Origin: Thermocrinis jamiesonii
Lineage (GTDB): Bacteria > Aquificota > Aquificia > Aquificales > Aquificaceae
Length of the DNA stretch: 64,000 nucleotides
Direction: 5' to 3'
Assembly: GCF_000702425.1 (NCBI RefSeq)
Contig: NZ_JNIE01000002.1
Span: 372,001 to 436,000, forward strand
Below are positions 1-64,000 of the stretch, piece after piece (positions within the stretch are counted from its first letter, which is position 1; each line of letters begins with the position of its first letter). The notes beneath the pieces were generated by a model, which was not told the origin of the DNA, searched no databases, and saw only the letters and a list, made by a program, of their open reading frames with translations. Both the position numbers and the translations under genes were made by a program.

Positions 1-91
1 AGCCCGGTATGGCTATGGCTTTTAGAATAGTTCGCCTTATTTCTCTTTTGGTGGTTTCGTCCAAAAAGGCAAAGTTGTAATTAAGCTTCAT
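1..91 (-). CDS. phnJ: PhnJ, C-P lyase radical-SAM subunit (5' end only)
   Basis: Only the first 30 codons lie in the window; the gene runs off the left edge. They read MKLNYNFAFLDETTKREIRR and continue to KAIAIPG, the usual N-terminus of PhnJ, the subunit that cleaves the C-P bond of ribose-1-phosphonate 5-phosphate with a radical-SAM iron-sulfur cluster. The cluster cysteines are outside the window. The ATG overlaps the end of phnI by 11 nt, so the two are probably translationally coupled. Identification rests on the characteristic N-terminal motif plus the phnG-phnH-phnI-phnJ order. Confidence 0.9.
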   Translation of the reverse strand, partial: MKLNYNFAFLDETTKREIRRTILKAIAIPG

Positions 92-1175
92 TTTTAACCT
101 CCATAAACTGACTTTGTATCTTCCTTAGCCTGTCCAAATCGGATTGAAAAGTTACGTAGTGAGGAAGCTTGTAGTGATTGGCAAAGCCCATAGAATCAAC
201 GCTGTCTATGTGATAGAATACAAACTCGCTGTCTTCGGAAGGGTTCTTTGGCTCTTGCGTTTGCATAGCCTTATCCAAAACCGCCATGCATATAGCCTTA
301 GTTTCATTGTGTCCAAAGCACGCACCGTATCCCAAAGAGAACTTAGGTATACCCTCTTGGCTCTCTATCTTAGCTACCAACTCTACCTCTGTAATCTTTA
401 CTTCTCCTACGTATATTTCCTCTCCTGTGTAAGGATGAAGCACGGTCACTGGCGCATAGCCCACCCTTAGCTCTGCTACGGTAGGATGTATGTCTCCGTA
501 GCCCCTCATGTTGGAATAGGCAAGAAGCAAAAGTCCTCCCGTTTCTGCTCTGGCCATAGCTTGCAAAAGGGCACTTCTTGGAGGGGGGAAGCTACTTACT
601 GCCTCTTTTGTAATATCCACAAACTCCGTGGATTGATGAGAGGGTGCTTCTACCACAAGCCCTTCTTTTCTGAGAATTTCTACAATCTTGGGAAACTCGG
701 CAGGTAGATCTTCCTCTCCCAATTCACCTAAAAGCTCCTTCATAAACTTTTTCCTTTTATCTTCGTTTTCTTCCAAAAGCTCAAATCTAAACAGTCTAAG
801 GCAGTAGTCTGAGGTGGGTCCCAAAATCTGTCCCCCTGGAATGTCTTTAAAAGCCGCGGAAATTCTCCTTATTATCCTCATTTTGTCCGTCTTGATGGGC
901 AGGGAGTATCCTAAGCTGGGAAGAGTGTTTCTGCTGGCTCTCAGAATAAAAGAGGCTTCAAGGAGATCTCCTGCAGCCTGCTTGATAGCTAAGGCAGCGA
1001 GCTTTGGAGCGTAAAGGGACCCTTCAGACATAACCCTATCAACCAAGAAGTAAAGCTGTTCCACTATCTGATCAACAGATAGCAGTTTTGACTTTCCCTT
1101 AAGCCTTTGATACTCTAAAAGCTTACAGGCGTATTCTATGGCTTTTTCACCACCTCTAACCGCTACGTAACCCAT
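81..1175 (-). CDS. phnI: PhnI, C-P lyase core subunit
   Basis: 364 residues, the usual PhnI length. The N-terminus (GYVAVRGGEKAIEYA) is the family signature. In the known pathway PhnI, helped by PhnG, PhnH and PhnL, replaces the adenine of ATP with the phosphonate to give ribose-1-phosphonate triphosphate, and it is part of the cytoplasmic PhnGHIJ complex. The ATG follows the phnH stop after one base, and the SD GGAGGTG lies inside the phnH 3' end. No internal disruption is seen. Fifth gene of the phn operon. Confidence 0.95.
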   Translation of the reverse strand: MGYVAVRGGEKAIEYACKLLEYQRLKGKSKLLSVDQIVEQLYFLVDRVMSEGSLYAPKLAALAIKQAAGDLLEASFILRASRNTLPSLGYSLPIKTDKMRIIRRISAAFKDIPGGQILGPTSDYCLRLFRFELLEENEDKRKKFMKELLGELGEEDLPAEFPKIVEILRKEGLVVEAPSHQSTEFVDITKEAVSSFPPPRSALLQAMARAETGGLLLLAYSNMRGYGDIHPTVAELRVGYAPVTVLHPYTGEEIYVGEVKITEVELVAKIESQEGIPKFSLGYGACFGHNETKAICMAVLDKAMQTQEPKNPSEDSEFVFYHIDSVDSMGFANHYKLPHYVTFQSDLDRLRKIQSQFMEVKNEA

Positions 1176-1176
1176 T

Positions 1177-1761
1177 TTATAACACCTCCACCTTTACAGA
1201 CCTGGGAATGCCTACGAGCATTCCCTTCTTATCAACAAAAAAGCAGTCTATTCCCAAGGGGAAAAGGTGATTCACTTGAGACAGAGTTAGGAACTCCTGC
1301 GGTGGCAGACCAAAAAGGCTGATCAGTCTTTCCCCTTTAACCCCCGGTCCGGACAATCTAAGAACAACACCACCTCCTATTCCTTCTTGCACTCCTTCAA
1401 CCAAATAGATGACAGTGGCGGATTTTTCTGGGTTGCGAAGTTCTCCCACTTTAACATCCCAAAGCCTTTCTTGCAAAGCTTCCGTTGTTATTACAAAATC
1501 CGCCTCCTTCATAGGCAAAACTTTACTTCTGGTTAGCTTGATTATCCTTTCCTCTAAGAGTTTGCTGTTGGGACCTATCACACAGAAGCTGGTGTGCCCG
1601 TCTATGAGCGTAAGAGCTATGGAACCTAATGTCCAAAACTCATCACCTAAGAATTGGTAAAGTTCCTCTGAAAACTCAAGGCTTTGCACTGTGCCAGGAA
1701 AGCTCATTGCCCGTAAAAGACTTTTAAACACCTTCTGAGTGAAAAATACCTCTCTCTGCAT
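1177..1761 (-). CDS. phnH: PhnH, C-P lyase subunit
   Basis: 194 residues, matching PhnH in length and in the N-terminal FxxxLRAMSFPGTV-type stretch (residues 14-26) shared by the family. PhnH is a structural subunit of the PhnGHIJ complex and has no independent enzyme activity assigned. The ATG lies 4 nt after the phnG stop behind an AAGG-type ribosome site. No glycine-rich nucleotide-binding loop is visible, as expected for the family. Function is assigned from sequence character and operon position. Confidence 0.9.
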   Translation of the reverse strand: MQREVFFTQKVFKSLLRAMSFPGTVQSLEFSEELYQFLGDEFWTLGSIALTLIDGHTSFCVIGPNSKLLEERIIKLTRSKVLPMKEADFVITTEALQERLWDVKVGELRNPEKSATVIYLVEGVQEGIGGGVVLRLSGPGVKGERLISLFGLPPQEFLTLSQVNHLFPLGIDCFFVDKKGMLVGIPRSVKVEVL

Positions 1762-1765
1762 GGCT

Positions 1766-2188
1766 TTACCTTTTTACCATTGTTTCAAATTGGACTTTGG
1801 TTTTTGCTATAAGCTTTCTCTCTTTTTCCCAGCTTTCTTCAATCTTTTTCTTTTCCTTACTCAAGAACCGGTAGAGTTTTTTCTTTAGGTTTTCCTCATC
1901 CGATTTAAAGATTGCTTCTAAGACAGCGACCGCAACAGCTTTTTCCTCTTCCTCTGCCAAAACCAAACCATAGCCCTCAATACCTTTATACTCTACCTCT
2001 GCTTCAAAGACCAGTGCCTCTCCCAAACAAAAATCTACACCAAAGCAATCTTTTGCCTTTATCATCAAACACCCAGGTTGTGGTCCCCTCTTTACCTTTA
2101 CCTCCTCCATGGGCAAAATATTCAGAAGCCTTTTCAGGGCTCTTTTATCCATTTGAACAACCACTTCCCTGAAGTCCAGTTCCATCAT
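1766..2188 (-). CDS. phnG: PhnG, C-P lyase subunit
   Basis: 140 residues, typical of PhnG. Features match the family: an RxLxxLP-like stretch near residue 18, RGPQPGCLMIKAKD near residues 34-48, and a C-terminal AVAVLEAIFK segment. PhnG partners PhnI in the nucleosidase step of C-P lyase. Two ATGs stand in tandem at the start. The first overlaps the phnE stop as ATGA, and an AGGAGGAGG run just upstream serves as ribosome site, so phnE and phnG are probably coupled. Confidence 0.9.
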   Translation of the reverse strand: MMELDFREVVVQMDKRALKRLLNILPMEEVKVKRGPQPGCLMIKAKDCFGVDFCLGEALVFEAEVEYKGIEGYGLVLAEEEEKAVAVAVLEAIFKSDEENLKKKLYRFLSKEKKKIEESWEKERKLIAKTKVQFETMVKR

Positions 2189-3729
2189 ACCAACCTCCTC
2201 CTCAGATAACCGGAAAAATAGTCTATGAGCACTAAGGTAAGTAGTATAACTAATATCATTACGGATACCTTTTCAAACTCAAGGAGTTTTATCCTCATCA
2301 CAAGCTCAAAACCTATTCCCCCTGCCCCTACCACCCCCATTACGGTGGCAGCTCTTACGTTCCTGTCCAGTATGTAAAGATTGTAGCTATTGAAGAGTGG
2401 AAGGATCATGGGTATTACCGCATGTCTTATGGTCTGGGTTAGCCTGGCTCCTACAGCTTCTAAGGCTTCTATTGGTCTATAGTCCAAGTTCTCTATAGCT
2501 TCTGCGTAAAACTTAGACAAAAAGCCCGTCGTATGCAAGGCTATGGCCAAGACACCCGCAAAGGGACCAAGCCCCACTGCGCTAACAAAGATCAAAGCCA
2601 TCACAAGTTCAGGTATAGCCCTCAAAAAGTTTGCTATTTCCCTTGCAACATTATTCACGAAGAAATTATTTATCAAATTTCTGGCCATAAGCATTCCCAA
2701 AGGAACGGACAGTAAAACCGCTATGGTTGTTCCGGTTATGCCGATAGCTACAGTTTCAAGCATGAGCAGGACGTAAGTTTTGAGCTCGCTAAAGTCAAAT
2801 TTAAAAAACTCTCCAATCAAGGGCAGTAGATTTTTAAAACCTCTTACCAGCTCTGAAGTATCAATGGGTAAAAACTTCAAGGACACTAAGGCAACTATGA
2901 TGGTAGATGCAAGTAGAATTAGGTCTTTGGTCTTTGTGTGGTAGGCCAAGAGCTTATACTGCTGTATATCTTCTCTTAGCTTGGCGGAAAGCCTGTCTAT
3001 TAAGGAGATCACTAGCACTATCACTACAAGTATAGCTCCCACCTGAGGATAGTTAAAGGCTCTCATCTGGCTGTAAAGCTCAACTCCAAGGCCACCTGCT
3101 CCCACCACTCCTAAAACTATAGCCACTCTGATGTTGTGGTCTAAAAGGTATAGATTGTATCCAACGAAAAGGGGAAGTATCTGGGGTATTATGGCATGTC
3201 TAAAGACCGCAATGCTTCTGCTACCTGTAGATTGCAAAGCTTCCACGGGCTTTTGGTCTACGCTTTCTATTGCCTCCGAATAGAACTTGCCGAGAAGACC
3301 AACCGTAGAAATAGCAAGGGCTATAATTCCGGGCAAAGGTCCAACGCCAAAGGCTATAACCAAAATGAGTGCATAGAGAAGTTCTGGAATAGACCTTAAG
3401 AAATTCACCAGCCCGCGAAAGGTGTAATAAACAAGAAGGTTTGGTGAAGTGTTTCTGGCAGACAAAAAACCCACCGGAAGGGAAATAATGCTTCCTATTA
3501 TGGTTCCCCAAAGACCTATGGCTACAGTCTGGAAAGTAAGATTTATTATGTTTTCCAGGTTACTAAACTGCGGTGGTATCATTTCCTCAATTAGAGCCAA
3601 GGAGTTGGAAAATCCCTCCACCAGGGCAAAGACGTCAAACTTTGAAAAGCTAAAGGAGTAGTAAAGGACTACTAAAAACAAGAGCCACCAAAGGTATTTG
3701 AAGGAAGGACTTGGAAGACTATACCTCAA
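2185..3729 (-). CDS. phnE: PhnE, fused two-domain phosphonate permease
   Basis: 514 residues, about twice a single PhnE. Two homologous permease units follow one another (about residues 1-250 and 265-514). Each has several hydrophobic helices and its own ABC-contact loop: YSEAIESVDQKPVEAL in the first and YAEAIENLDYRPIEAL in the second, each followed by RHAxIPxILPLF and GVVGAGGxG. One polypeptide can therefore supply both transmembrane halves of the importer. The start is TTG, 8 nt after a GGAGG inside the phnC 3' end, giving an 11-nt overlap with phnC. Confidence 0.93.
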   Translation of the reverse strand: MRYSLPSPSFKYLWWLLFLVVLYYSFSFSKFDVFALVEGFSNSLALIEEMIPPQFSNLENIINLTFQTVAIGLWGTIIGSIISLPVGFLSARNTSPNLLVYYTFRGLVNFLRSIPELLYALILVIAFGVGPLPGIIALAISTVGLLGKFYSEAIESVDQKPVEALQSTGSRSIAVFRHAIIPQILPLFVGYNLYLLDHNIRVAIVLGVVGAGGLGVELYSQMRAFNYPQVGAILVVIVLVISLIDRLSAKLREDIQQYKLLAYHTKTKDLILLASTIIVALVSLKFLPIDTSELVRGFKNLLPLIGEFFKFDFSELKTYVLLMLETVAIGITGTTIAVLLSVPLGMLMARNLINNFFVNNVAREIANFLRAIPELVMALIFVSAVGLGPFAGVLAIALHTTGFLSKFYAEAIENLDYRPIEALEAVGARLTQTIRHAVIPMILPLFNSYNLYILDRNVRAATVMGVVGAGGIGFELVMRIKLLEFEKVSVMILVILLTLVLIDYFSGYLRRRLV

Positions 3730-4486
3730 AGTATACTTCCTCCAACTCTGTTTCGTAAAGCTCTCTTGCCATGTCTAAGCTAAAGTCTGACTGAGGTCCG
3801 TCAAAGTATAGCTTTCCATTCTTTAGTGCCACCACTCTGTTAAACTCTTGAACGTAGTAAAGATGATGAAGCACACAGATCAGGGTTATACCTTTTTCCG
3901 CACTTATTCTCAGAAGCAGGTTTATTATCTTTCTGCTTGTCCCTGGGTCTAAGTTGGAGATAGGTTCATCCGCAAGCAAGACCTCTGGGTCCTGCATAAG
4001 CGCCCTGGCTATGGCTACCCTTTGCTTTTGACCACCGCTCAGCCTATCTACTCTGGTGTATGCGTGGTCTGCAAGACCTACGTATTCCAAAAGATAGAGA
4101 GCCTTTTCTTTAACTTCCTTTGGGAAAAAGCCTATGCTGGTCATTAGATAATCTATTCCTTTGTCGTATTTACCCAAAGCTCCCATCATCACGTTTTCTA
4201 AAGCGGTCACCCTTTCCACGAGGTTAAACTGCTGGTAGATTTTCCCAATTCTTTTGCGGATGTTTCTTAGCATTTCCTTTTTGCTAAAATCCACCTTCGT
4301 ACCATCAAAATAAAAGTCCCCCCCATCGGGGAGGACAAAGCCGTTGATAACTCTCAAAAGGGTAGTCTTACCAGACCCGCTTGGACCAATGAGGGCAAGG
4401 ACCTCTCCTCTCTTGACCTGCAAGGAAACATCATCCAACACCTTCTTTTTACCAAAGCTTTTGTTTATGTTGTTAAGGAGCAGCAT
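3719..4486 (-). CDS. phnC: PhnC, phosphonate ABC transporter ATPase
   Basis: ABC ATPase that powers phosphonate uptake at the inner face of the membrane. Walker A is GPSGSGKT, the signature is LSGGQKQRVAIARAL, and Walker B is VLLADEP. Two ATGs are possible. The first (4501) abuts the phnD stop and contains the GGAGGTG ribosome site itself. The second (4486) sits 7 nt behind that site and starts with the family-typical MLLLNNINKSFG. I chose the second, giving 255 residues. Middle gene of the phnD-C-E transporter. Confidence 0.93.
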   Translation of the reverse strand: MLLLNNINKSFGKKKVLDDVSLQVKRGEVLALIGPSGSGKTTLLRVINGFVLPDGGDFYFDGTKVDFSKKEMLRNIRKRIGKIYQQFNLVERVTALENVMMGALGKYDKGIDYLMTSIGFFPKEVKEKALYLLEYVGLADHAYTRVDRLSGGQKQRVAIARALMQDPEVLLADEPISNLDPGTSRKIINLLLRISAEKGITLICVLHHLYYVQEFNRVVALKNGKLYFDGPQSDFSLDMARELYETELEEVYFEV

Positions 4487-4501
4487 TCCTTGCACCTCCA
4501 T

Positions 4502-5416
4502 TTACTTGCCCTTTTGAGCGTCTATAAACTTCTTCACTTCCTTTATAAGCGCATAGTCTTTATCTGAAACGAGCTTATATCCTACTATCCTTCCGTATCC
4601 TACCACCACATCCCTTGGTACTCTGGTGATAGACCTTCTGAGAGCTTCCTTGACGTTTTCTGGTAAGTCCTTTCTGTAAGCCATAGGAGGACCTGGTATT
4701 TCTGGAGACATCCATATAACCACGTTGTTCTCCTTTGTGATCTTGCCTTCCCTTAAGAGCTTGTCGTAGGTTATGTCGTTGTCAGCTACTATATCCAAAG
4801 TCTTTTTGAAGATTGCTAACTCCGCTGCGTCGTGGGTTCCAACAAAGCTTACACTCTTGAAGTATTCTTTGGGTTCAATGCCAGCCTTTGCCATGTAGTA
4901 GTAAGGGATAGCGTATCCAGAGGTGGATGCCGGGTCTGTGAAAGCAAATTTGAATTTCCCTTTGTGTTTTTCAAGCTTTTCCTTTAGGACTTTGATGCCA
5001 CTTTCTCCTTCAAGGGGCTTGGTAATACCAAGAGCTTTTGCTACCTCTGGCGTTGCTACAAGATAAGATCTGTAGGTGGTCCTTCCCTTTTCATCAACTC
5101 CAACTGCAAAAGCTTCTGCACCCGCTCTCTCGTTTGCCAGCACATAAGAGAAAGCTCCAAACCACGCAAAATCCACCTTCTTAGCCCTCATAGCTTCAAT
5201 AACTCCCGTGTAGTCAGTTGCTGTGAACATCTCAATGCACATCCCCATGTCCTTTTCCATCCACTCTTTCATAGGCTTGTAGCGCTCAATCATGGACTTA
5301 GGGTCCTCTGCAGGTATAAGACCCATTACCAAACACCTTTTCTCTGAGGCATAAGATGCACTCCACACAAGCGCACTCAAGAGGATTACAAGTAAGGTTC
5401 TAAGCATTTTCCTCAT
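4502..5416 (-). CDS. phnD: PhnD, periplasmic phosphonate-binding protein
   Basis: Substrate-binding protein of the phosphonate ABC importer. Residues 1-24 form a signal peptide (MRKMLRTLLVILLSALVWSA, then SYAS). The mature part has family features such as TDYTGVIEAMRAKKVDFAWFGA and FTDPASTSGYAIPYYYM. A longer reading from a TTG exists, but the ATG at 5416 lies 6 nt after a perfect AGGAGGT, so 304 residues is preferred. First gene of the operon, with a Pho-box-like repeat just upstream. The ligand may be 2-aminoethylphosphonate, another phosphonate or phosphite; sequence alone cannot decide. Confidence 0.93.
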   Translation of the reverse strand: MRKMLRTLLVILLSALVWSASYASEKRCLVMGLIPAEDPKSMIERYKPMKEWMEKDMGMCIEMFTATDYTGVIEAMRAKKVDFAWFGAFSYVLANERAGAEAFAVGVDEKGRTTYRSYLVATPEVAKALGITKPLEGESGIKVLKEKLEKHKGKFKFAFTDPASTSGYAIPYYYMAKAGIEPKEYFKSVSFVGTHDAAELAIFKKTLDIVADNDITYDKLLREGKITKENNVVIWMSPEIPGPPMAYRKDLPENVKEALRRSITRVPRDVVVGYGRIVGYKLVSDKDYALIKEVKKFIDAQKGK

Positions 5417-5445
5417 AGCTGTACCTCCTATAAATTTTTGCAAAC

Positions 5446-5477
5446 ATTTTAGGAGCCTTTTGTTAAGAAACTGTTAA
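5446..5477 (-). promoter_or_regulatory. Pho-box-like repeat and -10 of the phn operon
   Basis: On the minus strand TTAACA-N5-TTAACA occupies 5477-5461 (an 11-nt period), followed by a -10-like TAAAAT at 5451-5446. The phnD start is at 5416. The repeat fits the Bacillus PhoP box (TTAACA-type repeats, about 5-nt spacing). Read on the other strand, TTGTTAA-N4-CTGTTAA resembles the 7+4 layout of the E. coli Pho box. Its place directly before a phosphonate operon makes phosphate-starvation control the natural inference. Confidence 0.55.
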
Positions 5478-5487
5478 GATTTAAAAT
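5460..5487 (+). promoter_or_regulatory. Promoter of the M48 protease gene
   Basis: TTGTTA at 5460-5465 and TAAAAT at 5482-5487 are 16 bp apart. The preferred ATG (5495) begins 7 nt after the -10 box with no SD, so the transcript would be leaderless or nearly so. The -35 box overlaps the Pho-box-like repeat, so the two divergent promoters share this stretch. Confidence 0.45.
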
Positions 5488-5494
5488 GTTACTT

Positions 5495-6742
5495 ATGAAA
5501 GCAAGGTTTCTCATTTTAATATTCACAGTTTTTTTAATAAGCTGTGCTTCTTCTACAAGTTCCTCTTTTACTCTCCTTCCAGAAAGAAAGGAAATAGAAA
5601 TAGGACAAAGCTATATCCCGGTTGCCATAGAAGAGTTTGACGGCTTATACCCACAAGAAGAAGTTCAAGATTACATCAGCAAATTAGGAAATACTCTGGT
5701 AAAGCACACCTACAGAAGACTGCCTTACAAGTTTTACTTGGTAAATTCGGAGCAAGTTAATGCCTTTGCTCTTCCTGGAGGACCTGTCTTTATAACAAGA
5801 GGACTACTTTTGGAGCTTGAAAACGAAAGCCAATTGGTGGGTGTTTTGGGTCACGAACTTGGACACATAAACGCAAGACACCATGCGAGATTTCTTGAAA
5901 AGATGGTGGCTTTAAACATTCTTTTGGGAATAGGTTCTGTATTGCTTTCGGACAAACCCTATGGACAAGCTCTCATACAGTTTGGTCAAATAGGAGGAAT
6001 GCTTTTAGCTCTCAAGTTTAGCAGAGACCAAGAAAGGGAAGCGGATAAACTTGGTATAGAATTTACCATAAAAGCTGGATATGATCCAAACGGTTTAATA
6101 GAGGTGTTTCACATATTCAAAAGATTAGAGAAAAATAGGCTCCCGGAGTGGTTATCTACCCACCCACTTCCCGAAAGCAGAATAAAGGAAAATACACAGT
6201 TTATAAAGTCCCTATCTATTTCCGGGACGCTGATTAAGGATAGTGAAGAATTTCACAAGATAAGAAGAGCAGTTCTAAGCACAAAACCCTCCTTTGAAGA
6301 GTTCAGCAGAGGAAAGAAACTTTACCAAGAGGGGAATAAGGACTTGGCTTACAGGCACTTTTTGAAATCTGTAGAACTTTGGGAAAGAAACTATGTAGCG
6401 ATGCTTTATCTATCTCTGATACTGTTGGAATATGGGAAATTAGACGAGTCTTTTAAATACGCAAACAGGGCTTATGCAACCGTTCCCAATGTGTTCTCTA
6501 CCAACTACGTAATGGGACTTGTTCAATTCAAAAGAGGGCAATACAGAGAATCTATTAGATACCTCGAAGAAGCTCGCAGGCTAATACCAAATAATCCAGA
6601 CGTTTATTACTACTTGGGAAGAAACTGGGAAGCTTTGGGAGACAGGCGGAAGGCTTTTGAGAACTACAAAACGGCGGTTGAGCTTTCTGGCGGAAAAAGG
6701 CCGTGGGAATTGGATGCAAGGGAAAGGTTGAAGAGGTTGTAA
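5495..6742 (+). CDS. M48 metalloprotease lipoprotein with TPRs (BepA-like)
   Basis: Zinc metalloprotease of family M48 with a C-terminal TPR half, the architecture of BepA/YfgC, which oversees outer-membrane protein assembly in the periplasm. From the ATG at 5495 (415 residues) a short signal ends in a lipobox with Cys17 (LISC). HELGH lies at residues 120-124, and EREAD near 180-184 supplies the third zinc ligand. TPR-like helices fill about residues 280-410. An in-frame ATG at 5486 would add MLL and sits inside the likely -10 box, so it is less likely. Monocistronic or followed by sco. Confidence 0.88.
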   Translation: MKARFLILIFTVFLISCASSTSSSFTLLPERKEIEIGQSYIPVAIEEFDGLYPQEEVQDYISKLGNTLVKHTYRRLPYKFYLVNSEQVNAFALPGGPVFITRGLLLELENESQLVGVLGHELGHINARHHARFLEKMVALNILLGIGSVLLSDKPYGQALIQFGQIGGMLLALKFSRDQEREADKLGIEFTIKAGYDPNGLIEVFHIFKRLEKNRLPEWLSTHPLPESRIKENTQFIKSLSISGTLIKDSEEFHKIRRAVLSTKPSFEEFSRGKKLYQEGNKDLAYRHFLKSVELWERNYVAMLYLSLILLEYGKLDESFKYANRAYATVPNVFSTNYVMGLVQFKRGQYRESIRYLEEARRLIPNNPDVYYYLGRNWEALGDRRKAFENYKTAVELSGGKRPWELDARERLKRL

Positions 6743-6755
6743 TTTAGGTTATATT
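6728..6755 (+). promoter_or_regulatory. Promoter of sco
   Basis: TTGAAG at 6728-6733 (inside the end of the protease gene) and TATATT at 6750-6755 are 16 bp apart. The sco ATG begins 8 nt after the -10 box and no SD is present, so a leaderless transcript is likely. Confidence 0.4.
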
Positions 6756-6763
6756 TTAATATT

Positions 6764-7348
6764 ATGAAATTTTTAACCATAATTTTAACCTTGAGCCTTC
6801 TTCTTTTTTCCTGCAAAAGAGCGCACGAGTTTCATGGTCACTTTTACGATGCACCAGCCTATGACTTTGAGCTAACTTCTCAAGAAGGTAAAAGGGTAAA
6901 GCTATCTGATTTTCTAAAAGAAAACAAGTTAGTTTTGCTCTTTTTTGGCTATACATTCTGTCCTGATGTTTGCCCCACTGCCCTGACAACCTTGGCAAAC
7001 ACTATGAAAGAGCTAAGCGAAAAGGAAAGGGAAAGGGTTCAGGTGATCTTTATAAGCGTAGATCCAGAAAGGGACAAACCCGAAGTGCTTAAAAGTTATG
7101 TTCCCTTTTTCTATCCAACTTTTATAGGACTTACTGGCTCTCCAGAAGAAATAGAAAGGACAGCGAGGGAATACAAAGCCTACTACAGAAAAGTGGAAGG
7201 GCAGTCTGAGGGTGGCTATCTTGTGGATCATACCGCTACCATTTACCTTATAACTCCGGACAAGAAAATAAAGCTTCTTTACACTGAGTCTAAGCAGGAT
7301 CCAGAAAAGATGGCGGAGGATATAAAATACCTTCTGAAAAGCTTTTAA
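6764..7348 (+). CDS. SCO1/SenC copper-binding lipoprotein
   Basis: 194 residues with a thioredoxin-like fold of the SCO1/SenC/PrrC family, which delivers copper to the CuA site of cytochrome c oxidase or acts as a thiol reductase. The Cu ligands are visible: CPDVCP (Cys66, Cys70) and His156 in VDHTATIYL. A signal ends at a lipobox (LLFSC, Cys17), so the protein is probably anchored facing the periplasm. No oxidase genes are in this window. The 3' end overlaps the 5' end of rsmG in a different frame. Confidence 0.9.
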   Translation: MKFLTIILTLSLLLFSCKRAHEFHGHFYDAPAYDFELTSQEGKRVKLSDFLKENKLVLLFFGYTFCPDVCPTALTTLANTMKELSEKERERVQVIFISVDPERDKPEVLKSYVPFFYPTFIGLTGSPEEIERTAREYKAYYRKVEGQSEGGYLVDHTATIYLITPDKKIKLLYTESKQDPEKMAEDIKYLLKSF

Positions 7349-7929
7349 GGGAAATCTTTGAAAGAAACGGTTTTTATCTGACGGAAGAGAAATTAGAAAA
7401 ATTTTCCATTTATCTTGAACAGCTAAAAAGGTGGAACAAGATTCACAACTTGACCGCCATAGAAGATCCAAAAGAGATAGCCATCAGACACTTTTTAGAC
7501 TCTTTGACTCTCACGCTCTGTTTTAAGGAAAAGGAAGTAAAGGTTGAAGGTAAGACTTTTTGCGATGTGGGAAGTGGTGCGGGCTTTCCTGGTGTCCCCC
7601 TGAGCATATACTACGGAGAAACCTTAGATATAACATTGATAGAGTCTGTTTCAAAGAAGTGTGCGTTTTTGGAGTTCTTAAGAGCTCACTTAGACCTAAA
7701 CTACAAGGTCCTTTGCAAAAGGGCAGAGAGCTTAAACCAGCAGTTTGATTATGCCTTATGCAGAGCCTTGGGAAAACTGGAAGATATAAAACCTATGCTT
7801 TTGACCTTAGCTAAGGAAGGCGTGTTTATCATGAAAGGAAAAGAAATACCAAAAGGATACGATTATTGCAGAATAACTCTGAGGGACATAAAAGACAGTT
7901 ACATTATCTTCATACCAAAGATCAGGTAG
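7327..7929 (+). CDS. rsmG: RsmG (GidB), 16S rRNA m7G527 methyltransferase, unusual start
   Basis: SAM-dependent methyltransferase for G527 of 16S rRNA. The SAM motif FCDVGSGAGFPGVPLS and the N-terminal LKRWNKIHNLTAIEDP block are family hallmarks. The conserved N-terminal helices (SEKLLREIFERNGFYL) are encoded upstream of the first TTG/ATG/GTG in this frame: the frame is open after a TAA at 7291 but has no canonical start before TTG 7450. The best candidate is ATA at 7327, 6 nt behind GGAGGA, giving 200 residues, close to E. coli RsmG. Starting at TTG 7450 would delete about 40 conserved residues. Overlaps sco by 22 nt. Confidence 0.8.
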   Translation: MPSEKLLREIFERNGFYLTEEKLEKFSIYLEQLKRWNKIHNLTAIEDPKEIAIRHFLDSLTLTLCFKEKEVKVEGKTFCDVGSGAGFPGVPLSIYYGETLDITLIESVSKKCAFLEFLRAHLDLNYKVLCKRAESLNQQFDYALCRALGKLEDIKPMLLTLAKEGVFIMKGKEIPKGYDYCRITLRDIKDSYIIFIPKIR

Positions 7930-8639
7930 CCTGTATGGGCTACCATCCTATCCTCTGGTCTTAGTCTTTCGTAGACGGGTTTATAATTTCTGAGAAGAAT
8001 TTCCAAAACCTCAAGCCCACCAAATAACCCTTCCGCCTCTTTTAAAAGCTGGGAAACTTGGTTGGTGGTTGGTAGCAAAAATCCACAGACTGCTCCCCTT
8101 TTTAGGACCTTATGCACCTTTTCCAGATAGTGCCAAGGTTCCCTCACATCCACAAAGCACGCATCAAAGGACTCTTCTTGAACCTCTGCCTCCGCAAAGT
8201 CCATGTTTATAGCTTCCACGTTCTTACACAGTCCAAAAGTCTCCCAATTTTTCAAAGCGTTTTTGTAGAACTCCTGAGATACTTCGTAAGCTATTACTTT
8301 GCCAGCCAATTGGGAAAGCACAGCGGTAAGGGCACCACTTCCTATTCCAAATTCCAAAACGGTTGAGCTTTTGTCTATGCCAAGTTTAAAGGCTATGTAA
8401 AAGGCATCCTTTGGATAAATTATTTGGGTTTTCCTTTTGAAGCCGTAAAGTATTATGCTTTCTAAGGTGGGCTTAAGGAGGTAAAAATCTCCAACCTTTG
8501 AACCGTATTCCTTTCCTACAATTTGTTCAAACTTTAAGGTTTTCTTTCCGTAGTTTATGCTAAAACCCTTTGTAAGCCTTTTCAAAAACCTCTTGTCTTC
8601 AATTTGGATTAAAACAAAGTCCCCTTCTTGGATTTGCAT
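7899..8639 (-). CDS. trmI: TrmI, tRNA m1A58 methyltransferase
   Basis: 246 residues. An N-terminal beta domain is followed by a class I SAM methyltransferase with motif I VLEFGIGSGALT (about residues 95-106). The C-terminal RPEDRMVAHTGYL segment is typical of bacterial/archaeal TrmI. It methylates A58 in the T-loop of tRNA, a modification important for growth at high temperature. SD AAGAAGGT precedes the ATG. The start codon overlaps the stop of the original reading frame of the upstream DsrE-type gene as TAATG. Convergent with rsmG, overlapping it by 31 nt. Confidence 0.9.
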   Translation of the reverse strand: MQIQEGDFVLIQIEDKRFLKRLTKGFSINYGKKTLKFEQIVGKEYGSKVGDFYLLKPTLESIILYGFKRKTQIIYPKDAFYIAFKLGIDKSSTVLEFGIGSGALTAVLSQLAGKVIAYEVSQEFYKNALKNWETFGLCKNVEAINMDFAEAEVQEESFDACFVDVREPWHYLEKVHKVLKRGAVCGFLLPTTNQVSQLLKEAEGLFGGLEVLEILLRNYKPVYERLRPEDRMVAHTGYLIFGMKIM

Positions 8640-9029
8640 TACCTTCTTATTTCAAACACCATGGGGATCAAAAGGGAGTATCCCATCTGTTGCCAATGGG
8701 CTATTTCTGTAATTGCCGAAGGCACAGTTTCCACAAAGGGATAAAGATCCTTTATCTTTGTGTTCTTTGGCGAACACCTCCAATTCTCTACCGTGAGAGA
8801 CCACCACTATGTCAATGTCTTCAAGGTTGAAGTTGTAAGGCGGATTGGTTAAAACGAATATAACATTTGAGATCCAACCAAGGGCAGGTCTTAACTTTTC
8901 TGGATGGTCCAAGAAAAGCTCATAAACTACCCTAAAGGGTTTTTTGTATTCCGTCTGAACAAACTTAGCTTCCTCTGTTGCAAAGGCGAAGGTAAAAAAG
9001 ATGAGAAAACTTAAAAATGCCTTCAGCAT
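8639..9029 (-). pseudogene. DsrE-family gene broken by an internal deletion
   Basis: Begins with a signal peptide (MLKAFLSFLIFFTFAFA) and a DsrE-like N-terminal half ending in DIVVVSHGRELEVFAKEHKDK. The open frame then turns into GSLSLCGNCAFGNY and stops at 8652. In the +1 frame the expected C-terminus follows at once: DLYPFVETVPSAITEIAHWQ, then QMGYSLLIPMVFEIRR, ending in a TAA coupled to trmI (TAATG). The middle of the domain, about 30-35 residues including the usual GV(K/E)FxxC block, is missing. A deletion of about 100 nt, not a multiple of three, explains both facts. DsrE-like proteins act in sulfur transfer, but no activity is expected from this copy. Confidence 0.8.
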
Positions 9030-9052
9030 AGAGAATAAATTTAATCCTAATC

Positions 9053-10099
9053 ATGCGTGTTGCGGTTGGTATGAGCGGTGGTGTGGATAGCAGTGTTAGT
9101 GCTCTTCTTCTGAAAGAAAGAGGCTATGAAGTTATAGGCATTACTCTGAGGTTTCACAAAGAGGTGTGCGATGAACTCAGGGTTTGCTGTTCTCCAAAGG
9201 ACGTGCAGGATGCGGTTAAGGTTTCCCAAAGGCTTGGTATTCCGCACCTTACCTTAGATTGGGAAAAACTCTTTGAGGAAAAGGTAATAGCTCCTTTTGT
9301 TAAAGCACATATGGAAGGTAAAACGCCCAATCCCTGTGCTGTGTGCAATAGGGATGTAAAAACAGGCTTTCTTGCAAGATACCTAAGACAAGTGGCGCTT
9401 ATAGATAAACTGGCAACAGGACATTATGCCAAGATTGTAGATTACAAAGGAAGGAAATTAATTGCAAGGGCTAAGGACTTAAAAAGGGATCAATCTTACT
9501 TTATGGCTCTTTTGAGGGAAGAAGACATAGAGCTTTTGGAATTCCCGTTGGGAGATTTGACAAAGGAAGAGGTTAGAGCTTTGGCAGTCAAATACGGGCT
9601 TGAGGTAGCCCAAAAACCGGACTCTCAGGATGTTTGCTTTTTGATGGGGAAAGATGTAGGCACTTTTTTGATGGATAGGGTGGGGAAAAGAGAGGGAGTG
9701 TTTATCTACAAAGGAAAGGTTGTAGGAAAACACGACGGTTTTTACAAATACACTATAGGTCAAAGAAAGGGCTTAGGGGTTGCCCTTGGAAAGCCAGTGT
9801 ATGTTGTTGGTTTAGACCCAGAAAAAAATGTAGTATGGCTCGGAGAGGAAGAAGCTCTGTATCGGGATTGGCTTATTTTAAGGGACTTAAACTTTCACCT
9901 TCCTTTATCTATGTGGGACAGGCCAAAAGCTCAGGTGAGGTATAGGAACACTCCCGTTGGCGTTAAGCACATAAAAAAGTTAGAAGATGGAAGATACAAA
10001 GTCTTTTTTGAAGAAAAGGTTAGAGGAATAACACCAGGTCAGGTTTGTGCCTTCTATGAGGAAGACGTGCTTATTGCAGGTGGAATAATAGAGGAATAA
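9053..10099 (+). CDS. mnmA: MnmA (TrmU), tRNA 2-thiouridylase
   Basis: 348 residues. It makes 2-thiouridine at position 34 of Lys, Glu and Gln tRNAs. The PP-loop is SGGVDSS (residues 8-14). The catalytic cysteines lie in NPCAVCN (about residues 93-99) and SQDVCF (about 191-196), with FYKYTIGQRKGLG in the central domain. Only 23 nt separate its ATG from the start of the divergent DsrE-type gene and no SD is visible. A TAAATT box at 9036-9041 is a possible -10 element. Confidence 0.95.
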   Translation: MRVAVGMSGGVDSSVSALLLKERGYEVIGITLRFHKEVCDELRVCCSPKDVQDAVKVSQRLGIPHLTLDWEKLFEEKVIAPFVKAHMEGKTPNPCAVCNRDVKTGFLARYLRQVALIDKLATGHYAKIVDYKGRKLIARAKDLKRDQSYFMALLREEDIELLEFPLGDLTKEEVRALAVKYGLEVAQKPDSQDVCFLMGKDVGTFLMDRVGKREGVFIYKGKVVGKHDGFYKYTIGQRKGLGVALGKPVYVVGLDPEKNVVWLGEEEALYRDWLILRDLNFHLPLSMWDRPKAQVRYRNTPVGVKHIKKLEDGRYKVFFEEKVRGITPGQVCAFYEEDVLIAGGIIEE

Positions 10100-10110
10100 A
10101 TTTATAAGCA

Positions 10111-10377
10111 ATGGAAAAGGAAAGAGAGGAGTTGAAGGTGGAAAGCTTGGAACAAGAAGTAAAGGAAATGAGGGAAGAGGTAAGAAAAATCTTTGAACTG
10201 CTATTGCCACCAAAAGAAGTAAGAAGGGAAATAATGAAGAATCTATACACCATTGAGCTGTCTGTTCTGAAGATTTTCAAAACCCTTTTGGACTACAAAA
10301 CTCAGGAGCTTGAGAAGAAGATAGAGGGCAAGGAGGAAGTCAAGAAGGAAAAGGTAAAAAGGATACAAGTGGAATAA
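10111..10377 (+). CDS. Small charged coiled-coil protein, unknown
   Basis: 88 residues, not recognised. Residues 1-35 (MEKEREELKVESLEQEVKEM onward) and 60-88 are highly charged heptad-like helices around a more hydrophobic centre (TIELSVLKIFKTLLDYK). No signal peptide or cysteines. It starts 11 nt after mnmA in the same direction, so it is probably co-transcribed, with only a weak ribosome site. It ends 11 nt before the convergent cytochrome gene. Oligomerisation is likely from the heptads; no function is proposed. Confidence 0.6.
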   Translation: MEKEREELKVESLEQEVKEMREEVRKIFELLLPPKEVRREIMKNLYTIELSVLKIFKTLLDYKTQELEKKIEGKEEVKKEKVKRIQVE

Positions 10378-10388
10378 AAATCCAATGA

Positions 10389-11279
10389 TTATCTCAAAGT
10401 TTTGTCTAATATGAGCTCCTTTTCCTCTTGGTGTGAAAGTTTTCTGTGAATGATTACCCTTATGCTTTCTGAGTCCTCTGGTATATCTAACTCTAAGGGT
10501 TTTCCATACTCAAGGGCTGTTTTTGCCTGTGCAGAAAGAAGTTTTCTTATGGTTTTTTGTCCTTCGGATGTGTTGGCGACAACGGTTATGTAAAGCTTTG
10601 GGTCTCCTTGGTCTGCGGTGGGAAGGTTGTGAGGCACTCCCACGTTAGTTATGTAAAGTTTGTCTTTCTTAACTTCAAGCCTTAGGTCCTCTGGCTTTGC
10701 CTTCAAAGCTGGAAACTCGTGGGAGTGTCTGGGTTTGGATAGGTGGAAAAGGTGAAAGGGGAATTTTTGAATAAGGTCCTTTTTACCAAGGCTTGGCATG
10801 TGACAATCTTGACAGCTTTTTTGTATGCCGGTAGCTTGCCATTGTTTGAAGGTTTCTTGATGACAACCTGCACAAAAGTTGGACTTTGTATAGCTTATGT
10901 CCTGCTTTGAAGGATGGGGAGGGGACCAAACTTTTAACGGTCCATGCATAGCCTTAGTTTCCTCCTTAAAGTGACAGGCTACACAACCAATACCATCCTC
11001 TTTGAACTCCACTCTAAGAACTGGCTCTTTGTCTGGGTCCACCTGGTGGGGAGCGTGACAGGAAAGACACTTGTTCTTAGTGTAGTTTTCAGACTCTAAC
11101 CTAAAGTGTTCGCTTATCCAAGCCTTGGCGTGTCTGCTGTTTTTCCATTCTTCAAAGATTTCCCTATGACAATCAGAACATCTTTTAGCCTCCGGTCTTT
11201 GCAAAAGGTCCTCTTCCCTTGCTATCTCCTCAAACTTTTCACAGCCAAAAAGAAAAAACAGCAGGAAAACGAAAATCAT
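10389..11279 (-). CDS. Pentaheme c-type cytochrome lipoprotein
   Basis: 296 residues with five CxxCH haem sites: Cys34/37, Cys71/74, Cys99/102, Cys136/139 and Cys156/159. The signal ends at a lipobox (LFGC, Cys13), so the protein is probably lipid-anchored in the periplasm. The haem region resembles the cytochrome c554/multihaem group. The C-terminal part has a beta-rich ITNVGVPHNLPT block, common in multihaem cytochromes. It overlaps the upstream triheme gene by 4 nt (ATGA), so the two probably exchange electrons. Substrate unknown. Confidence 0.85.
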   Translation of the reverse strand: MIFVFLLFFLFGCEKFEEIAREEDLLQRPEAKRCSDCHREIFEEWKNSRHAKAWISEHFRLESENYTKNKCLSCHAPHQVDPDKEPVLRVEFKEDGIGCVACHFKEETKAMHGPLKVWSPPHPSKQDISYTKSNFCAGCHQETFKQWQATGIQKSCQDCHMPSLGKKDLIQKFPFHLFHLSKPRHSHEFPALKAKPEDLRLEVKKDKLYITNVGVPHNLPTADQGDPKLYITVVANTSEGQKTIRKLLSAQAKTALEYGKPLELDIPEDSESIRVIIHRKLSHQEEKELILDKTLR

Positions 11280-12097
11280 TTTCTAAAAGCTTCCTGCACC
11301 ATGGCAGGCACAAGGTGGGTGTTGTGGCATCTGCTGCAAGATTGGCCTATTACAGCCATAGCCTTAAATATGGCATCCCTGTTTGGTTGTGGTTCTTTAA
11401 GCAGTCTTTCTATGGATGATAGAGCTTCTTCGTGCGCCTTGTTAAAGATAATCTGTTCGGATGCTTTGTTTGTATGACACTTAGAGCAAACCGCTCGACT
11501 ACCCTTAACTCTTTCCACAAAAGCTTCACCCGCTTCCCTTGCCTTTTGCACATCCCCTTGAATTAAAAAGATCCTCAGAGCTTTCATAGAGTCTGACATC
11601 TTCCTCATATAATCTTTGGAGCTCAGCTGAGAAAATTCCACCGGATCCTCCATTTTTAGGTTAGCAAAGGGTGGATAATGATAAACGAGCTTAACCGCTA
11701 TTTGGTTATCTGCATGGCATTTTTGACAGGTTTGTCCAAGATCCTGTGAGATTTTTAAAACCTGATCTATGTTCTTAGCCTGCACTGCCTTTACCAACTG
11801 GTCTGCCAAAGCAGGCTTGAAATACTGCTTCCACTCTGGAACCATGTTTTGAGCTCTACTGTATGCATCTTTTAGTCTGTTTGCCCATTCTAAAGCCTTG
11901 TCCCATTTACCTTCGTTTATGTTCAACCTAATGCCATAAAAAGCACCGCTCATTTCGTGCATTACACCAACATACTCAAACTTATTGGACTGGGGAGGAT
12001 AGTATTTTCCCAAAGAAGTCGGTGGTTTTTTTAAGATTATCTGATCTGCGCCAAAGGCAATACCAAAAAATACCATGCTAAAGAAAAGTTTTTTCAT
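11276..12097 (-). CDS. Triheme periplasmic c-type cytochrome
   Basis: 273 residues with a cleavable signal (MKKLFFSMVFFGIAFGA) and three widely spaced CxxCH motifs: Cys124/127, Cys204/207 and Cys254/257. Each follows a helical stretch, as in repeated cytochrome c'-like four-helix units, though this fold is inferred. SD GGGAGG lies before the ATG, and a TATATT -10 candidate is at 12131-12126. First gene of a two-gene operon with the pentaheme lipoprotein. A role in periplasmic electron transfer is likely; the partner reductase or oxidase is not in the window. Confidence 0.85.
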   Translation of the reverse strand: MKKLFFSMVFFGIAFGADQIILKKPPTSLGKYYPPQSNKFEYVGVMHEMSGAFYGIRLNINEGKWDKALEWANRLKDAYSRAQNMVPEWKQYFKPALADQLVKAVQAKNIDQVLKISQDLGQTCQKCHADNQIAVKLVYHYPPFANLKMEDPVEFSQLSSKDYMRKMSDSMKALRIFLIQGDVQKAREAGEAFVERVKGSRAVCSKCHTNKASEQIIFNKAHEEALSSIERLLKEPQPNRDAIFKAMAVIGQSCSRCHNTHLVPAMVQEAFRK

Positions 12098-12446
12098 GGC
12101 TTAACCTCCCTTTCTTCTAAGAAAAAATATAATTCAACAGAAAACAAATGTTGGAACAACAGCAGGTGGTTATAATAAAAGCTAAATGTATATTAAAAAG
12201 CTTAAAAACCTTCAGGGTAAGCCAAGTTCCTGTGAGGCAGTCGATGGAAGGAATTCTAAGCAGGAGCTGGTAAAAGCCAGCCAAAGTGCCTGGCATTCCT
12301 TCCCTTTTCTTGGGAAGGTTCTACCAAGGGACCTTTTCCCTTTTCCGCTTGTGCTTGTGGAAGCCCTGTGGGATAGGGCTAACAGCAGTTCTTTGATTTT
12401 CTACTCAAACCATGTTATGTTTATCTATGTGGATAGGAGTTAAAAA
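12098..12446 (+). other. Gene-free stretch: cytochrome promoter and left part of the tnpB element
   Basis: This 349-nt stretch has no convincing gene. Its left part holds the leftward promoter of the cytochrome pair (TATATT at 12131-12126). A rightward TATAAT lies at 12171-12176. From about 12210 onward it is dominated by inverted repeats, listed separately. An 85-codon frame (12186-12443) crosses these repeats and resembles no protein I know, so I do not call it. The motif ATGGAAGG occurs here (12244-12251) and again within the 3' end of tnpB, as expected of related left and right ends. Confidence 0.5.
12246..12380 (+). ncRNA. Structured RNA candidate upstream of tnpB
   Basis: A 9-bp perfect stem GGAAGGAAT (12246-12254)/ATTCCTTCC (12295-12303) encloses two mutually exclusive inner hairpins, GCTGG/CCAGC (12266-12270/12277-12281) and GCCAG/CTGGC (12276-12280/12290-12294). 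Farther on are CTTGG/CCAAG and AGCCCT/AGGGCT (12362-12367/12375-12380). A TATAAT at 12171-12176 could drive transcription into it. It may be a terminal hairpin of the element, a leader controlling tnpB, or an RNA partner. Which is unresolved. Confidence 0.4.
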
Positions 12447-13955
12447 ATGAAAGAGCAAATCCTTAGCTATGAGCTAACTCTTCCACAAAGAATTTATCCC
12501 CACCTTGATAGGCTTTTTTCTGTCTTTAAAAACCAAGTTAATTCCTACATCCCAAAACTATGGAACGAAAAAGGTTTTAAGCTTTTGTCCCAAAAGGGCT
12601 CTGCTGTGGGAATTTTGAAAAAAGCATTCCCTACTCCTGAAGGCATCCCTTCAAGAGTCTTTAGAAACGTCCTTGAGCTAACAGGACAAATCATCAGAAG
12701 TCAGATAGAAAGAAAAGAAGTGTTTGAGAAGTTGCTGAAGGGAGAAGAAGTCAAAGGCTACAGCAAAAACTTAGTTTTAAACATCCAAAGACAGATAGAA
12801 AACCTTAGAAAGAAAGGAGAAGAAGTTAATTGCTATTTTAACTTTCCCTATCCAGAGTTTGACGGTCAAATAGTTATTACTTCTGCAGATGACAACCTTG
12901 AAAAAGGACAGTTTAGAAGGTTAAAGCTCTCAGGAAACTTTTTAGAGTTCAGCATAAAGGTTCTTACGCAAAAAGGTTGGGAATGGATAAGTGTTAAGAA
13001 GCTTATTCCTGAAAGACTTAGAAGAGCTTTAATGAAGGCTAAGGAAGTTAAAGCGGTGTTGATAAAAAAGGTCTTGCTAAAAAGTGGATACCACATCTAC
13101 AGGCTTGTTATTCCTTTAAGTTTTGAAGTAAAAGAGCCTGAAAAAGTAGAGAGAGTATTAGCCTTAGACCTTTCACCTTCAGAGAAAAGGCTTGGAACTG
13201 CAGTATTGGTAGAAGGAGAGAAAGTCTCCAAACCTTTGTTTTTTAAAACGCAAATGTTAAGAAAAGTAGAGAGACTACACTTTGAAGTGTCAAACCTTGA
13301 GAGAAAGATAGACAACATCTACAATCGCATAGAAAATACAGCTTGTAAGCGAGAAAAAGAAAGGCTTTGGAAAAGGCTAAGACACTTGTTTGCCGAGCAG
13401 AAACTAAGACAGAGAAAGATAAAGCAGTTAAGAAAAGAAATACTTGAGACTTTTACCAATTTTGTCATAGCACACGCAAAGGTTTATGATTGTCAAGCCA
13501 TAGTGATAGAAGACCTAAGCTTCAAAGAAGTTCCACAGTGGAAGGACAAGAAAGCTTTAAGAAGATTTAGCCAATGGTTTTATTCAAGGTTTGCAAGCAG
13601 GCTTGAAGAGAAGGCAAGGCTTTACAACTTAAAAGTCATAAAAGTAAATCCCGCACATACGTCAAGAGTTTGTCATAAGTGTGGTAAGGAAGGTCAGGTA
13701 GAAGGATTAGTTTTTAAGTGTTCTTGTGGGACATACGATAGAGATTACAATGCAAGCGTTAATATAGCATTTCGCCTGACAGAAGTAGAGGGTATTCCAG
13801 GCAGGTTTCCGTCCCGTCTTCCGCAGGTGGAATGGAAGGCTCTTTTAAGCTTTATCTCTTTCTCAAAACTTCTTGCTTGGCTTCGGATAGTTGAAACTTC
13901 TCAGCTCAAACTCAAAAAACTACTCAAGTGGGTAGGTTCGGATAAGTATGGTTAA
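12447..13955 (+). mobile_element. tnpB: TnpB (IS1341-type, IS200/IS605 family), catalytic residues intact
   Basis: 502 residues, RNA-guided nuclease of transposon family TnpB, ancestor group of Cas12. The RuvC triad is present: Asp241 (LALDLSPSE), Glu355 (IVIEDLSF) and Asp433 (DRDYNAS). A zinc ribbon uses Cys409/412 and Cys425/427 (CHKCG...CSCG). No Y1 transposase (tnpA) is adjacent, so the element depends on one in trans or persists without transposing. AGGAG lies 7 nt before the ATG. The 5' region is structured, and the guide RNA in this family usually arises from the 3' end of the gene and the right end. Confidence 0.9.
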
Positions 13956-13985
13956 GGAAAATGGGACGGTAAAGAGGATATCCCA
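13779..13985 (+). ncRNA. Candidate omega/re-RNA at the 3' end of tnpB
   Basis: In known TnpB systems the guide scaffold overlaps the 3' end of tnpB and ends at the element boundary, with the guide taken from flanking DNA. Here the last 170 coding bases carry an inverted repeat ATTCCA/TGGAAT (about 13796-13834) enclosing GC-rich stretches, then ATGGAAGG, a motif shared with the left region. The right boundary cannot be fixed, so the end given is only the next gene start. This is mostly inference from the family. Confidence 0.3.
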
Positions 13986-14372
13986 ATGAGGAATTTTTCG
14001 AACAGCCTCATAAAAAAGCTTAGGATTGAAGACCTAATCTTGGGATCCATAGTCGCACTTGCACTGTTTTATCCCATAATAATTGCGGTAATCATCTATA
14101 AATCTGAGTCTCGCAGTTCAGATGAGCGTTTGAAACTTATTGTGGAATACCTTCAAAGTGAAGACTGTAAGAAACATCCTGTAAAGAAGCTAACGGAGGT
14201 TTGCAAGAAAATAAAAAAAGAGGGCTATAGTCCGAGAGATTCAAAGATAGAAAAGGACAAAGCAATACTCGTTTACGGGAAAAAGGTTAAAGGTTTAGAA
14301 AAAAAGCTTGTGATAGAAATAAACTTTGAAGGAGACGAAATAGCTTCTTTAAGTTATGAAGAAAGGGATTGA
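13986..14372 (+). CDS. Unknown single-pass membrane protein
   Basis: 128 residues, not recognised. One transmembrane helix lies at about residues 20-40 (LILGSIVALALFYPIIIAVI), followed by a charged C-terminal domain with two cysteines (Cys56 and Cys68) and alternating Lys/Glu stretches. GAGGAT lies 7 nt before the ATG. It overlaps the ROK kinase gene by 17 nt, so the two are probably one transcription unit. It starts 30 nt after tnpB, so its original promoter may lie on the other side of the element or inside it. Confidence 0.6.
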   Translation: MRNFSNSLIKKLRIEDLILGSIVALALFYPIIIAVIIYKSESRSSDERLKLIVEYLQSEDCKKHPVKKLTEVCKKIKKEGYSPRDSKIEKDKAILVYGKKVKGLEKKLVIEINFEGDEIASLSYEERD

Positions 14373-15219
14373 TATTGGCGGATCTTTCATAAAGGTCCTT
14401 TGGGAGGATGGAAGGCGGGAAAAGGTCTATGTAAGGGATGTATCTCAAAACAAAGAGGCTTTTGTTGAAAAACTGAGGGAAATTATAAGGGAAGGGAATC
14501 CTACAAAGGCAGGTATAGCGGTAGCTGGTTTTACTTCTTTAGAAGGTGTGGTCTATAGGTCTCCAAACATACCTGCATTGGACGGGGTTGATATAAAGAG
14601 GATCCTTTTAGAAGAAGGCATAAGCGGAATAGTGCTAAATGATGTAAGCGCTGGTGCCTTTGGAGAGTGGTATTACGATCACAGGGACAGTAAAAACCTT
14701 CTTTTTGTAGCCATAGGCACAGGTTTGGGGGCTGGTTTTGTTTGCGAAGGGGAAGTTTTTTTAGGCAGTTGTGGAAGCGCTTTAGAACTTGGGCATCACA
14801 TAGTGGAGAAAGATGGAGAGCTTTGCAGTTGTGGAAGGCGTGGATGTTTGGAAGCTTACTGTTCTTCTTACGGATTGGAAAGGATATACAAAAAGCTCTC
14901 TGGGGAAAGCTTAAAAGACTATCAGATAGTGTTAAGGGCAAAGGAAGGAGACCAAAGGGCATTGGAGGCTATAAAGACCTTTAAGGACTACCTTACCATA
15001 GGCTTGATGAACGCCATTCATATACTAAACCCAGATAGGGTAGTTTTGGGAGGCGGGCTTATACAACAGCTCAGAGAGTTTATGGATGATTTGGAAACTC
15101 GTCTGAGGGGAACCGTGGAAACATTACCTTCTCAATGCTTTAAGCTTAGCTTTTCCAAGTGCGGTGAATTCTGCATGGCAAGGGGGGCTTTAGCTTTGAC
15201 CTTAATGGACGATAGATAA
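14356..15219 (+). CDS. ROK-family sugar kinase (glucokinase-like)
   Basis: 287 residues. ROK proteins phosphorylate glucose, fructose or N-acetyl-sugars, or act as repressors; no DNA-binding domain is present here, so a kinase is likely. The N-terminal phosphate loop is GIDIGGSF (4-11), the catalytic Asp is in LNDVSAG (about 96), GTGLGAG lies at 121-127, and the ROK zinc site is His147 with CSCGRRGC (Cys157, 159, 164). Translation probably couples to the upstream gene through a 17-nt overlap. Substrate not determinable; glucose is the default guess. Confidence 0.82.
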   Translation: MKKGIDIGGSFIKVLWEDGRREKVYVRDVSQNKEAFVEKLREIIREGNPTKAGIAVAGFTSLEGVVYRSPNIPALDGVDIKRILLEEGISGIVLNDVSAGAFGEWYYDHRDSKNLLFVAIGTGLGAGFVCEGEVFLGSCGSALELGHHIVEKDGELCSCGRRGCLEAYCSSYGLERIYKKLSGESLKDYQIVLRAKEGDQRALEAIKTFKDYLTIGLMNAIHILNPDRVVLGGGLIQQLREFMDDLETRLRGTVETLPSQCFKLSFSKCGEFCMARGALALTLMDDR

Positions 15220-15223
15220 ACCT

Positions 15224-16681
15224 ATGGAGATCCGTCGCATAGAGGGCGTTTTCCTACAGCACGCTTTGGAAACTTCTCAAGGTCTAAGGGCGGAAAATGT
15301 AAGTAAGGAGTTAAACCTTAGATTGCTATCCACAGTTCCCGAAGCCCTTCTTCAGGCTTTCTCAGAAGGTTCGGGTGGATTAAGAGGATACGTATTGGAA
15401 GCCTACGGAAGGAACCTAAGGATCTTGCTAAACAACAGTCAAGAAATATTGGCAGAAAATATGTCCGATGTTGAGGTGCAAGAAGGGGATCACTTAGAGC
15501 TTGTCCTTGAAAGTAAAAACCCATTGAGCCTGAAGATAATCTCACTTCAAAGGAAAACTGACATAAACCAAATCTTAGACCTTGCTTTTGAACCTTCAGA
15601 AGGTTTTCTGTTTAGCCTTGAAAAGGAGGATATCTTGTCTCTGATAAAAAATTCGGGCATTTTTTACGAGAGAAAAATTCTGTATTTTCTTAGAGGGGCG
15701 GTAAGCTTAAAGGAAATCTTGAAAGATGCAAAGGCTCAGATAATACAGAATATTTTGAACTTAGCGGAAGAGATAAAAAGCCAGCTTGGCACACAAAACC
15801 AAACTGACCAAAGTCTTGAATCTATAAAAACTCTATTTTTGTCAGTCCTGAACAAAACAGAAGGCATAGCTGAAATAAAGAGCTTTTTGAGAAGCCTCTA
15901 TCTGGAAAGCTTAAATAATTTGGAATTAGAACAGTTTGTAAAGTTGGTGGAAAACTTAGGGAACAAACAGATCTTAGAGGCAATGCAACAAGGAGATAAG
16001 GAAGCTCTTATTAACCTTCTCTACAGAGAAATCCAAAACTTACTCCACACACCAATTGGCAGAACTCTAAAGCTGGCCTTTGAAAGGCTAAAAGCTCTAA
16101 TTCTTCAATTGAAAGATCCAGAAGTAAAGGAACTCCTTGAGAACTTTATAAAAGCATTGGATGACGGAAAACTTGAGAACTTGAGAAAAAGCCATAGAGA
16201 GCTGATATCTCTTTTAGAGGAAAGGGAAAGGCTTTTGCCTCTGAGGGAAAAAGTAGAAAGAGATGGGCTTCAGTGGATAGATCGTTTAAACGCTATTATT
16301 CAAATACAGAGAATTATGGCAAAAGATGGGGTATTGGTTATACCATTCAGATGGGAAGGTAAAAAGGCAAGCATTATTCTAAAACCAAACAAAGAAGATT
16401 ACAAAGTTTTTATAAACCTCAACTATCCAGAGGGCTTTGTTTCTGCCATGCTTTTATACCCTAAGTCAAAGCAAGCAAAGAGCTTGAGTCTGCACTTTTA
16501 TACAAACTCTGAGCTTTTCTACAACAAGCTTGAAACCGCCAAACACATCTTAGAAAGTATGTTAGAAGAAGAAAACCTTAGAGTAAAGGAAATAAAGCTT
16601 AACATTATCCCTACTTTTCAAGAGCTGAGAAACATTGTAGGGCAACACGTTCATAGCACAAATCTTTATTTGGTGGTTTAA
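15224..16681 (+). CDS. FliK-like protein with C-terminal hook-length-control domain
   Basis: 485 residues, no signal peptide. The middle (about 150-360) is a long helical region with many Leu/Lys/Glu repeats. The C-terminal about 120 residues (IIQIQRIMAKDGVLVIPFRW, then KASIILKPNKEDYKVFINL) resemble the FliK hook-length-control domain. The next gene encodes an FlhB-like C-terminal domain, the known binding partner of FliK-type proteins, which strengthens the call. No other flagellar genes are nearby. It starts 4 nt after the ROK gene without a clear ribosome site. Confidence 0.6.
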   Translation: MEIRRIEGVFLQHALETSQGLRAENVSKELNLRLLSTVPEALLQAFSEGSGGLRGYVLEAYGRNLRILLNNSQEILAENMSDVEVQEGDHLELVLESKNPLSLKIISLQRKTDINQILDLAFEPSEGFLFSLEKEDILSLIKNSGIFYERKILYFLRGAVSLKEILKDAKAQIIQNILNLAEEIKSQLGTQNQTDQSLESIKTLFLSVLNKTEGIAEIKSFLRSLYLESLNNLELEQFVKLVENLGNKQILEAMQQGDKEALINLLYREIQNLLHTPIGRTLKLAFERLKALILQLKDPEVKELLENFIKALDDGKLENLRKSHRELISLLEERERLLPLREKVERDGLQWIDRLNAIIQIQRIMAKDGVLVIPFRWEGKKASIILKPNKEDYKVFINLNYPEGFVSAMLLYPKSKQAKSLSLHFYTNSELFYNKLETAKHILESMLEEENLRVKEIKLNIIPTFQELRNIVGQHVHSTNLYLVV

Positions 16682-16682
16682 C

Positions 16683-16937
16683 ATGGCAGAAAGGAAAAAG
16701 GCGATAGCAATTAGATATGATTCCCACAAAGATACTGCACCGGTGGTTGTAGCAAAGGGGTTTGGAGAGCTGGCTGAGAAGATCATAAAGACCGCAAAAG
16801 AAAATGGAATACCCATCGTGGAGGATAAAGAGCTCGTATCTGCTCTTATAAAAGTGGAGGTTTTTGAGGAGATCCCACCAGAGCTTTACAGGGCGATAGC
16901 AAAGATTTTGGTCTTCGTAAAGCGAATAAGAGCTTAA
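16683..16937 (+). CDS. FlhB-like C-terminal domain protein (EscU/YscU/FlhB family)
   Basis: 84 residues equal to the cytoplasmic domain of FlhB without its membrane part: KKAIAIRYDSHKDTAPVVVA, then KENGIPIVEDKELVSAL and EVFEEIPPELYRAIAKIL. The autocleavage motif NPTH of full FlhB is not present, because the family of small homologues (YlqH-like) begins after it. It may modulate the switch of flagellar or type III export substrates, or have another role. Its start is 2 nt from the stop of the FliK-like gene, and its 3' end overlaps the convergent gene by 4 nt. Confidence 0.8.
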   Translation: MAERKKAIAIRYDSHKDTAPVVVAKGFGELAEKIIKTAKENGIPIVEDKELVSALIKVEVFEEIPPELYRAIAKILVFVKRIRA

Positions 16938-17401
16938 CTCATGTTTTCGTAAGATTTTGCAGCGGAATATAGGTGAAACTTCAGTAGTTGATAAACCCTA
17001 TTGATATACTGAGATGCTGTTTTAACCTTTTCCTCGTTCCAACTGATAAAAGTATCCTCCAGAAGATAGATTGTCTCTTGGACGTCCTTTATCAGCTCTC
17101 TGTCCGCAAACACAGGCGAAAGGGCGCTCAAAGAAGGTAAAGATACTAAGGTTAAGGAGGTAGCCTCAAGGGCAAGCTCCAAAAGGTAATCCTTCTTACC
17201 TTCTTCCTCTATAAATTCTATGTTGCTTAGCAGTTCAAGAAGCACTCCAAAGACATCTAAGTAAAAGAGCGATATCCGTAGGGAACTCTCTGGAGGTAGC
17301 TTTATCTCCTTAGCATAAAGGATGATGTTAATTAACCTCTCTTGCTGAGAAACCAAATCCTCCAATCTTCTTACAAAACTGTATATGTATCCTTCCATCA
17401 T
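16934..17401 (-). CDS. Unknown all-helical protein downstream of hslU
   Basis: 155 residues, not recognised. It appears all-helical with several Leu-rich amphipathic stretches (for example [19 protein letters not shown] near 39-58). No signal, cysteines or catalytic motif. Its ATG overlaps the hslU stop as ATGA, so it is the last gene of the unknown-hslU-unknown unit. Neighbours on the other side are FliK/FlhB-like genes, and a helical export chaperone such as a FliS analogue is conceivable, but nothing in the sequence demonstrates it. Confidence 0.6.
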
Positions 17402-18747
17402 AGAATATACCTTGAAAGTTCTACATCTTTTACAAAATCGGACAGCTTGGCTCTAACAAACTTACTGTCTATTATGATACGCTGTCCTGAGAGTTCAGGA
17501 GCATTGAAGGATATATCCTCCAACAGTCGCTCCATTATGGTGTATAACCGCCTTGCTCCTATGTTTTCCATCTTGTTGTTTATCTCTTCCGCTATTGAAG
17601 CGATCTCCTCTATCGCATCATGGGTAAATTCTAAATCTACCCCTTCCGTTTTTAGAAGCTCTACGTATTGTTTAACCAATGCATTTTTGGGTTCCACCAA
17701 AATGCGCGCAAAGTCTTCCTTAGTCAGTGGTTTTAGCTCCACCCTTATAGGAAAGCGCCCTTGCAGTTCAGGAATAAGATCAGAGGGTTTGGACATATGA
17801 AATGCACCAGCTGATATAAACAGTATGTGGTCAGTCCTTACTGGTCCATACTTTGTTCTAACAACCGTCCCCTCCACTATGGGCAAAAGGTCCCTTTGCA
17901 CACCCTCTCGGGAAACGCCTGGACCAACTCCAGGCGTCTTTATCGCTATTTTGTCTATCTCGTCAATAAATATAATGCCAAAGTTTTCTGCTCTATAAAC
18001 AGCTTCCGATGCTATTTCCTCTTGGTCTATCAGTTTCTCCGCTTCTTCTTGTTCCAGTATTTGCAGAGCTTCTTTAACCTTTACCTTTCTTCTTCTCCTT
18101 AGGGGAACCATACCACCCAGTAGATTTCTGAGTTGATCTTCTAGCTCTTCAAAGCCCGGCGGACCCATTATGCCCAATACGGGAGAAAACTTCTCCTGAA
18201 CTTCTATTTCTATAACCCTGTCGTCAAATTCCCCTTTTCTGAGTTTTTCTCTGATAACAGATCTGTTGGCTGTGCTTTGGGAGATTCTTGAGCCAAAACT
18301 GAGCTGTTGGGATATTAGGTAATCAATTAACCTATCTTCTGCATTTTTCTTTGCCCTCTCTCTAACCTCCTGCATTCGTTCTTGCTTTACCATCTGATAG
18401 GAAACCTCCACCAGCTCCCTTACCATAGATTCCACGTCCCTACCCACATAACCCACTTCAGTATATTTGGTAGCCTCTACCTTGACAAAGGGAGCCTTGA
18501 TAAGCTGGGCTAATCTTCTTGCTATCTCGGTCTTTCCAACACCCGTGGGACCTATCATCAAAAGGTTCTTTGGTGCAATCTCATCCCTCAGATGGGGAGG
18601 TAACTTTTGCCTTCTCCACCTGTTTCTTAAGGCTATTGCAACTGCTTTTTTTGCCTCTTCTTGTCCAATAACGTATTTGCTCAGCTCCTCTACAATTCTT
18701 CTGGGTGTTAGCTCTTCTAAGGTAGGCATCAAACTTTTCTCTTCCAT
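17398..18747 (-). CDS. hslU: HslU, ATPase subunit of the HslUV protease
   Basis: 449 residues. AAA+ unfoldase that feeds substrates to the HslV peptidase in the cytoplasm. Walker A is GPTGVGKT, Walker B is IIFIDEID, the pore loop motif GYVGRD is present, and the intermediate I-domain lies at about residues 110-240. The C-terminus ends LSRYIL, as needed to dock into HslV. An in-frame TTG three bases upstream is possible, but the ATG lies 6 nt after GGAGG and overlaps the previous stop as TGATG. hslV is not adjacent, unlike in many bacteria. Confidence 0.95.
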
Positions 18748-19190
18748 CAATATCCTCCAGATCTTTCTTTTGTATGTAGGTTTCTTACAAGATGGTCAAG
18801 GTAACTTTCCAAGTTTTCTGGAAATTCTTCTAAATAAAACTCGGTGGGAAAGACCTTTTTTATCACGTCTATGGGAGGATTGCCTACGCCTGTAGCAGGT
18901 AGGATGTCCTTGGCACCTCTTCTGATGGCTTCGTTGTAAGCTAACTTGTAAGCAACTTTCAGTGCTTCTTCTATGTCCGAAAATCTGTCTATCTCGTCTC
19001 CCAATTCATAGAGCACTACATGTTTGGCGCTTTTTTTGAAGTGGTCCCAATCTAATATCCGTCTGATGTAGTGCTTTTCTTCCAGTTCCATCAGCTCTAC
19101 GCTGGATATGTCCGAAAGCTCAAAGGTCACTATGTAGTAATCTATCAACTCTCTACCTGCGTATATGTCTGGAAAAAAGAAAAGTTCCAC
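18747..19190 (-). CDS. Unknown protein upstream of hslU
   Basis: 147 residues, not recognised. Acidic, with few cysteines and no signal or membrane helix. It begins [20 protein letters not shown] and has a conserved-looking [17 protein letters not shown] stretch in the second half. The start is GTG, 7 nt after a TATATT box (19203-19198) and with no SD, a likely leaderless start. It is divergent from glnE, with only 30 nt between the two start codons. Coupled to hslU by TGATG. Confidence 0.65.
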
Positions 19191-19197
19191 AATACTT

Positions 19198-19214
19198 AAT
19201 ATAAACGATAAAAT
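19198..19214. promoter_or_regulatory. Divergent -10 boxes between glnE and the unknown-hslU operon
   Basis: Rightward TAAAAT at 19209-19214 lies 6 nt before the glnE ATG (19221). Leftward TATATT at 19203-19198 lies 7 nt before the GTG at 19190. Neither gene has an SD. The 30-nt intergenic space forces both -35 regions into the opposite gene's start. No good -35 match is seen for either. Confidence 0.4.
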
Positions 19215-19220
19215 GGTTTT

Positions 19221-22007
19221 ATGATACCTACTCAGTGGTGGCTCTCTGCACAGAGGTATCTGTTAAATCCCAAAAGGGCAGAGGAGTCCTTTACAGAACT
19301 TTTGAAAAGACATCCAGAACCTAAAACTCTTTTGGACTATCTGAACGAAAGAAGGTTTATCCTTCTTCTAAAGCTAATGGACCAGTCCGAATGCATACGG
19401 AAGTTTTTGATCAATCATCCCGAAGATTTCCAAAGGGTGATCCCGGGTCTTTGGTATGTGTCCAAAAGAAAAGAAGATTACCTGAGGGAGCTTAAAAATA
19501 TCGTAAGTGATTCGTTGGACGATGAAAAGTTTTCCAAGAGTTTAGCTTATTATCGCCACAGAGAGCTTATGAGACTTTTATCAAAGGAAATACTTGGCAC
19601 CGCAAACTTAGAGGACATTCTAAGGGAATACTCCGAGCTTCCGGATGCTATGTTAGAGTTGGCTTATTCAAGAGCCTTTCGGGAAGCGGTGGAAAGATAC
19701 GGAGAGCCAAAGGAGGAAAATGGAAAAACCGCCAGCGCATGTATAATAGCCCTTGGCAAGCTCGGTAGCTATGAACTCAACTATTACTCAGACATAGACC
19801 TAATGTTTATACACTCTTCTGACAAAGGCAGTGCGGGGAAGCTAACCCTTGTGGAGTTCTTTCACAAAGTTTTCCAAAAGTTGGTAAGCCTTATGACTAC
19901 CCAAACAGAAGAGGGCAAACCCTACGAGGTAGATTTGGACCTCAGGCCCTTTGGAAAATCTGGACCTATAAGCATGTCTTTGAGAAGTGCAGAGCTTTAC
20001 TACGAATCCTACGGTAGGATGTGGGAGAGGTTTGCCCTTCTTAGGGCTCGCTACAGCGCAGGAGACGAAGAGCTTTTTAAGACCTTTGATAGGGAAGTAA
20101 GACAACCCTTTGTGTTCAGAAAATACGTGGATTACAGAGTCCTTGAGGAAATAAGACTAATAAAAGCTCAGATAAATGCGCAGGCAAAAAGCAAGCTCAT
20201 GAACCGCACAAACGTAAAAACTGGCGAGGGGGGAATAAGAGAATTGGAGTTTATGGTTCAGGCAATGGTTATCCTTCTTGGTGGAAAGTATCCTTTTCTT
20301 AGGGAGAGCAATACCTTTAGGGCACTTTGGAAACTAAATCAGAAAGGTGTGTTTTCTGACGAAGAGGTAAAGTTCTTGGAGAAAGCATACACCTTTTTAA
20401 GAAAGCTGGAGCACACTATACAGCTAAGAAATTGTCTGCAAACCCAGAGCTTTAGCGAGTCTGAAGCCACTCAAATAGCCAAGCTTATGGGTTTAGAAGA
20501 AAAAGAGTTTCTTTCAATGTTTAGGACTTACACCCAAAAGGTAAGCAGTATGTTTTATGGTATCCTGCCTGCACAAGAAGAGCAAGAGATTGACCCTATT
20601 ATGGCTGTGCTCTTAAACGGCGATGCGGATGCGGGAAAAGAGATTTTATCTTCCTTAGGATTTAAAAATCCAACAAGGGCATTTAACATACTTTTAAACT
20701 ACACACAAGGAACGGTGGGCATAGGGCTCTCTTCAGAAGAGAGGAAACAGCTTATAAAGATCTTACCTCAAATGGTCAATCACATAGCAAAAACGCCAGA
20801 CCCAGACGAAACTTTGAACAACTTGGATAAGTTCTTTTCTAATCCTACGGGAAGGAGGGTGATTCTAAGCAAATCAAAGGAAGACTTTAGGTTAAAGCTC
20901 TGCAAAGTCTTCTCTTTGTCTTCCTATCTTTCCACTTTGATAAGCAGGAATCCGGATTTGGTGGAGGATGTGCTAACGCTGTATCAGGATTATCCGGAAG
21001 AAGAAGAACTTGAAGAGGAGTTTGAAAAATATAAGGAAATCCTTAGTTTGAGTGCGGAAAATCTGTTTAGAAGGTTTAAAACTGTTTGGGAAGTGCGCAT
21101 AGCTTTGGTCTATCTTTTGAAGCAAGAAGATAGATACACAAAACTTGAAAAGTTTTTTAACCGCCTTACCCTTCTTGCGGACTTTTTAATGAAAAAACTT
21201 TGGGAACACCTGAAAATAAAAGATCACAGCTTAGTGCTGTATGCCTTGGGCAAATATGGAAGCATGGAGCTTACCATTGGTTCAGATTTAGATTTGGTGT
21301 TTGTTGGAAAGTCCCCGAGCTTAGAAGAAATAAAGTTAGCCCAGCAGATGATAAAGTTCATAACCCTGCACACCTCAGAAGGATATCTCTACAAGCTTGA
21401 CTTTAGGCTAAGACCTATGGGTAGCAAAGGAGAACTTTTGCCGTCCATAAGCTTTTACAGGGATTACTACGAAAGAACCGCCAGAACTTGGGAGAGGATC
21501 GCCTGGACCAGGGCAAGGTTCATCGTGGGAGATACCGCTTTAAAGGAAGAGTTTGAATCTATTCTTAAAGACTTCCTTTTTGGCAAACCCATCACAGAAA
21601 AGGAGAGGAGAGAAATAAGGGATATGCGCTTTGCCTTAGAAGGCAACGCAAAAAAAGATAAAGATGTGGTTGATATAAAGTTTGGAAAAGGCGGTCTTAT
21701 AGACGGGGAGTTTTTGATCCAGTTTTATATGCTTTTGGAAGGTATAAGGGAACCTTCAATGTTAAAAGCCTGCAGGTTGCTGATGTCAAAGCACGAGCTT
21801 CTTAAAGAAGTTTATGACATATACCTTTTTCTCCGGCTTGTGGAAACAAGACACAGGCTATCTAAGGAAAATGCAGGATCTGTCTTAAACAGTAAGGACA
21901 GACAGAGGGTAGCTTCTTCTATTGGCATGAATCCAGAAGACTTTGAGGAAAAGCTTTTTGAAAGTCTAAGGAGAATGCGGGAGATCTTCTTAGAAGTTTT
22001 TGACTAA
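19221..22007 (+). CDS. glnE: GlnE, glutamine synthetase adenylyltransferase/deadenylylase
   Basis: 928 residues, the full bifunctional length. Two nucleotidyltransferase domains are visible: LGKLGSYELNYYSDIDLMFI (near 175-194, adenylyl-removing half) and LGKYGSMELTIGSDLDLVFV (near 675-694, adenylylating half), each followed by a Arg-rich RPFG/RPMG block. It adjusts glutamine synthetase activity to nitrogen status by covalent AMP attachment. Probable leaderless start. The 3' end overlaps lpxA by 4 nt, convergent. glnA and glnB are not in the window. Confidence 0.95.
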   Translation: MIPTQWWLSAQRYLLNPKRAEESFTELLKRHPEPKTLLDYLNERRFILLLKLMDQSECIRKFLINHPEDFQRVIPGLWYVSKRKEDYLRELKNIVSDSLDDEKFSKSLAYYRHRELMRLLSKEILGTANLEDILREYSELPDAMLELAYSRAFREAVERYGEPKEENGKTASACIIALGKLGSYELNYYSDIDLMFIHSSDKGSAGKLTLVEFFHKVFQKLVSLMTTQTEEGKPYEVDLDLRPFGKSGPISMSLRSAELYYESYGRMWERFALLRARYSAGDEELFKTFDREVRQPFVFRKYVDYRVLEEIRLIKAQINAQAKSKLMNRTNVKTGEGGIRELEFMVQAMVILLGGKYPFLRESNTFRALWKLNQKGVFSDEEVKFLEKAYTFLRKLEHTIQLRNCLQTQSFSESEATQIAKLMGLEEKEFLSMFRTYTQKVSSMFYGILPAQEEQEIDPIMAVLLNGDADAGKEILSSLGFKNPTRAFNILLNYTQGTVGIGLSSEERKQLIKILPQMVNHIAKTPDPDETLNNLDKFFSNPTGRRVILSKSKEDFRLKLCKVFSLSSYLSTLISRNPDLVEDVLTLYQDYPEEEELEEEFEKYKEILSLSAENLFRRFKTVWEVRIALVYLLKQEDRYTKLEKFFNRLTLLADFLMKKLWEHLKIKDHSLVLYALGKYGSMELTIGSDLDLVFVGKSPSLEEIKLAQQMIKFITLHTSEGYLYKLDFRLRPMGSKGELLPSISFYRDYYERTARTWERIAWTRARFIVGDTALKEEFESILKDFLFGKPITEKERREIRDMRFALEGNAKKDKDVVDIKFGKGGLIDGEFLIQFYMLLEGIREPSMLKACRLLMSKHELLKEVYDIYLFLRLVETRHRLSKENAGSVLNSKDRQRVASSIGMNPEDFEEKLFESLRRMREIFLEVFD

Positions 22008-22798
22008 AGGATTTTACCTGCATCTCTTGCTACTCCCCTTTTACTGCTTTGGATAAATTCTACAAGTCTTAGAACTTCCTGATGTTCTCCGTAATCTTTG
22101 AGCAAAAGCTCTATGGCTTCTCTTCTCAAAAGATTGCTCCTAAAAAGGATACGGTAGGCCTTTTTTAGAATGTTTATCTTTTCTTTTGAAAATCCCCTTC
22201 TTTCCAGCCCTACGGTGTTTATACCGTATAGGTGGGCGTGTTGGCCAGAAGCCCTTGTAAAAGGTGGAATGTCTAAGGAAACTCCCGAAACACCGCCCAC
22301 CATAGCGTAGTCTCCAACCCTTGCCCACTGATGGACTGCAGAAAGGCCACCAATAAATGCATACTCTCCCACCTCTACATGACCTCCAAGCGTAGCACAG
22401 TTTGCCAATATAGCCCCTCTTTTTACCACACAGTCGTGGGCAACGTGAGCATAAGCCATAAGCATAACATCGCTTTCTATAACAGTCACTCCTGTTCCAA
22501 AGGGCGTGCCCCTGTGAATGGTGACGTATTCCCTTATTATTACCCTGTCTCCTACAATTACCTTTGTTTCCTCTCCTGCATACTTAAGGTGTTGAGGCTC
22601 TTCTCCTATGACCGCACCGTCGTATATCTTGCAATCCCTTCCTATGCTAACCTCTCCCTTTATGCTCACCCTCGCTCCTATCTTAGTTCCTTTGGCTATG
22701 GTTATTTTTCCCTCAAGCACGCTGTAGGGTCCAATCTCTACATCCTCTTCAAGCTCAACCTCTCCGCTTATGATGGCAGTAGGATGAATGCGTTTCAT
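22004..22798 (-). CDS. lpxA: LpxA, UDP-GlcNAc acyltransferase
   Basis: 264 residues. First step of lipid A biosynthesis: transfer of an R-3-hydroxyacyl chain from ACP to UDP-GlcNAc. The N-terminal two thirds are left-handed beta-helix hexapeptide repeats (for example ISGEVELEEDVEIGPYSVLE). The catalytic His is His121 in AYAHVAHDC, and the C-terminal helices include YGINTVGLERRGFS. Shows that the organism has an LPS-type outer membrane. Its ATG overlaps the stop of the upstream pncC-like gene (ATGA). Confidence 0.96.
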   Translation of the reverse strand: MKRIHPTAIISGEVELEEDVEIGPYSVLEGKITIAKGTKIGARVSIKGEVSIGRDCKIYDGAVIGEEPQHLKYAGEETKVIVGDRVIIREYVTIHRGTPFGTGVTVIESDVMLMAYAHVAHDCVVKRGAILANCATLGGHVEVGEYAFIGGLSAVHQWARVGDYAMVGGVSGVSLDIPPFTRASGQHAHLYGINTVGLERRGFSKEKINILKKAYRILFRSNLLRREAIELLLKDYGEHQEVLRLVEFIQSSKRGVARDAGKIL

Positions 22799-23463
22799 TT
22801 TAAAACTCCCAAAAGAAATTTTCTTATTAGGTTTAGGGCAAGTTGGGTTGCCAAAAAGCGATTTTCGTTTCTGCTAAAACGCAGGATGTGCCTTTCAACA
22901 TAAACCTCTTTGTCCGTGCATAAACTTATGTATGTAAGTCCTACGGGCTTTCTTTCGCTTGTTGATGGACCAGCTATGCCAGTTATGGCAACTGCTATAT
23001 CCGCATCAGTCTCTTCCAAAGCGGATATGCACATAGCCCTACAAACTTCTTCGGAAACCGCTCCGTATTTTTCCAGCAGTTCCTTTTTTACGCTCAAAAG
23101 CTTGGTTTTTAACTCGTTAGAATACACCACAAAACCACCTACAAAGTAATTACTGCTTCCTGGAACATTTACGAGACGAGCGGAAAGCAAACCCGCTGTA
23201 CAGCTTTCTGCCACAGCAAGTTTAAGCCCCCTTTCCCTCAACAGCTCTCCCACCACCTCTTCCATTTCCACCCTTCTGTCCGCATACACGTAAAAACCAA
23301 GACTTTCCTTAGCCCTTTGCCAAGACTCTTCGTCCTTAAAGTATATATCCACCCCTCCAATCCAATTTACCACTTGAGAATAAGTTAAAGACTTCGCATC
23401 TAAGCCAAAGGTTCTGAGTATGTATCCTTCCGCAAATTCATTCTTACACAACCCAACTATCAC
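22795..23463 (-). CDS. CinA-family C-terminal domain protein (PncC-like)
   Basis: 222 residues. Residues about 72-218 form the CinA C-terminal domain (nicotinamide-nucleotide amidase): LAVAESCTAGLLSARLVNVP, YFVGGFVVYSNELKTKLL and AITGIAGPSTSERKPVGLTY. The first 70 residues resemble the small linker domain of full CinA, while the MoaB-like N-terminal domain is absent. A role in recycling nicotinamide mononucleotide is likely. The start is GTG, 5 nt after GAGGTG and overlapping the upstream stop (GTGA). Confidence 0.85.
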   Translation of the reverse strand: MIVGLCKNEFAEGYILRTFGLDAKSLTYSQVVNWIGGVDIYFKDEESWQRAKESLGFYVYADRRVEMEEVVGELLRERGLKLAVAESCTAGLLSARLVNVPGSSNYFVGGFVVYSNELKTKLLSVKKELLEKYGAVSEEVCRAMCISALEETDADIAVAITGIAGPSTSERKPVGLTYISLCTDKEVYVERHILRFSRNENRFLATQLALNLIRKFLLGVLK

Positions 23464-25004
23464 TCCAGCACCTCGTATCTGTAGAATGGATATTTACAAA
23501 AACTACCCACGCTGTGTCCAGGGTCAAAGGGTTGAAACTCTTCAAAAGAGGAAGGAATAAAAACCATCTCGTCTGCTATGTTTGGACTGATAACAACCTC
23601 AAAAACTTTACCATTTAGCGTTATTTTGTCCCTAACTCTGAGCCTATCTGCGGTTTTTTTTGATATGTAAGCCTTCTGATACTTTTCCATGCTGTGGGTC
23701 CATGGGTTCCAATGCCCAAGCTCTTCCACAAGGGAGTTAGCAGTGTGTAAAACAACTCCTTGGGGCAGTTGTTTTTCCTCAAAACTCTTGCCTTCAATTG
23801 AAGGAAGTTCTAAGCTTGTGCCTTCCAAGGAAGTATCCAACGTAATGAACTCTTCTAACCTTACCTTTATGTCAAAAAGCCTTGAAAGAAACTCGTAGGG
23901 GACCACCGCACCTTTGGGTTTTGATACGCTTTGGGGACAGAAATAGACTCTTCCAAAGGAGTTTCTGTATGCTATAAAGTCCCTCTCTGTAAAGTTGGAA
24001 GCGCCTATGATTAGAGTGGAGTAGTGAGAAGTGAGGTTGGGAAAGAGCGTAAAGTGTATGGAAAATCGGTTTTTAATTTCCTGTCTTATTTGCTCTGGTA
24101 TGTAAATAAGGGGATTGCCAAAGAATATGAAGCTATCGTATTCTTCAAAATTTTCTACGAATTTTTCAAGTTCCATAGCGGGGAAAGGCATAAGGTCACC
24201 CACAAAGCTATATTCTACGCTGTAGTGTTTGATAAGGTCTTTTAGTATGTTTAAAACGCTGTTTCTGAAAGGAGAGGATAGAAGGTTTGTGCTTATGAGC
24301 AGTAATCCTCCAAGGAGGTAGAGCTTTTTCTTAAGTGCGGTTGCGGTGGGGTCTTCGTGCTCTGGTTGTGTTATTTTTTTCATAAAACTTATTTGCTGAA
24401 AAGGGTTCATCAAAAGTTTTGTTTTTGCCTTTGAGCAAACTGTAGAATACCTTGAGCTCACACACACAAGGTTTGAGCCTTTCTCCACCGCATCCACCAA
24501 GTATCTCATGGACATAACTTCAGAAAATACTGGTTCTGCCTCCCAACTAAGTATTAGCTTAAAATCCTGCCATCTGTTAAAGAAAACAGTGGAGGGCTTA
24601 AAATCCACAACGGGCGCATCCACAAAAACATCACCCACAGACCTTGCCAACAAGTATTCCTCAAGACTAGACAAATGTCTATCCAAAATTATGGCTATCT
24701 TTCCCTTTAGTTTCCGCTTTGCCATGTCAAAGGCTTCAGATTCGGAAAGGGCGACAGGTTCTCTTTCGTTCAAATAAAAACCTATAAGTCTTAAAGGATT
24801 GTTGGTAATCTCTTGTATGTAGGTTATACCCTTACTACACAAACTTCCCATACCCTTTGGGTCCGCAGGGTGTCCATAAAGATCCACAAGCTGGCCTTTT
24901 TCTTTGTAAAGCACATAAGCACAAGCACAGCCACAACCTGTACAAGCGCTTACCACTTGTTCGTCAAAGGACTTTACAGTTAGCGCTACAGACGGGGGCT
25001 TCAT
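23460..25004 (-). CDS. Molybdopterin-oxidoreductase-like iron-sulfur protein, short and divergent
   Basis: 514 residues. The N-terminus has the [4Fe-4S] motif of the molybdopterin oxidoreductase superfamily: C-x2-C-x3-C-x27-C with Cys21, 24, 28 and 56, then CSKGITYIQEITNNPLRL. The C-terminal 100 residues look like the dinucleotide-binding domain (HTANSLVEELGHWNPWTHSM, KKTADRLRVRDKITL). It is shorter than typical members, and I see no obvious Cys/Sec/Ser molybdenum ligand region. It might be an electron-transfer relative (FwdB- or NuoG-like) rather than an active Mo/W enzyme. Start ATG without SD; TAAAAT 12 nt upstream. Confidence 0.65.
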   Translation of the reverse strand: MKPPSVALTVKSFDEQVVSACTGCGCACAYVLYKEKGQLVDLYGHPADPKGMGSLCSKGITYIQEITNNPLRLIGFYLNEREPVALSESEAFDMAKRKLKGKIAIILDRHLSSLEEYLLARSVGDVFVDAPVVDFKPSTVFFNRWQDFKLILSWEAEPVFSEVMSMRYLVDAVEKGSNLVCVSSRYSTVCSKAKTKLLMNPFQQISFMKKITQPEHEDPTATALKKKLYLLGGLLLISTNLLSSPFRNSVLNILKDLIKHYSVEYSFVGDLMPFPAMELEKFVENFEEYDSFIFFGNPLIYIPEQIRQEIKNRFSIHFTLFPNLTSHYSTLIIGASNFTERDFIAYRNSFGRVYFCPQSVSKPKGAVVPYEFLSRLFDIKVRLEEFITLDTSLEGTSLELPSIEGKSFEEKQLPQGVVLHTANSLVEELGHWNPWTHSMEKYQKAYISKKTADRLRVRDKITLNGKVFEVVISPNIADEMVFIPSSFEEFQPFDPGHSVGSFCKYPFYRYEVLE

Positions 25005-25127
25005 TATGAAAAAAAGATTTTAAATTATTTTTGATACTTAGTGGGTTCTTTAAAACTTATAAGCGCGAGATTTTGCAATAGCCAATGCTTTATAAGTGAA
25101 GTTTATCAATTCATAATCACTTCTTAA

Positions 25128-25156
25128 TTGCTTTCTTAAGTTTCCTTGATTAAAAT
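25128..25156 (+). promoter_or_regulatory. Promoter of the FadL-type porin gene
   Basis: TTGCTT (25128-25133), a 17-bp spacer and TAAAAT (25151-25156) form a good sigma-70-type promoter. The predicted transcript start near 25163 leaves a leader of about 24 nt that contains the strong GGGAGGTG ribosome site. This is a conventional leadered gene, in contrast to many first genes in this window. An inverted repeat AAGTGA/TCACTT lies just upstream, around 25095-25124. Confidence 0.6.
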
Positions 25157-25186
25157 CTACCACTAATACCAAAGGGAGGTGTCATT

Positions 25187-26461
25187 ATGAAGAAAAAAGC
25201 CCTTTTAGTGGTGGCACTTTTAGGACTTTCTGGCTCATCCCTTGCTACCAACGGGGACAACCTAATAGGTGTCTCTCCCGCCTCAAGGGGTATGGGTGGT
25301 ATAGGTGTAGGTATGCCCGTAGGTCCCACCGATACCATCTTTAGAAACCCAGCTTGGATGAGCTACTACAAAGGCTTTAACCTAAGCTTTGGTGGAATTT
25401 TATTTATGCCAAAGGTAAAGGCAAAATCTAATGTCACACCTTATGCACCACCTGTACCCCCACCAGCATCAGCTACCAGCGAAGCGGACTTTTTCGTAGT
25501 CCCAGAGGTTGGAATAGTCCATCAAATAAATGACAAGTTAAGTTTTGGAATAGGTGCCTTTGGTGTCTCTGGTATGGGTGTGGATTACAGAAACAAAGAC
25601 CCACTCCTTGCTAACATGCACACCACGTTTCAGTTCATGAGAGTGATCCCAGCCCTTTCTTACAAAATAAACTCCGCTATATACGTGTCTGGTGCTGTTC
25701 ATCTGGCTTACGGTTCTTTAGACATGGGGGCTAATTTGTGTTTTGACGTTAATGGTAATAATGCTCCGAATCCTGGGGAATGCTGGAACGCTGGAGGTGG
25801 CCAATCTCAAACATACGGCGTAGGTGTTCAGATAGGCTTAGCTTACAACATGGGAGACTTCCTTTACGCAGGTTTGACTTACCAAAGCCCAGTGAATATG
25901 ACCTATAAAAGGGTTTTTGATAGTAACGGGGATGGCGCCTTTGAAGACTTCAAACTCACTCAACCGCTGGAGCTTGCCTTTGGTTTGGGTATAAAGCCTA
26001 TGGAAAACTTCAAAGTGGGTATGGACATAAGATGGATAAACTGGGGAGATGCAAAGGGATACAAACACTTTCAGTGGAAGGATCAGTGGGTCATAGCCGT
26101 AGGTGGTGAGTTCAAACCAACCCAAAAGCTTGCCCTCAGGGCTGGCTATAACTACGGAAAGTCCCCTATAAGAGGTGGGGCTAAAAATCTAATGAACGCT
26201 AACAACATACCTAATCTTACCGCACCATTTAGTGATTTTCAAATAGCCCTCTTCAATCTTGTAGGCTTTCCAGCTATTACAGAACACCACATTACCCTTG
26301 GTCTTGGCTATGAATTTACCAAGAACTTTGGTATAGACATCGCTTACAAGCATGCGTTCAACAAGAAGGTAAGGGCAACTGATAACATGGGTATGGGGTT
26401 TGAGGTTGAAGCCCAAAACTCCCAAAACGCTATATCCATCGGTTTGAACTGGAAGTTCTAA
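25187..26461 (+). CDS. FadL/OmpP1/TodX-family outer-membrane transport protein
   Basis: 424 residues. Signal peptide 1-20 ([20 protein letters not shown]), then the FadL hallmark start of the mature protein [20 protein letters not shown] and FRNPAWMS. Alternating beta strands rich in Gly and aromatic residues run to a C-terminal Phe (LNWKF), typical of outer-membrane beta-barrels. The family passes hydrophobic compounds (fatty acids, aromatics) across the outer membrane. Strong promoter and SD, single-gene unit, hairpin just after the stop. Confidence 0.9.
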
Positions 26462-26470
26462 ACCATGTCT

Positions 26471-26493
26471 GCCCCCACCTGGGGGCATATATT
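26471..26493 (+). terminator. Hairpin after the FadL-type gene
   Basis: GCCCCCACCTGGGGGC (26471-26486) can form a 6-bp GC stem with an ACCT loop, followed by the AT-rich ATATATTT. The T-tract is broken, so termination efficiency is uncertain. The same AT stretch may serve as the -10 box (TATATT 26488-26493) of the next gene, which would make terminator and promoter overlap. Confidence 0.6.
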
Positions 26494-26501
26494 TAACTTC
26501 T

Positions 26502-27008
26502 ATGCCAAAGCTTAAGCAGGACCTAAAACAGCTTTACGAAAAAGACTTTATCCTGTGGGTTGAAGAGAACTTAAGGCTTATCAAAGAAAAAAACTACGAG
26601 GAAGTGGATTGGGAAAATTTGCTTGAAGAAATAGAAGATATGGGAAGAAGGCATTTAGACAGTGCAATAAGCTATATGGCTATAATAATGGAACACCTTT
26701 ATAAGCTTGAACACTTCAAAATTGACGAAAAAATGGGAAAAAGTTGGATAAAAAGCGTGCTTAATGCAAGAGATAGATTGGAGCTTATGTTAAAGAGAGA
26801 ACCTTCACTCAGAAGGAAGTTAGAGGAAAATCTTAGCTGGGCTTGGGAGGGAGCTGTGCTGAACCTGATAAGCTGGTTCAGGGACAACGAAGAGTTGGCG
26901 GAGAAGTTCTTTGGAAGATTGCCATCAAAAGAAGACTTCCCTTCGGAATGCCCATATAACTTTGAAGAAGTGCTAAGTGGAAAGCCTTGGGATAAAATCT
27001 ATGGTTAG
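26502..27008 (+). CDS. DUF29-family protein, first tandem copy
   Basis: 168 residues of the DUF29 type: [20 protein letters not shown], then [15 protein letters not shown], a central helical bundle, and [19 protein letters not shown] near the end. Function unknown. No SD; TATATT ends 8 nt before the ATG. The next gene is a diverged duplicate starting inside its last codons. The first 75 and last 45 residues are almost identical in the two copies while the segment between them differs. Confidence 0.85.
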   Translation: MPKLKQDLKQLYEKDFILWVEENLRLIKEKNYEEVDWENLLEEIEDMGRRHLDSAISYMAIIMEHLYKLEHFKIDEKMGKSWIKSVLNARDRLELMLKREPSLRRKLEENLSWAWEGAVLNLISWFRDNEELAEKFFGRLPSKEDFPSECPYNFEEVLSGKPWDKIYG

Positions 27009-27498
27009 GCAAGACATAAAACAGCTTTACGAGAGAGATTTTCTTCTTTGGGTTGAAGAGAACTTAAGGCTTATCAAAGAAAAAAACTACGAGGAGGTAG
27101 ATTGGGAAAACCTGCTTGAAGAAATAGAAGATATGGGAAGAAGACATTTAGACAGTGCAATAAGCTACATGGCTATAATAATGGAACACCTTTATAAGCT
27201 TGAACACTTTAAAGTTGAAGAGAGTATGGGGAAAGGTTGGATAAAAAGCATCCTAAACGCAAGGGACGAGCTGGAGCTTTTGTTTGAAGATATGCCTTCA
27301 GTAAAAAAGAAGGCACAAGAGCAAATAGATCGAGCTTGGAAAATAGCGATAAAGAACTTAGTAAGGTGGTTCAGGGACAACGAAGAGTTGGCGGAGAAGT
27401 TCTTTGGAAGATTGCCGTCAAAAGAGGACTTCCCTTCAGAATGCCCATACACCTTTGAAGAAGTGCTAAGTGGAAAGCCTTGGGAACACTCCTTATAA
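27001..27498 (+). CDS. DUF29-family protein, second tandem copy
   Basis: 165 residues from ATG 27001, which aligns with the start of the first copy ([14 protein letters not shown] against MPKLKQDLKQLYEKDF). A TTG upstream would add eight residues that only translate the end of the first gene. The centre ([20 protein letters not shown]) differs from the first copy, while both flanks are nearly identical at DNA level too. Overlaps the first copy by 8 nt. The same end block (SGKPWEHSL) precedes ileS. Confidence 0.85.
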
Positions 27499-27499
27499 T
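27494..27499 (+). promoter_or_regulatory. -10 box of ileS
   Basis: Perfect TATAAT ending 9 nt before the ileS ATG (27509), with no SD between. A weak TGGAAA at 27471-27476 is 17 bp upstream. It lies across the end of the second DUF29 gene, so ileS probably starts its own leaderless or near-leaderless transcript. Confidence 0.45.
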
Positions 27500-27508
27500 A
27501 TCTTTCTT

Positions 27509-30259
27509 ATGGACTACAAAAATACCTTGAACCTTCCAAAAACCGACTTTCCTATGAAAGCGGACCTTCCCAAAAGGGAGCCAGAGATCCTAAGAAAGTG
27601 GGAAGGGCTTTACAAAAAAGTGCAGGAGCTAAGAAAGAATGCAGAGCTTTTTGTCCTTCACGATGGACCACCCTATGCCAACGGACACATACACATAGGA
27701 CACGCCCTGAACAAAATCCTAAAGGACGTTATCGTCAAATACAAGCTTTTAAGAGGCTACAGAGTGGATTATGTGCCAGGGTGGGACTGCCACGGCCTTC
27801 CTATAGAGCAACAGGTAGAGAAAGAGCTAAAGAGCAAAAAGCTAAGAAAGGAGGATATGTCAAAGGTAGAGTTCAGAAGGCTTTGTAGGGATTATGCCCA
27901 AAGGTTTGTTCAGGTGCAAAGGGAGGAGTTTATAAGGCTTGGAGTGTTAGGAGACTGGGACAATCCTTACCTTACTATGGACCCAAAGTATCAGGCGCAA
28001 GAAGTAAGAGAGCTTGGAAGGATCTTTGAAAAGGGCTTAGTTGTAAGGAGTAAAAAGCCGGTTTATTGGTGTATTTACGATAAGACTGCGGAAGCGGAGG
28101 CAGAAGTGGAATACCACGAAAAGGAAAGTCCAAGTATATACGTAAAGTTTCCATTGAAGGATTTGGAAAAAACATACCTTCTTATATGGACCACCACCCC
28201 TTGGACCCTACCCGCAAACTTAGGCGTTATGGTAGGTGAAGAGTTTGAGTATGTGTTTTTCAAAAGTGGAGATGAAACTTACATACTTGCAAAAGCACTG
28301 CTTGAGGAAATAAAGAAAAAGATAAAGTTAGAAGGAGAAGTTGTAAAGCAAGTTTTAGGTAAAGAATTGGTAGGTTTGGAGTATTACACGCCTTATGGGG
28401 GAAGGGTAGGAAAGGTTTATCCGTCTGAGTTTGTAGAACTTTCCACAGGCACCGGAATTGTGCATATGGCACCGGGACACGGTAGAGAGGACTACATAGT
28501 AGGTCTTAGATACGGACTTGAGCCCTATGCTCCAGTGGATGACGAAGGTAGATTTACAGAAGAGGTAGAGGAGTTTTTAAGAGGTCTAAGAGTTTTTGAA
28601 GCAAATCCACTGATAGTGGAAGATCTAAGGTCAAGGGGTTTGCTCCTTCATCAAGAAACCTACAGGCACTCTTACCCTCACTGCTGGAGGTGTAAAAATC
28701 CCGTCATCTTTAGAGCAACTCCACAGTGGTTTATATCCATGAAAGGACTAAGGGAGATTGCTCTAAAGGAAATAGACAAAGTAAAGTGGATACCTTCCTC
28801 AGGATACAACAGGATAAGGTCTATGGTGGAAAACAGGCCAGATTGGTGTATATCCCGCCAAAGATACTGGGGAGTTCCCATAACTGTCTTTTATTGCAAA
28901 AACTGTGGGCATGTAGTAGCAGAAAAAGAAATATTTGAAAGAATAGCCAAGATTATAGAAGAAAGCCCAGAGGGCGCGGACATTTGGTTTGAGCTAAGCG
29001 AAAAAGAGCTATTACCGGAGGGCTACACGTGTCCCAACTGTGGTTCCAAAGAGTTTAGAAAAGAAGAGGACATCCTTGACGTTTGGTTTGACTCTGGCTC
29101 ATCCCACGCCTCTGTTTTAAGAAGCAGAGGCATAGAAAAAGCAGACCTGTATTTAGAAGGCTCAGACCAACACAGAGGATGGTTTCAGGCATCTTTGCTT
29201 GAATCCTGCGCATCTTATGGGCAAGCTCCATACAAGGGGGTATTAACCCACGGCTTTACGGTGGATGAGCAGGGAAGAAAGATGTCCAAGTCCCTTGGAA
29301 ACGTAGTCTCTCCTCAGGAAGTTATAAAAGATTACGGAGCAGATATATTAAGGCTTTGGGTTGTGTCAGAAGACTACTCAGAGGATCTAAGACTCAGCAA
29401 GGGTATAATCCAAAGGCTTGCAGAAGATTACAAAAAAATCAGAAACACTCTTAGGTTCCTTTTGGGGAACCTTTATGACTTTGAACCTTCAAACGCAGTT
29501 CCTTACCAAGACCTTCATCACCTTGACAGATGGATGCTTTCTTACCTTCAAGGTGTGATAGAGCAGAGCTTAGAGCATTACGAAAACTATGCCTTCCACA
29601 GGGTTTTCCATCTGATAAAGAACTTCTGCACTGTGGAGCTTTCCTCTTTTTATTTGGACGTGCTAAAGGACAGGCTATACATCTATGCTCCAAACTCTTG
29701 GGAAAGAAAGTCTGCCCAAACCGTCCTCTTTGAACTTGCTAAAGCCTTAACCATTATCATCTCTCCTTTCCTTAGCTTTACCGCAGAAGAGGTTTGGGAG
29801 CATCTAAGAAGGATAGATAATTCCCTTCCGGAAAGCGTTTTCTTGAGCCTTTTCCCCACACCAAAAGAAAAGTTAAAGGACGAAAAGCTTTTGAGGGATT
29901 ACCAACTGATACTAAGCTTAAGAGACGAAATCATGTCTGCGGTAGAATTGTGCAGAAAAGAAAAGGAGGTCAATCATCCTTACGAAGCCCAAGTATTCCT
30001 TTGGGGTAATCATGAAGTTATGAAGGTTCTTGAAGAGTATAAGGAAGATTTAAAGTATATCTTTACCGTTAGTAGGGTTTCTTTTGGAGAAGGTGGAAAG
30101 CATAAAATCCCTTCCGAGAACTTCCCGGGCCTTTGGGTTGGTGCAGGGAAAGCGGAGGGTAAAAAGTGTCCAAGGTGTTGGATGTATTACACAGAAGAGG
30201 AGTTTGAGGGAGAAGTTTGCAGGCGCTGTAGTGCGGTGTTGGTAGAAATAGGAGTATGA
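27509..30259 (+). CDS. ileS: IleS, isoleucyl-tRNA synthetase
   Basis: 916 residues. Class I synthetase with the HIGH motif ([11 protein letters not shown]), the KMSKS motif ([10 protein letters not shown]), a large editing domain between them (DEGRFTEEV region), and a C-terminal zinc knuckle (CPRCWMYY...CRRC). An upstream GTG-started reading would add 13 residues that only repeat the end of the DUF29 gene. The natural start is [20 protein letters not shown] at 27509. The 3' end overlaps the next gene by 4 nt (GTATGA). Confidence 0.97.
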
Positions 30260-30948
30260 AGGATGATTTTTTCTCAAAAATGCTGTTGTTTCAGGAACAA
30301 GAGGAAGAAATCATAAAAAGGGAAAGGTTCATAGAAAGGGTCAGCCAAAGGCTAAAGGAATTAGAAGCAAGCATAAATCAAATGTTAGAAGAGCAAGCAA
30401 CAATAATATGCGAGCTAAACAATGTGATAGACCAAATAAGAGAAGAGGAGTTAAAGATAAGATCTTGCAAAGAGAACTTAAGAAAGTTTGAGGAAAGGGC
30501 TAAAGTGGTAAAAAAAGCAGAAGAATACAAAGCCCTTTTGAGGGAAAAAGCTAAAAACGAAGATTGTATAATCAAAGGAGAGAAAAGGTTGAAGGAGTTA
30601 AAGGATTTAAGGCGCAAGCTGGAAAGCCAATTGCATAATAGCTCAAGAAGACAGAAACTAAGAAGATTAGAAGAAGAAAAGGCAGAACTTTTGAAAGAAA
30701 AGCGGGAAGTAGAACAAGACCTTGATAGGCACAAGGCTGACCTTGAGTCTTTGAAAAGAAACTTGGGCGAACAGGTGTTTGAGGAGTACGAAAGACTAAA
30801 AAGGGAGGTGGGCTTTCCACCTTTTGTAAAAGCAGACATGGGCGCATGCAGTAATTGCGGGACAAAACTGCCCACTTTACTTTACTCTAAGCTAACAAGA
30901 GGTGAAAAAGTAAGGTGTCCAACCTGTGGTAAAGTCCTATATCAATAG
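30256..30948 (+). CDS. Coiled-coil protein with C-terminal C4 zinc ribbon (COG1579 type)
   Basis: 230 residues. About residues 10-175 are one long coiled-coil hairpin rich in Glu/Lys. The C-terminus is a zinc ribbon, CSNCG...CPTCG (about residues 197-224). This is the layout of the widespread COG1579 proteins, whose role is unknown, with a nucleic-acid-related function suspected. ATG overlaps the ileS stop. Conserved between ileS and rodA here, probably one operon. Confidence 0.85.
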
Positions 30949-32038
30949 CTTAATAAAGTCCCTTGACTTTGTGCTTGTATTTTCTCTTTTTTTCATTTCC
31001 TGCATTGGACTTTTGGGGGTTTATAGTGCGACCTATTCAGAGGGTGTGTCCCCACTGTTTTTCAAACAAGCTCTATACTTACTATTTGGCTGGCTTTTGA
31101 TTTTTTCCCTTTCAATGCTGAAGTTTAGAGTTTTATTAGAGTATGCACCCATATTTTACGGAATAAACCTTTTGCTTCTTGTTCTTGTCCCCTTTGTAGG
31201 GAAAACGGTTTATGGTGCCAAAAGGTGGATAGACTTAGGTCCCATAAACATACAACCTTCCGAGCTTATGAAGTTTTCCCTTCTTCTTCTGAGCGTTTAT
31301 ATTTTGCCCAGAATAGAAAAACTGCGTAGCAAAGAATTTATTACGTTTTCCTTAGCCTTTGCGGTTCCTTCTGTCTTGGTTCTAAAACAACCCGATTTAG
31401 GGACTGCTACGACCTACCTTGTCATTTATGCATCCTCACTATTCTTCTTGGGTCTAAAACTGAGATACTTTATAATAGCCTTCGTCGTTTTGGTTATCTC
31501 CTCTCCACTTCTTTGGACCCTTTTGAAGGATTACCAAAAGAGTAGAATTTTAGCAGTTTTGGACCCATACCAAGACTATGCGGGCAGTGGTTATCAGCTC
31601 ATTCAGTCAGTCATAGCGGTCGGTTCAGGTGGATTATGGGGAAAGGGCTTTATGCAAGGCACCCAAGCCCATCTGCTTTTTCTGCCAGAAAAACACACAG
31701 ACTTTATATTTTCAGTCATAGCGGAAGAGATGGGATTTTGGCTTAGCTTTCTATTCATAAGCGCTTTTTTCTTTATCATCTGGAGATTGTTCAGTTATAC
31801 TCAGAAGGCAGATATAAAGGAAGAGGTTTTGTTTTTGGGAACTTTCTGCTCTTTGCTTACCTTCCAAGTTTTCGTAAATTTTGGTATGGCTATGGGGCTT
31901 GTGCCGGTGGTGGGAATGCCCTTACCCTTTGTTAGCTACGGCGGTAGTGCAATTTTAACCTTTAGTCTCCTTTTTGGTGTAGGTTTATCAATAGTTAGGG
32001 AGATCAAAAGCAAACCTATAAACTTTTCCCATGGTTGA
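30926..32038 (+). CDS. rodA: RodA, SEDS-family peptidoglycan polymerase
   Basis: 370 residues with about ten transmembrane helices. SEDS family glycosyltransferase that polymerises lipid II during elongation. Typical blocks: GAKRWIDLGPINIQPSELMK, LKQPDLGT, VAVGSGGLWGKGF, LPEKHTDFIFSVIAEEMGF and the final PFVSYGGSAI. RodA is favoured over FtsW by the neighbourhood and length but this is not certain. GTG start 8 nt after AAGGTG, inside the zinc-ribbon gene (23-nt overlap). Confidence 0.88.
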   Translation: MVKSYINSLIKSLDFVLVFSLFFISCIGLLGVYSATYSEGVSPLFFKQALYLLFGWLLIFSLSMLKFRVLLEYAPIFYGINLLLLVLVPFVGKTVYGAKRWIDLGPINIQPSELMKFSLLLLSVYILPRIEKLRSKEFITFSLAFAVPSVLVLKQPDLGTATTYLVIYASSLFFLGLKLRYFIIAFVVLVISSPLLWTLLKDYQKSRILAVLDPYQDYAGSGYQLIQSVIAVGSGGLWGKGFMQGTQAHLLFLPEKHTDFIFSVIAEEMGFWLSFLFISAFFFIIWRLFSYTQKADIKEEVLFLGTFCSLLTFQVFVNFGMAMGLVPVVGMPLPFVSYGGSAILTFSLLFGVGLSIVREIKSKPINFSHG

Positions 32039-33128
32039 GGGGCTATACTTTCACATTCCTTTTTGCAATCAAAAGTGTCCGTATTGCGATTTTGTTTCTT
32101 TTGTTGGTGAGCCATCAGAAGAATATCTAAAACTTTTAGAAATGGAGTTAAAACTTTATGAGGACTTAGAGTTTAACCTAAGGACTATCTACTTTGGCGG
32201 TGGAACACCTTCCCTTGTGCCTACAAAGCTTTGGAAGAAGTTTTTTAAGTCTTTGGATTTAAGAGGAGTTGAAGAAATTACATTGGAATGCAATCCGGAG
32301 AATTACAGAACGGAGGACTTTGAAGAGCTTCTGAGTTTGGGGATAAATCGTCTGAGCTTCGGAGTCCAAAGCTTTTTGGAGAAGAACCTAAGGTTTTTGG
32401 GAAGGAAGCACTCACGGGAAACAAGTCTTAAAGCCATTCAACAAGCCCACGCTGTAGGCTTTAAAAATATAAGCATAGACCTAATATACGGACTTCCCGG
32501 ACAAACTCTGAAAGAGCTTAAGGAGGAGATAAGCATACTAAGGGACCTTCCCATCACGCACCTTTCTGCTTACCTTCTAACTCCTTACGAGGACACCCTT
32601 TTTGGTGAGCTTTGGAAGAAGGGAAGCCTAAAGCTTCCTTGCGAAGAGGAAATAGAGGAAATGTTTCTTTTCCTTTCTGAAGAGCTAAGTTCTTTGGGCT
32701 TTGTTCATTACGAAATAAGCAACTTTGCAAAGGAAGGTTATGAGTGCAAGCACAACCTACTTTATTGGACCCACAAGGAGTTTTTGGGACTTGGAGTGTC
32801 CGCATGGAGCTTTGTGAATAAAAGAAGGTTTGGCAACTACAAAAACCTGCAAGCCTACAGAAGCGCAATCCTGAATGGCAAAAAACCCGTGGAAAAAGAA
32901 GAAATACTGGAAGGAAAAGAACTTATAAAAGACTACCTCTTTGTAGCTTTAAGGACGATATATGGTGTTCCAAAGCATATGCTTGGCTCTATTCCGGAGG
33001 GCTTGGAGGAGTTTTTCATAGAAGAAGGGGAAAACCTAAGACTTTCAAAAAGGGGTTGGCTTTTGATAAATGAAATATGGAGCATACTTTCAAAACAATT
33101 TTCTACATCCCGGCGGATGGGAATATAA
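32031..33128 (+). CDS. hemW: HemW-like radical-SAM haem chaperone
   Basis: 365 residues. Radical-SAM motif C12-x3-C16-x2-C19 (FCNQKCPYCDF), GGGTPS, and the HemW-specific KHNLLYW near residue 240, then a HemN_C-type end. The fourth Cys of true HemN (CX3CX2CXC) is absent, as in HemW, which inserts haem into respiratory enzymes rather than oxidising coproporphyrinogen. Overlaps rodA by 8 nt. Useful context for an organism with many c-type cytochromes. Confidence 0.88.
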   Translation: MVEGLYFHIPFCNQKCPYCDFVSFVGEPSEEYLKLLEMELKLYEDLEFNLRTIYFGGGTPSLVPTKLWKKFFKSLDLRGVEEITLECNPENYRTEDFEELLSLGINRLSFGVQSFLEKNLRFLGRKHSRETSLKAIQQAHAVGFKNISIDLIYGLPGQTLKELKEEISILRDLPITHLSAYLLTPYEDTLFGELWKKGSLKLPCEEEIEEMFLFLSEELSSLGFVHYEISNFAKEGYECKHNLLYWTHKEFLGLGVSAWSFVNKRRFGNYKNLQAYRSAILNGKKPVEKEEILEGKELIKDYLFVALRTIYGVPKHMLGSIPEGLEEFFIEEGENLRLSKRGWLLINEIWSILSKQFSTSRRMGI

Positions 33129-33137
33129 TTTTTGATT

Positions 33138-33707
33138 ATGATATGCTTGACCCACTTAGAACTTTGTCCCTACTGTAGGAGAATAGCCTTAAAGGTTTGC
33201 GAGTATGACGAGCCTTATCCAAGGGTAGAGGCCGAATGCCAATGCTGTGGCTATAAAGTTAAGGATAGACCTATGACCTTAGGAAAGGAGGACTTCAAAG
33301 CTATCTTGGATAAGCTTGGGAATAAGATGGTAGGAAACATCTGCATAGATGATAGGTGCGGTTCAAAGAGAGTTATAAAGCTTTTGAGTGAAGGCAATTA
33401 TGCTGAGTTTAGATGCTTGGATTGCGGTGCGGAATGGAATACCGATGAGCTAAGGAAAGCAATACAGAGGGTAAAGGATGCCCAAAATGCCATAAAAAAC
33501 GGCAACAGACTGCTGAGCGTTTTAAAGGCTGGCGAAGGAGAATGTCCCCTGTGCGGATGGGATATAGGACACCTGCACTCTGGATATGCGGTTGTGGTTG
33601 AATGTTTTGTGTGTGGATATCACAACATAGTGGAGGAACACATACCCGAGGTGGATTTAACAACTCTAAACTGTCCTGACTACGAATACTCGGAGGAGCC
33701 CGGTTGA
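33138..33707 (+). CDS. Unknown protein with multiple zinc ribbons
   Basis: 189 residues, family not recognised. Cysteine clusters at 10/13, 34/36/37, 69/74, 93/96, 136/139 and 156/159 could form three zinc ribbons; FRCLDCGAEW and CPLCGW...CFVCGY are classic ribbon halves. No signal peptide. ATG 33138 lies 8 nt after a perfect TATAAT (33124-33129) with no SD, so a leaderless start is likely; a TTG six bases earlier is less likely. The next gene starts at its stop codon. Confidence 0.7.
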   Translation: MICLTHLELCPYCRRIALKVCEYDEPYPRVEAECQCCGYKVKDRPMTLGKEDFKAILDKLGNKMVGNICIDDRCGSKRVIKLLSEGNYAEFRCLDCGAEWNTDELRKAIQRVKDAQNAIKNGNRLLSVLKAGEGECPLCGWDIGHLHSGYAVVVECFVCGYHNIVEEHIPEVDLTTLNCPDYEYSEEPG

Positions 33708-34177
33708 AAACTCCTTTTCGGGAGTTTTTTAGGTATGCAGAGTGGAAAGAGCGTTTTCTAAAAGAATACGAAGCTATACGATCTAAGGATTATTCCATAT
33801 ACGAAAGTGAAATAAAAAAGCTCTATCCGGAGGCAGAGGAAAGGTCTTTAAGGGCCTTGGTGTGTATGTATGTAGGGGGCTACGAAAAGAGGTTGGAGGA
33901 CGAAGATGTGCGCTTTTGGGCTAATTGGGCTTTTGTGAAAACTTATAAAACCTTTGGTGGTTTGCGACAGCTTTCTGAAAAGGAACTTTGCTTTTTGTTT
34001 TACTCTATGGGTAAGCTCTTTGTTCCACTTCTACTACACGAAAAAGGGGTTAAGTCCGAAAGTTTTAAAGCTCTCAGCCGGGAAGAACAAGAAAGGGCGG
34101 TTTCAGACGTATTGGAAACGGTTTGGGAAAACCACTTTATAAGAATTTTGCAAATACTACCCTCCTTGTTTGAATAG
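33704..34177 (+). CDS. Unknown protein paired with the zinc-ribbon protein
   Basis: 157 residues, not recognised. Helical and aromatic-rich (FRYAEWKERFLKEYEAIRS; RFWANWAFVKTYKTFGG) with two isolated cysteines. The start is TTG, 5 nt after GGAGGAG and overlapping the upstream stop (TTGA), so it is translationally coupled to the multi-zinc-ribbon gene. The 3' end overlaps the convergent histidine kinase gene by 21 nt. Confidence 0.6.
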   Translation: MKTPFREFFRYAEWKERFLKEYEAIRSKDYSIYESEIKKLYPEAEERSLRALVCMYVGGYEKRLEDEDVRFWANWAFVKTYKTFGGLRQLSEKELCFLFYSMGKLFVPLLLHEKGVKSESFKALSREEQERAVSDVLETVWENHFIRILQILPSLFE

Positions 34178-35890
34178 AACCTGCGCATAAAAACCTTTTT
34201 CCCTTGGAATTACCTTTATTTCCCAACCGTGCATTTGAAAGATGTGCTTGACTACCGAAAGGCCTAATCCCATACCTTGTGGGTTAGAGGAACGATAAGG
34301 TAAAAATATGCTCTCCTCTTCCCCTTTTTTTAGTCCCTTTCCGTCATCTTCGTAAGTAAATCCCTTCTCTGTTAAAAATATCCTTACACTCTTTGCGCCC
34401 CACTCCAAACTGTTGTTAAAAAGATTAAAGAAACACTCCTTTATCATGCTTTTGTCTGCTCTGACAACGCTATTTCCTACAACTTCCAAATTTAAGGTAG
34501 GATAAAGTTTTCCCATCTCCCTTATCAGATCTCCCAGGTCAAAGCTCTCTATCTTTATTTCCCTGCTGTAAGATATGTCTCTAAAGTAATTTACCGCAGA
34601 CTTTATTCTTTCTATCTCCTCAAGTAGCATTTGACATACCCTTATAACCTCCTCTTGGGTTAGCTTGCCTTTTTGGGCAAGGGACTGCAACCTTTCTAAG
34701 TTTAGCTTTATGGGAGTTAGTGGGTTTTTTATCTCGTGTGCCAATCTTTTTACCGCATCTTGCCAGGTTTTAAACCTTTCAGCCATAACAACTGGCCTTA
34801 GGTCTTCGTATATGTGTATGATTCCGTAAGAAGTTTCAAGCTTAGTGTGTTTAATCTGAGGGTCCTCTGTATCTATCTGGTGGTAAGCCCTGTTTTCCAA
34901 AACCTCCCCCTCTTTGCTTATAAACTTTATACCCACCGGCAAGTTCTCCACCAGGGCTTTAAAAAATTCCTTTTCCTTTTCCAAACGCTGATAAAAGGCT
35001 TTTAGTTCATCCTTCATAGAAGAAAAGGATTGGGCTAACTGAGATATTTCGTCCCCCGTGCTATAGACCTTCAAGCTTACGTCAAAATTACCTTTTGCAA
35101 TTTCTTTTGCCTTTGAAGAAAGCTCCTCCAAAGGTATGCTTATGTATCTTGCTACTAAGTTGCCAAACCAAAAAGAGGCAATCAGGGCAACAAAGGACAA
35201 AAGCACAAGGAAGTATAGATATATACCCCCTATTATGTCCCTTGACTTAACAAGGCTTCTCAAATCCCTTGAAACCTCATAAAGGGAATTTATGCTTTCT
35301 CTTAAGGCTCTATCTTTAAAAACCTCTATTCTGTATTCAGCAACGCAAAGCACAAAAAAATCTGCAGTTTCCTGCTCTACGCACCCTTCTACCTTTGAGA
35401 CACTTTTTACCTGTTTTAAATTTCTCAAATAATCCTCCAAACTCTCTCCCCTTTTAAGAACCGAGCTAAAAAAAGCTCTGTAAATTTCTACTCTTTCCCT
35501 TTCCTGATTTTCAATGCTTTCTTTTAAGTTTTCCGTTTTCTTTACCACGTCCTTTAGCTGGGAGCTTACAAAGGTTTTTGTTGATTGCAATAGCACCACA
35601 GAGGATGCTAAGTTCAGAAAAAGGACAGGCAAGAACATGTAAAGGAAAAGCATACTGGAAAGTCTCTTTCTTAGTTTTCCTTTTTGAGCCTGGAGGTAGG
35701 TTTTTATAAACTTTCTAAGGAACAGAAAAAAGGCTAAGATCAAAACTAACAGATCCAAGTTTATTACCAGGAGTATTAGAGGAAAGCCTACCGTCCATAT
35801 CTTGCGTAAGTTATCCAAAAAGGCTATGTTTATGCCGATGAAAAAAGCAAGAAAAACAAGAAAGAGGATAAAGAGCCTGATCCTTCCCAT
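34157..35890 (-). CDS. NtrY-like membrane sensor histidine kinase
   Basis: 577 residues. Several N-terminal membrane helices (about 5-25, 35-58, 80-102), an extracytoplasmic loop, another helix (about 222-246), HAMP, a PAS-like segment, then HisKA with His385 in RLAHEIKNPLTP and an ATPase domain (NNSLEWGA, GLGLSVVKHI). Overall layout is NtrY-like. A sigma54-type response regulator is encoded 4 kb upstream in the same transcription direction, a likely partner. Start coupled to mqnE by TAATG. Confidence 0.85.
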   Translation of the reverse strand: MGRIRLFILFLVFLAFFIGINIAFLDNLRKIWTVGFPLILLVINLDLLVLILAFFLFLRKFIKTYLQAQKGKLRKRLSSMLFLYMFLPVLFLNLASSVVLLQSTKTFVSSQLKDVVKKTENLKESIENQERERVEIYRAFFSSVLKRGESLEDYLRNLKQVKSVSKVEGCVEQETADFFVLCVAEYRIEVFKDRALRESINSLYEVSRDLRSLVKSRDIIGGIYLYFLVLLSFVALIASFWFGNLVARYISIPLEELSSKAKEIAKGNFDVSLKVYSTGDEISQLAQSFSSMKDELKAFYQRLEKEKEFFKALVENLPVGIKFISKEGEVLENRAYHQIDTEDPQIKHTKLETSYGIIHIYEDLRPVVMAERFKTWQDAVKRLAHEIKNPLTPIKLNLERLQSLAQKGKLTQEEVIRVCQMLLEEIERIKSAVNYFRDISYSREIKIESFDLGDLIREMGKLYPTLNLEVVGNSVVRADKSMIKECFFNLFNNSLEWGAKSVRIFLTEKGFTYEDDGKGLKKGEEESIFLPYRSSNPQGMGLGLSVVKHIFQMHGWEIKVIPREKGFYAQVLFKQGG

Positions 35891-36999
35891 TAAGAATAGA
35901 TCGCTACCGAATTGTAAAAGGTATCCCTCTCTACCGGTATTTTTCCTGCCTCTTTGATAAGTTTTATAAGTTTTTCTTTGGTTTGTTTGTAAGGACTTTT
36001 GGTGCCTGCGGCGTGGACTATCCTTTCCTCCTCTATGGTCCCGTCTAAGTCATCTGCTCCCATGTTGAGGGCTATCTGTGCGACTCTTTCTCCCAACGTT
36101 ATCCAATAAGCCTTTATGTGAGCAAAGTTGTCTAAGAAAAGCCTTGATATGGCTATGGTTTTTAGGTCATCCACCGAAGAAGTGCGCTTTCCTCCAAGTC
36201 TCGTGCCTTCGGGCCAATAGGCTAAGGGAATGAAAACTTGAAAGCCTCCCGTTTCGTCCTGAAGTTCCCGAAGCCTTAGCATGTGTTCCACCCTTTCTTC
36301 GTAAGTTTCTACATGACCGTAAAGCATGGTGGCGTTTGATGGTATGCCAAGCTTGTGTGCTGTTCTGTGGATTTCTAAGTATTCCTCCGCATTGGCTTTA
36401 TATGGAGCTATTATTTTTCTCACTCTTTCGGAGAAGATCTCCGCACCACCTCCGGGAATGGCAGAAAGGCCCGCTTCCTTAAGCTCAAGGAGAATATCCT
36501 CATAGCTTCTTTTTGAGATCTTTGCCATGTGATGTATTTCTACAGCGGTCCAAGCCTTCACTACAACCTCTGGAAACCTCTCTTTTATTTTTCTCACTAA
36601 AGAGACGTAGTCCTCCACCCTCCAATGGGGTGGCACACCACCCACTATGTGCACTTCCCTTCCTCCCTGCAAGTAGGTTTGCTTAACTTTTTCAAGGATC
36701 TCTTCCACGCTCATTTCGTAAGCCTTAGGGTCAGACTTTACCACTCCAAAAGCGCAAAAATCACACTGATAGACGCATATGTTAGTAGGGTTTATCTGAC
36801 GATTAACTATAAAGTAGGCAAACATTCCGTTTTTCTTTCTGTTTACCCATTCTGCAAGGGCACCTATGTAAGCCAACTGGTTTGAATAAAAAAGCTCTAT
36901 AGCATCTTCTGGGCTTAACCTTCGGTCTTCCAAAACCTTCTGTCCTATTTCTCTTAGCTTCCTATTCTTTTGATTTTTTACCAATACTTCTAATTCCAT
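35890..36999 (-). CDS. mqnE: MqnE, aminofutalosine synthase
   Basis: 369 residues. Radical-SAM enzyme of the futalosine route to menaquinone. Cluster motif Cys75-x3-Cys79-x2-Cys82 (CVYQCDFCAFG) and the HIVGGVPPHW block typical of MqnE rather than MqnC. It fits an Aquificota that uses menaquinone-type quinones. GGAG lies 8 nt before the ATG. A 109-nt gap separates it from pyrC; the gap holds no gene and no clear promoter, so read-through is possible. Confidence 0.88.
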   Translation of the reverse strand: MELEVLVKNQKNRKLREIGQKVLEDRRLSPEDAIELFYSNQLAYIGALAEWVNRKKNGMFAYFIVNRQINPTNICVYQCDFCAFGVVKSDPKAYEMSVEEILEKVKQTYLQGGREVHIVGGVPPHWRVEDYVSLVRKIKERFPEVVVKAWTAVEIHHMAKISKRSYEDILLELKEAGLSAIPGGGAEIFSERVRKIIAPYKANAEEYLEIHRTAHKLGIPSNATMLYGHVETYEERVEHMLRLRELQDETGGFQVFIPLAYWPEGTRLGGKRTSSVDDLKTIAISRLFLDNFAHIKAYWITLGERVAQIALNMGADDLDGTIEEERIVHAAGTKSPYKQTKEKLIKLIKEAGKIPVERDTFYNSVAIYS

Positions 37000-37108
37000 A
37001 CCGCTTTCTCCAATTATTTAAATTTAAGTGAAAGAAGTTTCTAACAAAAGAGTTCTCCTCTGCATAGACAAACAATCCATAGAGAGCACTCCAACACCTT
37101 TAGCTCTC

Positions 37109-38377
37109 TCAAGATACCGCATTATAAACCATCTTCCCTTCCCAAAAGGTCATCACCACCATTCCCTTCAAAACCTTTCCCCAAAGTGGAGTATTCTGAG
37201 ACTTTGAAAGGTTGGTTTTTTCGTCCAATATCCATTCCCTTTCGGGGTCAAAAACCACCAAATTGGCAGGTTTTCCTACCTTTATACCTCTTTCTACTCC
37301 CAAGAGCCTTGCAGAATTCAAAGAAAGAAGATAAACCAGCTTTTCAAGGCTTATTATACCCCTTCTTACCAGCTCTAAACACATGGGAAGTGCGGTTTGC
37401 AGTCCTATCATACCCGGCATGGCACTTTCTAAGCTTGCTTTTTCTCTTTTTGTGTGAGGTGCATGGTCCGTCGCTATGCAATCTATTGTTCCGTCCTTTA
37501 TGCCTTCCAGCAAAGCTTGTTTGTCTTCCTCCTTTCTAAGGGGCGGATTAACTTTTGCGTTAGCACCAGATTCTAAAAGCTCTAATTCGTCAAAGAGAAG
37601 ATGATAAGGATTGACTTCGCAAGAAACGGGTGCACCCTTTTCTTTAAAAAACCTGATGATATCCACAGAAAGTTTGGAAGACAGATGCTGGATGTGTATT
37701 CTTCCTTTCGTGTAGTAAGACAGTATGCAATCTCTTGCTACCAAGATATCTTCCGCAGAAGGACTTCTGTAGGCTATACCCAAAAGGGAACTAACATATC
37801 CCTCGTTTATGTGTCCCTTTGATAGATTGTCATCTTCGCAGTGGTTCATCACAAGAAGGTCCAACTGTTTTGCAAGCCTTAAAGCCCTTTCCATAAGCCC
37901 TGAGTCCATAAGGGGAGAGCCATCGTCCGTTAGAGCGGGACAGCCAGCCTTTTTGAGCGCATAAAAATCCGTCAGCTCCTTTCCCCGTCTGCCCTTTGTG
38001 ATAGCACCCGCAGGGAGCACCTGACAGAGTCCTACCTCTTTGGACTTTCTTATAACATACTCCGCTACTTCCGGAGAATCTATAGGTGGTTTTGTGTTGG
38101 GCATGCAAAGAATTGTGGTAAAACCTCCCGCCACTGCGCATTTGCTACCGCTTTCTATGTCCTCTTTGTATGTCTGTCCAGGATCCCTAAGATGCACGTG
38201 CATATCCACAAAGGAAGGACAGATCAGCAAACCATTAGCGTCAAAAACCTTTGCATAAGAAACCTCTATTCTCTTGTCTATACCCGCTATTTTTCCGTCT
38301 TCTATGAGCAAGTCCCCCACAAGGTCCAAGTTTTGGGACGGATCCAGTATTCTACCACCCTTTATAAGAATTCTCAT
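37109..38377 (-). CDS. pyrC: PyrC, dihydroorotase (type I)
   Basis: 422 residues. Third step of pyrimidine synthesis. Zinc-site residues are visible: His60 and His62 in FVDMHVHLRDPGQ, HCED near 180, and the ATDHAPHT loop near 305. This is the class that in Aquifex is active only in complex with aspartate transcarbamoylase (known for that genus). pyrB is not in the window. Its ATG overlaps the bioA stop by 4 nt. Confidence 0.95.
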   Translation of the reverse strand: MRILIKGGRILDPSQNLDLVGDLLIEDGKIAGIDKRIEVSYAKVFDANGLLICPSFVDMHVHLRDPGQTYKEDIESGSKCAVAGGFTTILCMPNTKPPIDSPEVAEYVIRKSKEVGLCQVLPAGAITKGRRGKELTDFYALKKAGCPALTDDGSPLMDSGLMERALRLAKQLDLLVMNHCEDDNLSKGHINEGYVSSLLGIAYRSPSAEDILVARDCILSYYTKGRIHIQHLSSKLSVDIIRFFKEKGAPVSCEVNPYHLLFDELELLESGANAKVNPPLRKEEDKQALLEGIKDGTIDCIATDHAPHTKREKASLESAMPGMIGLQTALPMCLELVRRGIISLEKLVYLLSLNSARLLGVERGIKVGKPANLVVFDPEREWILDEKTNLSKSQNTPLWGKVLKGMVVMTFWEGKMVYNAVS

Positions 38378-39717
38378 CCTTTCAAGCTTTCAATAGCCCA
38401 CTTTAAGGCATCAACCACCTGGTCTATGTGTTCTTTTTCTACCACCAAAGGCATCATTAGAACCATCACATCCCCCAAGGGCCTTAAAAATACCCCCTTT
38501 TCTCTGCACTTGTAAGCAACCTTAAAGCCCATTCTTTCACCATATGGGAAAGGAATGCCCTTTTCCTTGTCTTTAACTAACTCTATGCCTGCCATAAACC
38601 CAAGCTGACGCACATCTCCCACAAAGTCAAGATGCCAAAACTCCTTCAGTCTTTCTGAAAGGTATTCTATCTTAGGTTTTAGTTTTTCTAAGGTCTTTTC
38701 CTCCTCAAAAACTTCAAGGTTTGCCAACGCTACCGCACAGGCTAAGTTGTTTCCTGTGTAGGTGTGTCCGTGGTAAAAGTGCTTCATCTCCCCAAACTCT
38801 CCCAAAAAGGCGTTAAAAACCTCCTCTGTGGTCAAGGTGACTGCCAAGGGAAGATATCCTCCGGTTATACCTTTACCCAAACACATAAAGTCTGGACAAA
38901 CTTGCTCTTGCTCACAGTAAAACATAGTCCCCGTCCTTCCAAAACCGGTGGCAACCTCGTCCACGATCATCAAAACATCGTATTTTTTTGTAAGTTCTCT
39001 AACTCCTTTCAAAAAGCCCTTTGGAAAGGGAAGCATACCCGCCGCAGCTTGTATCCCTGCCTCCAAGCTCACAGCGACTATGTCATCCCTTTTTTTCAGT
39101 ATATCCTCCAAAAGTGACAAAAGCTCTTCCTTGCATTCCTCCGTAAGCTTTCCGTATCTTTCTTTACAAAAAAGATAAGGAGAAGGAAGCTTTATGGTTT
39201 CAAAGATTATATCCTTGTATGCTCCGTGAAATAGGTCTATTCCTCCAAGGCTGACCGCTCCTAATGTGTCTCCGTGATAAGCCTGAGAAAGGGTTATGAA
39301 TATCCTTCTTTTTTGCCCTTTGTTTCTCCAATACTGATAAGCAAGCTTTATGGCTATTTCTACCGCTTCCGCTCCATCCTCTGAGTAAAAGACCTTTGTC
39401 AAACAGGGTGGTGTTATATCCACCAACCTTTTAGCAAGGACTATGGCCGGCACGTTTGAACTTCCAAGGGTTGTTGTATGAGCAACTTTTTTAAGTTGGT
39501 CTATAATGGCTTGATTTAGCTTTGGATGGTTGTGTCCATGGACATTGCACCAAAGGGAAGATATGGCATCTATGAACTTTCTTCCCTTTACATCATACAG
39601 ATAGACCCCTTCTCCCCTTTCAAATATTAGGTTCTCTTCTTCTCTATAAACCTTCATCTGGGTAAAGGGATGCCAAAAGTATTCTTTGTCCCAGCTTTCT
39701 AAGGTTCGGTAGTCCAT
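38374..39717 (-). CDS. bioA: BioA, DAPA aminotransferase (biotin synthesis)
   Basis: 447 residues. PLP-dependent class III aminotransferase converting KAPA to DAPA with S-adenosylmethionine. WHPFTQM near residues 15-21, YSEDGAEAVE, Asp253 (IVDEVATGFGRTG) and the PLP Lys282 (LGKGITGGYLP) are typical. A TAAAAT box (39730-39725) ends 7 nt before the ATG without SD, suggesting an extra leaderless start inside the long operon. Other bio genes are not nearby. Confidence 0.92.
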   Translation of the reverse strand: MDYRTLESWDKEYFWHPFTQMKVYREEENLIFERGEGVYLYDVKGRKFIDAISSLWCNVHGHNHPKLNQAIIDQLKKVAHTTTLGSSNVPAIVLAKRLVDITPPCLTKVFYSEDGAEAVEIAIKLAYQYWRNKGQKRRIFITLSQAYHGDTLGAVSLGGIDLFHGAYKDIIFETIKLPSPYLFCKERYGKLTEECKEELLSLLEDILKKRDDIVAVSLEAGIQAAAGMLPFPKGFLKGVRELTKKYDVLMIVDEVATGFGRTGTMFYCEQEQVCPDFMCLGKGITGGYLPLAVTLTTEEVFNAFLGEFGEMKHFYHGHTYTGNNLACAVALANLEVFEEEKTLEKLKPKIEYLSERLKEFWHLDFVGDVRQLGFMAGIELVKDKEKGIPFPYGERMGFKVAYKCREKGVFLRPLGDVMVLMMPLVVEKEHIDQVVDALKWAIESLKG

Positions 39718-39727
39718 GAAGTAAATT

Positions 39728-41047
39728 TTAAACTTCTATTCCGTAGAGTTTTATTTTTCTGTAAAGGTTGGACAGGTCTATGCCTATAACCTGGGCTACT
39801 TTTTTCACGTCGTTGTTGTATTCTTTAAGCTTTCTTTGGATGAATAGCTTTTCAAAGGCTTGCTTGGCGGTGCGCAGGTCCTTTTCCGCAAACAAAAAAC
39901 TGATGTCTTCTTCATAAGGAACACCGAGAAACTTTTCCACATCGGTTTTGGAAACCTGTTCCCCCTCGTGAAGAATACAGAGCTTTTCTACGAAGTTTTT
40001 CAGTTCCCTTACGTTCCCCTTCCACCGATAACTTTTTAACATGTTTAAAGCTCCCTCGGTGAATGTTTTTCTGCAAGCATACCTTTTGAGGAAGTGTTCA
40101 ATCAAGATGGGTATATCTTCCGTCCTTTCCCTAAGAGGTGGCACGTGTATGACTATGGTTGCTATTCTGTGATACAGGTCCTCCCTAAACGTGCCTTTCT
40201 CCACCATGTTCCTTATGTCCTTGTTGGATGCGCTTATCAACCTAAAGTTTGAAGTTATTATCTGATTACCACCAAGTCTGCTAAACTGCTTTGTTTCCAA
40301 AACCCTTAAAAGCTTTGCCTGAGCTTTGGGACTGAGGTCCCCTATTTCGTCCAAAAACAGTGTCCCATCGTGGGCAAGCTCCAACTTTCCCTGTTTCCTT
40401 GAAACTGCAGAGGTAAAAGCGCCTTTTTCGTAACCAAAAAGCTCTGACTCAAACAGATCGTCAGAAATGTTAGCACAGTTTAGATCTACAAAATTTTTTC
40501 TTTGAGAAAGCTTGTGAATACGCCTTGCAACCAACTCTTTACCCACGCCACTTTCTCCAAGAATCAGAACGCTTGCATTACTTTTGGCTACCTTGTTTAT
40601 CAACTCTTTGAGTGCCATTATGGACTTGCTTATCCCCACTATGTCCTCTTCGTCCTTCTGAGGCACATAGGAAAGCTCAAGGGCTTTTTTCAGCGTTAGC
40701 AATAGCTTTTCCATAGAAAAGGGCTTTTCCAAAAAGTCAAAGGCTCCCTCTTTTATAGACCTTACCGCATGCTCTGTCTTTCCGTGTCCGGTTATTACGA
40801 TTATGGGAGACATGGGAAGGTATTCTTTTAGCTCCTTTATAAAGTCAAGGCCGTTGCCGTCGGGAAGCCAAAGGTCCAAAAGAACTGCGTGAAAGTATTC
40901 CCTTTGGGCTATCTCTCTTGCCTTACTCATACAATCTACTAACTCCACATCATAGCCCTCTTCTTCCAGTATAGTCCTTAGGGTTGTACCTACCCCTTTG
41001 TCGTCCTCCACTATAAGCACCTTTGTTTTAACTTCTGAAGTGATCAA
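39728..41047 (-). CDS. NtrC-family sigma54-dependent response regulator
   Basis: 439 residues. Receiver domain with phospho-acceptor Asp58 ([10 protein letters not shown]), AAA+ domain with GESGVGKE and the sigma54 contact motif GAFTSA, and a Fis-type helix-turn-helix at the C-terminus ([20 protein letters not shown]). Start most likely TTG 41047, about 9 nt after GGAGG within thiL (20-nt overlap); a GTG nine codons later is an alternative. Probable partner of the NtrY-like kinase of the same operon. Target genes unknown. Confidence 0.88.
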
Positions 41048-41951
41048 AGCCGTACTCCTCCAAGGGTTTGTTATCTACAAAAACCCCTTCCCCATCCTGC
41101 ACATAACCTATTTGAGTCATGTCCAAAAAGGGGTTTATTTTCTCCGGTGGATGGGTAAAAAGAAGCTGGTAATCCTCGCCACCCTTCAGCGCATATTGGT
41201 ATGGGTCCTTTCCGTGTTTTTTTGCAAACTCGTAAAGCTCCCTTGAAAGGGGCAGTTTCTCTTTGATGATGTTAAATCTTAGACCGCTTCTTTTTGCCAT
41301 GTGTCTGATGTCTGAAGCAAGCCCGTCGCTTATGTCCATACTGGCGTTGGCATACTTTGATATGTGTCCCACATAATCTATCCTTGCGGTAGGCCTTAGG
41401 TGTCTTTCTATCAGGCTAAGTTCAAAGTCCTCATAGCTCTTTTTTTCCATAAGCAAAAGTTCCAACCCTGCCAAAGAATCGCCCAAAGTTCCACTAACAA
41501 AGACCCCATCTCCCACCTTTGCGGAACCCCTACCCACAAACCTCCTTGTCTGCCCTATAGCAAAAAGGTCTAACCCAAGTTTTTCTGACTTTACTATATT
41601 GCCCCCCACTATCTTAGTTCCGTAAAACTCACATGCCCTTGTCATACCTTCGTAAAGCTCTTCCACTTTCTTTAGCTCTAAATCTGGAAGAAGAAGGGTT
41701 ACAAGCAAATAAAGGGGCCTTCCACCATTGGCTATTATGTCGCTGATTGTAGCACTAACACTCTTCCAACCTACCGCAGACATCGGATAAAAGGGCAAAA
41801 AATGCCTTCCTTCCAAAAGACTATCACAGGTAAGAAGGATTTTTTCTCCTCCAAGCTCTATGCAAGCGGTATCGTCCCCCACTTCCGCCAAAGAAAACTT
41901 GTCTTTAAGATGTTCTATCAGTCCAAACTCTCCGAGGTCTGAGACCGTCAT
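41028..41951 (-). CDS. thiL: ThiL, thiamine-monophosphate kinase
   Basis: 307 residues. Makes thiamine diphosphate from thiamine monophosphate. PurM-like fold with GDDTACIELGGEKILLTCDS near the start, SDIIANGGRPLYLLV and MDISDGLASDIRHMAKRSG, all ThiL hallmarks. The ATG overlaps the stop of the NIL-domain gene (ATGA). No thiamine riboswitch is seen upstream. Confidence 0.93.
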   Translation of the reverse strand: MTVSDLGEFGLIEHLKDKFSLAEVGDDTACIELGGEKILLTCDSLLEGRHFLPFYPMSAVGWKSVSATISDIIANGGRPLYLLVTLLLPDLELKKVEELYEGMTRACEFYGTKIVGGNIVKSEKLGLDLFAIGQTRRFVGRGSAKVGDGVFVSGTLGDSLAGLELLLMEKKSYEDFELSLIERHLRPTARIDYVGHISKYANASMDISDGLASDIRHMAKRSGLRFNIIKEKLPLSRELYEFAKKHGKDPYQYALKGGEDYQLLFTHPPEKINPFLDMTQIGYVQDGEGVFVDNKPLEEYGFDHFRS

Positions 41952-42190
41952 TCCGTAAATATCTGTCCTTCTATAGGCTGAACTATTATTCCTTTCTCTT
42001 CTAAGAACCTTATAGCCCTGTCTATCTCCTCTGCCTCCCCGTCAATCTCAACAGTCAAAATACCAGCGTCCTTGGACACCTTAGCGGTCCTTATGTTTAC
42101 CACAACGTCAAAGTTTTTACAAAGGGCACAGAGCAAAGGTTCCTTTACCTTATCTTCCGGATAGATCAATTGTACCCTGATGAAGTTCAT
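41948..42190 (-). CDS. Small NIL/ACT-like domain protein
   Basis: 80 residues from ATG 42190 (a TTG two codons earlier is possible). It looks like a stand-alone NIL domain, the ligand-binding tail found on methionine ABC ATPases: RVQLIYPEDKVKEPLLCALC, VEIDGEAEEIDRAIRFLEEKG. A role in sensing an amino acid or cofactor is possible but undetermined. A perfect TATAAT ends 6 nt before the ATG and there is no SD. Confidence 0.7.
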   Translation of the reverse strand: MNFIRVQLIYPEDKVKEPLLCALCKNFDVVVNIRTAKVSKDAGILTVEIDGEAEEIDRAIRFLEEKGIIVQPIEGQIFTE

Positions 42191-42196
42191 AATCAA

Positions 42197-42202
42197 ATTA
42201 TA
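42197..42202 (-). promoter_or_regulatory. -10 box of the NIL-thiL segment
   Basis: TATAAT at 42202-42197 on the minus strand, overlapping the stop of the upstream histidine kinase gene and ending 6 nt before the ATG at 42190. No recognisable SD, so an internal leaderless transcript of the long operon is likely. Confidence 0.45.
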
Positions 42203-43178
42203 CCTTAAACTCTCTAAAGCAAACGTGCAAGTTGTATTTTTCCTTTACCCTAATTGTTAGCTCTCCATCCAATCTTTTGATGTGTTTTTCAAGGAGCCTA
42301 AGGCCAAGGCCTATGCCCTTTCCACCGGTGTTTAAAAAATCGTTGCGGATGGTTAGAATTAGTCTATTTTTGTAAATCATAGCTTTTACGTAGATAAAAC
42401 TGATTGAATACTTTATGGCATTGCTCAGAAGATTGTAAAGAATGTCATCCAGCTCCCTCTCATCAACAAAGACGTATATGTTTTCTTCACACCTTAACAA
42501 AAGCTTTTTACCTTCAAGGTCCTCTTTAAGAAAACTTACGGTATTTTCCAAACTTCGCCTTAGGTTGGTCCAAACTCTGTGGGGATTTACCTCTTCCTGT
42601 GAAAGTCTCAAAATTAAACCTATGTCCTTTTCAAGTAGTTCTACGCTCCTTTGCATTCTATCTAAGGCTTGCGCTGAGTATTTCTTTCTTAGAAGGCTTA
42701 AGTTTGTCTTTTGAACTGATATGAAGTTTCCAAGCTTGTGGGTCAAAGACTGAATTAAAGCTTTGCTAAAATCTCTACCCTCTTCCACCCTCTTCCACAA
42801 AACCTCCAAAACCATCTGGTAGAGCGCTACCAATGAAAAAATCAACAAAAACTGCATAGCAAGGATCCTTTTTATACTGGGTTTTATGTTTTCCGTAAAA
42901 TACCCCTCTCTAACCACCACGTAAACGTTTTTAAGCTGATCTTTTGGATCCCTGAAGGTATATGCAAAACCTGTAGGCATCTGTTCCGACAGTGCAAAAT
43001 TTTCATCCCCTCTGTGGTTTGGATTGATTGAATACAGCAAGTAATGGGCATAAGCTTTGTAGTATATGATTTCCTCCACATGCTTTTTTAATTCAAAGAA
43101 AAGGAGCGTATTCAGTGCTAAAAAACCTACAGTTAAAAGCAGAGCAAAGGCAAGTGTGAGTTTTGTTTTTTCAGCCAA
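42198..43178 (-). CDS. Sensor histidine kinase with atypical H-box
   Basis: 326 residues. Membrane helices at about 8-30 and 105-125 flank a small periplasmic domain. The putative phospho-acceptor is His147 in SLTHKLGNFIS, which differs from the common HELRTPL/HEIKNPL boxes. The ATPase domain keeps NLLSNAIKYS and GKGIGLGLRLL. TTG start 6 nt after GAGGAT, overlapping the response regulator stop by 8 nt. Forms a two-component pair with that regulator. Signal unknown. Confidence 0.8.
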   Translation of the reverse strand: MAEKTKLTLAFALLLTVGFLALNTLLFFELKKHVEEIIYYKAYAHYLLYSINPNHRGDENFALSEQMPTGFAYTFRDPKDQLKNVYVVVREGYFTENIKPSIKRILAMQFLLIFSLVALYQMVLEVLWKRVEEGRDFSKALIQSLTHKLGNFISVQKTNLSLLRKKYSAQALDRMQRSVELLEKDIGLILRLSQEEVNPHRVWTNLRRSLENTVSFLKEDLEGKKLLLRCEENIYVFVDERELDDILYNLLSNAIKYSISFIYVKAMIYKNRLILTIRNDFLNTGGKGIGLGLRLLEKHIKRLDGELTIRVKEKYNLHVCFREFKV

Positions 43179-43815
43179 CTTTGTATCCTCTTCCCCTCAT
43201 GGTTTGTATGAATCCCTTGGGAAAAAGCTTTCTGAGACTTTTTATGTGAGCCCTGACTACATCTTCTCCCACAGGCTCGTCGCCCCAAACATAGTTGAGT
43301 ATTTTTTCTTGGGACACATAAGTGCCCCTGTTTTCTACCAAAAGCTTAACGATAAGCCAGTCTTTTTTACTCAGTGGGACAATCTTTCCATCCACCTTTA
43401 CCACTTCCTTGCTCAAGCAAACCTCCACATTTCCTATTACCACCACATCGTAAGGATTTCTCCTTCTGTAGAGTGCTTTTATTCTAAGGATCAGCTCCTC
43501 CATCTCAAAGGGCTTGCTCAGATAATCGTCTGCTCCGAGTTCAAAGCAGGTGCGCTTGTCTTCAATTCTGCGTTTTGCGGTTAAAACCAGTATGGGTGTT
43601 TCTTTGTCTCTTTCTCTGATCCTCTTTATCAGGTCCTCTCCCCTTACGTGTGGCATCATAAGGTCAAGCACGATAACATCGTAAGCTTTCACCTCCAATA
43701 GGTCCAAAACCTCCCTTGGGTCCCACACCCAATCTGTAATAAAACCTTCTGACTCTAAAAATTCCTTTAAACTTTTTCCAAGCAATTTGTCGTCCTCTAC
43801 GAGTAAAACCTTCAT
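43171..43815 (-). CDS. OmpR/PhoB-family response regulator
   Basis: 214 residues. Receiver with Asp51 (VIVLDLMMP) and Lys in LSKPFE, then a winged-helix DNA-binding domain (SQEKILNYVWGDEP, VRAHIKSLRKLF, TMRGRGYKVG). Partner kinase directly downstream, overlapping by 8 nt; overlaps radA by 4 nt upstream. The phn operon has a Pho-box-like site 38 kb away, but nothing in this sequence shows that this regulator is PhoB. Confidence 0.88.
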   Translation of the reverse strand: MKVLLVEDDKLLGKSLKEFLESEGFITDWVWDPREVLDLLEVKAYDVIVLDLMMPHVRGEDLIKRIRERDKETPILVLTAKRRIEDKRTCFELGADDYLSKPFEMEELILRIKALYRRRNPYDVVVIGNVEVCLSKEVVKVDGKIVPLSKKDWLIVKLLVENRGTYVSQEKILNYVWGDEPVGEDVVRAHIKSLRKLFPKGFIQTMRGRGYKVG

Positions 43816-45140
43816 AGTAGAAGGTCTATGGCTTCCCTTATATGGGATACCCCGTATATCTCCATACCATCCGCTTCAAACACACAGCTTTTTGGCAAAA
43901 CTACTTTTCTGAAGCCAAACCTTTTGCCTTCCTGTAGTCTTAGCTCTGGAAAATGAACCGCCCTGACCTCTCCCCCAAGTCCCAGCTCTCCAAAAACCAT
44001 CACGTCTCCAAGAGACTTACCCTTTATGGAGGAGCAAACCGCCAAGGCTACCGCCAAATCCCCCGCCGGCTCCACTATTTGCATACCCCCCACCACATTT
44101 ACAAACACGTCCTTGTCTCTGGTAAATATTTTAGCTTCCTTCTCAAGAACCGCCAATATTAGGGCAAGTCTGTTTAGGTCAAAGCCCTGAGACCTTCTTT
44201 GGGGTGTAGTGTAAATGGCATCTATGGTTAGGGCTTGAACTTCCAAAAGAACTGGCCTGCTTCCTTCTGCGTGTGGAAAGACTACACTTCCGGGACTTCC
44301 CGTTCTTTCCTGAAGAAAAAGAGCCGAAGGCTCTGGCACCTCTTCCAAACCCTTGTCCGTCATTTTAAATACCGCTACCTCTCCACTGGCACCAAAGCGG
44401 TTTTTTATAACTTTCAATACCCTATAAAAACTAAATCTTTCCCCCTCAAAGTAAAGCACAGTATCCACCAAATGTTCCAAAACCTTAGGACCCGCAATAG
44501 CCCCTTCCTTTGTAATCTGACCTACTATGAATATTGGTATGTCTTTTTTCTTGCACACCTGCGTAAGCTTGTAAGCACATTCCCTAACTTGGGAGACAGA
44601 ACCGGGGGCAGATTCTAATTCGGTGGAGTAAATCGTTTGGATGGAATCTACTATCAACAAACTGGGTTTCACATAATCTAAAGCTTCCAGTATGTTTTCT
44701 AAATTGGTTTCCGCAAGCACATATAGCCCATCTCCCGTTAGGTTTAACCTTTTTGCCCTTGTTGCTATCTGAGAACCAGACTCTTCGCCAGAAACATAAA
44801 GCACCTTCCCGTAGTTCCTTGAGTATCTTTCCGCCAACTGCAAAAGTAAAGTGGACTTTCCTATGCCTGGCTCACCTGCTATGAGCACTACTTGACCTTT
44901 TACTATACCCCCACCGAGGGCTCTGTTAAGCTGGCTAAAGCCTGTAAAAAGCCTCTCACCCTCCTCCGTATCCCACAAAGGTAAGGGTTTGCAGGACTCC
45001 ACGTAATTTGTGTGTTTCAAGTTAATTCTTTCTCTTTCTTCCACCATACTGTTCCAAGCACCACAGGATGGACACTTTCCAAACCACTTTTGAGAAACAT
45101 ATCCACATTCCTGACAAACAAACACCGTTTTGTTTTTCAT
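43812..45140 (-). CDS. radA: RadA, DNA repair ATPase (Sms)
   Basis: 442 residues from ATG 45140, one base after the moaA stop. A C4 zinc finger (Cys9/12 and Cys23/26), Walker A GEPGIGKST, the RadA-specific KNRFG, and a Lon-like C-terminal domain. It helps process recombination intermediates. A longer TTG-started reading would add nine residues that only repeat the end of moaA. GGGGGAT before the ATG acts as ribosome site. Confidence 0.95.
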   Translation of the reverse strand: MKNKTVFVCQECGYVSQKWFGKCPSCGAWNSMVEERERINLKHTNYVESCKPLPLWDTEEGERLFTGFSQLNRALGGGIVKGQVVLIAGEPGIGKSTLLLQLAERYSRNYGKVLYVSGEESGSQIATRAKRLNLTGDGLYVLAETNLENILEALDYVKPSLLIVDSIQTIYSTELESAPGSVSQVRECAYKLTQVCKKKDIPIFIVGQITKEGAIAGPKVLEHLVDTVLYFEGERFSFYRVLKVIKNRFGASGEVAVFKMTDKGLEEVPEPSALFLQERTGSPGSVVFPHAEGSRPVLLEVQALTIDAIYTTPQRRSQGFDLNRLALILAVLEKEAKIFTRDKDVFVNVVGGMQIVEPAGDLAVALAVCSSIKGKSLGDVMVFGELGLGGEVRAVHFPELRLQEGKRFGFRKVVLPKSCVFEADGMEIYGVSHIREAIDLLL

Positions 45141-45141
45141 C

Positions 45142-46137
45142 TTATCCCCCAATCTTGAACATCTCAATCTTCTTAGGCTTTATACCTTTCTTTAACAGCT
45201 CAAGTCTCTCCTCTGAATATTTATCGCTCCTATTTTCCCAAACTGTCCTTATAAAATTCTCTATTTGACTGTCTTCCACTCCAGCTCTGAGAAGGCTTTT
45301 GAGATCGTATCCTTTGGAAGCAAACAGACAGGTCAGAAGCTTTCCATCTGCAGTCAGTCTAAGGCGATTGCACTCGCCACAAAAGGGCTCAGTTACAGAC
45401 GCTATTATGCCAAAGGTGTAGCCATCTTCCAAAGAGAACCTATTCGCTGTCTCACCCTTTTTTGACCTTCCCAAAGGCTGAACTTTGTAATGGCTTGATA
45501 TAGTTTGCAGTATATCTTTTGCGGAAAAAACCCTCTCCAAAGACCAACCGTTAAGATTTCCCACATCCATAAACTCAATAAACCTCACCTCCACTCTCAA
45601 CGGTCTGAAAAACTCCACAAAGTCCAAGATCTCATCCTCATTAACACCCTTCACCACACACATATTTACCTTTACTAAAACCCCAATCTCAATAGACTTG
45701 TATATACCTTCTAGTATCTGACCTACCTTTACATTCCTACTCACTATGCGAGACAGTCTTTCATCCCTGAGTGAAGGAAGACTTACCGTAACCCTTTTCA
45801 AACCAGCAAAGAAAAGATCTTTTATTTTTTCTTTCAAAAGAAGACCATTGGTTGTAAGGGCTATATCCTCCACCTCTTCCCTTATCATACCTACGAGTTT
45901 TTCTAAGTGTCTTCTAAGTAAAGGCTCACCTCCAGTGAGTCTTACCTTTTTTACTCCAAGGTTCTTCACTATACGCACAACCCTTGCTATCTCTTCAAAG
46001 CTCAGTATTTCTTCCCTTTTAAGAAACTCGTATTCTTGCCCTTCGGGCATACAAAAAAAGCACCTAAGATTACACCTGTCGGTTAGGGATATTCTCAGAT
46101 CCCTAAGCTCTCTTCCAAGTTTGTCGGAGGGTGTCAT
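45142..46137 (-). CDS. moaA: MoaA, GTP 3',8-cyclase (molybdopterin synthesis)
   Basis: 331 residues. Radical-SAM motif Cys22-x3-Cys26-x2-Cys29 (CNLRCFFC), LTGGEPLLR, and the second cluster at the C-terminus (CGECNRLRLTADGKLLTC). It catalyses the first step of molybdopterin synthesis, consistent with a molybdoenzyme-like gene elsewhere in the window. First gene of the long leftward operon. TATATT (46152-46147) ends 9 nt before the ATG, with no SD. Confidence 0.95.
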   Translation of the reverse strand: MTPSDKLGRELRDLRISLTDRCNLRCFFCMPEGQEYEFLKREEILSFEEIARVVRIVKNLGVKKVRLTGGEPLLRRHLEKLVGMIREEVEDIALTTNGLLLKEKIKDLFFAGLKRVTVSLPSLRDERLSRIVSRNVKVGQILEGIYKSIEIGVLVKVNMCVVKGVNEDEILDFVEFFRPLRVEVRFIEFMDVGNLNGWSLERVFSAKDILQTISSHYKVQPLGRSKKGETANRFSLEDGYTFGIIASVTEPFCGECNRLRLTADGKLLTCLFASKGYDLKSLLRAGVEDSQIENFIRTVWENRSDKYSEERLELLKKGIKPKKIEMFKIGG

Positions 46138-46282
46138 ATCATTAAAAATATAAAGTTCATTAAGAAAAAGGCTATTTTATTATTTCACAAATCCTCCATA
46201 GTATTCTTAGCAAGGAAATATGGTAAAATTATTGGATAAAACTGTTTATAGTGTTCGAAGATTAGGATGATTTGATTATATA

Positions 46283-47347
46283 ATGCTAAAAGTAGCACAC
46301 GTAGTTAATACTTTATCTTGCGGTGGAGCAGAAAGAGTAGCAATAAACATATACAACTGTCTTAAGGATAAATATGAAAATGATTTTATAATAGCAAAAA
46401 ATATTATAAAACTAAGCATTGATTTTATACCAAAGGTAATTTTTAACAAAAAACCACCTCTTCCATCATTTTTATACGAAAAACTGCTGCTATACAGGCT
46501 TAAAGAAACCTTAAAAGATTACGACATTATAATATCTCACCTAAGAGATATGAATACAAGGCTTTCTTATTTAAAATCAAAGAATTTGATAAAATCTAAC
46601 TTAATCCTTGTTGAACATGTTACTATTGAATGCTATTCAAAAAAGGAGAGAAGAATTATAAAAAATTTTTACAAGTATGCTGATTTAATAATAGCGGTTT
46701 CAGATAAAGTTAAAGATGGTTTGGTAAAATTTTTTGAATTAGATCCTAGCAAAATAAAGGTAATTTATAATGGTATTGATATAAAAACAATCAATAAACT
46801 GTCTGAAGAATATCAACCTGAGTTAAAAAAGCCTTGTATAGTATCAGCGGGAAGATTAAGTGATGATAAAGATTTTGAAACGTTGATAAAAGGTGTCTAT
46901 TATTCTAAAACAAAACCATATCTTTACATACTTGGAGAAGGCAGTAAAAAAAGCGAGTTAGAAAATCTAATCAGAAATCTAAAAATAGAAGATAAAGTTT
47001 TTTTGGTAGGTTTTGTAAAGAATCCATTCCCGTATATTAAAAATTGTGATTTGTATATAACATCTTCTATAAGAGAAGCATTTCCAATGTCAAGTTTGGA
47101 AGCCATGGCTTTAAAAAAGCCTATCATCAGCACAGATGTTGTTCCGTTTGCAAAACATAATTTTAACAGTTTTGTTTTTAAGCCAAAAGATTACATTTCT
47201 CTTGCAAATTATATAGATAAGCTTCTATCCAGTGAAGAGTTAAGAAGTTTTCTGTCAAAAAATGCTTATGAAACAGCAAAGGAATTTTCCATTGAAAGTA
47301 TGTGTATGCAGTATAGAAATTTGATACAAAAAATAGCTATACAATAA
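46283..47347 (+). CDS. GT4-family glycosyltransferase in AT-rich DNA
   Basis: 354 residues. GT-B fold: N-terminal VAHVVNTLSCGGAERVAINI, donor-site block VIYNGID, AGRLSDDKDFETLIKG and the acidic SSIREAFPMSSLEAMALKKP. It probably adds a sugar to a surface polysaccharide or glycolipid. DNA is much more AT-rich than its surroundings (18-23% G+C in two lines I counted) and codon use is shifted to A/T, suggesting recent transfer. No partner glycosyltransferases next to it. About 170 nt without features follow. Confidence 0.85.
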   Translation: MLKVAHVVNTLSCGGAERVAINIYNCLKDKYENDFIIAKNIIKLSIDFIPKVIFNKKPPLPSFLYEKLLLYRLKETLKDYDIIISHLRDMNTRLSYLKSKNLIKSNLILVEHVTIECYSKKERRIIKNFYKYADLIIAVSDKVKDGLVKFFELDPSKIKVIYNGIDIKTINKLSEEYQPELKKPCIVSAGRLSDDKDFETLIKGVYYSKTKPYLYILGEGSKKSELENLIRNLKIEDKVFLVGFVKNPFPYIKNCDLYITSSIREAFPMSSLEAMALKKPIISTDVVPFAKHNFNSFVFKPKDYISLANYIDKLLSSEELRSFLSKNAYETAKEFSIESMCMQYRNLIQKIAIQ

Positions 47348-47517
47348 AATCTTTTTTTATCAGACTATATCTATTTACTGCCAAACTGTCTTATCTGCAA
47401 AAGTATGTGCTTAGGTAATTTCTCACACAGCGTATTAAATAGCAAACTGAAAAATTTTCAAAAATTAATGTAAGTGCAGGACTCATCGGAAAAAGCTTCT
47501 ACAGTCTCCTTAATTTG

Positions 47518-49206
47518 CTACTGTTTGTGGTGGAACTTATCGGGTTCTAACCTCTCGTAAAAGGCTACCCTTTCAACCAGTTCTTTAAAATACGGTGCAG
47601 CTGCAGTTCCACCAAATGCTCTTCCCTTTGGTTCATCTACCATTATGCCAGCCACAAACTTTGGATTGGTAGCAGGAAAGTATCCCACGAAGTAGGCAAC
47701 AACCTTCTCCATGGAGTATTTCCCTGTTTTTGTATCAAACTTCTGAGCAGTACCTGTTTTGCCCGCTATGGTAAAGTAGTCCGATTTAGCATTTACTGCG
47801 GTTCCTTCCTCCACAACTCTAATCATATTTTTTTGTAACCAACTTAACACTTTCTCGGAAAAAAGTTTATCGGTGAGGACAGTTTTTGGTTTATCTGGTT
47901 CGTATATTATGCGTGGCTTTACGATCTGGTTGGTGGCAAGTCCTCCAAAGGCTACGCATAAATTAAGAAGGTTGACAGCCAAACCCTGTCCAATGCTGGC
48001 GTATATTATGTTGGCAGGATAGTTAAAGTCAGGAAGCCTTGGCTTTGCTTCTCCTGGCAAAATACCAAAGGAGGAATTAAAGTGGATACTTTTAAAGAGT
48101 TCTTCCACGTCTTTCTTTGACAAAAACCTTGCTATCTTTGCAGTTCCTATGTTGGAAGATTTTATAATTACTTGATCAATTGAAAGACGGTCGTAAGGAC
48201 GAACGTCTCTTATTGTTCTACCGAAGAATTCCGCTTTTCCGTTTTCTGTATCCACAACGTAGTTAAAGCTTACATATCCTTTATCTAAGGCAAGTCCTAC
48301 AAAAAAGGGTTTCATTACCGAACCAGGTTCAAAAAGGTCCGTAACCGCATAGTTTCGCCTATTCTGAATAGGATATTTTTTAAAGTTATTTGGGTCATAA
48401 TGGGGATAGTTGGCTATGCCGAGAATATCTCCAGTGTTTAGGTCTATTACGATTAAAGCAACCCTTTTAGGTTTCCAATCCTTTACTATCTTCTGTTTAA
48501 TGTCCTCAAGGATAACCTGAATACCAAAATCTATAGTCAGCTGAACATCCCTTGTTGTGAAATCCTTTTCTTCCTCTTCAAGGTTCAAAGCCATCCTTCC
48601 CACCCTTGGTGAGTAGAGGAAAACCTTCTTTACCTCCCTTGAGTAAAGCCTATCATTTAGCATATACTCTATGCCCTCCAAACCTTTTCCTTCTGCCCCA
48701 ACAAAACCTATAAGATTACTGGCTAAATAACCATGAGGATAAACCCTTTTGTAATCTTCTTGCAAGCCAACCGCACTTTGATTTCCAGTGTCTTTTATGA
48801 CTCCCTTTATGTAGTTTAAAAACTCCCTATCAACCTGTCTTGCCAGCCACACAAACTTCCTATCAGAGTTAAGCTTTTTTAATATTTCCTCTTCCTTTTG
48901 ATTTAGCACTGCAGAAAGCCTTCTTGCCAATTCCTCTTTATTTTTAACGGCTTGTGGAAAAGCAAATACCGAAAAAGTTGGTAAGCTAATAGCCAACTCT
49001 ACGCCCTTTCTGTCTTTTATAGCTCCTCTGTATACCGGCACCCTTTCTACAGTTGCCTTTGGAAACTTCTCCACGACCCTTTCTATGTATTCAGTTCTCC
49101 CATAGAGTTGGATGTAAATCAGCCTGAGAATTATTACCAAGAATCCTACGGAGACGAGGAAAACCATAAGGTATATCTTCGTGTTGCTTAATTTTTGTAA
49201 GCGCAT
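47518..49206 (-). CDS. FtsI/PBP2-type transpeptidase
   Basis: 562 residues. One N-terminal membrane helix (about 11-32), a dimerisation domain, then the transpeptidase with Ser296-x2-Lys299 (EPGSVMKP), SSN (350-352) and Lys483-Thr-Gly-Thr (KTGT). Crosslinks peptidoglycan at the septum or side wall. FtsI is the closer guess by length and layout. Overlaps carA by 19 nt without a clear SD. No PASTA domains. Confidence 0.88.
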   Translation of the reverse strand: MRLQKLSNTKIYLMVFLVSVGFLVIILRLIYIQLYGRTEYIERVVEKFPKATVERVPVYRGAIKDRKGVELAISLPTFSVFAFPQAVKNKEELARRLSAVLNQKEEEILKKLNSDRKFVWLARQVDREFLNYIKGVIKDTGNQSAVGLQEDYKRVYPHGYLASNLIGFVGAEGKGLEGIEYMLNDRLYSREVKKVFLYSPRVGRMALNLEEEEKDFTTRDVQLTIDFGIQVILEDIKQKIVKDWKPKRVALIVIDLNTGDILGIANYPHYDPNNFKKYPIQNRRNYAVTDLFEPGSVMKPFFVGLALDKGYVSFNYVVDTENGKAEFFGRTIRDVRPYDRLSIDQVIIKSSNIGTAKIARFLSKKDVEELFKSIHFNSSFGILPGEAKPRLPDFNYPANIIYASIGQGLAVNLLNLCVAFGGLATNQIVKPRIIYEPDKPKTVLTDKLFSEKVLSWLQKNMIRVVEEGTAVNAKSDYFTIAGKTGTAQKFDTKTGKYSMEKVVAYFVGYFPATNPKFVAGIMVDEPKGRAFGGTAAAPYFKELVERVAFYERLEPDKFHHKQ

Positions 49207-50306
49207 GAAAGTTGGATGAACTCTTTGAAAACATCAAAGGCGTCATGTGGTCCCGGGGAAGCCTCAGGATGAAACTGAACACAATAGATTGGCAAGCTTT
49301 CGTGCTTAAAACCTTCTAAGGTTTGATCAAGAAGGTTTATATGGGTAATTTGCACTTCCTTTAATGTGTCTGGATCTACCGCAAAATTGTGATTTTGAGC
49401 GGTTATATGTATTCTGCCTGTTCGTAGGTCCTTCACAGGATGATTCCCGCCGTGATGGCCAAACTTGAGCTTGAAAGTTTTCCCTCCCAGCGCCAACCCT
49501 ATTATTTGAAGCCCAAGGCATATACCCATTATAGGCAACTTTTCCATATAAGCCCTCACAAGCCTTATACCTTCCACCACCCTTTGTGGATCTCCCGGAC
49601 CATTGGATAAAAAGATCGCATCTGGCTGAAGTTTTTCTATATTTTTGTGAGCATCTTCTGGTGGTATTACTACCACACGCGCTCCTTCTTGCACAAGCCT
49701 TCTTAGTATGTTTCTTTTAACGCCAAAATCTATTACAGCTATGACGGGTTTTTCCCTCTCAAATCTAAGGTATCCTTTGTATAAATCCCAGTCTCCATCT
49801 CTCCAGTGATATATCTCCCTTGTTGATACTTCTTTTACCAAGTCCAACTCAGAGATGTCTGCATAGTTCTTGGCTTTTTCAACTAAGCTTTTTGGGTTTA
49901 GGTCCACCGTAGATATTATCCCCTTTATTGCTCCCTTTTCTCTTATCCTCTTTACTAAAGCTCTTGTATCTATGCCCCATATACCAACCACTCCGTATTC
50001 CTTAAGATATTCATCCAATCCTTTTGTAGCCCTCCAGTTGCTGTAAATACCCGAAAGTTCTTTTATTACTAAGCCGTTTACCTGAATCCTATCAGATTCT
50101 ACGTCCTCTGGGTTTACGCCGTAGTTCCCTATTTGGGTGTAAGTTAAGACAACAATCTGACCCTTGTAGGATGGGTCTGTAATTATTTCTTGATAGCCAG
50201 TCATGGAGGTATTAAATACCACCTCCCCCAAGCTTTCTCCTTCAGCTCCAAAGGAGTATCCTACAAAGTAGGTTCCATCTTCAAGTGCTAAAATTGCTCT
50301 TTTCAT
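49188..50306 (-). CDS. carA: CarA, carbamoyl-phosphate synthase small subunit
   Basis: 372 residues. Glutamine amidotransferase subunit for pyrimidine and arginine synthesis. N-terminal LALEDGTYFVGYSFGAEGE, the class I nucleophile Cys in GICLGLQ, and the His-x-Glu of QFHPEASPGPHD. The start codon lies only 7 nt after the CCA end of a tRNA-Ser gene on the same strand, and no SD can be found in between. carB is elsewhere. Confidence 0.95.
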   Translation of the reverse strand: MKRAILALEDGTYFVGYSFGAEGESLGEVVFNTSMTGYQEIITDPSYKGQIVVLTYTQIGNYGVNPEDVESDRIQVNGLVIKELSGIYSNWRATKGLDEYLKEYGVVGIWGIDTRALVKRIREKGAIKGIISTVDLNPKSLVEKAKNYADISELDLVKEVSTREIYHWRDGDWDLYKGYLRFEREKPVIAVIDFGVKRNILRRLVQEGARVVVIPPEDAHKNIEKLQPDAIFLSNGPGDPQRVVEGIRLVRAYMEKLPIMGICLGLQIIGLALGGKTFKLKFGHHGGNHPVKDLRTGRIHITAQNHNFAVDPDTLKEVQITHINLLDQTLEGFKHESLPIYCVQFHPEASPGPHDAFDVFKEFIQLSCAYKN

Positions 50307-50312
50307 AGTGCT

Positions 50313-50406
<94 letters not shown>

Positions 50407-50417
50407 TCAATATATAA

Positions 50418-50458
50418 ATTATAAGCGATTCAGAACTTTGGAGAAAAGCGTATATAAT
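50418..50458. promoter_or_regulatory. Divergent promoters for tRNA-Ser and queF
   Basis: Leftward TATAAT at 50423-50418 lies 11 nt before the tRNA 5' end. Rightward TTCAGA (50429-50434), an 18-bp spacer and TATAAT (50453-50458) end 7 nt before the queF ATG, which has no SD. Both share a 59-nt intergenic region. Confidence 0.5.
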
Positions 50459-50465
50459 TTCTTTT

Positions 50466-50843
50466 ATGGAAAAAAAGTATGGAGAAATAGCCATAGAACA
50501 AGCTGAGTTGGAAACGTGGGAAAACCCCTCAAAGGAGAGGGACTATCTTATAGAGATAACCTTTCCTGAGTTTTCCTGTCTGTGTCCAAGGTCTGGCTAT
50601 CCAGATTATGCTACCATAAAAATCAGATACATACCCGATCAATACATAATAGAGCTAAGATCCTTAAAGCTTTGGCTAAACAAGTTCAGAAACAGATACA
50701 TATCCCACGAGCAGGCTACAAACGAAATATACCAAGCTTTAGAAGAAAAACTAAAACCTAAGTTCTTGGAGGTTATCGGGGACTTCAATCCAAGGGGAAA
50801 TGTGCATACTGTAATCAAGGTTAGGAGTGATCAGCGTTACTGA
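50466..50843 (+). CDS. queF: QueF, preQ0 reductase
   Basis: 125 residues, type I (single-domain) QueF. Catalytic Cys40 in [14 protein letters not shown] and the NADPH-binding [14 protein letters not shown]. Reduces preQ0 to preQ1 in queuosine synthesis, a tRNA anticodon modification. Probably leaderless: TATAAT ends 7 nt before the ATG. The 3' end overlaps the convergent transglutaminase gene by 23 nt. Confidence 0.93.
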
Positions 50844-52749
50844 GTTTATTCTTTATCTCCTTTAAAGCCCTGTAGCCCCTTTCTACTTCATCGGGATAAA
50901 CCCTATAATTAGAATACTTGTGCCTTTGGTAAAGTCTAACTATGTATTCTACGTAATGGTAAAAGTCCCTTCCTTTGAACTTTTCCAGCAGTCTTTCTGG
51001 CTCTTCCTTCGACTCTAAGACTTGCACAAGCCTTTTATACAGGTTATCCGGCGTCTTTCTAAGCTCTGTATAGTACAAGAAAACCAAGTAAAAGAATGTG
51101 GTCATCAAAAGAACTAAAAGGATATACTTAAATACCACTTTTAGATTTTCCTTCTTTACACTCCACTTAAGCCCCTTTCCAAAGGTTCTAAAAACACTTA
51201 TCTGCTTTTCTACGGAAAAACCCACTACGTTGGTATACCAAAAAGAAACAATAGCATCCTTTAGCAATGCAAGACTTGATATACGTTTAATTGCTGGAGA
51301 TTGATAACTTGGGGTAGTGTCTATTCTGACCCATCTGCCATCTATGTATGCTTCTACCCAAACATGTGCCATTGAATTGGTTACAATGTGATAGTTTCCA
51401 TAGTTGTTCCACATAGCTCCTTTAAAACCTCCCACCACCCTTGAAGGTATGCCCATGATCCTAAGTATAAGGGCGGTGGCGCTTGCGTAATACTCGCAGT
51501 TACCCTTCTTAGACACAAAAATAAAGTATTCAAGAGGATCCCCTTCGTAGCTTTCTAACTTTAAGCTATAGCTGTATCCTCCTTCCCTGAAGTGTTTTAT
51601 CACCCTTTGGACTTTTTCCTCTTCATCCATCACCCCTTTACTTAACTCCATTGCCAGCCTCTTTATGCTTTCTGGCACATCCTCCGGCACTTCAGTATAT
51701 GCATCGTAAAGAGTTTCATAACTCAAAACAGGTTCAGAAATAGAGGTTGCGGTATACCTTATAGTCCTGTTTATGTTAGTGGATAACCTAAAAGCCCCGC
51801 CGGGACGGACAAAAACCTGTCCCTTTATGCCTTCTAAGGATCCTATACTGTAAGGATAATCTAGCATTGGTAAGTGGTCCTCGTAATGTGGCTCCAAAAT
51901 AATCGTATAACTGATATCTCCCATACCTTTTAGAGGAGAAAAGCTTTCTTTAAGCGTGCTAATCCACCTGTTTCCTTCGTAAGTGTCAAACACCTGCACC
52001 CTCCAGTAAGGTTCCTTTATGTCCTGCGACAGACCAAAAACCCTAAAGGCTACTGTGTTGTCCTGTTGTATCTCACCTACCTTTCCAAGAGATACCTCGC
52101 TTGCTATACCAGTCTTTAGCCCATCACTTCTGCCGAAGACATCGAAGAGAGGAAAATGGCTCCTTGGGAGGAAAACAAAGAAGGGAACGGATAGAAACAA
52201 AACCGCTACAAAAAGAGATAAAGAAATTACTGAGTAATATTTAAAAACTTCTAAAGGTTGAAAGTTTTTGGGATTTTGCTTGTAGGCATTTATAAACACA
52301 AGGGAGGTGATACCCAAAAGGCTAAAGAACGTAAGCATTATCAAAAAGCTGATGGATAGGTTGTAAAGGGTAGCTAAGGAAAGGCATAGCAAGCTAAGGA
52401 GCAGGATCTGATACATGTCCCTTGGCTTTTTTTCTTCAAGAAACTTAATCCCAAGGAGCGTAAGAAGCAGATTAGAAAGGGGTTCAACAAGATTGTCAAG
52501 GCTAATTTGGAAGGCAAAGTAAAAAGTAAGTGCTATTCCCAAAAGGTTCAAAAGTATGCGCTTTATAGGATAAGAGTTTTTGTAATCCATAATGGCACCA
52601 AGGAGAATGAAGAGGATACACAGGGAAAGATAAAGAGTGTCCGCTATTTCCGCTAAGGAAAACACGCCTACACCTGTGGAAAGGTATATCCAAATTAGAG
52701 TGGCACCCTTTGGACTTTCAAGAAGCTTTTTTAAGATACTGTAATGCAT
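50821..52749 (-). CDS. TgpA-like membrane transglutaminase
   Basis: 642 residues. N-terminal block of membrane helices (about 15-195), then a periplasmic transglutaminase core with Cys418 (KKGNCEYY), His462 (AHVWVEAY) and Asp477 (RIDTTP), a further membrane helix near 540-560 and a cytoplasmic tail. This is the DUF3488/transglutaminase layout of TgpA, a putative periplasmic peptidase or crosslinker. ATG overlaps the HD gene by 32 nt; SD weak. Confidence 0.88.
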
Positions 52750-53839
52750 GGCTTTTTAACCGGGGCTCTACGTATATTCTGTATATCCTTATTTTTTGCA
52801 AGTTTTTCATAAGCGGGGATACTTCTTTTAGCCCTTTCAAAACACCATCGTAGTTAAGGTAAAACTCTTCGTCCATCACGTTCTTTTCTGCTTCATCAAA
52901 TCTTAGCTCCCTTTCGTCCAACTTCTCTTTCAGGAATTCTTTAACTTGCCTGTATTCATCCCAATTATTCGTGCTAAAAACCTCCCTAAAGTGTTCCCTT
53001 AAAAAGAGCCTTCTTACCAAAGGGTTATTCTTTTCCTTCAAAGCCAATCCTATTAGGTCCGCATCCGTTAGCTGATGAAACTTTTCTTTGGAAAAAAGCC
53101 CCTTTTCCATGTAATCCTTTATAAGCTCCAGCAAATGTATGCTTAGAATGCGAACAACCTTATGAAAATAAACCTGCGTATACATGAAAAATCTCCCTAA
53201 GAAAAAACTCTCCAAAGCTCTTATGGCGCTTTTATTTACGCATTCTTTACCATTTATTCTTTCCAAATGACCAAGTATTCTACCGTAATCAAAAAAACCG
53301 TAAGAGGTACCACAAAAATAAGCATCCCTTCTGAGATAATCCATCCTATCCGCTCCTAACTCTCCTGTTATAATGTGGGATAGGACCCTTTCTTCTTCGT
53401 CCTTTGGTTCCTTAAATGCAAGCCTAACGAGAAGTTCTATATCTTCCTGAGAAAAACCAACTTTTTTCAATCTTTCGTTTAGCTCACCCGACAGTACAAG
53501 CTCCTTTCCTACTTTTTCATGGCTTTTATCCCCCAGAAGTACTTCTGTAGTATGGGAAAAGGGTGGATGGCCCACATCGTGCAACAAACCAGCCAATCTT
53601 ATAACTTTCATAAGTTTTTTATCCTTATAACCAAGTCCCACGTATATGCTCTCCGCTAAATTCATCACACCCAAGGAATGCTCAAACCTTGTGTGCTGTG
53701 CGGAAGGGAAAACCATGTATGTAACACCCAGTTGTTTTACATACCTCAACCTTTGAAAAGTAAAGGTATCCAGAATTTCTAACTCATCAGGATAGACCCT
53801 TATGAATTGATGGATTGGGTCCGATATTTCTTTAAACAT
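52718..53839 (-). CDS. HD-superfamily phosphohydrolase (dGTPase-like)
   Basis: 373 residues. HD metal site: His in QHTRFEHSLGV, HD in AGLLHDVGHPPFSH, and later GADRMDYLRRDAYFCGTSYG, the set seen in dNTP triphosphohydrolase-like proteins (COG1078). Likely cleaves (deoxy)nucleoside triphosphates, but the exact substrate is open. Overlaps the upstream unknown gene by 8 nt and the downstream tgpA-like gene by 32 nt, so the three form one unit. Confidence 0.87.
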   Translation of the reverse strand: MFKEISDPIHQFIRVYPDELEILDTFTFQRLRYVKQLGVTYMVFPSAQHTRFEHSLGVMNLAESIYVGLGYKDKKLMKVIRLAGLLHDVGHPPFSHTTEVLLGDKSHEKVGKELVLSGELNERLKKVGFSQEDIELLVRLAFKEPKDEEERVLSHIITGELGADRMDYLRRDAYFCGTSYGFFDYGRILGHLERINGKECVNKSAIRALESFFLGRFFMYTQVYFHKVVRILSIHLLELIKDYMEKGLFSKEKFHQLTDADLIGLALKEKNNPLVRRLFLREHFREVFSTNNWDEYRQVKEFLKEKLDERELRFDEAEKNVMDEEFYLNYDGVLKGLKEVSPLMKNLQKIRIYRIYVEPRLKSHALQYLKKAS

Positions 53840-54698
53840 TCACGCACTCTTCTTCAGGTTTGGATCTTACATTCTTTACGTGAATGTTCCAGGGTCTTTC
53901 ATACACAAAACGTCTGTATATTCTCAAAAAACTTTCTTTTAAACGTTGCCAAAAACTACTCTTCTTTGATGGTTTTATAAAATCCACCTTTATCTTCTCC
54001 ACCTTTTTTCCCTTCTGCGCCCTTTTCCAGTTGTTCTCAACATCCTTTTTAAGCTTTCCTACGTTAATGCCATAGTATATATCCGGTAGTTTTTTTAACA
54101 ATTCCATAGCTTTCAACCAATGAAGAAGGTTTTTTTCGCTCTTAGCAGTTAGGCCTTTGATGATCTCCTCAAGCGCTTCAAAAAACACAGCTTCCTTTCT
54201 GAATCTTTCTTTTTGAATTTCAGCATAATCCATGTACTCTTCGTATAGTTCTTCATTAAAAATATAAACACCTAAGTTAATAGCATCTTGCACGTTCCAA
54301 AGCTTACCGTATTCCAATTTATGGACTATTCCCCAGTATTTAACAAGCTTGTTGGAAATCAGATAAAAATCTTCTGCGTAAGCAGGATCTAAGCTTATAA
54401 ACAAAAGGGAGTCCTCTTGGATCTTGTATATATCCTTTCCAGAATAAACCGAACCGTATATGTCTGTTATTTTCAGCAGGTTCAACTCCACAAGCACATC
54501 CTTCCACTGATGCCTGTTGGACCTAAAACTTCTGTAAGCGCACCTTAGGAATTCATCCAGACTAACGGAAAAACTTCCTTCCTTTTTAACTAATTGCACA
54601 TAGCATAGTAAATACAAAAGAAGTTCCCTTTTGTTTTGATCTTCCAATACCTCCAAAAACAAGCTCTGTAATCGGTTCCTTTCCTTAAGCTTTAGCAC
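53832..54698 (-). CDS. Unknown protein, first gene of the HD/tgpA operon
   Basis: 288 residues, not recognised. All-helical and Lys/Leu/Tyr-rich, no signal peptide, basic C-terminus (SFWQRLKESFLRIYRRFVYE). The centre ISLDPAYAEDFYLISNKLVK has no motif I know. Start GTG 54698, with only a weak ribosome site (GGTGCT). Base composition is somewhat more AT-rich than neighbours. Overlaps the HD gene by 8 nt. Confidence 0.6.
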   Translation of the reverse strand: MLKLKERNRLQSLFLEVLEDQNKRELLLYLLCYVQLVKKEGSFSVSLDEFLRCAYRSFRSNRHQWKDVLVELNLLKITDIYGSVYSGKDIYKIQEDSLLFISLDPAYAEDFYLISNKLVKYWGIVHKLEYGKLWNVQDAINLGVYIFNEELYEEYMDYAEIQKERFRKEAVFFEALEEIIKGLTAKSEKNLLHWLKAMELLKKLPDIYYGINVGKLKKDVENNWKRAQKGKKVEKIKVDFIKPSKKSSFWQRLKESFLRIYRRFVYERPWNIHVKNVRSKPEEECVNV

Positions 54699-54724
54699 AG
54701 CACCGTGTCCAATTGTTCATCCGT

Positions 54725-54809
54725 AGTCTCTCAAACCAAAGAGAGACTAACCTTCTTGCCTGCCCCTGACAAAGGCAAGGCAAGGGCAACCCTTGTGTTA
54801 AATTATAAT
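54725..54809 (+). promoter_or_regulatory. Hairpins and -10 box upstream of the esterase gene
   Basis: A perfect 8-bp inverted repeat AGTCTCTC (54725-54732)/GAGAGACT (54741-54748) with an 8-nt loop is followed by CTTGCC/GGCAAG and overlapping GCCC/GGGC repeats (about 54753-54790). TATAAT is at 54804-54809. The divergent GTG gene starts at 54698. These may be an attenuator or operator for either direction. Confidence 0.35.
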
Positions 54810-54836
54810 ATGAGTAGCTCAATTGGGAAAGGACCA

Positions 54837-55544
54837 ATGTTTATTTACGAAAAAATAAACGAAGAGGTACTGCTTATTCACCTTCACGGTTTTGCTTCCA
54901 ATGTTGGAAGTTCAAAGGTTTTAGCCATAAGGGATGTGTCTTTAAGCACTGGCAAATTCTCCTTCTTTGCTATGGACATGGACTATCAGAGCACTACCAC
55001 CAGCAAAGTTTTGGAAGTGTTGGATGCTTTAGTTAAAGGTTTTTGCAAAAAATTTAGAAAACTTATACTTTCGGGAAGTTCCCACGGTGGATACGTGAGC
55101 CTAAATTATCTGAGATTCTACAGCCCAGAGTGCATAGATAGAGTTTTTCTATTTGCTCCCTCTTACAGTTCTTTGAGACTAACTTTGGAGGAAGTTGGGT
55201 ATAAGGGTGTGGAAAGCTGGCTAAAGGGAGAAAGCGAATTAACCTTTAAGGAGTGTAATACGGGGCTTGAGATAACCATTCACAAAGACTTTGCGGTGGA
55301 TATACTGCAAAAGGGATATGAAATATTAGAAGAAGACAGGATAAACTTTCCAGAAACTCCGCCAGTGGATATCTACATTGCCCATGGAACAAAGGACGAA
55401 GTAGTTCCAGTAGAACACTCAAGGAAGTTTGTAAGTAAAGTGAAGGTTTCGGCCTACAAAGAAGTGGAGGACGATCATAGATTAACAAATACCTTTAGAT
55501 CCCTTTTGGAGGAGTTCTGCGATGACAAACAGGGATCTTTTTGA
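54837..55544 (+). CDS. Alpha/beta hydrolase (YqiA-like esterase)
   Basis: 235 residues from ATG 54837, which follows AAAGGA by 3 nt and lies about 28 nt after TATAAT. Longer readings start in non-coding-looking sequence. LIHLHGFASNVGSSK carries the oxyanion region, the nucleophile Ser82 is in SGSSHGG, Asp in HGTKDEVVP and His in DDHRL. Resembles the small UPF0227/YqiA esterases. Substrate unknown. Overlaps hemL by 23 nt. Confidence 0.8.
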   Translation: MFIYEKINEEVLLIHLHGFASNVGSSKVLAIRDVSLSTGKFSFFAMDMDYQSTTTSKVLEVLDALVKGFCKKFRKLILSGSSHGGYVSLNYLRFYSPECIDRVFLFAPSYSSLRLTLEEVGYKGVESWLKGESELTFKECNTGLEITIHKDFAVDILQKGYEILEEDRINFPETPPVDIYIAHGTKDEVVPVEHSRKFVSKVKVSAYKEVEDDHRLTNTFRSLLEEFCDDKQGSF

Positions 55545-56796
55545 AAAGGCAAAAGAGCTGATGCCCGGAGGTGTAAGTTCTCCAGTTAGAGCTTTTAAAG
55601 CGGTTGGTGGAGAGCCCATAATAGTGAGCCATGCTCAAGGCTGTAGGTTATGGGACGTGGAAGGTAAAGAATACATAGACTTTTTGATGTCTTGGGGACC
55701 GCTGATTTTAGGACACTCTCACCCAAGGGTAGTAAAAGCACTTGAGGAACAACTTAGGAAGGGTCTTTCCTACGGGCTTACCAACGCCCACGAGATAACC
55801 TTAGCACAGATGATAGTATCCGCCATGCCTTCGGTAGAGATGGTAAGGTTTGTCTCTTCTGGCACAGAAGCCACCATGTCCGCCATAAGGTTAGCCAGAG
55901 GTTATACAGGAAGAAAATACGTGGTTAAGTTTGAAGGTTGCTATCATGGACACTACGATGGGCTTTTAGTTAGCGCAGGTTCCGGTGTGGCAACCTTAGG
56001 AATTCCGGGAACACCGGGAGTGCCAGAAGAAATAGCCAACCTTACCATTGTTTTGCCATACAACGATGTGCAAGCCTTAGAAGAAACCTTTAAAAAGTAT
56101 GGAGAAAGTATAGCCTGTGTGATAGTAGAACCCATAGCGGGCAATATGGGCACTGTTTTGCCAAAGGATGGCTTTCTTCAAGCCTTAAGGAAGCTAACTA
56201 AAGAATACTCAGCTTTGCTAATATTTGACGAAGTTATAACCAACTTCAGGGTTTCAAAGGGCGGAGCTCAGGAAATGTATTCTGTAGATCCAGACCTTAC
56301 TTGTATGGGGAAAGTAATAGGCGGTGGCATGCCACTTGGCGCTTACGGTGGAAAGAAAGAGATAATGAAAAAAGTTGCCCCTGAGGGACCGATCTACCAA
56401 GCTGGCACCCTTTCTGGAAATCCTATGGCTATGATCTCTGGCATCGCTACCCTTTCTGAACTCTTTGAAACAAACCCCTACCCTTACTTAGAACAGATTA
56501 GCCAGCAGTTGTGCGATGGAATAAGTCAGATCCTTTCAGACAAGGGAATAACCCATAGGATAAACAGGGTGGGTTCAATGTTTACTGTGTTCTTCACAGA
56601 AAAAGAAGTCTTTGATTATTCTACAGCAAAAACTTCAAACCTTGAGCTTTTTGGCAAGTTCTTCAGAGCCCTGTTGAAAGAAGGAGTGCTTATACCACCC
56701 TCTCAGTTTGAAGCTTGGTTTTTGAGCACAGCCCACACCAAAGAAGACATAGACGAAGCACTAAACAGAATTGACAGGGCGGTTAGATCAATCTAA
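55522..56796 (+). CDS. hemL: HemL, glutamate-1-semialdehyde 2,1-aminomutase
   Basis: 424 residues. C5-pathway tetrapyrrole enzyme making 5-aminolevulinate. N-terminal AKELMPGGVSSPVRAF, SSGTEATMSAIRLAR, Asp236 (IFDEVITNFR) and PLP Lys264 (MGKVIGGGMPLGAYGG). Supports haem supply for the cytochromes. Translationally nested in the esterase end. Converges with slt, overlapping by 9 nt. Confidence 0.96.
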   Translation: MTNRDLFEKAKELMPGGVSSPVRAFKAVGGEPIIVSHAQGCRLWDVEGKEYIDFLMSWGPLILGHSHPRVVKALEEQLRKGLSYGLTNAHEITLAQMIVSAMPSVEMVRFVSSGTEATMSAIRLARGYTGRKYVVKFEGCYHGHYDGLLVSAGSGVATLGIPGTPGVPEEIANLTIVLPYNDVQALEETFKKYGESIACVIVEPIAGNMGTVLPKDGFLQALRKLTKEYSALLIFDEVITNFRVSKGGAQEMYSVDPDLTCMGKVIGGGMPLGAYGGKKEIMKKVAPEGPIYQAGTLSGNPMAMISGIATLSELFETNPYPYLEQISQQLCDGISQILSDKGITHRINRVGSMFTVFFTEKEVFDYSTAKTSNLELFGKFFRALLKEGVLIPPSQFEAWFLSTAHTKEDIDEALNRIDRAVRSI

Positions 56797-58437
56797 GGCT
56801 TGGTAGATATAGTAGTTATTTAACACCTGCTTTACGTAATTCCTAGTTTCTGCTATGGGAATAGTTTCTATGAATACGTAGGGATCTTTATGCTGAATAA
56901 AACTTTTTACTCTGTTTGGTCCTGCATTGTAGCTGGCTATAGCCCTTATAAGATCCCCGTTCCAAAGTTCAAGCATTTCCCGCAAATAGGCTGTGCCCAT
57001 CAGTATGTTTTCCCTTGGACTGAACACCTGGTTGGGTATTCTATACTTTGAAGAGACTTCCCTTGCGGTAAAGTCCATTAACTGCATGAGACCTTTTGCA
57101 CTGCTTGGAGAGACCGCTTCTGGGTCAAAGAGACTTTCCTGTCGCATCACAGCCCATATAAGGTTTTTATCAACATTGAACCTTTGGGAGGCTTCTTCAA
57201 CGAATTCTGCGTATGGCTTTGGATAAGCGACCAAGTTGTATATTTCAGAGTTTATGCCAAACTTTCTGACAGCTAACCTGATGGCTAAAAAATTGTCAAA
57301 CTTTTGAATGATCAGAATATCCGATGAGGTTATTTTGTTTATGTTTTTAAAAGCCTCTAAGCGAGCATAGTATGGAAAGCCTGCTTGAAATATACTCCTT
57401 ATAGTTCTTGCTGTTGATGTATCTTCTGCATCTACCAAAAAGACCTTCATAAACTTACTTACCACAGGCTCTCCTAATAGGACCTTTGACGCAATGGAGT
57501 AAAAGCCAAAACCCTTGGATGCTTGCAGAAGATGATAGCTTGCCCTTGAAAAATCTTTTAGCTCTTTGTGACTTTTGTAAAGCCAAAAATGGCTTTCCGA
57601 AATTTCTATTTGGTTTGATGCAAATCTTAGAGCTTTCTGAAAAGCATCTAAAGCCTTTTTGTAATCACCAAGTATATAGTGAGTTAAACCCAATTGAAAA
57701 AACTTTTGGTATGAGTCCTCCATCATAACAAACCATCGTAGAGCTTCTTGAAAGTTTCCTGCGTAGAGGGACACTCTACCTGCGTAAAAGAGGGCTTGAT
57801 TGTATGCTGGTTTTCCCTTCAAAAGTTCCAAAGCTTTTATAAACTGGTCCTTAGAAAGATTAAAAGCAATCCTTGCCCGGATTAAGAGAGCGTCCTCTGT
57901 GTTGCAATCCTTTAGCACTAAAAAAGCTTCTTTTTGCATCTCCAACCTTTCGTAGGCTCTGCCCAACAGATGGCAGGCTTGTGGTATATCAGATAAAACA
58001 GACACTGCGTGTCTGTATTGTCTTCTCTTTATCAACTCCTCACCTACCTTGATCCTTTCCTCCTCCGTAAGATCCACCTCCCTTAGATAATCCGTAAAAA
58101 GGTGTGGGAGGTTTATCAACGCTGTTTTTTTGTCAAGATTTAGCTCTCTCCAAAGCTTTGCGTATCTGCTTAGATAATCTGGTTTTAAAGCCCTCGGATT
58201 TATGCTTTTTATCAACTCCGCAGACCTTTCCCTTTTTCCCACCTGATAGTATTTTTCCGCCATCAAAAGTTTCAGGTCCTCTATGAACACTGCGTTAGGA
58301 TAGTCTTTTAAAATCTGCTCTCCTGCATGTATGTCATCCTGACTTTTGAACCTGATCAATAGGGCATACTCTTCAGGTAGTTGGGCAAAAGAAGAATTAA
58401 CAAGGAGAAACAACAATACGAAAATTAGGCGATCCAC
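56788..58437 (-). CDS. Lytic transglycosylase (Slt-like) with helical repeats
   Basis: 549 residues. Signal peptide 1-19 (MDRLIFVLLFLLVNSSFAQ), a long TPR/alpha-helical N-terminal half, then the SLT domain with catalytic Glu434 in AVMRQESLFDPEAVSPSSAK, GLMQLM and the AYNAGP motif. Cleaves glycan strands of peptidoglycan in the periplasm. GTG start inside the CopD-like gene (13-nt overlap). Confidence 0.9.
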   Translation of the reverse strand: MDRLIFVLLFLLVNSSFAQLPEEYALLIRFKSQDDIHAGEQILKDYPNAVFIEDLKLLMAEKYYQVGKRERSAELIKSINPRALKPDYLSRYAKLWRELNLDKKTALINLPHLFTDYLREVDLTEEERIKVGEELIKRRQYRHAVSVLSDIPQACHLLGRAYERLEMQKEAFLVLKDCNTEDALLIRARIAFNLSKDQFIKALELLKGKPAYNQALFYAGRVSLYAGNFQEALRWFVMMEDSYQKFFQLGLTHYILGDYKKALDAFQKALRFASNQIEISESHFWLYKSHKELKDFSRASYHLLQASKGFGFYSIASKVLLGEPVVSKFMKVFLVDAEDTSTARTIRSIFQAGFPYYARLEAFKNINKITSSDILIIQKFDNFLAIRLAVRKFGINSEIYNLVAYPKPYAEFVEEASQRFNVDKNLIWAVMRQESLFDPEAVSPSSAKGLMQLMDFTAREVSSKYRIPNQVFSPRENILMGTAYLREMLELWNGDLIRAIASYNAGPNRVKSFIQHKDPYVFIETIPIAETRNYVKQVLNNYYIYQALD

Positions 58438-58829
58438 GAAATGATGATGTAAATGAGGATAGATATTAAAAAGTTTATTGCGACTAAGCTTGGGATGGCA
58501 GATAGTTTATTTTTTCTGTATAGGAAAAAGTAGATGTAGGCAAAGTTTAAGACCATTATGGCAAAGAGGAATAGTTTTAGGTGAAATAAAAAGTTTGTGG
58601 AAAAATCCTTCCTGTAGCCGTGCCAAAGAGCCATACCTGTCAGAAAAATGACAAGTATGGACAACCACACCGCCAAGAAGAACCTACCGTAAACACCCTT
58701 TATAAAGCCAAGCCTATGATTGTCAGGTATATCACTTAAGGAAGGTCTAAGAAAGAGTAAGGTATAGGCCATTCCGCCAACCCAAAGGGTAACAAAGAAA
58801 AGGTGCAGAAAAAGCAGGCTTTTTATCAT
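58425..58829 (-). CDS. Four-helix membrane protein (CopD-like)
   Basis: 134 residues with four predicted membrane helices. The first (LLFLHLFFVTLWVGGMAYTL) has the His/Gly pattern of CopD-domain and DUF4149 proteins. Possible copper or haem-linked role, but this is only family resemblance. ATG overlaps the rpoZ stop (ATGA) and the gene overlaps slt downstream, so it is part of the gmk-rpoZ operon. Confidence 0.7.
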   Translation of the reverse strand: MIKSLLFLHLFFVTLWVGGMAYTLLFLRPSLSDIPDNHRLGFIKGVYGRFFLAVWLSILVIFLTGMALWHGYRKDFSTNFLFHLKLFLFAIMVLNFAYIYFFLYRKNKLSAIPSLVAINFLISILIYIIISWIA

Positions 58830-59047
58830 AGCTCTACGTTTAGCTTTTTAACCTTGACCTTTCCTTCTGCCAATTCTTCTATGGCATAAAAGGTTTTCTT
58901 AATTAACTCCTTCTTCACTTTGTCCCTAACGAATATATCCTCTCCCTCTTGCAAAAGCTGTTCCACACGCTTGACAGCAGCATGCACCAATTCATACCTA
59001 CTACTCACTTGCTTTAAAGCCTTTTCTATGTTAGGTCTTTTGCTCAT
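58826..59047 (-). CDS. rpoZ: RpoZ, RNA polymerase omega subunit
   Basis: 73 residues: RPNIEKALKQVSSRYELVHA, then AVKRVEQLLQEG and KTFYAIEELAEGKV, the omega pattern. Helps assemble beta' of RNA polymerase. SD GGAGGTAAAGCT-ATG. 4 nt after gmk, an order (gmk-rpoZ) common in bacteria, which supports the call despite the short length. Confidence 0.88.
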   Translation of the reverse strand: MSKRPNIEKALKQVSSRYELVHAAVKRVEQLLQEGEDIFVRDKVKKELIKKTFYAIEELAEGKVKVKKLNVEL

Positions 59048-59051
59048 AGCT

Positions 59052-59684
59052 TTACCTCCAATGGCACTCTTGCCTAAGATAGGTTATAATTTTATCATCG
59101 CTTACGCGTTTTTCCAAGTCCCTAAAAAAGTTTTTGGTCGTATGTCTGGCTGAAAGTATTATATTCTTAAGCGCTTGCAATGTTTCATCCAGAAACTCAT
59201 TAACCACTATGTAATCAAAATATTTGGCACAAGAAATTTCCCACTGGGCAGTTTTTATACGTTCTTCCAGATTTTCGTCCCTAAAGCCCCTCGTTAAAAG
59301 CCTTCTATTTAGCTCCTCCATAGACGGCGGAAGAAGAAAAATAAGTATGCTCTCTGGATAGTTCTTCTTTACAGTCTTTGCTCCCTGCACGTCTATAACC
59401 AGTATGGAGTCAAATCCCTCTTCTTCGTTCTTTAAAACTTGATCCTTTGGTGTTCCGTAGTAGTTTCCATAGACCTTTGCGTATTCCAAAAATTTTCCTT
59501 CCCTTATACCTCTTTCAAACTCCTCCACGCTGAGAAATATATAATCCACTCCTTCTACCTCTCCTTCCCTCTTTTGCCTGGTGGTAGCAGTTACCACTCG
59601 CCTTACTCTTTCAACCTCTTTTAGGATCATATTTACAACCGTTGTTTTTCCAGTTCCAGAAGGAGCTGAAAACACAAAAAGCAT
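59052..59684 (-). CDS. gmk: Gmk, guanylate kinase
   Basis: 210 residues from ATG 59684 (MLFVFSAPSGTGKTT, P-loop at 7-14). An upstream in-frame extension of 45 codons has no family resemblance. GVDYIFLSVEEFERGI and DVQGAKTVKKNYPE are typical. Phosphorylates GMP to GDP. A perfect TATAAT (59696-59691) ends 6 nt before the ATG with no SD, a probable leaderless start. First gene of the gmk-rpoZ-CopD-slt operon. Confidence 0.95.
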   Translation of the reverse strand: MLFVFSAPSGTGKTTVVNMILKEVERVRRVVTATTRQKREGEVEGVDYIFLSVEEFERGIREGKFLEYAKVYGNYYGTPKDQVLKNEEEGFDSILVIDVQGAKTVKKNYPESILIFLLPPSMEELNRRLLTRGFRDENLEERIKTAQWEISCAKYFDYIVVNEFLDETLQALKNIILSARHTTKNFFRDLEKRVSDDKIITYLRQECHWR

Positions 59685-59690
59685 ATAGAA

Positions 59691-59725
59691 ATTATAAAAC
59701 ACTGAGGATAAGTAGGCATACTTAT
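59691..59725 (-). promoter_or_regulatory. gmk -10 box and palindrome
   Basis: TATAAT at 59696-59691 is 6 nt from the gmk ATG. Upstream, ATAAGTA-N4-TACTTAT (59708-59725) is a perfect 7-bp palindrome covering the -35 position, the classic site for a repressor or activator. No matching regulator is in the window. Confidence 0.4.
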
Positions 59726-59829
59726 GCGACTTAAAAACAACTCTGTTTAGGATTTCTTCTATTGCTTTTGGTGTTTTGAGAAATTTTGAGAAAGAGATAC
59801 GGTTTAAGCAAAAAATCAAAGAACAGCTA

Positions 59830-62427
<2,598 letters not shown>

Positions 62428-62525
62428 TTATTTTAATTTAATCGCTTGGCATACAAAACAGCGAAAACAAGAAGTTTATAGTGATGATCTTTTTATCGGA
62501 AAGATATAATGCAAGAATTCTTCTA

Positions 62526-63650
62526 TTAAAACTCGCAAATGTCGTATTCCACCTTCTGTCCATCCCAGCTTAAAAAGGTGTGCTTTGTTCCATCGCTGTC
62601 TATCAGGTATCTGGGTAGTAAAGGCACCTTACCTTTCCCACCTGGTAGATCCACTGCATAGGTGGGTATAGCATAGCCAGATATTCTTCCCCTCAGGTAT
62701 TTCATAATTTCCAAACCCTTCTCCAAGGTTGTTCTAAAGTGGATAACACCCTTAATGGGATCACAGTGAAAAAGATACTGTGGTTTGACCTTTATTTTTA
62801 TTAGCTTTCTCATAAGCTCAAGCATAATCTCTGGGTTATCATTAACGCCCTTTAGCAGGACCGTCTGATTAAGGACCGGTATGCCCCTTCTTAGAAGATT
62901 TTCCACCGCTTCTTGAGCCTCTGGAGTTATTTCCTTTGGATGGTTAAAGTGAGTGCTTATCCAAATGGGAGAATGCTTTTCAAGTATTTTCAGCACATCT
63001 TCGTCAAAGAACCTTTGAGGTGCTAACACAGGAAGTCTTGTCCCTATGCGTATAACTTCTATGTGGGGAATTTTCCTGAACTCCGAAAGTATAATGTCAA
63101 GCTTTTCAGGGTTTAGCGTCAACGGATCTCCTCCCGAAAGTAAAACTTCTCTGATTTCTGAGTGTTTCTTCACATATTCAACTATGAGTTTTAGCTGTTG
63201 CTCACCTATAGCTCTTTCGCCCTGAGAGAATATTCTCTTTCTCATACAGTGTCTGCAATAAACTGCACAAAAGGTGGTAGTTTGCACCAAAACCCTGTCT
63301 GGGTATCTGTGGGTAAGTCCTGGAATAGGTCCATCTTCCTTTAGAGCGTCCGGCTCTCCATACCTTTGCACAGACTCATCCACTTCTACCACCCTTGGAA
63401 TTGCCTGCAGTCTTATAGGATCCATGGGATCTTCTGGATCCATCAACGAAAGGTAGTAGGGCGTTATAGCCATAGGGTATAAGCCTTTTGTTCTCTCTAT
63501 TCCTTCTATCTCTTCGGGCAAAAGTTTTATGTATTTTTCAAGCTGTTCTTTGGTCCTTATCCTGTTCTGAATTTGCCAGTGATAATCTCTCCAGAGTTTC
63601 TCTGGGATATTTGCTTTTATCCAAAGCCTTTGTTCAGGGGTTTTCTCCAT
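62526..63650 (-). CDS. KamA-like lysine 2,3-aminomutase
   Basis: 374 residues. Radical-SAM and PLP enzyme: Cys128-x3-Cys132-x2-Cys135 (FCAVYCRHCMRKR), LSGGDPLTL, and PLP Lys in DLPGGKGKVPL near 325. Interconverts lysine and beta-lysine, used for osmolytes, antibiotics or EF-P modification. The partner acetyltransferase AblB is not in the window, and neither is epmA, so its role is open. TAGGAG lies 8 nt before the ATG. Confidence 0.9.
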   Translation of the reverse strand: MEKTPEQRLWIKANIPEKLWRDYHWQIQNRIRTKEQLEKYIKLLPEEIEGIERTKGLYPMAITPYYLSLMDPEDPMDPIRLQAIPRVVEVDESVQRYGEPDALKEDGPIPGLTHRYPDRVLVQTTTFCAVYCRHCMRKRIFSQGERAIGEQQLKLIVEYVKKHSEIREVLLSGGDPLTLNPEKLDIILSEFRKIPHIEVIRIGTRLPVLAPQRFFDEDVLKILEKHSPIWISTHFNHPKEITPEAQEAVENLLRRGIPVLNQTVLLKGVNDNPEIMLELMRKLIKIKVKPQYLFHCDPIKGVIHFRTTLEKGLEIMKYLRGRISGYAIPTYAVDLPGGKGKVPLLPRYLIDSDGTKHTFLSWDGQKVEYDICEF

Positions 63651-63674
63651 CTTTTCCGCTCCTAAAGCTTAAAG

Positions 63675-64000
63675 TTACTCCAAAAATCTCGTGTGGAAGA
63701 GGTCCCTTAGCAGTTCTTGAAAGTTTTCAACGACCCTGAAGGCATCCTTTAACAGTCCCCTTTCCTGTCTTGAGAGTTTTTCTGGGTTTATGTAATTATC
63801 CGGCTCTTTTCCGTTCATTATACTTTCTGCCTGGGATCTAAATCGTAGCATATTTAGGAATTTATAAGTTTCCAAAAGGTCCTTCCCAAAGTTCTTTTCT
63901 ATAATGCCCTTCTCTATCAGCTTTCTTATTCGGTCGTAGGTGTTTCTCTCTTGCACCCCGTTAGCAATACTAATGCACCTGATACCGTGGGTTATGGGAA
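63675..64000 (-). CDS. DUF294-type signalling protein, C-terminal part
   Basis: Only the last 107 codons are in the window; the frame stays open through the right edge. The sequence THGIRCISIANGVQERNTYD, then RIRKLIEKGII and a long helix pair, matches the substrate-binding-like C-terminal domain of DUF294 nucleotidyltransferase proteins, which usually carry CBS or cyclic-nucleotide domains in front. A GTG at 63956 could be mistaken for a start, but conserved residues continue upstream. 24 nt before kamA, probably the same transcript. Confidence 0.75.
   Translation of the reverse strand, partial: PITHGIRCISIANGVQERNTYDRIRKLIEKGIIEKNFGKDLLETYKFLNMLRFRSQAESIMNGKEPDNYINPEKLSRQERGLLKDAFRVVENFQELLRDLFHTRFLE

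Follow-up and report, generated by a model that had tools for sequence, protein, structure and literature searches.

The phn operon of Thermocrinis jamiesonii, which encodes phosphonate uptake and C-P lyase, is preceded by a short direct repeat, and the question raised by this locus is whether that repeat is a Pho box that places the operon under phosphate control. Overall, we believe this to be very probably the case: the comparisons presented here point to a predicted Pho box for phnDCEGHI(JKLM), operating within a PhoB-type phosphate-starvation switch. Coordinates without a contig name refer to the window, the whole 64,000-nucleotide stretch that was analysed.

The repeat upstream of phnD and its copies in the genome

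On the minus strand, positions 5477-5461 read TTAACA-GTTTC-TTAACA (TTAACAGTTTCTTAACA), two TTAACA half-sites (5477-5472 and 5466-5461) repeated directly with an 11-bp period, just as the first-pass annotation had described them; this exact sequence occurs in the window only here. From the end of the repeat to the phnD ATG (5416) is 44 nt, and along the minus strand the repeat is followed by AAAGGCTCC, by a predicted -10 hexamer TAAAAT (5446-5451) nine bases past the second half-site, assigned through the composite pattern discussed below, and by GGAGG (5424-5428), the ribosome-binding site of phnD. No -35 element at the usual distance from TAAAAT (5451-5446) was seen in the sequence upstream of phnD.

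The operon itself begins with phnD (4502-5416, minus strand), which encodes the phosphonate-binding protein (TIGR03431 PhnD, 264 bits, over the cut-off; Pfam Phosphonate-bd) and likely starts at ATG 5416 and not at TTG 5443, the start of the longest open reading frame. On the same strand lie phnC, an ABC ATPase (3719-4501; Pfam ABC_tran), phnE, a permease with two fused BPD_transp_1 domains (2185-3729; two Pfam stretches), and phnG (1766-2188), phnH (1177-1761) and phnI (81-1175), each matched by the Pfam family of its name; the operon continues outside the window (L198) in frames that by inspection read as phnJ, K, L and M. Divergently, on the plus strand, a lipoprotein M48 metalloprotease with TPR repeats is encoded at 5486-6742 (Pfam Peptidase_M48), starting at 5486 or, likelier, at 5495. 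The second ATG (5495) gives the better lipoprotein signal peptide, and translation from it might use a leaderless mRNA.

Across the genome (1,315,625 bases in 10 contigs, as in the published draft of T. jamiesonii GBS1; PMC5073254) the exact repeat occurs five times, against 0.1-0.5 copies expected from Markov models trained on the window and a single copy of the control pattern read backwards, and on these counts we reject a chance origin. Four of the five copies immediately precede pstS, phnD, phoX and phoU (pstS named by TIGR02136, phoU by TIGR02135, phoX by Pfam PhoX), while the fifth precedes dnaA; the scan for repeats before pst, pho and phn genes that had been proposed with the first-pass annotation thus gave a positive result. 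A sixth site, TTAACAGTTTCTTAACC, stands before a DUF2334-like gene, whose product was named by its resemblance to DUF2334 proteins of relatives and not by a scan of its own. Copies of the repeat with one mismatch (L007, L009, L010, L011, L013) overlap coding sequence wholly or in part and appear to be noise.

Repeat/-10 geometry and recurrence across the Aquificaceae

The defining feature of these sites is the repeat together with a -10 nine bases downstream, rather than the repeat alone. The composite pattern TTAAC-N6-TTAAC-N10-TANNNT has four perfect matches in the whole genome, at pstS, phnD, phoX and the DUF2334 gene, where TA-N3-T starts exactly nine bases past the second half-site; there are no genome-wide matches with one mismatch, and those with two are many and patternless. 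At phoU the box is the same and TATACT stands at N8. When all exact TTAACA repeats from 31 related genomes are taken and near-duplicates removed, TANNNT stands at exactly N9 in 18 of the 48 that remain, whereas the other spacings average 1.4. This count is independent of any choice of sites by gene, and we rely on it in preference to a hand-picked set of sites, in which TANNNT was found at N9 in 17 of 22. Since the spacing between repeat and -10 is fixed, the second half-site occupies the -35 position, as in Escherichia coli, and the phnD box, with TAAAAT at N9, sits just upstream of the -10 in place of a -35.

The same arrangement recurs throughout the family. A search of 64 Aquificaceae genomes with the composite pattern yields 177 matches, against one for the reversed control, and the pattern is rare outside the Aquificaceae. 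The box ends 11-39 bases before a PhoU match in 20 of 24 genomes (genera g7, g10 and g11, and G003), and family-wide its targets include pstS, phoU, phoX, a PhoD-like phosphatase, the phosphate-selective porin O/P and a type I phosphodiesterase. The box also stands before genes for TonB-dependent receptors, a DUF302 protein and an MgtE transporter, and before several that encode small proteins of unknown function. Boxes before pst, phosphatase and other phosphate genes are therefore found both in T. jamiesonii, where they make up four of the five exact copies, and across the family; phosphate control of the phn operon, previously called plausible, is supported by the copies at pstS, phoX and phoU and by this recurrence. 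Two units with an 11-bp period at phnD become up to four in relatives: in G001, G002, G004, G005 and G006, phoX is preceded by four half-sites with that period, and nine bases past the last of them comes TA-N3-T. At the same time, the presence of PhoB does not predict the exact motif, since genera g3, g4 and g9 have a clear PhoB homologue yet almost no stringent box.

Several other genes were found behind boxes. Two types of small protein recur in several genera, one group of 68-69 aa (L246, L256, L262, L271, L285) and one of 121-124 aa (L247, L270, L286); one type ends in a ERDTFLTEKDRTILIESFV-like sequence and the other starts MI-E/N and has a YFSS/YFDSVEE motif, and a representative of each gave no Pfam match. 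Boxes at L057, L062, L253 and L257 accompany a 150-aa protein, called roadblock-like by eye and without a Pfam match, and a DUF7948 protein; at L062 a GTPase-like gene comes after the roadblock-like gene. Back-to-back boxes lie between divergent genes at L257/L258 (G054) and L265/L266 (G055), with the roadblock-like gene among them in G054. In genus g12 (L040, L041, L082) the exact repeat stands before a gene that by eye resembles pyruvate-phosphate-dikinase/PEP-synthase, with TAAAAT about seven bases on. A further sequence, TTAACACCTCCTTAACA, found before iscU-like genes (L236, L250, L284, L290), reads as a ribosome-binding site in reverse, and we discarded it as a false positive.

The candidate regulator, known Pho boxes and rival readings

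The genome encodes two OmpR-family regulators. PhoB models match the one at C2:110942-111607 best, with 210 bits (NCBIfam), against 131 for the one at 43171-43815 in the window, and the kinase encoded immediately upstream of phoU (G000 C6) has PnpS and PhoR as its best models (289 and 250 bits). Both proteins score below the NCBIfam equivalog cut-offs, so the PhoB/PhoR pair encoded here consists of homologues and not of certified members. In G011, another member of the Aquificaceae, the orthologue of the C2:110942 regulator is 53% identical; there the repeat stands before phoB itself and before the neighbouring pstS, and a PhoR-like gene adjoins. PhoB orthologues were found in 54 of the 64 Aquificaceae genomes. 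The second T. jamiesonii two-component system (kinase 42198-43178, regulator 43171-43815, both on the minus strand; OmpR-family, closest to RppA/CtrA models) is unrelated to PhoBR.

Among known systems, the Bacillus subtilis PhoP box is built of TT[ACT]A[CT]A hexamers, usually four. The Bacillus-like spacing recognised in the first-pass annotation holds, in that TTAACA fits the hexamer consensus at a spacing of about five, but the phnD site has two hexamers, both fitting, instead of four. The likeness to E. coli drawn there also stands as far as layout is concerned: the E. coli PhoB box, CTGTCAT in a 7+4 layout (PMC4415409, PMC1906773), lies 10 bp before a TAN3T/A -10 (PMC1906773), and at phnD two direct units with an 11-bp period likewise lie about 10 bp before a TAN3T -10 instead of a -35. 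In sequence the two differ, with a half-site of TGTCA in E. coli as against TTAACA in T. jamiesonii, (C)TTAACA being no near relative of CTGTCAT, and with a recognition helix that reads HIRRLR in E. coli PhoB and HIKNLR in the T. jamiesonii homologue; indeed, the Pho box consensus varies between species (PMC4415409). Judged by its letters, the closest half-site is that of the cyanobacterial Pho box bound by SphR, CTTAACCT-N3-CTTAACCT (PMC1906773), which shares the 11-bp period, has nearly the same half-site (CTTAAC) and is also found before pst and phosphatase genes. Three repeats are the rule in Synechocystis, however, against two and sometimes four in the Aquificaceae, and the distance to the gene is often greater in cyanobacteria, whereas most sites of the Aquificaceae are within a few tens of bases of the start and keep the fixed N9 to the -10. 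A lineage-specific Pho box is, on these comparisons, strongly supported. The earlier remark that Aquificota Pho boxes are undefined agrees with the literature searched, mostly outside subscription papers, in which we found no previous description of an Aquificota Pho box or regulon.

Other readings of the repeat have to be weighed against this one. TTAACA agrees with the -35 consensus TTGACA at five of six positions, and the two words might thus be taken for the plain -35 of a constitutive promoter, repeated by chance. The -10, however, sits 9 nt from the second TTAACA and 20 nt from the first, where a -35 needs 16-18 nt, and both repeat and spacing are kept before phosphate genes across genera, with the 177 matches against one in the control; the spacing and these counts lead us to reject a plain -35, which we regard as highly improbable. 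We think it more doubtful still that the repeat serves the divergent M48 protease as an operator. The first-pass annotation had placed it over the -35 of the protease promoter, and formally this is true: TTGTTA (5460)-N16-TAAAAT (5482-5487) on the plus strand overlaps the repeat. That promoter is weak, scoring 9 of 12, its -10 overlaps the first ATG (5486), and the repeat, which tracks phosphate genes, can be accounted for without it. Within the genus, protease orthologues have different neighbours and no repeat upstream, so a link between repeat and protease is unsupported; the protease is a neighbour outside the switch.

An OmpR-family regulator other than the PhoB homologue, either that at 43171-43815 with its kinase (42198-43178) or a CtrA-like factor, is a somewhat less remote candidate for binding the repeat, though an unlikely one. 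The genome has two such regulators, proteins of this family all bind direct repeats of about this period, and for a cell-cycle regulator a site before dnaA would make sense. The CtrA box of Alphaproteobacteria is TTAA-N7-TTAAC, and TTAA-N7-TTAA in the repeat fits that motif. The letters of the repeat fit, but its targets are phosphate genes, and of the only two OmpR-family regulators in T. jamiesonii one is PhoB-like and the other of another kind. PhoB models favour the C2:110942 regulator by 210 bits to 131, and its G011 orthologue belongs to a cluster of phoB, phoR and pstS in which phoB and pstS each have a box upstream.

For the favoured reading, a Pho box served by the PhoB homologue, a pathway can be proposed, in which we infer the binding by PhoB, the direction of control and the phosphate signal. 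When phosphate is low, the PhoR-like kinase would phosphorylate the PhoB-like regulator (C2:110942-111607). Each of the two TTAACA half-sites would then be occupied by one PhoB molecule, the pair arranged head to tail at a distance of 11 bp, and together they would take the place of the missing -35, recruiting sigma-70 RNA polymerase to TAAAAT nine bases downstream. Phosphonate uptake and C-P lyase would thereby be switched on together with pstS, phoU, phoX and the DUF2334 gene.

The phn operon, dnaA and the predicted phosphate regulon

PhnI was found in only two of 136 Aquificota genomes, those of T. jamiesonii and G063. Upstream of phnD, G063 carries the units TTAACC, TTAACG, TTAAAA and TTAACA, with TACGAT at N9. 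The two PhnD proteins are 63.5% identical to each other, against 66.0 and 63.0% to a Nitrospirota MAG, and the PhnI proteins 62.9%, against 65.3 and 58.5% to that MAG. Because the two operons are as distant from each other as from the Nitrospirota MAG, these identities fit a separate acquisition of phn in T. jamiesonii and G063, although an ancient presence followed by loss may be an alternative. The nearest PhnD relatives found (Nitrospirota and Nitrospinota MAGs, 63-66% identity) have no TTAAC repeat before phnD and carry there instead a GntR-like gene, identified by eye and not by family scan. We therefore reject import of the box with the operon, and the box looks local; the simplest reading would be that the phn operon came under a local phosphate switch. 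Further PhnD-like genes seen in relatives (L085, L088-L095 and others) proved to be paralogues that lack the box.

The copy before dnaA, TTAACAATTTCTTAACA (G000 C2:172172-172188; L002, L201), is unchanged in six of seven Thermocrinis genomes (orthologous loci L055, L065, L067, L070 and L045), while the adjacent flanks are 55-65% identical across the genus, and chance is unlikely given that the repeat is conserved where its flanks differ. It is absent from G003 and from other genera. No -10 is found at N9 here. The -10-like hexamer TATGCT, which is conserved, stands at N19, exactly ten bases (one turn of the helix) beyond that position, and some 30 bases upstream of the repeat there is a TATAAA that is conserved as well. 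Lacking a -10 at N9 and any known phosphate role, this copy is a point against the Pho box reading. It might nonetheless be that the phosphate regulator also controls dnaA in Thermocrinis, a tentative idea that we consider less probable than its opposite; starvation would then directly set replication initiation, and both activation and repression by PhoB are possible.

For the Aquificaceae, a thermophilic lineage that is often placed deep, these results offer a concrete Pho box together with a predicted phosphate regulon, within which a rare C-P lyase operon appears, in two lineages, to carry the phosphate switch of its host family. The DUF2334 genes, the small genes of unknown function behind boxes and dnaA are candidate new members of this regulon, and of these the conserved dnaA copy is the most surprising lead.
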